A stretch of 36,779 nt of DNA from IMG/VR virus record IMGVR_UViG_3300007276_000125, positions 1 through 36,779 of that record; one strand, given 5' to 3'. This document shows, piece by piece, positions 1 through 36,779 of this stretch. The translations under genes and the position numbers were made by a program. This stretch comes from a virus. Under the pieces are notes generated by a model. That model saw only the letters and a list, made by a program, of their open reading frames with translations, had not been told where the DNA came from and did no database searches. How positions within the stretch are numbered: the stretch's first letter is position 1; the number at the start of each line of letters is the position of its first letter.

Positions 1-1021
1 TAGTACCTAAGTAGGCATAGAATCTCATAGACACTTGAGCAGGGTCAGTAATGAATACTAGACTACATCGGTAATAACCGTCTGTATACTTCTCTATTCT
101 AGCTTCTAGACCACTAGGGTTGGCGGTATGGCTGGTGCCAAGTACTGCTGTTTCAGCTGTTAGATCAAAGGTCGCTCTGGCTGCTGTAGCTAAGCCCTCA
201 AATAGCACGACTGTGTCTTCAGTGCCTGCTTTAACGTCCACGTACATTGTATACACAGTCTCTGCAACACACGTTGCAGCCTGATACATATTATGCGTTG
301 CATTGGTGCCGTCCGCAGTAAGCGTATCAGCAGTTAGAAGGCCATCTGGGCCATTAACACTGTTAGGTGTTACGGTAGTTGCGCCTTTAGTCCATGACGC
401 ATTGTCGAACCTCTTAGCTCGTAACACTATGTTAGTGGCTGCTGGAGCAATAGCCCAACCTGTAGGCTCTTCTGCTTCTGTGTCTATTGCAGCTGTTTTA
501 ACTTGTAGTTGTCTATTCTTATAGGTCTTAGAAGTCGACCGTGTCCATGTCAAAGCGCCAGTAAGCGTATGAGCTGCACTGTTCTTCTTAAGCACGTGGA
601 ATACAGGATTACCTAACCTTCGTGTATTCACGTTGTCCATGTTAATTGTCCTAGCCGCTAACTTAGCCTTTTCCGCATCTGTGAATGCATTTGTATCTGC
701 ATTACTCTCATACGAAGTTTTAACATCAGCTGCAACTAGTAATACTTTTACCCAGTAGCCAGCACCAGTGTTAGAGCTGACTCCGGCAACCGCTGCAGGG
801 TCGTAGATGTAATCCGTGAATAGCACAGTAGTGCTGTAAACTCTAGACCTAGTATATACTGCGATGTCTAAGTCCTGCATCTCTGCTTCTGTAGCTACAG
901 AGTAAGGTACGTCTAACTTAGTTATAGTAGTTGATGCACTATTCCTTGTCTGAGTAGTGTCGCCTAGACCTTGAGCAATGTCTTGCATACCTACAAGGTT
1001 CTTCTTTACATTTCTTATCAT
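1..1021 (-). CDS. Tail fibre or spike protein, N-terminal part (cut by window edge)
   Basis: The frame stays open from an ATG at 1021 to the left edge, about 340 residues, so the C-terminus is missing. The first 30 residues (VKKNLVGMQDIAQGLGDTTQ) resemble the start of the spike at 13643-15820 (VKKSLIGQEDILYGESSVTQ). This suggests a shared domain that plugs both proteins into the tail. The rest is Thr/Ala/Val rich with a beta-sandwich look. From about residue 200 a stretch (FDNASWTKG, ADTLTADGTNATH, then YYRC) resembles the carbohydrate-binding-like modules of phage adhesins. It would act at the virion surface in host recognition. Its ATG overlaps the stop of the upstream gene (ATGA), so the two are translationally coupled. 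Virion adhesin is well supported; the sugar-binding role is inference. Confidence 0.72.
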   Translation of the reverse strand, partial: MIRNVKKNLVGMQDIAQGLGDTTQTRNSASTTITKLDVPYSVATEAEMQDLDIAVYTRSRVYSTTVLFTDYIYDPAAVAGVSSNTGAGYWVKVLLVAADVKTSYESNADTNAFTDAEKAKLAARTINMDNVNTRRLGNPVFHVLKKNSAAHTLTGALTWTRSTSKTYKNRQLQVKTAAIDTEAEEPTGWAIAPAATNIVLRAKRFDNASWTKGATTVTPNSVNGPDGLLTADTLTADGTNATHNMYQAATCVAETVYTMYVDVKAGTEDTVVLFEGLATAARATFDLTAETAVLGTSHTANPSGLEARIEKYTDGYYRCSLVFITDPAQVSMRFYAYLGT

Positions 1022-4000
1022 AGTAGTTTAACCTTCTCTGTTCCTTGCACTATTGCTTGATATCCTCGTTGTTTAAGAGCAAACTCGAGGGCTTTAATAT
1101 TAGATTGAGCTATACCTTCTGCCTCAGCAACTTGTGCTGCAACATCTGGAGTAGCTATCCTAGACACATGAATCTTTGTTTCTTTACCGGATCCCTTAGG
1201 TGATAGTACTTTACCTTTACCATATAGCTTAACTGTTGCACTGTGTGATTTAGCTGCTTCAAGAGCTGCTTCACGCTGTAACTCAAGTACCTTTGGAGCT
1301 AAGTTAACCGAAGGACCTACTTCATCCATAAGCTCTTTAGCGGTCTTAACGTTCAGTGGATTCTCTAACAAGTCTGCTGCTTTAGTTATCAACGCGGCTT
1401 TACGACCAGCTTTGCCTGGTATGAACTGTTGCATCCTAGTCCACACAGAGCTCATTAAAGAGTAGTGTGCTTTCTCTTGCAGGTCAGTAGTTAAACCTTG
1501 CGAGGCATGCGGTATAGTTAGTCCACCAGACTGGTCTAATAGTGGTATGTCGTTCTTAAACACATCGCCAAGTCTGCTGATAGCTTCTTTTAGCTTACGT
1601 GCTTCAGGTGTTGCAAAAGTTGTCCTACCTAACTCTTCCGATAGCTTAGGGTAATTAATAGCTTGGAAACCTTCGCCTTGAGAGAACTTGTTAACTAAAG
1701 CATCGACAACAGCGTTCTCAGATGACGCTTGAGTCTTAGCTGGTAGCTTAGCCATTACGTCTGTCCAAGTCTCATCACCAGAAGTTATATATCTAACCAT
1801 CTTCTTAACTGCTATGGTGTCATCAACACCTGGTGCGGTTAACGATTTGTATAACACATTCTTTTCGACGCCTTTCATATCAGCATATTGCTTCCTAGCC
1901 AATGCCCAGTTACTGCGCCACTCTTTAGGGTTCTCCATAACAATATCAGAACCTTGCTTGATTGATTCGTCAATCTTACTAACTAGCTCTCTGAACGCAG
2001 TTAGTTCAGTTGCCTTCTTAGTACCACGACCGTAGATGAATCCATTAACCATCTGACGCAAGTCAAGCAGATCAGCGAATGTTCTACCGTCAACACGTTC
2101 TCTTATACGCTGAGCTTTCAACATAAATCGCTCTAACGTCGGTACATCGTCTATCTTAGTTTGCATTGCGTCTAGTACAGGGTCAATACCTAGTTTAGCA
2201 TAATCAAATGACCACTTGTTTGCATCAGGCGTGTTAGCTGCTTGAGCTTTTATGTCTCCGTAAAACGACTTCACATCCGTCACATAATTATCTAGGTCTT
2301 TACTAAGGACTTTGTCAATTCGGTCCGGTACGAGCTCTCCAGAGGTCTTAATTAAGTCTTTTGCACGTTTATCTATGTCTAATGACACAATTCGTTTCGC
2401 AGTAGTATCTATTGTACCTACTACGTTCATTATTGCTTCACCACCTGGCTGTGTAGTGATGAAAGAGCTGATCTCCTTGCTACTCTGGCTTCCGTCCATG
2501 CTCATGACTCGCTCAGCTTGTTGAACTATAGCTGCAGCTTCGTCGTCAGATAAGGCCATCATCTCTTTAAGTGCTTGGTTAGCTCCCATCAAGTCGCCGT
2601 TCTTAATCTTACGGTAGAGTCCGGCAGTACCTTTGCCAACAAAACCTAACGCCTTGAAAGCAGGGAAGGCTATTGCATCACCTAACGCACTTGCTTGAGC
2701 TGCATCACGTGCTCTGGCACCAGCGATAGAAGCATTCAAGTCTTGCTGTATCTGAATAGCATTAACCATATAATCAGCTTGACTACCTATAGAAGCAGCC
2801 CCAGCTGCACCCATCATAGAACCAATTAAGCCGCCTGCTAACTTAACCTTAGCACCGCCAGGTACCTTAGCGCCTACTTTAGCACCAAATATACCGCCTG
2901 CAATAGCCGAGCTAATCTCACCGCCTTCAGCTTGTATAGATGCCCAAAACCCAGGGTCTGCATCGACTTTAGTACCATCTGGCATTACTGCCATCCAACG
3001 ACCTTCGTCTGTAACAACGCCAATGTCAGGTCTAGGTGCAGCATCATCAGTTAACCCGTGCTCTCCTACATATTCTAGAGACACACCTAACTTCTCAGCT
3101 TGCTTTATGATACGTAGTCTACTAGCTAACTCTGCTTGTTTAGCTGTCTGCATAGCTTCACCGTTACCAGCCCAAGCTATAGTACGATCTGCTATTGAGA
3201 CCATGTTAGGATAGACTGTTTCTAGCTTAGCTACAAAGTCTACTAAATCCATCTCTTTGTTACTGACTAGTACGTTATAAGCATCCACCTTACTGTTCAG
3301 GTTCTTCATTACACGTTGTTCAGCGTATTCGTCACTCAACTCTTCAGCTGGGTGCAAGAAGCTAGGTAGTGATGTTTCTTTCTTAAACTGCACTAACTCT
3401 GCTTGGTACTGCTCTTTTGCGTCCTCAACTAGCTCTGGAGGTACGACGAACGCACTAGGGTTGTTATCCTTAGAAGCTAATATCTCTTCAGCACGAGTAG
3501 CACTAATAGTGTCTAAAGTCTCAACTTTCTGTTCTTGTGGCTGTTGACCCATCAGATAAGCTTTAACTTCTTCTTCAGTAGCGCCTTGTGCAATAGCTGC
3601 TTGAATCTGTTTAGCTTTGTCAACAGTCTCTGCTATCTCTTCTTCGTCGTTACCTTGATTAGCTAAGTATGCACTAAGTTCTTCTTCAGACGCTCCTTGC
3701 TTCAGCGCCATATAACCTGCAAAGGCACCTGCAACTGGAGTAGAGTACAAACTAAAGTCTTGACGTAAAGTCTTCTCAGTAGGCTTTATAACAGCATATT
3801 CGATGCCTGACTTCTGCTTTAGTGCGACTAGCTTTTTAAACGCATCGAAAGGTGCAAGTTGCCCAGCTTTAACTTGATTAGTGATAGCTGTTGCTTCTGG
3901 ATTACTTATGATGCGAGGAGACTGTAGAAACTCATCAAGCAAGTCGTCCTTATTTGGAGCTCCTTCTAAGTTGTTAAAGAAGTCACCTAACTGTGTAATC

Positions 4001-5043
4001 TCTTTAGGCTCAAATACGGCTTCTACTTCACCTGAACCAACACGCTTAACCTCAAAGTCTGCGCCTGACGCCTTAGCCACCTTCCTAGCTGTATCAAATA
4101 CTTGAGTCTCGTACCATTTCTGTACGCCTGCGCCACGTTGCAGTTTGCCTAAAGAACCTTTAATCGGTATAGCTAACTGCTGCCGACCTTCATTCATAGC
4201 GTCTACTAACTCACGTTCAATACCCTTACGCAGCCATGTCTTCTGATAAGGTGACTCAGGAATGCTAGACTTACCGGCTAATAATTCATCTGCAAATTCG
4301 AAGATATCGTCTACATTTGCACCATTAGCGTGATCAGCTATAACTCCCATGAAGGCTTCTTGATCAGCTCCCGGCTCACCTAGTATTCTTGTTTCCTCAT
4401 CAGTCAAAGGCACGCGACGTATACCGTACCCAATTTTCCTGCCTTGCTGATGCAAGTCTGACTGGACTTCTTGAAGGACACGAGTAGGTGCACCGTCTAG
4501 AGTATCATCGAACGTGCGAGTATGCATCAAGTAATTCTCTTGACCTGTAAAGTGCTCAGACGTATAACGAGAACTTCTACGCCTATCCTGCAGCTCACCC
4601 ATAAAACGCATTAAATCATCGTCGTCTTGGTAGCCTAAGGTACGCGCATATTCTTTAGCAGGCTTTTCGCCCTCTTCTCGGTAGAGTCTTGCAATTTCTT
4701 CACTGTCTTTAGCAGTACCAGGCAAGCTCTGGCCGTCTTGCTTAAATGTGATAACTTTTTCTTTATACGTTGGATTTGTTGCTTCATCGTGTAGACTAAC
4801 CCAGTCAAACTGTGTACGGTCTTGTTCGACTGTCTCGAGAGTGTCTGCACGATTTGTTTCTAGCTTCTTAAGGCCTTCGTCATCGTATCGCGCAGCATCA
4901 TCAATACCAAGTTTAGCAAAGCTAAGTTCATCTTGCTTAACTCCTTTCTTCTTGAGCATTGCTTCAACATTGCTTCCTTTGATAGTTTGCTTCTTAGGAA
5001 ATGCGTCTACCACTTCTTTTAGCACTGACTTTATAGCACCCAT
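1018..5043 (-). CDS. Large polyvalent internal virion (ejection) protein, 1341 aa
   Basis: This very long protein lies in the virion block next to lectin-like and portal genes. Residues about 165-205 contain HFTGQ and EVQSDLHQQGRKIGYG, a signature I associate with the large polyvalent-protein domains of phage and plasmid multidomain proteins that enter the cell with DNA. Around residues 448-500 two copies of an acidic helical repeat occur (QGASEEELSAYL and QGATEEEVKAYL). Around residues 705-760 lies a Gly/Ala-rich, weakly hydrophobic stretch (AIAGGIFGAKVGAKVPGG, LIGSMMGAAGAA), a possible membrane-inserting glycine zipper. The remainder is helical and charged. Length, place and composition fit a DNA-ejection protein like the large inner-core proteins of podoviruses. 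No lytic transglycosylase motif was recognised. The function of each domain is unknown. Confidence 0.68.
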   Translation of the reverse strand: MGAIKSVLKEVVDAFPKKQTIKGSNVEAMLKKKGVKQDELSFAKLGIDDAARYDDEGLKKLETNRADTLETVEQDRTQFDWVSLHDEATNPTYKEKVITFKQDGQSLPGTAKDSEEIARLYREEGEKPAKEYARTLGYQDDDDLMRFMGELQDRRRSSRYTSEHFTGQENYLMHTRTFDDTLDGAPTRVLQEVQSDLHQQGRKIGYGIRRVPLTDEETRILGEPGADQEAFMGVIADHANGANVDDIFEFADELLAGKSSIPESPYQKTWLRKGIERELVDAMNEGRQQLAIPIKGSLGKLQRGAGVQKWYETQVFDTARKVAKASGADFEVKRVGSGEVEAVFEPKEITQLGDFFNNLEGAPNKDDLLDEFLQSPRIISNPEATAITNQVKAGQLAPFDAFKKLVALKQKSGIEYAVIKPTEKTLRQDFSLYSTPVAGAFAGYMALKQGASEEELSAYLANQGNDEEEIAETVDKAKQIQAAIAQGATEEEVKAYLMGQQPQEQKVETLDTISATRAEEILASKDNNPSAFVVPPELVEDAKEQYQAELVQFKKETSLPSFLHPAEELSDEYAEQRVMKNLNSKVDAYNVLVSNKEMDLVDFVAKLETVYPNMVSIADRTIAWAGNGEAMQTAKQAELASRLRIIKQAEKLGVSLEYVGEHGLTDDAAPRPDIGVVTDEGRWMAVMPDGTKVDADPGFWASIQAEGGEISSAIAGGIFGAKVGAKVPGGAKVKLAGGLIGSMMGAAGAASIGSQADYMVNAIQIQQDLNASIAGARARDAAQASALGDAIAFPAFKALGFVGKGTAGLYRKIKNGDLMGANQALKEMMALSDDEAAAIVQQAERVMSMDGSQSSKEISSFITTQPGGEAIMNVVGTIDTTAKRIVSLDIDKRAKDLIKTSGELVPDRIDKVLSKDLDNYVTDVKSFYGDIKAQAANTPDANKWSFDYAKLGIDPVLDAMQTKIDDVPTLERFMLKAQRIRERVDGRTFADLLDLRQMVNGFIYGRGTKKATELTAFRELVSKIDESIKQGSDIVMENPKEWRSNWALARKQYADMKGVEKNVLYKSLTAPGVDDTIAVKKMVRYITSGDETWTDVMAKLPAKTQASSENAVVDALVNKFSQGEGFQAINYPKLSEELGRTTFATPEARKLKEAISRLGDVFKNDIPLLDQSGGLTIPHASQGLTTDLQEKAHYSLMSSVWTRMQQFIPGKAGRKAALITKAADLLENPLNVKTAKELMDEVGPSVNLAPKVLELQREAALEAAKSHSATVKLYGKGKVLSPKGSGKETKIHVSRIATPDVAAQVAEAEGIAQSNIKALEFALKQRGYQAIVQGTEKVKLL

Positions 5044-6272
5044 TATATTTCCTCAGCGAATTCAATTGTTGCGCCTACGTTAGCGTTCATGCCATTCTCA
5101 CGGTGTATAGTAACTAGCAAGTAATCACCAGGTGTTAAGTATATCTCAGTCTTGTCTTCGAATATAGCAGGTGTACTAAATGGAGTATCCTGCTGAAGTC
5201 GGTTACCGAAAATTAGAGCCGCTTTTGTAGTGTCGAAAGTAATCGGTGTGCCTGCAGCAGGATCAGCTTCTGCGTATTCTAGATGACCGTCAAGGTAGTC
5301 CACCCATACAGGGTCACTTATAGCTGTGCTGTCGCGAGTATTCCATAGCCTAACGAAAGACTTCTGGTCAGACCAAGCATTTGCAAATAGCATAACTATA
5401 TCTTGTGTGTTTATTAGTGAGTTAAAAGTAGACTTATTGTGCATAGCTAATACTGGGCTGTTCAAACCTGTTATGGCCACAGAACCTGTATCGGTGCTAG
5501 TGCCTATAGAACCATATATGCGTTGCTCGGTGCCACCGCCTTCTGTGGATATATCAACGCAGCCGCACTCTATAACAACTTCAGTGCCGTCAGTGTTCTC
5601 ACAACTAAATGCAATGGGTAAAGCAGGATTCATGACACTTAGCTCAGTCAGAGTGTTCAACAACTTCATCGTATGAACTAAGATAGAAAAACCAGTGGCC
5701 GGGTCACCTATGTAGTACATAATGTTACCAACACCACGCCATTGCATTTGAATGTCATAAATGTTACCCATTTCGAAGTCTATGTCATCAGGTAACTCTG
5801 TAATAAGTTCTTCAAAGTCTGTTGTTACTGAAGCTACAGTGCTTCGACGTACAGCGTAAAGTATACCATCGCGTAGTCTAAAGAAGTAGCCTGCTTCCAG
5901 TGTAAATATACCCCACTCACGTATACCAACTGCGTCTTTAGAAGGCATGAACACAGATGAGCTATACAAGTGACCTCTATTAGGTTGATAACGAGGATTC
6001 CTATAAGTGCACAGTACTGAAACATCTGTAGCTGATGCACCTGACACAAGATGTAATTTACCGTCTACAGAAGTAGCATTAGTTATAGCTCGTTCAGTGC
6101 CGTTAAATAGCTCAAACCATACCGCTAATGGTATAGATGAAGTGAATACGCCATGAACTAAACTGTAATCAAGTGAAGTTTTTGGCCTGCCCCAAGCGTC
6201 TACGGTTAAATCACCATAGCCTTGTACAGTCTGAGGCGTACCGTACTGACTCTTGTATGTCTTTCTGGGCAC
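5043..6272 (-). CDS. Virion structural protein with lectin-like (jelly-roll) features
   Basis: This 409-residue protein is beta-rich and has no signal peptide or membrane segment. Residues about 85-240 have a pattern seen in phage structural proteins with a concanavalin-like fold: RNPRYQPNRGHLYSSSVF, then GIREWGIFT, then a YDIQMQWRGVGN segment. The start is GTG at 6272, and GGAG in the 3' end of the portal gene lies at suitable distance, so this non-ATG start is credible. It sits between the portal and the long internal protein. It is probably a tail or head-tail surface component. I recognise the pattern as a phage structural family but cannot name its exact role. Confidence 0.6.
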   Translation of the reverse strand: MPRKTYKSQYGTPQTVQGYGDLTVDAWGRPKTSLDYSLVHGVFTSSIPLAVWFELFNGTERAITNATSVDGKLHLVSGASATDVSVLCTYRNPRYQPNRGHLYSSSVFMPSKDAVGIREWGIFTLEAGYFFRLRDGILYAVRRSTVASVTTDFEELITELPDDIDFEMGNIYDIQMQWRGVGNIMYYIGDPATGFSILVHTMKLLNTLTELSVMNPALPIAFSCENTDGTEVVIECGCVDISTEGGGTEQRIYGSIGTSTDTGSVAITGLNSPVLAMHNKSTFNSLINTQDIVMLFANAWSDQKSFVRLWNTRDSTAISDPVWVDYLDGHLEYAEADPAAGTPITFDTTKAALIFGNRLQQDTPFSTPAIFEDKTEIYLTPGDYLLVTIHRENGMNANVGATIEFAEEI

Positions 6273-6274
6273 TT

Positions 6275-8110
6275 CTAAACTCCTTCATTTGTATTTTGAG
6301 GCAGTTTGAGAGACTGACTAAGTGGTTGGCCACCTGAATTCCCTCCTGACGCCATCATCTTAGCTTCTTCTGTTGCTGCCTGGTCACCACCTAGCATTCT
6401 GCCTGTTTCTTCTAACAGTTTACTGATGTTAGGGCTGTATTTAGTTTTCTGAGACTTAATAGCTAATGAAGCCATCTGGAAGAATCCTGCTGGATTCACC
6501 TGTGACATCATCTGCCCTACTTGACCACCCATAACAGTCTCTAACATTAGCTGAGCTTTCTCATCTTCATCATTGAAGCTTGAGGACTCTATACTAACTT
6601 GGAACTCAGTAAAGCTAAAGTCAGTACCTTCCTCATTGACTGGTGCGAGTATGATATTACCTTCTTCATCAGTCATAAACTCATTATTAGCCGGGTCTAC
6701 CATAGGGAGCAAGATAGGCTCCATCTGAGGTTGACCTTGAGGGTCTAACTCACCGCTGTATCGCATCATAGGCTTGTTAACTTCCACCCAGCGATCACCA
6801 ACAACATCATCTGATACTCTTAGTACCTGTGAAGCTGTATAGTACTGCTTTATTAAGTTAGCTATGTCCCAACCTAAAGAGCGATAGAAAGCTTCGATAC
6901 GTGCAGTTATATATCTAAGTGACATAACCGTCTGATTCTGTTGTAACTTAACTTTACGACCTGAGTCGGATGCAAATGCCATGCCTAAGAAACTGTCATT
7001 GATGCCTAAGATACGCTGTATACGGTCGAAGGACTTGTCTATAATAGTATACTGGTCCAGTATCTCACGACTTAGTTGATCGATTCTTATACCGCCTAAG
7101 CTCTTAACTTCTACGATGCCGTTAACGCGATTGACTGCTTGTGTGAAGTCATCGATATTCTCAACTGCACCATCTTCTACAAATACTTTCTCTGAGTTAG
7201 CCATCAGCTGTAGCTTAATCAGCGCTTGGTTAACTGCCTTCTGAGACTCCAGTACTTCTCTGAAGATGCCATAGTATTCTGTTCTGTTTGAGCTATGCAG
7301 CTTCTGAACTCTGTAAGGCCATCTAGTTTCTTTGAACGTGATTTCTTTCTTGCTAAGTATCTTATCGTTAGACCAGAAAATGGACCACCGCTTACCGTCT
7401 TCATCTTCAAGTACAGTATGAACTATAAGATAGTTATCAAAGACTCTGTAGTAGCCTGTGTATTCCCAGCCGTAGTTGAACTCAAAGTCTGCTTCATCCA
7501 CGTTTAAGAAGTTGTAATAAGAGTCTAACTCCTCAGTAGTTCCTGCACCAAACATATTGTTTACTTTAGCTCTAGACAACCACTTGAAACGGTGTAAGTA
7601 CTCTGCATCAGAGTAGTCATCTAAGGTACTAGCAGGGTCTAGAACTAGTTCACTATCTGGTATGTGACTAGCATCAATCCTGTTAACTGGACGATTAAAT
7701 TGGTCGCGCTTACCTGTGTCTTGCACATCTAAATAAGAACATAATATGCCAGATATCATACCACCTAGCTTAATCTGGTCGCCTTCTATGTCAAACCTGT
7801 TGTCTTCGAATACATAATCAACTGCGTCGTTCAATAACGCAGCAGTATCAATGTCACTCTCATTCTCTGCCTTAACTATAGCTGTGTTAACGACAGTTGA
7901 GTAGTAACCGACCAACATACGAGCAAACAATTTAACTACGTTGAACGTCTCAGCAGGCTGACCACGATTGCTTAATATAGCTAACTGTTCTGTAGTATAC
8001 TGCCTATTGTGATACATATCCCAAGCTTCATTAGCTTCCTTACGAGACACTTCATAAGCTTCATAGCGTATCTTAAAAGAATCTCCGATGTCTTCTATGA
8101 CAGCCTTCAT
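6275..8110 (-). CDS. Portal protein (P22-type)
   Basis: The protein would form the dodecameric ring at one capsid vertex through which DNA is packaged and ejected. The N-terminal region has the typical order of this family: a helical start with EAWDMYHNRQYTTEQL, then NRGQPAETFNVVKLF at about residues 49-63, followed by a VNTAIVKAENESD segment and an acidic LVLDPAS-type loop. A long helical stem/wing region follows, with SDSGRKVKLQQNQTV near residue 385. The C-terminal 60 residues are Gly/Gln/Met rich and low in complexity. Length 611 aa is somewhat shorter than P22 gp1 (725 aa). It lies in the virion block, as expected, although here it is downstream of the capsid and tail hub genes. Confidence is high. 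Confidence 0.88.
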   Translation of the reverse strand: MKAVIEDIGDSFKIRYEAYEVSRKEANEAWDMYHNRQYTTEQLAILSNRGQPAETFNVVKLFARMLVGYYSTVVNTAIVKAENESDIDTAALLNDAVDYVFEDNRFDIEGDQIKLGGMISGILCSYLDVQDTGKRDQFNRPVNRIDASHIPDSELVLDPASTLDDYSDAEYLHRFKWLSRAKVNNMFGAGTTEELDSYYNFLNVDEADFEFNYGWEYTGYYRVFDNYLIVHTVLEDEDGKRWSIFWSNDKILSKKEITFKETRWPYRVQKLHSSNRTEYYGIFREVLESQKAVNQALIKLQLMANSEKVFVEDGAVENIDDFTQAVNRVNGIVEVKSLGGIRIDQLSREILDQYTIIDKSFDRIQRILGINDSFLGMAFASDSGRKVKLQQNQTVMSLRYITARIEAFYRSLGWDIANLIKQYYTASQVLRVSDDVVGDRWVEVNKPMMRYSGELDPQGQPQMEPILLPMVDPANNEFMTDEEGNIILAPVNEEGTDFSFTEFQVSIESSSFNDEDEKAQLMLETVMGGQVGQMMSQVNPAGFFQMASLAIKSQKTKYSPNISKLLEETGRMLGGDQAATEEAKMMASGGNSGGQPLSQSLKLPQNTNEGV

Positions 8111-9762
8111 TAGAGGTTACTCCCTTTGAATAGCTCGTCGAAGCTTTGCTTCTTCTCCTCTGGAGACTTAGTCTGAAAGTCACCTACTTGTGGGACGTCT
8201 TTGTAAGACAATGGCTTGCTGTCAATGTTGGACACCTGTCTGATACGTTGGTCAAGTTTCTCTATAACTAAGTCAATGTCTTCTAGACTTGAACCTAAGT
8301 AGTACTGGGCTATTCTTTCGTCGTTCATATCATAGACTGACTGCATCTTAGACTTAACAGTTTGCATAGACAATTGTAGCTGCTTTAATACAGGTCCTGT
8401 TTGCTTACCTAAAGAACCTAGAGACTTATTGAACGCTCTAATCTCACCAGCTGGTAGTGTAGCACCAAACAAGTCATGTCGTACAGCGTTACGAATTGTC
8501 TCATACGCAGTTGAAGCACCGACACCTGTAACATTATCACTGATGTACTGCTTAACTCCGTGGAGCATGTTATCGAATAAACCTGTTTGTTCATCAGTCA
8601 ACTCAGAAGAAACATCACCTAAGTGAGTAAGCTCTCTAAAGTTACGAGCCATACGCTTGTCTTCATTACTTAACGACTTACCTGTGAGTTTTTCTAGTTC
8701 AGTTATAAGAGGTCCGACTCTACGTCTAACCTGTCTATCTGATGTATCAGCTTCGAAGAAATTACCACCTGCCGCTTCGTCAAGTTGTACTGTGACATCT
8801 TTTGCCGCTGCCAGGTTCTTCTGTGTCGCTGTGTCAGGCTGAGTACGTTCTTTGGCGATTTCCATAGCTTCTTCACGAGATAACTCCGATTGTTCTGCTT
8901 GAACTTTCTTAGTCTCACGCTCCAGCGTGCTACCGCTCTTCGTCATACTTGCTGCTTTCTCAATCGACTCTGGATAAGTCATACCTGGATTAGCTGCTTG
9001 TAACTCTCCAGCTATGCGTTCTATAGCTGAGCCACCTGCTTTACGCCCACCGTCCTGAACTACCTTTAACGCTTCGTGATAAGGTATACCTAACTCTTTC
9101 TGGACTGCCTTTGCAGACCTCTCCATTGCTGTCATGTCTTTATATAACATGCCAGTCTGAGCTAACTGTTTAACACGAGACCTTGCAGTCATGCGTTCTA
9201 TAGCTCTGTTGTCTGCATACTTAGTATAGCCCATCGCCTGATAGACAGAATCCATGTCCTTCAATGACTGCTTACCATCTGGGCCTGTAGCGACTACGTA
9301 GTTTCCATTAGTCTGTTGGTCAGCAAAGTAACCATCTAAGTCAGATACGCCTGCTTTGACTAACATTGCTTCTGTTTTAGGCGTACGAGTAACTTCGTCT
9401 AGTCTAGACACATCTTTGTGGAGTTTTGTACCCATCTCAGTCTGCTTTGCATCCGCTAACCACTGATTTAAGTGCTTTACATCTCGTTGCTGTTCGTACT
9501 TGTCAAACGCTGCGTACGTGTCTGTTTTCAACGTGTTAGCTTGAAGAGACCTTAGTTGTGCCTGTGTTTGTTCTAACTCCAGTTGTTGTTGACTTTTACG
9601 CAACGATGCAGAGCCCTGGTAAGACGAAAGCTGTTCGGCAGCTAGGGATTGCTTCGATTTAGCTTCTGCTAGTCTAGCATCCCGTAAAGGCTTATCTTTC
9701 ATATGTTGAGCAACGTTAGCTAAACCTTGGGTTACGCCTGCCCACTGGACTGATGATGTCAT
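8110..9762 (-). CDS. Internal virion / ejection protein, coiled-coil
   Basis: This 550-residue, highly charged helical protein starts with a short polar segment and has a Gln-rich coiled coil at residues about 28-80 (LRKSQQQLELEQTQAQLRSL). Further helices are rich in Lys, Glu, Thr and Asp, and there is no membrane segment. The start overlaps the stop of the upstream 197-aa gene by 4 bases, and its stop touches the portal start. In podoviruses, pairs of Ala/Gln-rich helical proteins beside the portal are usually DNA-ejection proteins carried inside the capsid. That role is assigned here from context and composition only; no enzymatic motif was found. Confidence 0.6.
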   Translation of the reverse strand: MTSSVQWAGVTQGLANVAQHMKDKPLRDARLAEAKSKQSLAAEQLSSYQGSASLRKSQQQLELEQTQAQLRSLQANTLKTDTYAAFDKYEQQRDVKHLNQWLADAKQTEMGTKLHKDVSRLDEVTRTPKTEAMLVKAGVSDLDGYFADQQTNGNYVVATGPDGKQSLKDMDSVYQAMGYTKYADNRAIERMTARSRVKQLAQTGMLYKDMTAMERSAKAVQKELGIPYHEALKVVQDGGRKAGGSAIERIAGELQAANPGMTYPESIEKAASMTKSGSTLERETKKVQAEQSELSREEAMEIAKERTQPDTATQKNLAAAKDVTVQLDEAAGGNFFEADTSDRQVRRRVGPLITELEKLTGKSLSNEDKRMARNFRELTHLGDVSSELTDEQTGLFDNMLHGVKQYISDNVTGVGASTAYETIRNAVRHDLFGATLPAGEIRAFNKSLGSLGKQTGPVLKQLQLSMQTVKSKMQSVYDMNDERIAQYYLGSSLEDIDLVIEKLDQRIRQVSNIDSKPLSYKDVPQVGDFQTKSPEEKKQSFDELFKGSNL

Positions 9763-10352
9763 TCGCGTTCTCCTCCTTCTTCTGTGCCATAGTAGTCAGA
9801 CAACGCTGTGCCTACAGTAGTAATAGCTGTTGATGCGGCTTGCGCAGAACGCGAAGCTTCTGCTCTGCGTTGATCTGCCTGACGAGCTAGTGTGTTAGAC
9901 AGCGACTGTGACGGATCTTGTCCTAAACCGACTTGTAAAAAGCTAAGTTGCTCTTGCGCTACCATACCTGGTGCAGACCGTCGTACGTCTGCTCTATCTG
10001 CGGCTGTTTGCATCTCTATACCAACTTCTGCCGCAGCTGCTAAACCGCTATCAGATATACCACGTTGTGACAACCTCTCATTTAACTGTGTGAGGCTCCT
10101 CGCTTTTTCTTCTTCTATAGCTTCTAAACCGATGACTTCATACTGATCAGCTGTTAAATTTGTGTAGTAGTCAGATAAATTAGCTTGCACAGGCCCGTAG
10201 ATTTCTTTCCAGTAGTCATAACGCTCTTGCTCAAAGCCTAACTCTGTTTGTCCAGCACGCTCTGAAGCTTTGCGATCGGCTTCTGCATCTTCGCTAGACA
10301 TATACGCTGAAACAACAGTGGCCGCAGCTACTGCAACATAACCCCAAGTCAT
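9759..10352 (-). CDS. Small internal virion protein with N-terminal hydrophobic segment
   Basis: The N-terminus (WGYVAVAAATVVSAYMSS) could insert in a membrane. It is followed by a charged helix and a motif I associate with small internal virion proteins of podoviruses: YWKEIYGPVQANLSDYY at residues about 47-63, ending further on with LSQRGISDSG and APGMVAQEQLSFLQVGLG. The rest is Ala/Gln/Arg-rich helix. It lies directly upstream of the 550-aa ejection-type protein with a 4-base overlap. A role in the ejected inner core or in bridging the cell envelope, as for T7 gp14, is inference from place, hydrophobic start and composition. Confidence 0.65.
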   Translation of the reverse strand: MTWGYVAVAAATVVSAYMSSEDAEADRKASERAGQTELGFEQERYDYWKEIYGPVQANLSDYYTNLTADQYEVIGLEAIEEEKARSLTQLNERLSQRGISDSGLAAAAEVGIEMQTAADRADVRRSAPGMVAQEQLSFLQVGLGQDPSQSLSNTLARQADQRRAEASRSAQAASTAITTVGTALSDYYGTEEGGERE

Positions 10353-10771
10353 TATACATCCTCCTGTATCACGTCTTTTTCGATCTCTGATACTTCTGTT
10401 TTATCGGTAACGTGGAAAGTCATCCACACTGTATCTTCGTGTACTATAATGGCTCTTTTAGTGTTTGGCTCAGTAACAAAAACGTGAGGACCTTGTACTC
10501 GTACGCAAGTACCGTCTTCTTTAGATATAGTACAGTCGCCACTCACAACAACACTTATATGTTGTGTCTTGTGTCGCTTGCTTGTAATGAGCGTGCCTTT
10601 AGCCATGCTTATGCAACGCAGGTAGGCGCCCTTCGCAAAGACATGGTCTACATGATTAACTATATTAGGCATAGCGAGCATAGCAGTTTCGAGTAACTTT
10701 ATACTCTCTTTGCTAGGTATTACCATAGCTGGGCATATATCTTTAAGCAGTGTACTAGCTATCTGTGTCAT
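10352..10771 (-). CDS. Cupin-fold (RmlC-like) phage protein
   Basis: The last 90 residues show the double-stranded beta-helix pattern of small phage cupins: a GAYLRCISMAKGTLITSKRH strand pair, then QHISVVVSGDCTIS, then a GPHVFVTEPNTKRAII strand and VWMTFHV. His residues in KRHKTQH and in FHV could bind metal or be relics of such a site. The start chosen is ATG at 10771, because it gives the ATGA stop-start overlap common in this genome. A TTG 12 bases upstream is less likely. Such cupins occur among tail genes of many podoviruses, but their function is unknown. Confidence 0.65.
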   Translation of the reverse strand: MTQIASTLLKDICPAMVIPSKESIKLLETAMLAMPNIVNHVDHVFAKGAYLRCISMAKGTLITSKRHKTQHISVVVSGDCTISKEDGTCVRVQGPHVFVTEPNTKRAIIVHEDTVWMTFHVTDKTEVSEIEKDVIQEDV

Positions 10772-11340
10772 ACTTGTGTCCAACCATTAGAAAGTGCCAG
10801 CGCGAATGTGTCACCGGTTCTGTAGAATACTTTAAGGTCTACACCTGTGTCTTCTATCATAACGCTTTGAGTTATCCCACCGCCATTAGTTCTGGCACTC
10901 TCAACGTATATCTGGTATATTGTGAGTGGATTTAAAGGAATAGGCGGGCTAACATAGTTGCTTCCTACTGTACCCATCTGGCCTTTACCTTGGAAAGTGC
11001 TCCACGCAGTGCCGTTGAAGTCGTAGAATACAGAAAGATTAAGGTTGCGGTATTCTATCGTGTATCGTGTAACGTCTGTTATAGCTTGTATAGCATCTAT
11101 ATCATCTGTTATGTCGTCAAGACTAGCCTGTATCTTCGCTACCGCGTCTGATAATGTAGTTACTGAAGTGTCAAGAGCTGACAAATTTACTGCAGGCAAG
11201 TCAGAATCTTTAACGTAAGGGTCACCTGCCCTGTTACCTTCTATGATGTCGATCTGCTCGACTACTTTTTGTAAGTGCTTACGAAGCGCTATTGGTTCAT
11301 CAACGCTTAGTGGTACTTGTGTAAAAGATGTATTAGTCAA
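10768..11340 (-). CDS. Putative small virion (tail) protein
   Basis: The N-terminal 90 residues are helical and heptad-like (LRKHLQKVVEQIDII, then VTTLSDAVAKIQASLDDITDDIDAI), as in trimeric coiled-coil stalks. The C-terminal 95 residues look beta-rich with SSNYVSPPIPL-type loops (residues about 130-138) and end in SNGWTQV. Stalk plus beta head is typical of fibre or needle-like virion parts, so a tail appendage is the best guess. The start codon at 11340 appears to be TTG, overlapping the stop of the tail hub gene, since no better in-frame ATG is near. No family was recognised. Confidence 0.5.
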   Translation of the reverse strand: MTNTSFTQVPLSVDEPIALRKHLQKVVEQIDIIEGNRAGDPYVKDSDLPAVNLSALDTSVTTLSDAVAKIQASLDDITDDIDAIQAITDVTRYTIEYRNLNLSVFYDFNGTAWSTFQGKGQMGTVGSNYVSPPIPLNPLTIYQIYVESARTNGGGITQSVMIEDTGVDLKVFYRTGDTFALALSNGWTQV

Positions 11341-13243
11341 GTTTGCGTCTGCCTGTTTTGTACTCGTACTCGTAAACTTCGCCAGTTCCTGATATGCTGA
11401 ACTGTATAAAGTGACCTCGTTGTTTACTATTAGGTACTTGTATTTGGTGGCTTCCTTCAGTTGTCAGTATCTTTGTAGCGACAATGACATCATCTATGAT
11501 TATATTTATTATTATATCACCTTTGGAATATATGTACACCTTTTTATACTGTTTTTCCTCTGAAGAAGCGCCTTCTATGAACCGAGGAGATGTGTAGTTA
11601 AGAGATTCGAAAGACGAGGAACTAAACAATTTATGCTGAGTAGTGCCGCTGTAGCCATATAGAACATCATTAGCAACAGCAAGTGCTGTAACTCCCAGCG
11701 ATAAGCGTTTAACCACCTGGCCATATCTTGCATCTATAGCTAGTATGCTACCGTCAGTTTCTAACAGATAGTAAACCTCATCGTGCAAAACTGAATCCAC
11801 AGGTGACAAGGAAATCTTACCCAATTTCTCCTTAGTTATGACTCTCACCTCACTCCCATTTGATGTGCATATCCCATCTGTTGAAGCCCAAACTGCAGCA
11901 CCACCGATTAGCTGAATAGAAGAAGCATCGATGCAACCTTGGTCACCTCGTAATGGATATACTGACAATACTGTAGGACCTGTACCAGTAACTACAAAGG
12001 CCTTAAACTCTGTTAGAACTATAAGACCATTAGTAGTAGGAGCTATGCCAGTGATAGGTGAATCAAACTGCAAGAAAAAGAACTCAGACCAGTAGTTAGG
12101 TTCGCCTATCGGCGTAAATCGTAACTTAGTGTCTTCAGCGCCAAATAGCATTGAATAAGCTTCAGTCAAGAATGACAAGCCTATAGGAGCTTCTACGTTA
12201 TTAGAAGCAGTAAGCACTGTACCAATGATGTCTACATCCTCAACTGTGTCTGAATAAGTTGTAGTGGTATTGCTAATCTCTGCAACTAAAGAGAATGTAG
12301 TAATGAAGCCACCTACACGATAAATGCGCTTCTTGTTAACTTGAGGGTCACTGGATATCTGTAAGTCTGTTAAACTAATGGCACTCAACACTTGTTGTTC
12401 TGGTGAAGGTGAAGAAGGCGCAGACTCTGTGCCGTCTGAAGAGTTGTAGAATGTATATACGTACTGTACTAACCCAGCTACAGGTGCAACGTTAGTCTCG
12501 TCAAACTCATCATTAGCTGTTATGTCGTACACAGTGTCGTTAAGTACAGCTGCATCATTAGCTAATGAACCAACTAAGTAGTATTTTTGACCATACAGTC
12601 GATACACTTTAATACCATTAACACCATATGTAGGACCTTTGACATTCTGTATGTGCACGCTTAGTAGACCAGTAGCAACAGTGCTGACTATACGCTCTGT
12701 ACCGAACGTAACTCTACCGAAGTTTAAATCGTTATCGTCAAGTAATATCTGAGTACGAAAACTAGTTAAGTCTATACTGAGTTTAAGAGGTTCAGAGAAG
12801 TACACACCGTTGTCGTTAACTAGTATATAGTTCTGAACGGAGGCTGGCATGTCACCAGCTGTAGAGGGTACTAAGTCTGCCTCAGTTGGTGCATCTGATA
12901 TGCTAGTTGCAGTGACTGTAGGCGGTGCATTAGGTTTAGATATACCTAAGTTACGCGTGGTAGAGCCGTTGTACTTCTGTGGTCGGCCTACACGGTCGGT
13001 ATAGTACAGAATTTTCTCGAACTCTACATAGTCTCTATAAGTGTTTGAGCTTACCCACTTCTGTTTAGCGTGGTAGAAATGAGCAAAACGATCAGTCAGT
13101 ATCCCAGCGTCAGTTTTAGCTGCTACAGGTACAAGTGTGCCTTTTTCGTTGTCTATATTGCTATAGACAACAGCTTCATTCTGCTTAATCATCTGAGGTC
13201 TTAGACGGCTGTTGATACCACCATCGAATGTCTGTATCTTCAT
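11333..13243 (-). CDS. Tail hub / nozzle (packaged-DNA stabilisation) protein
   Basis: This 636-residue beta-rich protein opens with IQTFDGGINSRLRPQMIKQNE followed by SNIDNEKGTLVPV. This is the characteristic start of podovirus tail hub proteins that list bound sites ending in phage-type beta propellers (P22 gp10 and T7 gp12-like). The middle holds Fn3-like segments (PNAPPTVTAT at about 105-114; YVYTFYNSSDGTESAPSS near 260). Then come propeller-like strands with TGIAPTTNGLIVLTEFKAFVV near 400. It would form the lower tail tube that plugs the portal channel and carries the spikes. The pattern is clear, but P22-type versus T7-type cannot be decided by eye. Confidence 0.75.
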   Translation of the reverse strand: MKIQTFDGGINSRLRPQMIKQNEAVVYSNIDNEKGTLVPVAAKTDAGILTDRFAHFYHAKQKWVSSNTYRDYVEFEKILYYTDRVGRPQKYNGSTTRNLGISKPNAPPTVTATSISDAPTEADLVPSTAGDMPASVQNYILVNDNGVYFSEPLKLSIDLTSFRTQILLDDNDLNFGRVTFGTERIVSTVATGLLSVHIQNVKGPTYGVNGIKVYRLYGQKYYLVGSLANDAAVLNDTVYDITANDEFDETNVAPVAGLVQYVYTFYNSSDGTESAPSSPSPEQQVLSAISLTDLQISSDPQVNKKRIYRVGGFITTFSLVAEISNTTTTYSDTVEDVDIIGTVLTASNNVEAPIGLSFLTEAYSMLFGAEDTKLRFTPIGEPNYWSEFFFLQFDSPITGIAPTTNGLIVLTEFKAFVVTGTGPTVLSVYPLRGDQGCIDASSIQLIGGAAVWASTDGICTSNGSEVRVITKEKLGKISLSPVDSVLHDEVYYLLETDGSILAIDARYGQVVKRLSLGVTALAVANDVLYGYSGTTQHKLFSSSSFESLNYTSPRFIEGASSEEKQYKKVYIYSKGDIIINIIIDDVIVATKILTTEGSHQIQVPNSKQRGHFIQFSISGTGEVYEYEYKTGRRKLD

Positions 13244-13641
13244 TGTCCACCTGCTAATTTATAAGCTAATCCACCGACTATAGCTAAGCTTAGTATTAGT
13301 GCACCTATCTTCAATGCAAATTCTGTGACCCTGTCTTTAGCTTTAGTATTCACAGCTGAAGTACTCTCTAGTGATACCATGCGAAGTTCCATCTTTTGCA
13401 ACCTAATAGTAAGGTCCTTTATCTCATCTTTCTGTTCTTGTTGTGTCTTCTCGAACATAGCATCCCGTGTCTTCCACTCTGTAACAGCCGCGGTTAAGTG
13501 AATCATATTTTCGTTAAGTGCGTTAAAGAACCCTTTCATCTCCCGTCGCTCGTACTGCTCCGCCTCTCGATGCGCTGCTGTTTCTGCACGATGTTGCTCT
13601 AGCCGAATATCTAGAGCCTGTATCTCTGCTTCGTTAGTCAT
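13240..13641 (-). CDS. Coiled-coil protein with C-terminal membrane anchor (XhlA/holin-like)
   Basis: Residues 1-105 form a long charged coiled coil. A single hydrophobic segment follows at about residues 110-129 (ALKIGALILSLAIVGGLAYK), then a short AGGQ tail. This layout, with a long cytoplasmic coiled coil and one C-terminal membrane helix, resembles XhlA-type holin partners and small membrane proteins of lysis modules. No endolysin or second holin is visible in the window, so lysis is only a possibility. It could also be a virion protein that inserts in the host membrane. It overlaps the hub gene by 4 bases and precedes it in the operon. Confidence 0.5.
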   Translation of the reverse strand: MTNEAEIQALDIRLEQHRAETAAHREAEQYERREMKGFFNALNENMIHLTAAVTEWKTRDAMFEKTQQEQKDEIKDLTIRLQKMELRMVSLESTSAVNTKAKDRVTEFALKIGALILSLAIVGGLAYKLAGGQ

Positions 13642-13642
13642 A

Positions 13643-15820
13643 CTACCTCACTGCGTTGTAGACACCGTCATTAGGTGAATAGTACAACCTTATTGACATA
13701 GAACCTACAAAGCCGTCACCTGTGAGAGTGGTACCTTTGTTACGATAGTTCTGTACGTATACCTTTTTCTTAGTAGTGTTATCCTGCAGCCAGACACCAT
13801 CTAGTATAGTCTGATTATGGTCGAATCTACCTAAGCTGCGTTCTATATCGAAGAAGTTGATTAACATGCCATGAGCACCTGAATCAGCATCTCTGTTAGG
13901 CTCGCCTGCTTCTTTCGGTGTGCCATATAGCAGTATCTCAGGAGTTATAACATGACCATGTTCGCTAACGTCACCAGTACCAACGTCTAGTTGACCTAAG
14001 CCTCGGAAGTAAGCTCTGTTACACCAGCCATTAGGATCACCAGGTATACCACCTAGTAAACCACCTTGACCTACAGCCATCTGACTATAACCATTAGCTA
14101 TATAAACATCTTTAAGCCACGTCCAAGATGTTCCTTGTGTGTAGCCATGCTTGCTGAAAGTATGTGTAATCGTCACATCGGCAAAATCACCACTGTCGTC
14201 TGGGTGCCTAATCTTAGTAGTCTGTACTATCTGGATAGTAGAACCTGTGAACATGCCATCATAAGGTGCTATGTCTAGTAAGCTGATATCTTTACCATCT
14301 ACATAAGCTATAATAGTTTGTCTTTCTTCATAGCCATGGACAGAGCCTATGAACGGTGTTGAAGCTGCGCCACTACTGTTCAGCCTAAAGGCTATAGCGT
14401 AATCCATAGCTGAATTTGTTAGCTTATAGTAAGTACTTGCTACATTAGAAAAACCATCAAAGGCAGTTTTTACAGTGCTACCTGCAGCATCCGTTAGTGG
14501 TGTGTACACCCTTAAACCTTGTACATCGTGTATGTAGATTCTAAAGTCTGAAGAAGACGCGTGCTTAGTACCTGTGACGGTAACTACGACAGTATGTGTA
14601 GCATCTGTTAGTTCGTCTGCTACGTCAACGCTGATTGTGCTCCCGCTTACACCATAACAATCTAACGTAGGCACCAAGTTTGCCGGTGCACCATCTATGG
14701 TGATAGTAGCTATACCTGCATTAGTAGCTTCTAAGTAGTCTAATCTAAGTCTTGTACCAGTAAACACATAAGTAGCTGTATCAGTAGCAGTGAGAGAATA
14801 TTGATATGGTGCAGACACTACCCAGGTACCTACCAAGGTCATCGCAGCAACACCAACATTGTCATATGTCTCTGCTAAAGACCTGGCAATCGATGTTATA
14901 ATGTAAGGTCGTGTAAAGCCGCTAGAGCCGTCAAAGTTACCTTCAGCGTTATCAAAGCGCCATACACCATTTGCACCTTCATCGTTCAAAGGTGCGATTA
15001 CTTCAAATCTAGTGGCTGAATCTTCTACTAAAGTAACTCGTTGTTTTGTAGTAGCTAACAATGAGTCTAACACAGGCTTTAAACTGCCTTGCTTAGCTAA
15101 CTCAGTTGTTCTTCTTGACACTCTCCAGTTGAACTGGCTAGTCTTAATCTCAGCGCCTCTTTCTAGTATGACATTAGTTTCTGTTGTATCATTGTCTATA
15201 GCGCCTGTAGTTGTTGAGTAGTCACCGTTTGATATAACACATTCCGACATTCCAGCTGCTGAAGTCTGGTCTATAAGCGCCTGGAAGCCTGGCACATCAG
15301 TAGCTACCTTAGATACTCCAAACTGGTCTGAGGTCCAAGGCCCATCTGTGTTCTTTCTTAGCACGAATGCAAGCGATGTATCTACAACACCTGCAATGAT
15401 ATTATAAGTATTCGGAGTCACACTAGAAGCTAAGACTACGTCATATATGCCACCGCCACCACTTCCTGTAGTACGTTCTTTCAGGTTAAGCCCGTTAAGA
15501 CCGGCAGTGTAGCCTGTGTTACTTGTCATCTCTATAATAGTAGCAGGTTGTACGTCTACTTCAATAGTTAACTGAGTCCAAACACCGCCAATATACTCGT
15601 AGTCAATAGGTTGAGTACCATCAGCCTTGTAGTGAGTGCACTTAGTAAACTTAGCAGTGTCTAACGCGTCACGTTCAGCTAGACTATTAACAGGGTATAT
15701 GTTGCGTACCTCGTTAATAGTATAGTTGTTGCCTGCACGAGACTGCGTAACTGAGCTTTCGCCATAAAGAATGTCTTCCTGGCCAATAAGACTCTTTTTA
15801 ACTGTTCGTTGAGCTGTCAT
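13643..15820 (-). CDS. Tail spike / fibre with N-terminal virion anchor
   Basis: Residues 5-40 (VKKSLIGQEDILYGESSVTQ and following) match the start of the fibre at 1-1021 and of many podovirus spikes, and should bind the tail. At about residues 165-205 the segment DQFGVSKVATDVPGFQALID with VISNGDYSTTT looks like the opening of a pectate-lyase-type beta-helix. The expected long helix is then replaced by Thr/Ala-rich beta domains and a C-terminal part with aromatic motifs (NGWCNRAYFRG, SGAHGMLINFF). Its 725 residues and placement beside adaptor and hub fit a receptor-binding spike. The enzymatic activity, if any, cannot be told from the sequence. Start ATG at 15820 overlaps the adaptor stop (ATGA). 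Confidence 0.72.
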   Translation of the reverse strand: MTAQRTVKKSLIGQEDILYGESSVTQSRAGNNYTINEVRNIYPVNSLAERDALDTAKFTKCTHYKADGTQPIDYEYIGGVWTQLTIEVDVQPATIIEMTSNTGYTAGLNGLNLKERTTGSGGGGIYDVVLASSVTPNTYNIIAGVVDTSLAFVLRKNTDGPWTSDQFGVSKVATDVPGFQALIDQTSAAGMSECVISNGDYSTTTGAIDNDTTETNVILERGAEIKTSQFNWRVSRRTTELAKQGSLKPVLDSLLATTKQRVTLVEDSATRFEVIAPLNDEGANGVWRFDNAEGNFDGSSGFTRPYIITSIARSLAETYDNVGVAAMTLVGTWVVSAPYQYSLTATDTATYVFTGTRLRLDYLEATNAGIATITIDGAPANLVPTLDCYGVSGSTISVDVADELTDATHTVVVTVTGTKHASSSDFRIYIHDVQGLRVYTPLTDAAGSTVKTAFDGFSNVASTYYKLTNSAMDYAIAFRLNSSGAASTPFIGSVHGYEERQTIIAYVDGKDISLLDIAPYDGMFTGSTIQIVQTTKIRHPDDSGDFADVTITHTFSKHGYTQGTSWTWLKDVYIANGYSQMAVGQGGLLGGIPGDPNGWCNRAYFRGLGQLDVGTGDVSEHGHVITPEILLYGTPKEAGEPNRDADSGAHGMLINFFDIERSLGRFDHNQTILDGVWLQDNTTKKKVYVQNYRNKGTTLTGDGFVGSMSIRLYYSPNDGVYNAVR

Positions 15821-16770
15821 TCAAATGCATTCCTATATTGAGTTCTATGATGAGGACCTTTGATACCATCAGTACGACTATGTTGCCTAGCTAATTCTAG
15901 CTCTCTGTCGTATTGCACTAACGCTTTAGCACTCTTTTGTTGATTTGCAGTGTCATGGTCGTCATCATAAGCATTAGCTATAACATAGTACTTCATAGCC
16001 TTGTCGTATATCGTAGGTATTGACAATGTATCTGTCGCTGCGTTTGTTACTTCAGCTGGAGCTTGAGTATACCAGATCTTCACGAATCCTATGGTCTCAT
16101 TTACCGAGGTAACAACACCATAAGGACTGTCTATAACTTCGGTGTCGACAGCAGGGTCGAAGAAGCTTGTAGCTGCACCATAGACGCTATCGAAAGTGTA
16201 GTTAGGTAAATCAGGTGTCTCTATGTCAACAACTACACCATACAGCTCGTCACCAACAAACACAACAGGTCCAGAGTTCTCAAAGGTGTACTCAGCAGCT
16301 GCTACAGAGTCATTAGGTATAGGGTAGAAACGAATCTTAGAAGGGTCTCTATTGTCGTAGATAACTGCTTCTATCTCACTCCCTGTTGTGTCTTCCCAAG
16401 TTATCTGCCGACTATTAAAATCTGAATTAATAATGGAGCCTCTGTTGCGCTCCCAGGTGCCGGAAGTTGTATCTGCGTATATCTGGCGTCTAGCATTCTC
16501 ATCCATCGTTGTGTACGATTCTAGAGGTATCTCGTACGATTCTGAGGACGCACGAAGGATACGGTAACAATCAGCAGGGAGGTCGTACTCAGCTTGACCG
16601 ATTACCAGGGGTATGTCTACAGTAGCTTTAAACAGCTCTGTATGTATGACAAGGTCTTCTTGAGCTTCACTAAGTAAACGTAACAACCTAGCGTCTGTCC
16701 AGCGTTCTTTATCTGGATCGGCTAATGTGTCACGTGCACGTGATAAGATATTTTCAATACGAGTAGGCAT
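15817..16770 (-). CDS. Head-tail adaptor protein
   Basis: The N-terminal third has the pattern of podovirus adaptors: a short helix with ILSRARDTLAD and ERWTDARLLRLLSEAQEDL (residues about 7-40), then FKATVDIPLVIGQAEYDLP and a YRILRA strand. The middle is beta-rich and the C-terminus is helical and basic (YDRELELARQHSR). Adaptors of this type form the ring directly below the portal. An inserted Asp/Thr-rich beta section between about residues 150 and 240 makes it longer than the P22 gp4 type. It follows the capsid genes after a hairpin at 16794-16819 and overlaps the spike start by 4 bases. Confidence 0.7.
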   Translation of the reverse strand: MPTRIENILSRARDTLADPDKERWTDARLLRLLSEAQEDLVIHTELFKATVDIPLVIGQAEYDLPADCYRILRASSESYEIPLESYTTMDENARRQIYADTTSGTWERNRGSIINSDFNSRQITWEDTTGSEIEAVIYDNRDPSKIRFYPIPNDSVAAAEYTFENSGPVVFVGDELYGVVVDIETPDLPNYTFDSVYGAATSFFDPAVDTEVIDSPYGVVTSVNETIGFVKIWYTQAPAEVTNAATDTLSIPTIYDKAMKYYVIANAYDDDHDTANQQKSAKALVQYDRELELARQHSRTDGIKGPHHRTQYRNAFE

Positions 16771-16793
16771 GTAGTAACCTCAGTAATAATAGC

Positions 16794-16819
16794 AATAACC
16801 ACCCCTAAGGATGGTTATT
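16794..16819 (-). terminator. Hairpin between head protein and adaptor genes (possible attenuating terminator)
   Basis: Reading leftward, the RNA would fold an 11-bp stem (AATAACCATCC with GGGTGGTTATT, one G-U pair) around a 4-base TTAG loop. It is followed by GCTATTATT, a broken U-rich run. It lies in the 58-bp gap after the small head gene and before the adaptor gene. It could reduce read-through so that capsid genes are expressed more than tail genes, or it could protect the 3' end of the capsid mRNA. The stem is clear; the function is inferred. Confidence 0.55.
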
Positions 16820-16828
16820 ACTAGCTTA

Positions 16829-17269
16829 CTAGATAGTAGCGATTTGAGTATATTCGCCAGTCTTCTTCAGTGGTTCCAAATATTCCACTACGACATAGTA
16901 TTCACCTACAGCTGTTTGAGCACCTGTAACTACAACACCGAGCCATAACGTAACACCTGTACCAGTCAAAGATTGACCAGTGAATGTACCTGTTTCACCT
17001 GTAGCCGTATGCAGTGCTGCGGCCGACATTACTTCACTTCCTGCAGAAGCTGTGCCGAGCTTAGCGATGCTAGAAGTAGCTGCATCAGATACTGTAATAA
17101 CATGCACATAAGCATCAGTGATAATACAGTCAGGCGGTAAGTTACAAACCTGATGATTACCAGTGCCTAAGGCTAGGTCATTGTCGTCGGTGCCTTCATC
17201 GATGCGGATAGCAAATCGGCTTTCACACTTCTTCTGAAAGGCGTTATTTTCACGTCTCATATCAGTCAT
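16829..17269 (-). CDS. Small head protein (probable capsid decoration or minor head protein)
   Basis: This 146-residue protein directly follows the major capsid gene in the transcript. After a polar N-terminus it is a Thr/Val/Gly-rich beta-domain: NLPPDCIITDAYVHVIT at residues about 43-59, then SIAKLGTASAG, then TLWLGVVVTGAQTAVGEYYV near the end. The repeated short strands suggest a beta-sandwich like those of capsid-decorating proteins. The gene order scaffold, capsid, this gene, adaptor is common for decoration or head-completion proteins. No specific family could be named, so the role is inference from place and fold type. Confidence 0.6.
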   Translation of the reverse strand: MTDMRRENNAFQKKCESRFAIRIDEGTDDNDLALGTGNHQVCNLPPDCIITDAYVHVITVSDAATSSIAKLGTASAGSEVMSAAALHTATGETGTFTGQSLTGTGVTLWLGVVVTGAQTAVGEYYVVVEYLEPLKKTGEYTQIATI

Positions 17270-17271
17270 GA

Positions 17272-18444
17272 TTATTGTACCTCTACGTCAACAGCGATAA
17301 CGCCATAGTCTAAGTCAGCTACTTTAGCCTGCTTATACTTATCATTTTCTGCTGTCATGTTTGTTTTACGAGTTTCCATCCAGAATTCAACGGCAGACTC
17401 AGACTTAATTCCAAAATCTTGTGACTCTTGGAATTTGTAATCAGGTTGCTTACCAAAGGCAAGCTGCAATGCACCTTTACCAAGGATTAGACCACGAGAG
17501 TGAAGATTAACATCTGCATAGTCAAAACCAGTTTGGCCAGTCCAAGGATCAGAAGTAGGATCAGTACCTGAATACTGGCGTAAGCCGCAGATTTCAACTT
17601 CAGAGTCTTCAAGACCCCAACCTGTTGCTGTACCAGCTGTCTCACCAAAGAAGTGAGGAGCTTCAACAATCACTAAACTACCGATGGTACCGAATACACC
17701 AGAGATGTTACGGTTGTTCTGACCACGAATGTCAGCGTCTTTCATGATAGTCTGATAACCTGAAGTGTCTTTACGCAACATAGCAGCCATAGCCGCGTCA
17801 ATTACGAATACCCACTTGTTAAGCATGCCATATTGGCCACCATCACCACGTTTCATGTTGTAAGGGTCTAATGGACGACGAACAGCACCAGTACTGAAGC
17901 CGTTAGAAGTACGGATAGCTTTTTCAATGTCAACCAGTTGGTCAAAAGTGAAAGTTGTTCCTAAGTCAATAATATGAGAAGGAGCTTGTGCACCACCATT
18001 TTGAGTTACATAGTTACCCTGTGCAGCATCAAAGATTGCTTGATCTTTAAAACGTACAAACAAGTCACCTAGTTTGTTACGAGAGTCTGAGTGCTCATTG
18101 ATTTTTAAATCGCCGATATCAACACCATCGAAACTGTCACCATTGTCTGCAACGAGACGGTAACGCTCAACTGTGATCTTGTCAGAGAATTTCTTCTTCT
18201 GTTCACCTTTACCATACGCAGTATCTTTACCTTTGATACCTTTGCCTGATAAGTTGCCATCGTAATCAAATACAACAGTGTGGCCAGAACCAGAGTTTTC
18301 ATTATTCTCTTGGTAAATAATGGCATCTTTAGTGTTGCCAGTAAATGGAGTCCAAAATGAGTGGGATGCTGCTTGAATTAGACCTTCGCGCATCCATTTC
18401 TTGCGCTTTAAGTCAGAAGTTAACGATACTACGCCAGTAGCCAT
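17272..18444 (-). CDS. Major capsid protein (N4 gp56 / DUF4043-like)
   Basis: The protein (390 residues from ATG at 18444) begins TGVVSLTSDLKRKKWMREGL and contains FWTPFTG near residue 30, an acidic YENNENSGSGHTVVFDYDG-type region (VVFDYDG is typical) and KFSDKITVERYRLVADNGD near 85-105. This is the layout of the N4-gp56/DUF4043 group of HK97-fold capsids. The start was chosen at 18444 because AGGTGA stands 5 bases upstream; a GTG at 18453 would overlap that site. It would assemble the icosahedral shell with the scaffold encoded just upstream. Confidence for capsid is high, for subfamily moderate. Confidence 0.83.
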   Translation of the reverse strand: MATGVVSLTSDLKRKKWMREGLIQAASHSFWTPFTGNTKDAIIYQENNENSGSGHTVVFDYDGNLSGKGIKGKDTAYGKGEQKKKFSDKITVERYRLVADNGDSFDGVDIGDLKINEHSDSRNKLGDLFVRFKDQAIFDAAQGNYVTQNGGAQAPSHIIDLGTTFTFDQLVDIEKAIRTSNGFSTGAVRRPLDPYNMKRGDGGQYGMLNKWVFVIDAAMAAMLRKDTSGYQTIMKDADIRGQNNRNISGVFGTIGSLVIVEAPHFFGETAGTATGWGLEDSEVEICGLRQYSGTDPTSDPWTGQTGFDYADVNLHSRGLILGKGALQLAFGKQPDYKFQESQDFGIKSESAVEFWMETRKTNMTAENDKYKQAKVADLDYGVIAVDVEVQ

Positions 18445-18607
18445 AATTATCACCTATAAGTAGATTGAAAGGGAGTGCTCGTTGCACCCGTTATTCTTGA
18501 GTGCAGCGAATCCGATTAAGGTGACTGCGGTAGGCAAATCTGAGAAATTATGCGTCGAAACGGAGTAAAGTTCAAATTTAATTAATTATATCAAATTACG
18601 TATAATA

Positions 18608-18636
18608 AGTATACTAAAATATCTCCTTTTTGTAAG
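18608..18636 (-). promoter_or_regulatory. Candidate promoter for the capsid gene
   Basis: On the minus strand CTTACA (18636-18631) and TATACT (18613-18608) are separated by 17 bp. They sit at the very end of the scaffold gene and lead to an AT-rich leader of about 150 bp before the capsid ATG. The -35 resembles the TTTACA/TGTACA hexamers of four other candidates in this window. It would add capsid transcripts beyond those that run through from scaffold. No experimental support exists. Confidence 0.45.
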
Positions 18637-19324
18637 AATTTTGCATGTCTTTCTCGACAGCTGACGCATCTGGTACATGCGAGCCACCTGCGTTACTGAG
18701 ATTAGGTTCTTCTTCCTTAGTCTCGCCCATACCAATAACCTTATTAGCTGTCAAGTACGCGGACGCTTTAACAACAAACTCATCAAAAGTAGTCTTACCT
18801 GTCTCAACATCTTTGAGCATACGTGGTGGGATGTCGTTATCGATAACTTCTTGAGTTAACTGGGCGGTAGGATGTGCTTCGTTATACTCTGCTACAACAC
18901 GAGTCCGACGTTCTACTTCAGTCTCATTCTTAGCTACTTCTTTTACCTTAGCTCTACGCTCACCAAACTTCTCTTTGGTGACTTGAATATGCTCTTCTTT
19001 CTTAGCTATATAAGCGTCTACGTCGCTGCCTTTTAACTCAGCTAATTCAGCGCGGTCTTCACCAGAGAGGTTGGCTAACGCGTCTTCTTCCCATTGTTTT
19101 GCCATTTCTGTGTTCTCAGACTGCAGCGCAACGTTTTCATTCTTTATCTTGCTATACGAAGAATAAGTATCTCGACGGCGTACCTCTATTTTAGCAGCGT
19201 ACATAGCGTGCTCAGAAGCCTCGACACCTTCAGGTAATACGAGCTTACCTTTCTCATTCTTAGTTAATTGTGCTACAACCGAGTCTACTTCGGCTGCAAA
19301 TGTGTCATCATTTGGAGTGCCCAT
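18614..19324 (-). CDS. Scaffolding protein
   Basis: This 236-residue protein is acidic, helical and rich in Glu and Lys, with a central coiled coil (residues about 58-160, for example NENVALQSENTEMAKQWEED) and no hydrophobic core segment. A disordered C-terminus follows, with a short basic ending (NSYKKEIF) that could contact the capsid protein. It lies immediately upstream of the major capsid gene, the standard place for a scaffold. It also contains KTTFDEFVVKASAYLTAN, a helical element near 188-205. No protease domain is seen. It is the first gene of the leftward virion block. Confidence 0.75.
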   Translation of the reverse strand: MGTPNDDTFAAEVDSVVAQLTKNEKGKLVLPEGVEASEHAMYAAKIEVRRRDTYSSYSKIKNENVALQSENTEMAKQWEEDALANLSGEDRAELAELKGSDVDAYIAKKEEHIQVTKEKFGERRAKVKEVAKNETEVERRTRVVAEYNEAHPTAQLTQEVIDNDIPPRMLKDVETGKTTFDEFVVKASAYLTANKVIGMGETKEEEPNLSNAGGSHVPDASAVEKDMQNSYKKEIF

Positions 19325-19434
19325 TTGTTCTTCCTTATTAAGTTTATGAAGTTTCTAGAATATTATATAACATTTTATTTACAAATGGAACATTTTTATT
19401 GTATAATATTAAGATTACCAAAAGGAACCTATTT
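19325..19434. promoter_or_regulatory. Divergent control region between virion and packaging blocks
   Basis: This is a 110-bp, very AT-rich gap between the leftward scaffold gene and the rightward small gene. The rightward promoter is described separately. On the minus strand a TATAAT lies at 19367-19362, but no good -35 stands 16-18 bp from it, so the leftward promoter is only suspected. Both start codons have purine-rich sites close by: GGAAGAAC before the scaffold and AAAAGGAACC before the small gene. Confidence 0.4.
19378..19407 (+). promoter_or_regulatory. Sigma-70-like promoter for the packaging genes
   Basis: TTTACA at 19378-19383 and TATAAT at 19402-19407 are separated by 18 bp. The transcript would begin near 19414, about 20 bases before the ATG at 19435. 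It drives the RHH-like gene and both terminase genes. The -10 is perfect and the -35 matches in 5 of 6 positions. Confidence 0.6.
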
Positions 19435-19596
19435 ATGCCTGTTCACTCGTTCTCTACCAAGTCCAAACGACCTACTGATGAAGCCACAGTGCAAGCTGTG
19501 AGACTTCACTGCGACCAACGTAACCTAAACTTCAGCGGTGTAGTCATACGCTTACTAAAACGGTATGAGGAGGAAGTAGTCAATGTCAAAGTATGA
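19435..19596 (+). CDS. Small ribbon-helix-helix-like protein
   Basis: This 53-residue protein starts at ATG 19435, preceded by AAAAGGAACC. The pattern TVQAVRLHCDQRNLNFSGVV followed by IRLLKRYEEEV fits a short strand and two helices like Arc/CopG-type DNA-binding proteins, especially the NLNFSGVV turn. As the first gene of the rightward block beside a divergent control region, it could repress or activate the adjacent promoters. It overlaps the small terminase start by 14 bases. The fold call is by pattern only, and it could also be an accessory packaging protein. Confidence 0.55.
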   Translation: MPVHSFSTKSKRPTDEATVQAVRLHCDQRNLNFSGVVIRLLKRYEEEVVNVKV

Positions 19597-20074
19597 TGAT
19601 GAAACTAAGTACAAAGCACTGTCATTACTGCAGCAAGGTACAAACTTCTCAACTGTCGCAGCCAAGTTAGAAGTACCAGTAACTACTATTATACGCTGGA
19701 ACAGAGAGCTAAAAGACCAATTAGCTAATGGTAACCTGGATAACCTGCTAGACATGGACCGTGTTGTGCTAGGCGAGGTGATTAACGAAGTAGCTAAAGA
19801 CCCTAATCTAACTAAAGCTGCCGGTAAGCTAACTAAAGATATCTCCTACACAGACAGACTAAACAAAGAGCTGCAATTGACTGCTCTGCACATTACTGCA
19901 CAAGTTAAATCACACGTCGGTAGCGTTGCTCATGCGTCAGACCTGCAGTTACTCACTGAGGTGCTGTGTCAGTTGCAAACTGCGTTCTTTAACTCGAATT
20001 CTACTCAAATAAACATACAGAATAACGCTGGTTCTGGCTATGAGGAGTTCTTAACAGATGCCCCAGCAGCCTAA
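19583..20074 (+). CDS. terS: Terminase small subunit
   Basis: The N-terminus holds a helix-turn-helix at about residues 8-44 (KALSLLQQGTNFSTVAAKLE then VPVTTIIRWNRELK), the DNA-recognition type found in small terminases. The central part is helical for oligomerisation, and the C-terminus is short and Asn/Thr rich. It would bind the packaging start site and hand DNA to the large subunit, whose start codon overlaps its end by 17 bases. GAGGAGGAAG upstream supports the ATG at 19583. Assignment rests on HTH, size (163 aa) and position before terL. Confidence 0.78.
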   Translation: MSKYDDETKYKALSLLQQGTNFSTVAAKLEVPVTTIIRWNRELKDQLANGNLDNLLDMDRVVLGEVINEVAKDPNLTKAAGKLTKDISYTDRLNKELQLTALHITAQVKSHVGSVAHASDLQLLTEVLCQLQTAFFNSNSTQINIQNNAGSGYEEFLTDAPAA

Positions 20075-21701
20075 TCGCCTACGGATAACAGAAGCGCAGT
20101 TCAATGAGCTCTACCCTGACTTAGCTGGGTTCTACTCTAGGTTCAATAATCCTCCGGTAACCAGCAGCGAGAAAGAGTTCGAAGCTAAGTATCTGACTAG
20201 TAAGTTATGGCGCCTTAATAACTTGTACACTATAACTAATAAAGATGGTAACCCTGTCACGTTCCGTATGAACTACGCACAGCACAGAGTCTACGCTGCT
20301 AGCAGAGACCACTCTCGTATCATCATACTTAAGTCTAGGCAACAAGGTATATCAACTATGTGGCTAGTTAGTTATTTTGACGACGCCGTATTCTGCTCTC
20401 ATCTAAACTTAGGTCTGATGGCTCAAGGTGCTGATGAAGCTGCTACGCTGCTAGAAAGAACTAAGTTCCTGTGGGATAAGCTAAGTCCTAAGGTGAAATC
20501 CTTCCTAGGTATAGCACTAACTAAAGATAACAGCAAGGAGTTTAGTTTTAACAATGAAAGCAAAATATTCATCAGAGTCTCCTTCAGATCTGCCACCCTC
20601 CAAAGACTCCACATCTCAGAGTTCGGTAAGATCGCTAACCAGTATCCTAAACGAGCGCGAGAGACGAAAACTGGTACGCTCCAGGCGCTTGGTAAAGGTA
20701 ATACCGGTGTAATCGAGTCTACTGCTGAAGGCATCAACGACTTCAAAGACATGTGGGATAAAGCTGAAATAGCGCAGTCCAGTGGAACTCTTAGCTCTAA
20801 AGATTTCTTACCTGTCTTCTTGCCCTGGTTCAGAGACCCAGACTGTGTTGAAATTGTAGACCAAGCTGTAGATGAAGAAGCGCGCAACTACTTTATTAAG
20901 CTAGAGAAAGAAACTGGGTACAGGCTTAGTAAGCGACAGTGCAACTTCTGGATATCTCAACGCCGAGAACTCGAGGGTGACATATACCAAGAGTACCCTG
21001 CAACACCTAAAGAAGCCTTCAGTGCCTCTAAGAACGGTGCTTACTGGTCGTTCGCGTTCACTGAGCATGTTGTAGCTAAAGGGAGAGTACGACAGAACCT
21101 GTATGACCCTAATATACCTGTCGATGTCTTCTTCGATCTGGGTGTTGATGACTATATGGTGCTAATCTTCACGCAGTGGTGGCGGGGAGAGTATCGCATT
21201 ATCGATGAGTACTGGAATGACGGTTATGGCATGGAACACTATATTGACGAAATCGCTAGTCGTAAATACAACGTCAGAGACCTTAAAATGCCGCACGATA
21301 TAGCTAATAGAGAGCTCATGACCGGTGGCGGAGGTAAAGCTAAAGATAGGCTAGTGATGACCCGTGAGATAGTGAAGGGCAAGCGGTTGCTGTGGGGAGT
21401 GGCGAAGATGCCCAAGACGTCCATTGCTGACGGTATTGAAGCTGTTCGTAGGATGATACCTAAGGTGCTCATAGATGTGCGCTGCACGTACGTGATGGAG
21501 TGTTTCCATAAGTACTCTAAGGAGTGGGATGATAATTTGAAAGTATGGAAGAAGACACCACGTCATGATGAGTGGTCGCATGGAGCGGATACGCTGAGAG
21601 GAGTCGCAAGTAACACGAATGAAAGTGACAATTCACATAGAAGTAAGCTAGAGATAGTGCAAACTAAGCGTCGAAACCGAACTTCCGGATTTGACTTATA
21701 A
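20058..21701 (+). CDS. terL: Terminase large subunit (packaging ATPase/nuclease)
   Basis: The ATPase part has a Walker A-like LKSRQQGIS at residues 91-99 (the variant form usual in this family) and a Walker B-like RLHISEFG at 183-190, where Glu188 is the likely catalytic carboxylate. A conserved FQ/QEYPATPKEAF element lies at 311-321. The nuclease part begins with VFFDLGVDD at 357-365, with metal-binding Asp, and ends in the ADTLRG segment near 510 of an RNase H-like fold. Length 547 is normal. It translocates DNA into the prohead through the portal and cuts the concatemer. The packaging mode (headful or cohesive) cannot be read from this window. Confidence 0.9.
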   Translation: MPQQPNRLRITEAQFNELYPDLAGFYSRFNNPPVTSSEKEFEAKYLTSKLWRLNNLYTITNKDGNPVTFRMNYAQHRVYAASRDHSRIIILKSRQQGISTMWLVSYFDDAVFCSHLNLGLMAQGADEAATLLERTKFLWDKLSPKVKSFLGIALTKDNSKEFSFNNESKIFIRVSFRSATLQRLHISEFGKIANQYPKRARETKTGTLQALGKGNTGVIESTAEGINDFKDMWDKAEIAQSSGTLSSKDFLPVFLPWFRDPDCVEIVDQAVDEEARNYFIKLEKETGYRLSKRQCNFWISQRRELEGDIYQEYPATPKEAFSASKNGAYWSFAFTEHVVAKGRVRQNLYDPNIPVDVFFDLGVDDYMVLIFTQWWRGEYRIIDEYWNDGYGMEHYIDEIASRKYNVRDLKMPHDIANRELMTGGGGKAKDRLVMTREIVKGKRLLWGVAKMPKTSIADGIEAVRRMIPKVLIDVRCTYVMECFHKYSKEWDDNLKVWKKTPRHDEWSHGADTLRGVASNTNESDNSHRSKLEIVQTKRRNRTSGFDL

Positions 21702-21714
21702 CGAGGAAAGAGAG

Positions 21715-22011
21715 ATGGATGAACAAAAGATAGAGAACGAAATACAAGCTAAAGGGTTAAACGCGGTGCGCTTGACGCCAGGACTGATAGATGATACGAT
21801 AAAGTCGAGACAGTTTCATGTATTTGGTGACTCTTGTTTAACAGTGTGCTGCTTGACACTGCAGAATGGGTTCACAGTAACCGGTGAAAGTGCCTGCGCA
21901 AGCCCTGAAAATTTCGATGTTGAGATAGGCGAGAAGATAGCGTTTAAGAATGCCAGAGAAAAGATATGGGCATTAGAAGGCTATTTGCTGAAACAACGAC
22001 TCACCCAATAA
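21715..22011 (+). CDS. Gp49/Sf6 gp66-family phage protein
   Basis: This 98-residue protein (from ATG 21715) has the conserved layout of the Phage_gp49_66 family: an N-terminal IENEIQAKGLNAVRLTPGLID, then LTVCCLTLQNGFTVTGESAC, then SPENFDVEIGEKIAFKNARE and a closing IWALEGYLL. The family is widespread in phages and has no known function. GAGG at 21703 suits this ATG better than the TTG at 21691 inside the end of terL. It is the last gene before a 600-bp non-coding stretch. Confidence 0.8.
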   Translation: MDEQKIENEIQAKGLNAVRLTPGLIDDTIKSRQFHVFGDSCLTVCCLTLQNGFTVTGESACASPENFDVEIGEKIAFKNAREKIWALEGYLLKQRLTQ

Positions 22012-22092
22012 ACTTAATAAACTACTAAGCTTTCTTAATAAATTTAATAAGGTATTAAGCAAGCCTCTTTAAACTCCGATCTCCTATAGAAT

Positions 22093-22146
22093 AAAGCCGC
22101 CCAGGCAGCCTCCTAGCCCCTTATCCTGGTATATAAACAGCTTTTT
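22093..22146 (+). terminator. Weak rho-independent-like terminator after the packaging block
   Basis: Outer arms AAAGC (22093-22097) and GCTTT (22140-22144) enclose an inner CCAGG/CCTGG pair, followed by a run of six T (22142-22147). The stem is interrupted and long-looped, so efficiency is doubtful. It is well placed to end the RHH-terS-terL-gp49 transcript. Confidence 0.3.
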
Positions 22147-22263
22147 TAATAACTAAATGTTATTGTACTTTCAACTCCAAACATGTTAAGCACTCTCGTA
22201 GCATCTTGTTACAATTGATAGCTTTACTTATGTCTCAAAGTATGATAATCGCGCGCACGCGTT

Positions 22264-22372
22264 CTATTTATATAATATGACAACATCAAATTCAACTCGA
22301 GGTCATTCAAATCACTCCATATCAAGTTTTAAGCCTAGGCCTTGATGTTTATATTACTTTAATAAATAACTC
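22264..22372. repeat. Diverged direct repeat, left copy
   Basis: This stretch resembles 23285-23391. Both run CTAT(T/A)TATATAAT, about 50 bases of weak similarity, then CCATAT.CAA.TTTTAA..CTAGGCC.TGAT and an AT-rich end with AATAAA. The best-conserved part is 22317-22350. The two copies flank the 139-aa gene at 22630-23049. They look like an old duplication of a control segment, not a mobile element, because no terminal inverted repeats or transposase are present. Confidence 0.45.
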
Positions 22373-22426
22373 AGCGACGAGCTTCGTTGGAGATCAAATA
22401 TTTATTCATTTATTTAATAAAAAGAG

Positions 22427-22455
22427 TTTACAAACTAATCAAAACGCGAGATAAT
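22427..22455 (+). promoter_or_regulatory. Sigma-70-like promoter for the 139-aa gene
   Basis: TTTACA (22427-22432) and GATAAT (22450-22455) are 17 bp apart. Transcription from about 22462 would give a leader of roughly 168 bases with three hairpins before the ATG at 22630. Confidence 0.5.
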
Positions 22456-22464
22456 AATCCCAAG

Positions 22465-22613
22465 TTGATTGACACTTAAATCAATGAGTTCATGAAGAAG
22501 CCCTTCATGCTAGTTCTTTAACAGTCTGATAGCGCTGGTGCAATTCCGCGCAATAGTTTTGGTTGGTTTCTAAATACTTACTAATGTAGTAGGCATTTAG
22601 AAATCAACCAACT
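22465..22613 (+). promoter_or_regulatory. Structured 5' leader with three hairpins
   Basis: The leader holds three stems. TTGATT/AATCAA lies at 22465-22484, at the very 5' end. A perfect 7-bp stem CATGAAG/CTTCATG lies at 22491-22509 with a 5-base loop. Finally there is a long inverted repeat at about 22559-22613. Its left arm TTGGTTGGTTTCTAAAT pairs with ATTTAGAAATCAACCAA over 17 bp with one G-U, and the loop itself contains TACTA/TAGTA. The last stem ends about 16 bases before the start codon and so may affect ribosome access, RNA processing or stability. No known riboswitch class was recognised. Confidence 0.5.
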
Positions 22614-22629
22614 AAAAGAGAGAACTATT

Positions 22630-23049
22630 ATGACTATTAAAACTGCTTTTGTTACTTTGCATAATCTTATAAAAGAGAATGAGGGTAAGAAGTTGACACC
22701 TACACTTATAGCTAAGTTAGAAGAACTAATGATAGCTAAGGTTATGGCTAAGACTTTTAAGAAAGACGATGATGGCAATGTTACTCATGTATTTTGTTAC
22801 TACCATAAAGAATGGGAAGATGTAAGTGAAGTGCCTTATGGCAAGAAAGCGAGCACTGCTCATGGACTTAACACAATGTGCAAGCAAGGTGTTAGTCATT
22901 GGTCAAAGCAACAAAGAGTAATGAAGCAAGCTAAGAGTACATTGCTTGATGACGTCACTAATGGAGTTGTAGAGCCTAGTGAGTTGCCTAACTTGTTAGC
23001 TGAAATAGAAGAAACTGCCAAAACTATCGTAACTTATACTACTGAGTAA
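22630..23049 (+). CDS. Unknown protein with CYYHK / GKKAS...MCK...GVS motifs (paralog 1)
   Basis: This 139-residue protein has a helical N-terminus, then VTHVFCYYHKEWEDVSEV at residues about 51-68, then YGKKASTAHGLNTMCKQGVS at 70-89, WSKQQRVMKQAK, and a short acidic C-terminus. The Cys-His pairs (CYYH and MCK) could bind a metal, but this is a guess. It is a clear paralog of the protein at 24809-25303, and I associate the pattern with hypothetical proteins of marine phages. It has its own promoter, a structured leader and a terminator, so it is a single-gene transcription unit. Strong independent control suggests an early, abundant product. Function unknown. Confidence 0.7.
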   Translation: MTIKTAFVTLHNLIKENEGKKLTPTLIAKLEELMIAKVMAKTFKKDDDGNVTHVFCYYHKEWEDVSEVPYGKKASTAHGLNTMCKQGVSHWSKQQRVMKQAKSTLLDDVTNGVVEPSELPNLLAEIEETAKTIVTYTTE

Positions 23050-23056
23050 CCTATAT

Positions 23057-23078
23057 GGCCGGCATTGTTCGGCCTTTA
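23057..23078 (+). terminator. Short hairpin terminator after the 139-aa gene
   Basis: GGCCG (23057-23061) and CGGCC (23070-23074) form a G+C-rich 5-bp stem with an 8-base loop, followed by TTTA. The stem begins 8 bases after the stop codon. The T run is short, so it may end transcription only partly. Confidence 0.5.
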
Positions 23079-23185
23079 CTCGTTAAACTAAGTTAATATT
23101 GAGCAAGTTACCATTGTAGTAGTCTATTCATTTAATAATATATATTTTAATAATATAATATAATAATAATAGAGCTCAAAAATGG

Positions 23186-23204
23186 GCTAATGAGAATCAT
23201 TCTC
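23186..23204. promoter_or_regulatory. Fur-box-like operator
   Basis: The 19-bp site GCTAATGAGAATCATTCTC matches the classic Fur consensus GATAATGATAATCATTATC in 16 of 19 positions by my count. It contains the perfect inverted repeat GAGAAT-C-ATTCTC. It lies in non-coding DNA between two genes. If bound by host Fur, iron status could affect transcription here. The promoter it would act on is not clear. Confidence 0.45.
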
Positions 23205-23284
23205 GTTTAGGAATGTACCACCGAAAAAACGCATATTACTAAAACAAAACTACTTAAATTGATATTGCGTATATCTTCGTTTGT

Positions 23285-23391
23285 CTATATATATAATGCA
23301 CGTCAGACTTAGCCCAGTTTAGTCCTATTTCGTCCCATATTCAATTTTAATACTAGGCCCTGATAAGATGTCATATTTTGAAATAAAGACC
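23285..23391. repeat. Diverged direct repeat, right copy
   Basis: This is the partner of 22264-22372. The conserved core runs from CCATATTCAATTTTAA at 23335 through CTAGGCCCTGAT to the AAATAAAGAC near 23381. It lies between the Fur-box-like site and the GTTGCATATGCAAC palindrome. Confidence 0.45.
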
Positions 23392-23483
23392 ATATACAAG
23401 CCTTTTGAAAGTCAATTATTCAATTTAGTCTTGTTAAATCAAAGTATACTCAGCATCAAAATCAGATATATATGCTTGTACTA

Positions 23484-23519
23484 GTTGCATATGCAACCAA
23501 TGTCAGCAACTTGCAACTT
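23484..23519. promoter_or_regulatory. 14-bp palindrome and GCAACTT repeats (operator-like)
   Basis: GTTGCATATGCAAC at 23484-23497 is a perfect palindrome. It is followed within 10 bases by GCAACTTGCAACTTGC, two direct copies of GCAACTT whose GCAAC equals the palindrome half-site. Four half-sites in 36 bp suggest binding of a dimeric regulator, possibly one of the phage HTH proteins. Confidence 0.45.
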
Positions 23520-23648
23520 GCTAGACATATCGTCATTTTATTAAAACAAGCTCAAAAAGTCAGGCCGTTTTTAGTAAAAAGTGAATTACTTTCTCAGTTA
23601 TTATTTTGAATCTTTCTAAATTAATACATAATCAATAGGAGAACACAC

Positions 23649-23870
23649 ATGAACATCAACATACTAGTAAACTGCACCCAAATACCTTCAACTGTGCAAT
23701 ATACTCTCACAGGTACACACTATCCAGCAACGCACACCACACCAGCAGAGTACCCGGAAGTCACGATAACACACTTAGTTATGGCTGGTATAGACGCTAC
23801 CCAGTTGCTCGACAATAGTGAGTTACATAATGATATAGCTAACCAAATACTAGGAGAATTAGGATTATGA
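23649..23870 (+). CDS. Small hypothetical protein
   Basis: This 73-residue protein is preceded by AATAGGAGAACACAC, a strong ribosome site reused at 29125 and 29348. The middle is Thr/Tyr/Pro/His rich (GTHYPATHTTPAEYPEVTIT), and the C-terminus is helical and acidic. No family was recognised. Its stop overlaps the next ATG (ATGA), and its C-terminal codons GGAGAATTAGGATT serve as the ribosome site for that next gene. Confidence 0.6.
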   Translation: MNINILVNCTQIPSTVQYTLTGTHYPATHTTPAEYPEVTITHLVMAGIDATQLLDNSELHNDIANQILGELGL

Positions 23871-24028
23871 TAACAATTAGTTTAGCGCAAATAGAAGCGC
23901 ACGACCCTTGCGACGACGGCTGGGCGACACTACTAGAAAGCAAGTCAGGTACTCCAGAAGATGAGCAGTTTCCAATGGTCGACATTCTCGATAGCAACGG
24001 TTTAGACTACGTTCTAGGGGGCTATTAA
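23867..24028 (+). CDS. N-terminal part of the Ala-rich repeat protein, ended by a frameshift
   Basis: The frame begins ITISLAQIEAHDPCDDGWAT and stops after 53 residues at TAA 24026-24028. The sequence (CDDGWATLLES..., MVDILDSNGLDYVLG) resembles the opening of phage alanine-rich repeat proteins that I recall as beginning in this way, with a WCA.QV.HL segment following. That segment exists here, but in the +1 frame after a run of five G at 24017-24021. Removal of one G would join the two parts into one frame of about 196 residues. So this is probably the front half of one gene, broken by a mutation or sequencing slip, or read through by a programmed frameshift. Confidence 0.6.
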   Translation: MITISLAQIEAHDPCDDGWATLLESKSGTPEDEQFPMVDILDSNGLDYVLGGY

Positions 24029-24458
24029 GTGCTTACCTCAGTACGACATACTGTGGCGTAAATACGCTTGGTGGTGTGCTACTCAAGTCGTCCACCTCGC
24101 TGACGACCCTAGAGTACAAGAGTGCTTAGACGTCGTTTGGCGTTACACAGAAGGCAAAGCTACCGACGCCGAGCTACAGTCAGCACGGTTAGCAGCACGG
24201 TCAGCAGCAGAGTCAGCAGCATGGTCAGCAGCATGGTCCGCACGGTCAGCAGAGTCAGCAACAGAGGCAGCAGCAGCAGAGTCAGCAGCAGCAGAGTCAG
24301 CAGCAGAGTCAGCAGCAACACGGTCAGCAGAAGCAACACGGTCAGCAGAAGCAGCATGGTCAGCAACAGAGGCAGCATGGTCAGCAGCAGAGGTAGCAGC
24401 ACGGTCAGCACAAGAGAGAAAGCTAAGAGAGCTACTAACAACAGGAGAATTAGGATGA
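24018..24458 (+). CDS. C-terminal part of the Ala-rich repeat protein (no own ATG)
   Basis: The frame is open from 24018 to TGA at 24456-24458. It continues the upstream part with AIKCLPQYDILWRKYAWWCA and TQVVHLADDPRVQECLDVV, then GKATDAELQSARLAA. From about 24180 it becomes a tetrapeptide-like repeat of the SAAx type, where x is E, W or R, for about 77 residues, ending in ERKLRELLTTGELG. No ATG, GTG or TTG starts it, which supports its being the second half of the gene at 23867. The stop overlaps the next ATG. A Ser/Ala helix with Trp or charged residues every fourth position is expected; function unknown. Confidence 0.6.
   Translation, partial: GAIKCLPQYDILWRKYAWWCATQVVHLADDPRVQECLDVVWRYTEGKATDAELQSARLAARSAAESAAWSAAWSARSAESATEAAAAESAAAESAAESAATRSAEATRSAEAAWSATEAAWSAAEVAARSAQERKLRELLTTGELG
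24180..24410 (+). repeat. TCAGCAGCA-type coding repeat
   Basis: About 230 bp consist of degenerate units built from TCA GCA GCA plus one of GAG, TGG or CGG. Several 12-18 base units are exact copies. The repeat codes SAAx in the frame of the Ala-rich protein. A 195-codon open frame on the same strand (24122-24709) reads the same repeat as Ser/Val/Arg and is spurious over this part. Such arrays change copy number by slippage. Confidence 0.75.
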
Positions 24459-24709
24459 AACTAAGCACACTAAAGAACAACCTATTCGATACACCTGACA
24501 GCGTGAAAGATATAGTAGCTGAATTTAATGAGCCGGAGAAGTACTTAGCTATCACGGTTGCGCTACGGACACAGAACTGCATCGTCGAGCAGATAATCCA
24601 GGAGCTTGAAGCGACGGCTCAGGAGCATGACAAGTTAGCTACTGACCCAGATTCTCCAGTGACTAGAAAACACGCTACGATTGCCAAAGTTTATCGCAAT
24701 TTAATTTAA
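24455..24709 (+). CDS. Small hypothetical acidic helical protein
   Basis: This 84-residue protein starts at ATG 24455, overlapping the upstream stop (ATGA). GGAGAATTAGG in the end of that gene acts as ribosome site. It begins KLSTLKNNLFDTPDSVKDIV and is helical throughout (VEQIIQELEATAQEHDKLA near residues 43-61). The open frame extends further upstream to 24122, but that part reads through the repeat in a wrong frame and has no ribosome site. No family was recognised. Confidence 0.6.
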   Translation: MKLSTLKNNLFDTPDSVKDIVAEFNEPEKYLAITVALRTQNCIVEQIIQELEATAQEHDKLATDPDSPVTRKHATIAKVYRNLI

Positions 24710-24717
24710 TAAAACAG

Positions 24718-24746
24718 TGTACAAGGTTCTTATATTAGATTATAAT
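24718..24746 (+). promoter_or_regulatory. Sigma-70-like promoter for paralog 2
   Basis: TGTACA (24718-24723) and TATAAT (24741-24746) have a 17-bp spacer. The hexamer sits in GTGTACA, as at the SSB promoter. The expected RNA starts near 24753 with a small hairpin GGTGT/ACATC (24756-24770) almost at its 5' end, 38 bases before the ATG. Confidence 0.6.
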
Positions 24747-24808
24747 TAAATTTCTGGTGTCGACAACATCAAACAAGTTTACCCAAACCAACATAGGAAA
24801 CAAGTATC

Positions 24809-25303
24809 ATGGCTACAATTAAGAAAGCGTATCAAGAAATTATCTCTTTATTAGAAGCAAACAGAGAAGCAACTGTTAACGATGTGATTGACAGTGTAAT
24901 CGCTCTAGCATCTGCCAAAACTGGTGGCGGTGGTGGTAAAGCAACATCATTTCACCGTAACGAAGCAGGCGACGTGGTTGCTGTACATTGCTACTATCAT
25001 AAGACTTGGTTATCTCCAGCGTTAATTGAGTTTGGTAAGAAAGCAAGCTCAGCTACTGGATTGAACAGCATGTGTAAAAGCGGTGTCAGCAATTGGACAA
25101 AGCAAGAACGTGCATTTAAGAATGCTAAAGAAGATTTACTCTCTCAGACAGCTGCGGGTGACGTAGATCCAGCAGACTTGAATGCAATGCTTACTGACTT
25201 AGAAGCTGATCGTCAGGCTATCCTACCTATTGACGGCGACTACCAAGGATTTGAGACACTTGACGAGTGCCTAGCAGATCTTGATGCTCGCGGCATGTTA
25301 TAA
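24809..25303 (+). CDS. Unknown protein, paralog 2 of the 139-aa protein
   Basis: This 164-residue protein shares with paralog 1 the blocks VVAVHCYYHKTWLSP (residues about 53-67), FGKKASSATGLNSMCKSGVS (about 72-91), NWTKQERAFKNAKEDLL and an acidic ending. It differs by a Gly-rich GGGGGKA at about residues 39-45 and by an extra C-terminus (YQGFETLDECLADLDARGML). The N-terminal helices correspond but are diverged. Like paralog 1 it is a one-gene unit with its own promoter and a terminator (25339-25407). Possible roles are a host-takeover or DNA/RNA-binding protein; there is no evidence to choose. Confidence 0.7.
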   Translation: MATIKKAYQEIISLLEANREATVNDVIDSVIALASAKTGGGGGKATSFHRNEAGDVVAVHCYYHKTWLSPALIEFGKKASSATGLNSMCKSGVSNWTKQERAFKNAKEDLLSQTAAGDVDPADLNAMLTDLEADRQAILPIDGDYQGFETLDECLADLDARGML

Positions 25304-25338
25304 GGATCACTACGGTGACTCCTACGACTCCTACGACT

Positions 25339-25407
25339 AGACTGTAAGACGGCAGAGACACCGAGGAGAGGGCCATGAAGCCTTCTCCAACTTACGGTCT
25401 TTTTATT
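25339..25407 (+). terminator. Branched terminator after paralog 2
   Basis: AGACTGTAAG (25339-25348) pairs with CTTACGGTCT (25391-25400) in a 10-bp stem with one G-U, directly followed by TTTTATT. Between the arms an inner 8-bp hairpin GAGAGGGC/GCCTTCTC can form around CATGAA. This makes a two-stem structure. ACTCCTACG is repeated in tandem just before it (25318-25338). Confidence 0.65.
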
Positions 25408-25457
25408 GTCTCAAGTTATACATTTAGAACACCTTAATATGATAACCGGAGAGTTTA

Positions 25458-26159
25458 ATGTTGATTAAGCAGAATATAGTAACTGCACTGGACAACGGCT
25501 TAGACGAGACTCAGATAGTGGAAGCTACAGAGAGCACTCACCTTGAGCTAAGACAGTATTGCAGATTGCATTGTATACCACTAGACTACAGCTTTGTGAG
25601 TGAGAGCTTAGTGATAGAGTTGCTAGACCACGCTGAGTGGAAAGCCCCGAAGTTAGCGTCACGCTATAATATGACGATACCAGTGATGCAGCGCATATTA
25701 CTAGGTACGTACCCACTAACAGTAAAGCGCAAGATTATAAACAAGAAGACACTCACAGACTTAGTTAATCTTAGGTGCTCAGTACAAGAGATAGCTAAGC
25801 ACTTAGATGTGTCAATATACTACGTCAGGAAAGCACTAGAGAAGCACAGTCTCACAGTGCAACGAGGTAAGCTAACCACCGCTCAGTACGACGAGATAGT
25901 ACATGACCTACTACATTGTCTGACGCCTCAGAAGGACCTCGCTGAAGCCTACGGTGTAGACCCTAGCATGATTAGCTATATAAAGAAACAAGTGGTTAAC
26001 CTTCCTGAGCGGAAGAAGTACATAAAGGCTGACCCATTGCTAGTCGTACAATTAGTTGATGCTGGCTATACACAACAAAGCGTAGCTAAGCAACTGAACA
26101 TTGCACAAGCCACCGTCAGCCGTCTGTACAGGGAGCATAAGCATGAAGCGAATACTTAG
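25458..26159 (+). CDS. Protein of five tandem helix-turn-helix units
   Basis: The 233 residues divide into five similar units of about 45 residues, each with a helix-turn-helix look: about 6-38 (ALDNGLDETQIVEATES), 52-83 (APKLASRYNMTIPVMQRIL), 97-130 (CSVQEIAKHLDVSIYYVRKA), 145-178 (TPQKDLAEAYGVDPSMISYI) and 193-226 (YTQQSVAKQLNIAQATVSRL). The later units are the most typical. It should bind DNA at an extended or repeated site and may control the right-hand genes or take part in replication initiation. GGAGAGTTTA precedes the ATG, and it is the first gene after the terminator. It overlaps the next gene by 17 bases. Confidence 0.68.
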   Translation: MLIKQNIVTALDNGLDETQIVEATESTHLELRQYCRLHCIPLDYSFVSESLVIELLDHAEWKAPKLASRYNMTIPVMQRILLGTYPLTVKRKIINKKTLTDLVNLRCSVQEIAKHLDVSIYYVRKALEKHSLTVQRGKLTTAQYDEIVHDLLHCLTPQKDLAEAYGVDPSMISYIKKQVVNLPERKKYIKADPLLVVQLVDAGYTQQSVAKQLNIAQATVSRLYREHKHEANT

Positions 26160-26337
26160 TGTTCACGGCATGCACATGGACTTAGCTCTGATAGTCGCTA
26201 TACGTGTTGTGTGGGACAAAGTGTACTTCTACTTACCTAACACCCGCTATGACGTAGACAAAGAAAGTTTGCCTGACACAATAGAGAATATACTTCAACG
26301 CTGGGAGGACAGTAAATGCAAAAATTTATCGACTTGA
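26143..26337 (+). CDS. Small hypothetical protein
   Basis: This 64-residue protein starts at ATG 26143 inside the end of the HTH gene and ends inside the primase gene start. It reads KRILSVHGMHMDLALIVAIR, then YFYLPNTRYDVDKE and a C-terminal helix. There is no convincing membrane segment. The tight overlaps on both sides argue for a real, co-translated gene. No family recognised. An in-frame ATG 42 bases upstream is less likely because it lies deeper in the HTH gene. Confidence 0.5.
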   Translation: MKRILSVHGMHMDLALIVAIRVVWDKVYFYLPNTRYDVDKESLPDTIENILQRWEDSKCKNLST

Positions 26338-28499
26338 ACTGGCATACTGTCCCGCTGAAAGGTGAGCTTAAACGCTTAGACGACGGCAGTAAGACAATAC
26401 CTGAGTTCGAGAAAGGCTGGAAGAAGAAGTATAAAGACAGCAAGAACACTAAAGTTACTAAGATCGGCGGTGTCGTCACAGGCGCTTGTAGCAATATTAT
26501 AGCTATAGATTGTGACAACGAAGCTACATTTATGTTATTCAAACAACTGGACCCTAATTATGAAGCAATATTCTACTCAAGAGGAAAAAATAAAGGTACA
26601 ACGGGAACGTTTATCTATACGTACGAGGATGGAATTACTACGTCTAGCCCAAGTGATGAGTATCTTGCTTTGGATATATACAGTGATAATGGTTTTGTTT
26701 ACCTCCCAACCGCTGGCAATTCAACTAAGTGTGAGTGGGATGCTATTAGCCCTATTGCTAGAATGCCTTCGCATACTAGACTTCTGCTACAGCAACTACA
26801 AAAGAAAACTATTGTTGTTAACGAAGAGTATAATCAGCAATCACAATCAAAACCATGCTTAGCTCCACTACTGACTCAGTTTGTAGGTAAACGTGGTGAC
26901 TTTATACCATCGTTGTTTAAGATTATTACGCCTAGGGATTTCCGTCAGATAGAGCAATATCAGCGGTTAGGTTATTTGCATCCTAACAATATACCAGCAG
27001 GTCGTGGTAGTGAATACCTGAGCAAGATTAGCGCTATATTTGGTGCTGATGAGAGTGTAGACCAAGAGCTTTATATGGACTGCATGACGTATGTAAATGA
27101 CTTGTTTGAGATACCAATGGAACAAGACAGATATGATGCAACTATACTAAATCCAATGGTAGAAGGCACCGCAGCGATAAACGGCAAGCCTATATGGATA
27201 TATAACGAGCACTGGTCTGAGAAGCGCATGACAGTTATTACGAAGCATGGTTTAGTTATAGATTTGTGCTTTGATGATAACCGCTCGCTGTACTATTATA
27301 TAGATATGACGAACGAGCAACTTAAAGGTTTTGCTAGAGACACAGACTACATCTCGTACCTGGATGTCACTGTCACATCAACATTACCTAAGAAGCAAGC
27401 GTTGAAACAGAAGCTACCGATAGTGCACATAAGATCAGACCCTTCACAGGTGTTCGGTTTTTGTGACAGCGATGAGCCTCAAGTGTTAGCTTTTAACTCA
27501 TTCAAGCCATCTGCTGAGCTAAGCATACTTCATAACCCTAATGACTACGCGCGGTTTTATAAGTCACCTACAACGATACTTAAGTACTTAGAGTGTCTAG
27601 TGCCGGATAAACCAGCTAGAGATTATTTAGTTCAGTTTATTAAGCGCAAGCTAACTAAGTTTGAGTATTCTCCAGTGATGCTGTTCTTCTTAGGTGTGCC
27701 TGGTTCGGGTAAGGATACATTTGTCAAGATACTAGAGAAGATAATGACCAGAGTAGCTCGGCCTACAACGAACGAGTTCTTAGAGAAGTATAACACTTGG
27801 CTGCTGGATACTTACTTTGTTCAACTAGATGAGTACGGTGACCAGCTAACTAGAATGTCAGAAAAAGAGATGGCTAAAGGATTAATAAAATCGTATACAG
27901 GTAAGCGTGAGGTGGAGATTAGAGATATGCGAACTAAGGGCTATCCTTACAAGCACAATGTCACATTCTTAATGACAGCTAACAAGAATCCACTAATGAT
28001 GGACGACAAAGATAGACGAGTACATCTAATGGAGACGCCTAACGTGCTAGAGGTACAACCCTGGTTTAGCGCTGATGTGTATGACCGCATGATGGAAGAA
28101 GTACAGGACTTTTGTTATTACTTAGCTAAAGAAGTACCATTGATGTCTAAAGATAACTATATGACACCGCCGAGTTCTTCTGACAAGCATAGACTGATAG
28201 CTGATTCAATGTACGCAGCACAACGTATAGCTTACGCCTTTGAGCATGACATGCGAGAGTATTTAGAAGAGCTAGGAGTAGACCATAACGCACCAGAGTT
28301 TGCTAGAGGTGTTAAGAACGGTCGCATTGACTTAGACGCACTAGAGACTTTGTATGACGAACTGACAGACTACAAAGGTGATATTAAAACTGTTCGCAAG
28401 ATATTACGTAAGAAAGGTTTTAACGCGATAGCGACAACGAAGAACGGCGCCGCTTCAGCATATTACACATTTAAAGACAACAATCCATTCGAGGAATAG
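26316..28499 (+). CDS. Bifunctional primase-polymerase / SF3 helicase
   Basis: The N-terminal part (about 1-150) has the pattern of a phage prim-pol: PLKGE near the start, KIGGVVTG then NIIAIDCDN at about 62-70, YSRGKNKGTTGTF and LDIYSDNGFVYLPTAGN. The C-terminal part is an SF3 (D5-like) helicase: FFLGVPGSGKDTF at about 459-471 is Walker A, FVQLDEYGDQ near 500 is Walker B, and VTFLMTANKNPLMM near 548-561 is the sensor/C motif with its Asn. It would unwind the replication fork and make primers, working with PolA and SSB. Length 727 aa is normal for such fusions. The stop is TAG TAA in tandem. Confidence 0.88.
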   Translation: MQKFIDLNWHTVPLKGELKRLDDGSKTIPEFEKGWKKKYKDSKNTKVTKIGGVVTGACSNIIAIDCDNEATFMLFKQLDPNYEAIFYSRGKNKGTTGTFIYTYEDGITTSSPSDEYLALDIYSDNGFVYLPTAGNSTKCEWDAISPIARMPSHTRLLLQQLQKKTIVVNEEYNQQSQSKPCLAPLLTQFVGKRGDFIPSLFKIITPRDFRQIEQYQRLGYLHPNNIPAGRGSEYLSKISAIFGADESVDQELYMDCMTYVNDLFEIPMEQDRYDATILNPMVEGTAAINGKPIWIYNEHWSEKRMTVITKHGLVIDLCFDDNRSLYYYIDMTNEQLKGFARDTDYISYLDVTVTSTLPKKQALKQKLPIVHIRSDPSQVFGFCDSDEPQVLAFNSFKPSAELSILHNPNDYARFYKSPTTILKYLECLVPDKPARDYLVQFIKRKLTKFEYSPVMLFFLGVPGSGKDTFVKILEKIMTRVARPTTNEFLEKYNTWLLDTYFVQLDEYGDQLTRMSEKEMAKGLIKSYTGKREVEIRDMRTKGYPYKHNVTFLMTANKNPLMMDDKDRRVHLMETPNVLEVQPWFSADVYDRMMEEVQDFCYYLAKEVPLMSKDNYMTPPSSSDKHRLIADSMYAAQRIAYAFEHDMREYLEELGVDHNAPEFARGVKNGRIDLDALETLYDELTDYKGDIKTVRKILRKKGFNAIATTKNGAASAYYTFKDNNPFEE

Positions 28500-28501
28500 T
28501 A

Positions 28502-29122
28502 ATGATTAAAATAGACATGCCATGGTACAGAAGTATTCAGAACTACTTGTTCATGCCTGATGGGACAGAGCGCTGGACTAGCGACCGGTCAACAGCACTT
28601 GAGAAGCTTAAGCGGGTTAAGTTTGACTGGGAGAAAAAGAAATTCTATCTTTTGCCATCAATGGGACACACAAGCACTGGTGTTGATATACCGTTCCATG
28701 GTCAGTGGATAACACTAGAAGGCAATGAGATTATTAGAGACATCGGCACTCACAGAGATGTGTATGATGCAGACTTTAATTTCTTGCGCAAAGATAAGCC
28801 TCAACATCTAACACCACAAGAAATTCGAGACTTACCAGGTATGGCAGGCTTATTACCTCAAGGTGTTGACTACTACAAAGGCCATATCTATGTTGCTTCC
28901 GGAGAAGTAGGTAAAGGGTTCATAACAGTTTGTAAGTATATCCGGGAGACTAGAGAGCCAGTCGGCATGGTTACAATCCCATATCGTCACAAATGGTACA
29001 ATAAATACTGGGAAGCTGAAGGGCTTAGAGTCCACCCTGACACTGGTGAGGTGTGGTTCATAATGACATTCAAGAGTTATTTTTTTACTTACTCAAACTT
29101 TCGTGACACAGTTGCGATTTAA
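28502..29122 (+). CDS. Hypothetical protein, beta-rich
   Basis: This 206-residue protein follows the helicase at 2 bp. It is rich in aromatic residues and strands. The N-terminus has WYRSIQNYLFMPDGTERWTS, and the C-terminus has EGLRVHPDTGEVWFIMTF, which resembles one blade of a beta-propeller (a vDp.tGevw turn). The middle contains PQEIRDLPGMAGLLPQGVDYY. One or two blades do not make a full propeller, so it could be a small member or a relic. No replication motif was found. Function unknown. Confidence 0.6.
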   Translation: MIKIDMPWYRSIQNYLFMPDGTERWTSDRSTALEKLKRVKFDWEKKKFYLLPSMGHTSTGVDIPFHGQWITLEGNEIIRDIGTHRDVYDADFNFLRKDKPQHLTPQEIRDLPGMAGLLPQGVDYYKGHIYVASGEVGKGFITVCKYIRETREPVGMVTIPYRHKWYNKYWEAEGLRVHPDTGEVWFIMTFKSYFFTYSNFRDTVAI

Positions 29123-29135
29123 CTAGGAGAACAAT

Positions 29136-29348
29136 ATGAAGTATGCATTTATTATAGTATTACTATTAATAGGTTGTCAGGAGGGTGGCTTCAAATCTGG
29201 ACACCAAATGGAAGACCAAGTGTGCTTAGCATTAGGTAAATATGTCATAGTCACTTCTGTAAATGACAAGGCGGGCACAGCTACTACTCGTAACCACAAC
29301 GGCATTATCATAACTTATCCCATAACTGCACTAACATATTGTAAATAG
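29136..29348 (+). CDS. Small lipoprotein
   Basis: The N-terminus is a typical lipoprotein signal: KYAFIIVLLLIGCQ, with lipobox LIGC at residues 11-14. Signal peptidase II would leave Cys14 as the lipid-bearing first residue. The next residue is Gln, not Asp, which would favour the outer membrane by the Lol rule. The mature part is about 57 residues with Cys at about 30 and 69, possibly a disulfide, and a small beta-rich body. Phage lipoproteins of this size often exclude superinfecting phages (T5 Llp is an example). That role is inference. AGGAGAACAAT precedes the ATG. Confidence 0.65.
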   Translation: MKYAFIIVLLLIGCQEGGFKSGHQMEDQVCLALGKYVIVTSVNDKAGTATTRNHNGIIITYPITALTYCK

Positions 29349-29357
29349 GAGAACAAC

Positions 29358-29525
29358 ATGAACAGTAGATTTGACGGTTTATCAAAAGAAGAACAGTCAG
29401 CTATGATGGCTAAAGACTTAGCGGACTTCAAAGGCGAGATTAAGCAGATATCTATGGCAGCGAGTAGCATGCCTAAGATAATCTTATCAAAAGCAGAACG
29501 CAAACGTATGGAGAGTGCAGAATGA
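29358..29525 (+). CDS. Micro-gene, 55 aa, unknown
   Basis: It starts at ATG 29358 after AATAGGAGAACAAC, the same strong site as for the lipoprotein. It reads NSRFDGLSKEEQSAMMAKDL, then FKGEIKQISMAASSMPKI, and ends KAERKRMESAE. It is helical, soluble and basic-acidic mixed. The stop overlaps the next ATG (AATGA). No family was recognised. The ribosome site and tight coupling make it likely to be translated. Confidence 0.55.
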   Translation: MNSRFDGLSKEEQSAMMAKDLADFKGEIKQISMAASSMPKIILSKAERKRMESAE

Positions 29526-29674
29526 TTTACATAATAACATTCCTAACAATAGCATGCCAGGCAGGTGCAGCCATCGCTGACATGACCGACAGGAAGCCCA
29601 TGTGGTTTCTTGCCGACATCTTAGTACCACCCGTAGGTGTATGGCGCTTCTTCTATCTATGGGTATTCGCGTGA
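29522..29674 (+). CDS. Micro-gene, 50 aa, membrane-associated
   Basis: It begins IYIITFLTIACQAGAAIADM and ends WFLADILVPPVGVWRFFYLW, so it has two hydrophobic stretches separated by DMTDRKPM. A small inner-membrane protein is likely. It overlaps the 55-aa gene by 4 bases. No family was recognised. A superinfection-exclusion or host-membrane role is possible given the lipoprotein two genes upstream. Confidence 0.5.
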   Translation: MIYIITFLTIACQAGAAIADMTDRKPMWFLADILVPPVGVWRFFYLWVFA

Positions 29675-29772
29675 GATACGGCATATACTTTGCACTGGAG
29701 TTTAGCTTATTTCCAGTGCCTGAGTACATCTATAGTTATTTAGACCCTTACTACATAGAGAGACTATACTAA
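29659..29772 (+). CDS. Micro-gene, about 37 aa, unknown
   Basis: The frame from ATG 29659 (or GTG 29671, which overlaps the previous stop as GTGA) runs to TAA 29770-29772, which overlaps the helicase ATG. It contains YGIYFALEFSLFPVPEYIYS and is rich in Tyr. No clear ribosome site is seen, so translation would depend on coupling. It may be only a spacer. Confidence 0.3.
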   Translation: MGIRVRYGIYFALEFSLFPVPEYIYSYLDPYYIERLY

Positions 29773-31064
29773 TGATTGAGACATTTAAGAAGTTTATGGC
29801 TGATGACAACGCCTGGGATATGTACGTCACTGGGCGTGCTGGCACAGGTAAGACGACTAAGTTAGCTAAGCTTATTACCGATTTAGAAAGCTATACTGTA
29901 TGCGCGTATACTCATAAGGCCTGCGATATCTTACGGAGCACTTTAGGTTCAAGAGCTAACATAAGCACATTGCACAGCTTCCTGAAGAAGAGACCAACGA
30001 TTAATAACAATGCAACTAGTGTGAAGCATATTGACAGCAACCAGGTACAAGGACCTGCTGACCGTGTGCACGTCATGTTTATTGATGAGTACTCTATGAT
30101 CGGTGAGCAAGACCTTATGGATATCCGAGAGCTACAAGATGAAGACTACGATGGAGTACCTGGTGTTAAGGTTGTCTGGATAGGCGACCCGCACCAACTC
30201 CCACCAGTAGGTGATATGTTTACTCTTAAACCATACGGTGACTACCAGGTAACGCTGACAAAGATATATCGCCAAGCTGAGGACAACCCTCTGATGGCTC
30301 CGTTGAATCAATTAGTTAGCTTTATTGAAGGAGCAGCCCCTGAGCCGCTGATTACTTCAGATAGCTTTATTCGAGGCCAAGAATTAACGATGCACGACCA
30401 CTCTGGAGACTCAATAATCTTAGCCTATACTAATGCAAAGGTGCAAGAATTAAACGAGGTTATACAAGGCCGTGGGATCCCTATATACGGTGATATCTTG
30501 TTCAGTCCGACGTCCAAAAAGCATTATCTATTTACAGGCGGCACTATTACGCCTAGCAAGATAGACTTACCATTCGGTGGTCGTGAGATGATGCTAGACT
30601 CTAAGTTCAGAACACTAGAGCATCTTCATACGATGGAAGGCGTTGAGTACTGTGTTGCTGACGACTTAGACGAGGAAGCATATTCATTAGCTTACGTCTT
30701 TGGACATCAAGACTATTTAGATATGCTGAAGCATTATAAACAATTAGCTGTAGAGTCTAATAAAGCCATTGAAGCGAAGCACAAAGGATTTAAAGCGGCT
30801 GGATGGGCTAAAGCTAATCACACAACTAAGTTAGCTCGGGCCAGGAGTAAAGCATGGAGAGACTTCCTCACGTTCAATGAGTGCGTTATCTGCTTAGACT
30901 TCAGCCATGCGATGACAGTGCACAAGTCCCAGGGTAGCACTTACGATACAGTATACCTGGACACTGATGATATAGCTAAGGCTGCAGCTCGCGACTATCT
31001 GTTATATCTTAAACTAATGTACGTCGGCATGTCACGGGCGTCTAACAAGGTGGTAACAAACTAA
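29772..31064 (+). CDS. SF1 helicase, Dda/RecD-like
   Basis: All main SF1B motifs are visible: Walker A TGRAGTGKTTK at about 20-30, AYTHKACD (motif Ia) at about 45-52, Walker B MFIDEYSMIG at about 101-110, motif III IGDPHQLPPVGD near 136-147, the IYRQ arginine motif near 165, and the C-terminal TVHKSQGSTYD at about 381-391 and LMYVGMSRAS near 416-425. Residues in between form the 2B-like and beta-hairpin parts. It probably assists replication restart or recombination, or removes proteins ahead of the fork, like T4 Dda. Length 430 is close to Dda. Confidence 0.85.
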   Translation: MIETFKKFMADDNAWDMYVTGRAGTGKTTKLAKLITDLESYTVCAYTHKACDILRSTLGSRANISTLHSFLKKRPTINNNATSVKHIDSNQVQGPADRVHVMFIDEYSMIGEQDLMDIRELQDEDYDGVPGVKVVWIGDPHQLPPVGDMFTLKPYGDYQVTLTKIYRQAEDNPLMAPLNQLVSFIEGAAPEPLITSDSFIRGQELTMHDHSGDSIILAYTNAKVQELNEVIQGRGIPIYGDILFSPTSKKHYLFTGGTITPSKIDLPFGGREMMLDSKFRTLEHLHTMEGVEYCVADDLDEEAYSLAYVFGHQDYLDMLKHYKQLAVESNKAIEAKHKGFKAAGWAKANHTTKLARARSKAWRDFLTFNECVICLDFSHAMTVHKSQGSTYDTVYLDTDDIAKAAARDYLLYLKLMYVGMSRASNKVVTN

Positions 31065-31357
31065 TGGACATAGAATACATGGTAGCAGTTATGAGTGGGT
31101 ACCACCTTAAGAATAGCTACATTGAATCGTCACCTAGAATCTTGCAACCACCGAATTGGAAGCATGCACCTGTGCCGCTATGGAACTGGGCTGATTTTAT
31201 CTACAGAGTTGGTGTTAGCCCAGGCCCAGAGACATTAGAGATGGCAGCTAAGAAGCAAGCGATTCTATTTACGAGGGCACATAAGCACTATGAACGTAGC
31301 CATTTTGAAGAGCTATTCAAAGCTGGTGCTTTATGGTATAAGGAACATCAAGAATAA
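31064..31357 (+). CDS. Hypothetical protein
   Basis: This 97-residue protein starts at the last base of the helicase stop. It reads DIEYMVAVMSGYHLKNSYIE, then a Pro/Trp-rich stretch (PPNWKHAPVPLWNW), then a helical C-terminus with AAKKQAILFTRAHKHYERSH. No family was recognised. Co-translation with the helicase suggests a partner or accessory role. It is the last gene before the SSB promoter. Confidence 0.55.
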   Translation: MDIEYMVAVMSGYHLKNSYIESSPRILQPPNWKHAPVPLWNWADFIYRVGVSPGPETLEMAAKKQAILFTRAHKHYERSHFEELFKAGALWYKEHQE

Positions 31358-31369
31358 TCAAAATAAATG

Positions 31370-31398
31370 TGTACATTTTATTAAAATTGAATTATAAT
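31370..31398 (+). promoter_or_regulatory. Sigma-70-like promoter for SSB
   Basis: TGTACA (31370-31375) and TATAAT (31393-31398), 17-bp spacer, in the same GTGTACA context as at 24717. The RNA should start near 31405 with the hairpin TCAGATT/AATCTGA (31405-31430), so the 5' end would be base-paired. Confidence 0.6.
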
Positions 31399-31404
31399 AT
31401 TATT

Positions 31405-31430
31405 TCAGATTGACAATCCCGTGAATCTGA
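31405..31430 (+). promoter_or_regulatory. 5'-terminal hairpin of the SSB mRNA
   Basis: TCAGATT and AATCTGA form a perfect 7-bp stem with a 12-base loop at the predicted transcript start. Such 5' stems slow decay of mRNA in enterobacteria. The stem contains GATTGACA, also present at the predicted 5' end of the 22462 transcript. Confidence 0.45.
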
Positions 31431-31455
31431 GAGTAATATAAAAGGTAAATTAAGT

Positions 31456-31986
31456 ATGACAAGTGTATTGAGTAAAACTGTAACACCTAAAGGTGAGTTG
31501 GCTTGGGTAACTATAACTGGTGAAGGCAAAGAAAATATGTCTGGCAAGTTACAGTACAAAGCTGATATTATATTAGACCCTAAAAACAACGAAGCTGACA
31601 AAGCTTACATCGCTAAGATTGATGCTTTCTGGGCTAAGAACAAGCCAGCAAACTTCAAGAAGAAACCTAAGTCATTAGGCTACTACTTCTGTGAGAAGCT
31701 CTTAGACGCTGATGGTAATCCTCAGAAAGACGAAGAAGACCAGTATGTTTATAATCCTGATGGTAAGGTATCGGTATCATTTAAGACATCGACAGTTTGG
31801 CCAGACGGTAAAACTAAGACGGTCAAGACACGTAATGCTAAAGGCAACGTTGTTCAGCTGGGTGAAACTCAAATCGGTAACGGCTCTATGGGCTACGTTG
31901 CTGGTGCGATGGACATCTATAAGCAGGAAACTAAGGCAAAGATAGTAGCATCAGCAGGTGTCACGATGTATCTTGATGAGATTTAG
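31456..31986 (+). CDS. ssb: Single-stranded DNA-binding protein (T7 gp2.5-like), ending before its acidic tail
   Basis: The 176-residue core has the pattern of phage gp2.5-type OB-fold proteins: LSKTVTPKGELAWVTITGEG at the start, then KLQYKADIIL, then an insertion with FWAKNKP, then VSVSFKTSTVWPDG and QIGNGSMGYVAGAMDIY before a VTMYLDEI ending. It coats ssDNA at the replication fork. In T7 an acidic C-terminal tail recruits polymerase and helicase. Here the frame stops with TAG right after LDEI. A strongly acidic stretch continues in the same frame after it (see 31987-32118). With that tail the protein would be about 220 residues, close to T7 gp2.5 (232). Own promoter at 31370. Confidence 0.72.
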   Translation: MTSVLSKTVTPKGELAWVTITGEGKENMSGKLQYKADIILDPKNNEADKAYIAKIDAFWAKNKPANFKKKPKSLGYYFCEKLLDADGNPQKDEEDQYVYNPDGKVSVSFKTSTVWPDGKTKTVKTRNAKGNVVQLGETQIGNGSMGYVAGAMDIYKQETKAKIVASAGVTMYLDEI

Positions 31987-32118
31987 CTAACTAAACTAGA
32001 TGAATGATCCCAGGATGCTTTTGCAGGACACAAGGCAGATGAAGAAGACGGCTGGACGGGCGAAGACGAAGATGCTTTTGCAGGTACCGAAGAGTCTACT
32101 GCTAAAGTTAAGCTTTAG
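31987..32118 (+). other. In-frame acidic tail sequence beyond the SSB stop
   Basis: Directly after TAG 31984-31986 the same frame reads LTKLDE, then TGA (32005-32007), then SQDAFAGHKADEEDGWTGED and EDAFAGTEESTAKVKL, ending at TAG 32116-32118. There is no other stop in 44 codons. The content is what an SSB acidic tail looks like, with DAFAG twice, and the DNA GATGCTTTTGCAGG is repeated at 32014 and 32071. No start codon lies in this frame after the TGA, so it cannot be a separate gene of ordinary type. It is either a decayed tail or one reached by stop read-through. Confidence 0.6.
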
Positions 32119-32123
32119 AAAAC

Positions 32124-32162
32124 AAGCTGGCGGCAGTACCCTCTTCAGCTGACCGCCGGCTT
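32124..32162 (+). terminator. Strong hairpin after SSB (terminator or processing site)
   Basis: AAGCTGGCGG (32124-32133) pairs with CCGCCGGCTT (32153-32162) in a 10-bp stem with one G-U and a 19-base loop. Only TT follows, so it is not a classic rho-independent terminator. It may mark a processing site or protect the 3' end of the SSB mRNA, with the next gene 38 bases downstream. Confidence 0.5.
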
Positions 32163-32200
32163 CAACCATAACTGTAACATTAAAGGTAAGGTAACATAAC

Positions 32201-32614
32201 ATGAACACTATTGACTTATTACTAGCACAAAACAAGAACTTCAAATTCATTGGCGTTAACTTCACAACCTTCTACAGTGACAGCACAAAACCATTAAAAG
32301 CAGGTAAGACTTACTACTACAAAACAACTGAAGACTTTGAAATTGGTGACGACGCTGTTGTTGATGTTCATGGCGAGCTAAAGATTGTTCGCATCACTGA
32401 ACTAGACTGTATGCTCGATATAAACACCAACATCAAATACAAGTGGATTGTGTCTAAAGTAGACAAAACTGAGTATGAGCGTTGTCAAGAAGTAGAAAAA
32501 GAACTAACCTGTCAAATTAATACAATTCGAGTTAACCAGTTGCGTAAAGAGTGCCTTAAAGAAATTAAAGAAGAGCTCGGCTCAGCAGAAGTTAAGAAGT
32601 TGGTGAAACTATAA
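32201..32614 (+). CDS. Hypothetical protein
   Basis: This 137-residue protein begins NTIDLLLAQNKNFKFIGVNF and has a YYYKTTEDFEIGDDAVVDVH segment followed by KYKWIVSKVDKTEYERCQEV. A beta-barrel-like N-terminal half and a charged helical C-terminal half are suggested. The pattern FxGVNF...YYYKT...GDxVVV I associate with hypothetical proteins near replication genes of other phages, but no function is known. AAGGTAAGG is the ribosome site. It overlaps the polymerase start by 1 base (TAATG). Confidence 0.6.
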   Translation: MNTIDLLLAQNKNFKFIGVNFTTFYSDSTKPLKAGKTYYYKTTEDFEIGDDAVVDVHGELKIVRITELDCMLDINTNIKYKWIVSKVDKTEYERCQEVEKELTCQINTIRVNQLRKECLKEIKEELGSAEVKKLVKL

Positions 32615-34269
32615 TGAACACACCATTTAAGATTGTCAAATTGGATGAGCTAAACTTAAGCCAGTTTGCGCCGGTCTTCTTTGATACTGAGACACTAGGC
32701 TTTTACGGCAAAGTCAGATTAGCTCAGTTCTTCCAAGCCGGCGATGAATATGTACAAGTAGTAGAATGGCCTGATGAACTCCGACTTGGTCTATTGATGA
32801 ATAACTATCACAATGTAATGCATAACGCTCATTATGACATAACGACTATTCAGCAACAAACAGAGACACGTTGGACTCCTAAGAGTGTATATGATGATAC
32901 ATTTTTATTAGCTCGGCTTTCGTTCCCTCAAAAAGAAAAGTTTAGCTTAGATGATGTTATGGGTTATGTACTAGGCTATGACCCTTACAAAGCACAAAAG
33001 TTAGACAAGAAGAAGCTGCAGAAGTCTGACTGGTCTAAAGCTATACTATCACATGACCAGTTCGCTTATGCTGCTACTGACGTTTATTACATGCCTCAAG
33101 TATGGGATGCTGTTAAGCACTATTTAGAAGACCAGTCGTATAAACTGGATATGCTAACAATGAAGTACTGTTTAGACTTTCAGTGGAATGGCATGCCTAT
33201 AGACCACGACCGTATTGAGACACACTTTATTGAAAACAATGCACGCATAGCAGAAATAAACCTTCCTATCAATTGTAACTCTTGGCAACAAGTAAGACCT
33301 TATATTGAGTCTGAGAACTCTGACGCGCTTGGTTTAGCTACGTTAACTCACTTCGGTAGTCAGAAAGCTAAGGATGTTAATGAGACACGTAAACTAATAA
33401 AGCAAAACAGCTTTCTTAAGAAATACGACAACATGTATGAGTTAATTGGTAAGTTCTTACCTTCAGCTCGCTCTGGTCGGCTAACTTCTAAAGATGAAAA
33501 CAAACAGCAGATACCTCGTAAGCTTAAAGATTGCTTTGGCGGTACAATGATGGTATACGCTGATTATGCTCAACTAGAACTACGAACTATTGCTGCTATA
33601 ACTAACTGTGAGCTAATGGTACAAAAGTTTAAAGAAGGTATTGATGTCCATAGCTTTACAGCAGAAATGATATTCGGCAAAGACTTTACTAAAGATCATC
33701 GTCAGCTTACTAAGACAGCAAACTTCAACTTCTTGTACGGCGGTGGTGTATCTGTGTTCTGTAGCATATTACTGTTACAAGCAGCTACCTGGATGGAAGA
33801 ACGTGAAGGGTACTCACTGCGTAAGAAATGGCGTACGCTATGGAGAGAGATATACACCTGGCAACAGAAAGGCATCTCTGCTTGGAAGAAAGGCAAGATA
33901 TGGTCAACACCAATGGGACGCAAGTACAAAGGTAAGATGATGACTGACCAACTTAATATACAGAATCAAGGTGCAGGTGCTGAAGTAGCTAAGCTTGCGT
34001 TACACTACATGTATCCTAAGGTTAGCTGTATCCCTGGTGTTAAACTAGTTAACTTCATTCATGATAGTTGGATATTCACTATTGAGGATAACGATATTGA
34101 GAAAGGTAAAAAGGTAGCTAAGATACTCGCTGATGCAATGCAAGAAGCATGGGTTGAGATGTCAACACTATTTGCAGTAACAGACCTCCCTATGCCAGTG
34201 AACGTCCGTATTGGTATGAATTGGGGAGACATTGAGAATGATGACTTTATGTGGGAGTTGAACCAATAA
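32614..34269 (+). CDS. DNA polymerase I-like (family A) with 3'-5' exonuclease
   Basis: The N-terminal third is a DEDD exonuclease: FFDTETLGFYG at about 22-32 (Asp/Glu of motif I), NVMHNAHYDI near 66-75 (motif II) and YAATDVYYM near 152-160 (motif III, Tyr type). The polymerase part has motif A VYADYAQLELRTIA at about 313-326, motif B RQLTKTANFNFLYGG near 362-376 and motif C NFIHDSW near 479-485. No 5'-3' exonuclease domain is present. At 551 aa it is short for the family but all motifs are intact. It is the replicative polymerase. Confidence 0.88.
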   Translation: MNTPFKIVKLDELNLSQFAPVFFDTETLGFYGKVRLAQFFQAGDEYVQVVEWPDELRLGLLMNNYHNVMHNAHYDITTIQQQTETRWTPKSVYDDTFLLARLSFPQKEKFSLDDVMGYVLGYDPYKAQKLDKKKLQKSDWSKAILSHDQFAYAATDVYYMPQVWDAVKHYLEDQSYKLDMLTMKYCLDFQWNGMPIDHDRIETHFIENNARIAEINLPINCNSWQQVRPYIESENSDALGLATLTHFGSQKAKDVNETRKLIKQNSFLKKYDNMYELIGKFLPSARSGRLTSKDENKQQIPRKLKDCFGGTMMVYADYAQLELRTIAAITNCELMVQKFKEGIDVHSFTAEMIFGKDFTKDHRQLTKTANFNFLYGGGVSVFCSILLLQAATWMEEREGYSLRKKWRTLWREIYTWQQKGISAWKKGKIWSTPMGRKYKGKMMTDQLNIQNQGAGAEVAKLALHYMYPKVSCIPGVKLVNFIHDSWIFTIEDNDIEKGKKVAKILADAMQEAWVEMSTLFAVTDLPMPVNVRIGMNWGDIENDDFMWELNQ

Positions 34270-35069
34270 TGCAGCAATTTGAACGTGACTATGCTTCGCT
34301 AGTGACAGAGATAACTTGTCTAGGTGAAGAGCGTCATACACGGAATGGTACTACAAGCGCAGTCTTTGGGCGAACGTTGACAGTGAACATGATGGATGGC
34401 ACTTTTCCATTGCTACAAGGTCGTAAGATGTTCTACAAAGGTGTACTTGGTGAGTTTGCAGCAATGGTTAGACAGCCAAAGCACATTAGAGACTTTGAAC
34501 AGTGGGGTTGCAACTACTGGAAGAACTGGGCAAAAGAAGATGATAGTATTGATGTAGACTACGGCAACGCGTGGTTCGCTGACGGGCAAATGGACAGGCT
34601 TAGAGATAAGCTAAAGAATGACCCTTATGACCGTCGCATGCTTATCAACGGCTGGCGTCCTGAACGATTGAACGACCTGGATTTACCTTGTTGTCACTAT
34701 AGCTATCAGTTTTATGTTCGACACGGTAAGTATTTAGACATTATCTGGAACCAACGGTCTGTCGATATGATGATAGGCTTACCTGCTGATATTATATTAG
34801 CGGCTACTTGGTTAGTCACATTAGCTAATGAAGTTGGACTGAACCCTGGCATTGTAACAATGAACTTAGGAGACTGCCATATTTATGAAGAGCACGTTGA
34901 ACAAGCTAAAGATTACTTAAACGCAGTAGACAAAGGACTAGACTTAAAGCCCACGTATTTTGAGTTGCTAATCGACAAAGGTCATGACATGACTCATATG
35001 ACACCAGATTGGTTTTGCTTCAAGAATTACGTACACCTTAAACCCATAACATTTGAACTAAAGGCATAA
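34269..35069 (+). CDS. Thymidylate synthase-family enzyme, Asp variant (possible dCMP hydroxymethylase or methylase)
   Basis: The fold is that of ThyA: RNGTTSAVFG with the phosphate-binding Arg, VDYGNAW, YDRRMLINGWRPE, LPCCHYSYQFYV with catalytic Cys142, NQRSVDMMIGLP, and GDCHIYEEH. The usual GLPFNI loop reads GLPADI, so Asp174 takes the place of the Asn (Asn177 in E. coli) that selects dUMP. In T4 dCMP hydroxymethylase the same position is Asp. The enzyme may thus act on dCMP, making a modified cytosine nucleotide. It could still be a divergent thymidylate synthase. The start chosen is ATG 34269, overlapping the polymerase stop. The neighbours are an NTP pyrophosphatase and dCMP deaminase. 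Confidence 0.75.
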   Translation: MQQFERDYASLVTEITCLGEERHTRNGTTSAVFGRTLTVNMMDGTFPLLQGRKMFYKGVLGEFAAMVRQPKHIRDFEQWGCNYWKNWAKEDDSIDVDYGNAWFADGQMDRLRDKLKNDPYDRRMLINGWRPERLNDLDLPCCHYSYQFYVRHGKYLDIIWNQRSVDMMIGLPADIILAATWLVTLANEVGLNPGIVTMNLGDCHIYEEHVEQAKDYLNAVDKGLDLKPTYFELLIDKGHDMTHMTPDWFCFKNYVHLKPITFELKA

Positions 35070-35072
35070 CTA

Positions 35073-35639
35073 ATGCAAGATATATACAATAGAGTAGCTA
35101 AGTGGAATTCATTACGCTACGAACAAGAATATGACGCACAACTAACTCATACACTACTTGTTGAAGAGTACTCTGAGTGGATACAAGCGCCTGACCAAGT
35201 TAACGACATTAAAGAGTTAGCTGATATAGTTTATGTTGCGCTAGGTGCATTGTGGAAGTTAGATGTGAACGACGAAGAAGCACAAGCAAGTGCAGCACTA
35301 TTCTTAGAAGGCTTACTAAATCAGTCTGAATTGATGCCAGGATTCTTCGTAGGTGCTTTGTTAGACCAGAATGCAGTTGTCTATGCTGAAGACCAAGTGA
35401 AGCTCATGCACAACATAATTGGCTGCGCATTAGCTCAAATGCAATGCATCGGTTTAGGACAGCATCATTGTGTGGCTGTATTGAATGCTGTTTGTGATAG
35501 CAATGATACAAAGACAGTCAAGAAGACTGCTAGTGACGTGAAAGCTAATGATAAAGACAAAGGTCATTACTACCGTCCAGCAGAACCTAAAATCCGCCTA
35601 ATCATGGAGACAGCAAAATGTCTATCGAAAACACACTAG
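35073..35639 (+). CDS. All-alpha NTP pyrophosphatase (MazG/dCTPase-like)
   Basis: Residues 30-55 (VEEYSEWIQA and IKELADIVYVALG) give the Glu-x-x-Glu (32, 35) and Glu-x-x-Asp (48, 51) metal-binding pairs of the MazG/HisE/dUTPase superfamily. The protein is helical, 188 aa, with an added C-terminal part (KTVKKTASDVKANDKDKGHY, then YRPAEPKIRLIME) typical of phage members. Such enzymes hydrolyse a dNTP to dNMP and PPi. T4 gp56, which destroys dCTP and dUTP, has this fold. The substrate here is unknown. Its end overlaps the DUF6378-like gene. Confidence 0.7.
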   Translation: MQDIYNRVAKWNSLRYEQEYDAQLTHTLLVEEYSEWIQAPDQVNDIKELADIVYVALGALWKLDVNDEEAQASAALFLEGLLNQSELMPGFFVGALLDQNAVVYAEDQVKLMHNIIGCALAQMQCIGLGQHHCVAVLNAVCDSNDTKTVKKTASDVKANDKDKGHYYRPAEPKIRLIMETAKCLSKTH

Positions 35640-35962
35640 AAGAAAGAAGTCGTTACGGCGAATTTAGTGAGCACGCTAAACTATGTCAAGCACTGAAAAA
35701 TATGGCAAATAATCATAGACTAGCAGTGGGGTTATTTCCGCTTTTAGACTTTCAACAAGAGGGCATTGATATGATTTTCCATAAGATTGCTCGCATAATG
35801 AATGGAGACTCTATGTACATTGACAATTGGCATGACCTTCAAGGTTATGCTAAACTTGTTGAAGATTTGCTTATAAAAGGACAAGGACAAGGCGCAGCCC
35901 AACGTTTGTCAGACATAGAGGCGCCTGTGCCACCTATGCCACCTATGAGGACTTCGAAATGA
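35618..35962 (+). CDS. DUF6378-like phage protein
   Basis: Residues 1-25 (EERSRYGEFSEHAKLCQAL) and the segment MIFHKIARIMNGDSMYIDNW followed by HDLQGYAKLVEDLL at about 50-86 match the DUF6378 pattern, a helical family often found next to dCMP deaminase in phages. His, Asp and Glu residues in these helices could bind metal. The last 25 residues are Pro-rich. GGAG at suitable distance supports the ATG, although it lies inside the end of the pyrophosphatase gene. Function unknown. Confidence 0.65.
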   Translation: MSIENTLEERSRYGEFSEHAKLCQALKNMANNHRLAVGLFPLLDFQQEGIDMIFHKIARIMNGDSMYIDNWHDLQGYAKLVEDLLIKGQGQGAAQRLSDIEAPVPPMPPMRTSK

Positions 35963-36522
35963 GTACCATGAATAAGTGGGACTTACGGTTTATTGAGCTT
36001 GCACGCACTGTAGGTAGTTGGAGTAAAGACCCTAAGCGTAAGGTCGGCTGTGTCTTAGTTTATCCTGGGATGCACAAGTTTAGCTTAGGCTACAACGGCA
36101 TACCTAGAGGCATTGAAGACAGCGCCAGTCGTGTGAACGACCAAGCTGTTAAAAATGCTATGACTGTGCACGCTGAGCTAAATGCGATTCTTAACGCTAG
36201 AGCAGATGTGACAGACTGTGCGGCTTACATTACTTCTTCACCTTGTTTAGATTGCTGTAAAGCAATGATACAAGCAGGCATTGGCTTTGTGACTTGTCCT
36301 TCGCCAGACAAGACATCTACTTGGCATGAGTCGCAGCAATTTGGACTAAACTTACTACACGAAGCAGGTGTTAACGTAGTTCACTATGATGAAGACTTCA
36401 CGCCTGAACCTGAGACTACCTCTAACGATTGTTGTTACGATGTAAGCAATCACAGGTGGAATGACGAGACTGCATCTATGTGGTGCGCTAAGTGTAAAAG
36501 CGATACAAGGATACCGTTCTAA
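35959..36522 (+). CDS. dCMP deaminase
   Basis: The zinc-dependent cytidine deaminase motif is complete: TVHAELNAILNA near residues 69-80 (His and catalytic Glu) and SSPCLDCCKAMIQAGI near 93-108 (two zinc-binding Cys). The start has WDLRFIELARTVGSWSKDP and the usual GYNGIPRGIED. It converts dCMP to dUMP, feeding dTTP synthesis and changing the dCTP/dTTP balance. The last 45 residues add CC at about 154-155 and WCAKC, which may form a second zinc site, an unusual extension of unknown effect. Confidence 0.87.
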   Translation: MSTMNKWDLRFIELARTVGSWSKDPKRKVGCVLVYPGMHKFSLGYNGIPRGIEDSASRVNDQAVKNAMTVHAELNAILNARADVTDCAAYITSSPCLDCCKAMIQAGIGFVTCPSPDKTSTWHESQQFGLNLLHEAGVNVVHYDEDFTPEPETTSNDCCYDVSNHRWNDETASMWCAKCKSDTRIPF

Positions 36523-36779
36523 TGACTATTAAGATAAACAACACAGATATACGTATACGGCCATCTGCTATAGATGGATTCTTTGGGTGTGCTTACCAGT
36601 GGGGACTAACGTTCCTTGAGGGTCGACAGTCACGGTCTAACAGTCGTGCGGCCATCGGTACAGCAATACACTCAGCTGCTGAAGTCTGTTGGACTGATGC
36701 TATCAAGAAGGGTGAGAAGGACGCCAATCTAAGCGAGATGACTGACGCTGCTATGGAGTCGTTCAAAGCAGAGCAAGAA
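36522..36779 (+). CDS. RecB/Cas4-like PD-(D/E)XK exonuclease, N-terminal part (cut by window edge)
   Basis: The frame starts at ATG 36522, which overlaps the deaminase stop (TAATG), and stays open to the right edge, 86 residues. It reads RPSAIDGFFGCAYQWGLTFL at about 13-32 and AAIGTAIHSAAEVCW at about 43-57. The GxxxHxxxE pattern is motif I of RecB-type nucleases, and the FxxCxYxW start is usual for this group. The catalytic Asp, Glu and Lys would lie beyond the edge. Phage members act in replication or recombination. Confidence 0.72.
   Translation, partial: MTIKINNTDIRIRPSAIDGFFGCAYQWGLTFLEGRQSRSNSRAAIGTAIHSAAEVCWTDAIKKGEKDANLSEMTDAAMESFKAEQE

Follow-up and report, generated by a model that had tools for sequence, protein, structure and literature searches.

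The window, i.e. the whole analysed stretch of DNA, is an IMG/VR virus record of 36,779 bases. Genomes of its relatives measure approximately 41-47 kb, and the shorter window is therefore probably incomplete. An ORF for a predicted ssDNA-binding protein (SSB; Table 1) has among its neighbours in the window genes for a family A DNA polymerase, followed by a thymidylate-synthase homolog, and for a Dda-like helicase. The genes follow each other in the same order in Pseudoalteromonas phage PH1 and in Edwardsiella phages. The full succession of helicase, SSB, small gene, DNA polymerase A and thymidylate synthase was common to the window, PH1, Vibrio phage VPMS1, Edwardsiella phages KF-1 and ETP-1 (Kafunavirus) and five viral contigs (L001, L052-L055).

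Table 1. Features of the SSB locus, with positions numbered from the first base of the window.
Feature	Position	Strand	Description
SSB ORF as deposited	31456..31986	+	176 aa, gp2.5-like OB fold, TAG end
First in-frame stop, TAG	31984..31986	+	K, Q or R codon in 34/34 relatives; inside predicted last beta-strand
Sense codons LTKLDE between the stops	31987..32004	+	strand end and linker; homologous (LTKLVE in L001), colinear, no insertion
Second in-frame stop, TGA	32005..32007	+	F or Y codon in 34/34 relatives
Acidic tail code SQDAFAGHKADEEDGWTGEDEDAFAGTEESTAKVKL	32008..32118	+	conserved; without in-frame start codon

The SSB ORF matched phrog_112 (gp2.5-like SSB; E 2.3e-10, residues 6-169), and a profile built from 23 of its homologs matched T7 gp2.5 (PDB 1je5) at E 1.6e-6. 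When the structural model of the window protein (pLDDT 91.7) was compared with the PDB by Foldseek, the best matches, all with a probability of 1.00 and with modest TM-scores of 0.40-0.57, were T7 gp2.5 (1je5; E 4.5e-6) and the DUF2815-type SSBs of Enterobacter phage Enc34 (ORF6; 5odj/5odk/5odl) and Enterococcus faecalis (4klk), with E-values down to 3.7e-7. The VPMS1 homolog is annotated as DUF2815, whereas a Pfam search of the window protein returned no family at E 0.001. Judged by these profile and structural-model matches, the gene is a gp2.5-type SSB with an OB-type fold; the phrog_112, 1je5 and Enc34 matches thus bore out its identification in the first-pass annotation. T7 gp2.5 resembles the window's relatives in that an OB-type fold is followed by an acidic, disordered tail, and differs from the deposited window protein, which is without this tail. 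The C-terminus of Enc34 ORF6 is likewise acidic and unstructured, and an Enc34 SSB deprived of its 21 C-terminal residues showed unchanged ssDNA binding but became able to bind dsDNA at similar affinity (PMC5686142).

Translation of the frame 31456-32118 yielded YLDEI-stop-LTKLDE-stop-SQDAFAGHKADEEDGWTGEDEDAFAGTEESTAKVKL-stop as its C-terminal part. The stretch behind the SSB ORF comprises 44 codons when TAG and TGA are counted, of which 42 are sense codons, and it closes with an original-looking TAG at 32116-32118. Translation thereby confirmed the earlier description of an acidic tail that is preserved in frame and broken only by TAG and TGA. The tail code includes the peptides SQDAFAGHK and ADEEDGWTGEDEDAFAGTEESTAK. 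Its post-TGA part aligned with the tail of L001, the closest relative (34 residues, 68% identical; E 4e-16 in that comparison), so that it cannot be attributed to chance. The two DAFAG motifs of the tail are encoded by an exact 14-base direct repeat, GATGCTTTTGCAGG, at 32014-32027 and 32071-32084. A 50-aa ORF in the +1 frame (ATG 32000, span 32000-32152) overlaps the tail and would encode a basic peptide; it probably arises as a side effect of the codon composition of the tail. A strong hairpin without a T run (32124-32162, z -4.45) lies directly past the tail's final stop.

Related phages and viral contigs supplied 34 SSB genes for comparison, an initial 27 and a further seven that included the close relatives L052-L055; SSB identity in the viral-contig set was 42-73%. 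In all 34 genes the tail was read straight through, directly continuous with the body and with sense codons at both stop positions, and it was homologous and nearly always acidic. None of the relatives' SSBs ended naturally at the TAG site without a tail. At that site the five nearest relatives (L001, L052-L055) had lysine codons, with Q, K or R in others, and at the TGA site all had F or Y; stops at either site were confined to the window. The SSBs of PH1, VPMS1, KF-1/ETP-1, L001 and L052-L055 all have, unlike that of the window, an unbroken tail. C-termini among the 34 relatives were mostly -PRL, -KPKL, -KVKL or similar. The C-terminal residue of T7 gp2.5 is phenylalanine, in contrast to the -PRL and -KVKL ends of the window's SSB family. 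A search of viral contigs with a degenerate pattern found no close relative with the same stops, although near-identical records may be hidden from it, and no relatives of the window at all were found in genome contigs and plasmids.

The position of the first stop in the fold was taken from a model of a full-length relative (L053), in which the last strand covers residues 162-179 (pLDDT about 95) and the tail, residues 186-218, is predicted to be disordered. The window TAG aligned with L053 residue 176. It is thus located inside the predicted last beta-strand and not past its end, which overturned the earlier statement that the protein stops after its last strand. A product that ends at this TAG therefore also loses four strand residues; K179, invariant among aligned intact homologs, is lost with them, as is the tail. 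A complete last strand plus acidic C-terminal tail was absent from the deposited window SSB and present in all 34 relatives.

Substitution patterns were used to assess whether the tail code had decayed. Over 40 codons comparable between the window and L001, the tail showed a pS of 0.86 and a dN of 0.16, with a dN of 0.23 for the body; a second alignment gave 0.88 and 0.15 for the tail and 0.24 for the body. Synonymous sites were saturated in this comparison. With outgroups included, 4-5 unique replacements were assigned to the window tail and 2-3 to that of L001, and those of the window were mostly residues also present in relatives. Its unusual tip, KVKL, was common to two other relatives (L019 and L024). 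By these codon comparisons the window tail is, apart from the two stops, without decay. As a rough bound, 4 unique replacements are compatible at 95% with no more than about 9 expected ones, which over approximately 92 nonsynonymous sites amounts to approximately 0.1 changes per site, against a per-lineage synonymous divergence of roughly 1 or more. We therefore infer from the aligned sequences that any neutral phase of the tail would occupy at most about a tenth of the branch. Of the first-pass proposal that the tail "decayed only recently", the recency fits these figures and the decay does not, since nothing besides the two stops points to it.

Stop codons elsewhere in the window behaved as in the relatives. 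Among 34 complete gene ends, 17 were TAA, 9 TAG and 8 TGA. The TAG-ended portal gene and ORFs 18614-19324 and 35073-35639, as well as the TGA-ended ORFs 1018-5043, 10768-11340 and 15817-16770, ended at the same residue as several relatives or one residue off, and past several such conserved TAG or TGA ends the following sequence was unrelated to that of the relatives. Compared with the relatives' real genes, since a comparison on all their open frames was swamped by antisense shadow frames, other window genes with homologs contained no internal stops and had similar ends; the few stops reported beside other window genes lie outside the gene itself. Otherwise-invariant residues were violated 35 times in the window, as compared to 22-41 times in those members of the clade whose scored genes largely coincided with its own. 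No tRNA genes were found in the window (36.8 kb) or in the genomes of seven relatives.

The conserved tail, its unbroken counterparts in 34 of 34 relatives, the lack of recoding and the lack of any other broken gene make it most likely, as far as sequence comparison can tell, that nonsense changes gave rise to the stops very recently in this lineage alone and that the truncation is real, an interpretation that we hold tentatively and at a little under even confidence. The stops would then be present in the virus, and the truncated protein would be the one that is made. An ordinary gp2.5-type SSB gene would recently have lost its acidic tail through nonsense changes, and translation would end at the TAG to give a 176-residue protein without the four final-strand residues and the tail. 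The remaining tail code would be a leftover, translated and kept by purifying selection until close to the present day. If T7 gp2.5 is a guide, the truncated SSB should bind DNA yet recruit partners poorly. In T7, where the gp2.5 tail is considered essential, contacts of the protein with DNA polymerase and primase-helicase have been linked to it; in work by Kim and Richardson from 1994 it was reportedly essential for protein-protein interactions. A tailless phage should therefore be unfit, which counts against a recent lesion. So do the reliance on a single contig, with no close relative found to share the stops, and the number of changes required, at minimum three substitutions. A single change turns a lysine codon into the TAG, and the F or Y codons TTT, TTC and TAT are each two changes away from TGA. 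A change of TGG to TGA would take a single substitution, but W was not seen at that site in relatives. Approximately 4% of single substitutions in the tail create a further stop, so that decay beginning with a second stop would be unlikely but not absurd; the appearance of such a stop before other damage is improbable by drift.

The main rival to a recent lesion, which we consider a serious but less probable possibility, is a sequencing or assembly error at this spot of the single metagenome contig, an explanation that the first-pass annotation had not raised in its own right. Both sites would then be sense codons in the real virus, its SSB would be full-length, and three to four bases within 24 nt (31984, 32006-32007 and perhaps 31999) would have been miscalled in a low-coverage or poor-quality stretch. 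Consistent with such an error, the lesions are tightly clustered within 24 bases, as at a poor read end or in thin coverage, the tail is otherwise that of a functional gene, and the TGA is two changes from the F and Y codons of all relatives. Moreover, a truncation that is lethal or lowers fitness is not expected as a viral consensus, and the stops occurred in no second contig. However, the changes include no indel, being substitutions throughout, and the 19 intervening bases read well. A contig rich in errors was rejected altogether, because the lack of internal stops or frameshifts in other window genes with homologs and the lack of an excess of odd residues at invariant positions indicate that the contig is clean overall; these two observations also weigh against a local error. 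A template-switch origin of the stop patch was tried as well and rejected, with no copy of more than 10 bases found elsewhere in the window.

Readthrough or suppression, which the first-pass annotation had offered as a source of some tailed SSB, appears unlikely. It would have some ribosomes pass the TAG and then the TGA, with Q and W inserted by near-cognate tRNAs or with the help of a suppressor host, so that a little tailed SSB would keep the tail under selection. Conservation of the tail down to its tip agrees with this mechanism, and the family consensus would accommodate Q in place of the TAG and an aromatic residue in place of the TGA. However, two different stops would have to be read in series, which multiplies two low readthrough frequencies, and none of the 34 relatives has a stop at either site. 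No stimulating RNA structure was found 3' of the stops, where the sequence folded worse than shuffled controls (z +1.3 to +1.7), an Rfam search of the region returned no element, and no tRNA gene that might support suppression was found in the window or in seven relatives. Positive evidence for this option was thus not obtained, and a term search of the available literature yielded no paper on stop-codon readthrough in a phage SSB. Other routes to a tailed product were also rejected: a frameshift is closed off by two stops in each of the three frames between 31984 and 32007, separate initiation of the tail by the lack of an in-frame start codon beyond the TGA, and hopping by the colinearity with relatives of the stretch between the stops, which contains no insert. 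An in-frame open stretch also follows the TAG of ORF 29136-29348, in a region that extends to 29525 and looks like a readthrough extension. There, the sequence is TAGGAGAACAACATG, and the TAG overlaps a ribosome site, TAGGAG, six bases before an ATG at 29358; since these mark a separate gene, 29136-29525 represents two small genes. The SSB tail, by contrast, is without such an arrangement.

It is very doubtful that selection favoured the tailless SSB as a real allele that, for example, enables escape from an SSB-sensing host defence. In such a scenario, partner recruitment would be given up to avoid detection, and two successive stops would tighten the truncation. Changes in phage SSBs can free phages from the defence systems Hna (PMC13381803) and AbpAB (PMC10732053), both of which are activated by phage SSB. 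Three escape mutations described for Hna were each missense and each led to loss of an acidic residue (PMC13381803). Escape mutants of Hna and AbpAB carry missense changes, whereas the window SSB has lost its tail, and no defence system has been linked to the window phage.

General recoding, with TAG and/or TGA as sense codons in phage or host, would place tolerable residues at both positions but was ruled out, as had been anticipated for TAG, by the gene ends with TAG or TGA that the window has in common with its relatives, e.g. that of the portal gene. No suppressor tRNA was found in seven relatives or in the window, which at 36.8 kb is shorter than its relatives. Nothing in the window requires a new mechanism.

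Whether the stops are real or errors, the comparison shows that SSBs of this family have the tail as a conserved portion that is ordinarily translated. If they are real, the window phage offers a natural test of whether the recruiting tail of an important SSB is dispensable, and it may bear the imprint of selection by SSB-sensing defences. In the case of errors, the locus illustrates that stop-codon recoding can be mimicked by a lone metagenome contig.

Further observations were made in the window and its relatives. In one relative, the DNA polymerase gene (L069:3001-5381; IMGVR_UViG_3300044657_000526) is split after LSKTYNFSFL by approximately 810 bases that hold an ORF with HNH-endonuclease-like motifs. 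This interruption, in which an Rfam search found no match, is probably an intron with a homing endonuclease. Two early genes of the window, 22630-23049 and 24809-25303, for which Pfam searches returned no family, are related, and the same genes of relatives matched both at about 40-67% identity, an apparent duplication. An imperfect, CAG-rich tandem repeat at 24181-24412 is the source of long ORFs on both strands. Finally, an early gene is flanked by two stretches of approximately 600 bases without clear genes (22012-22629 and 23050-23648), which are possible promoter or origin regions.
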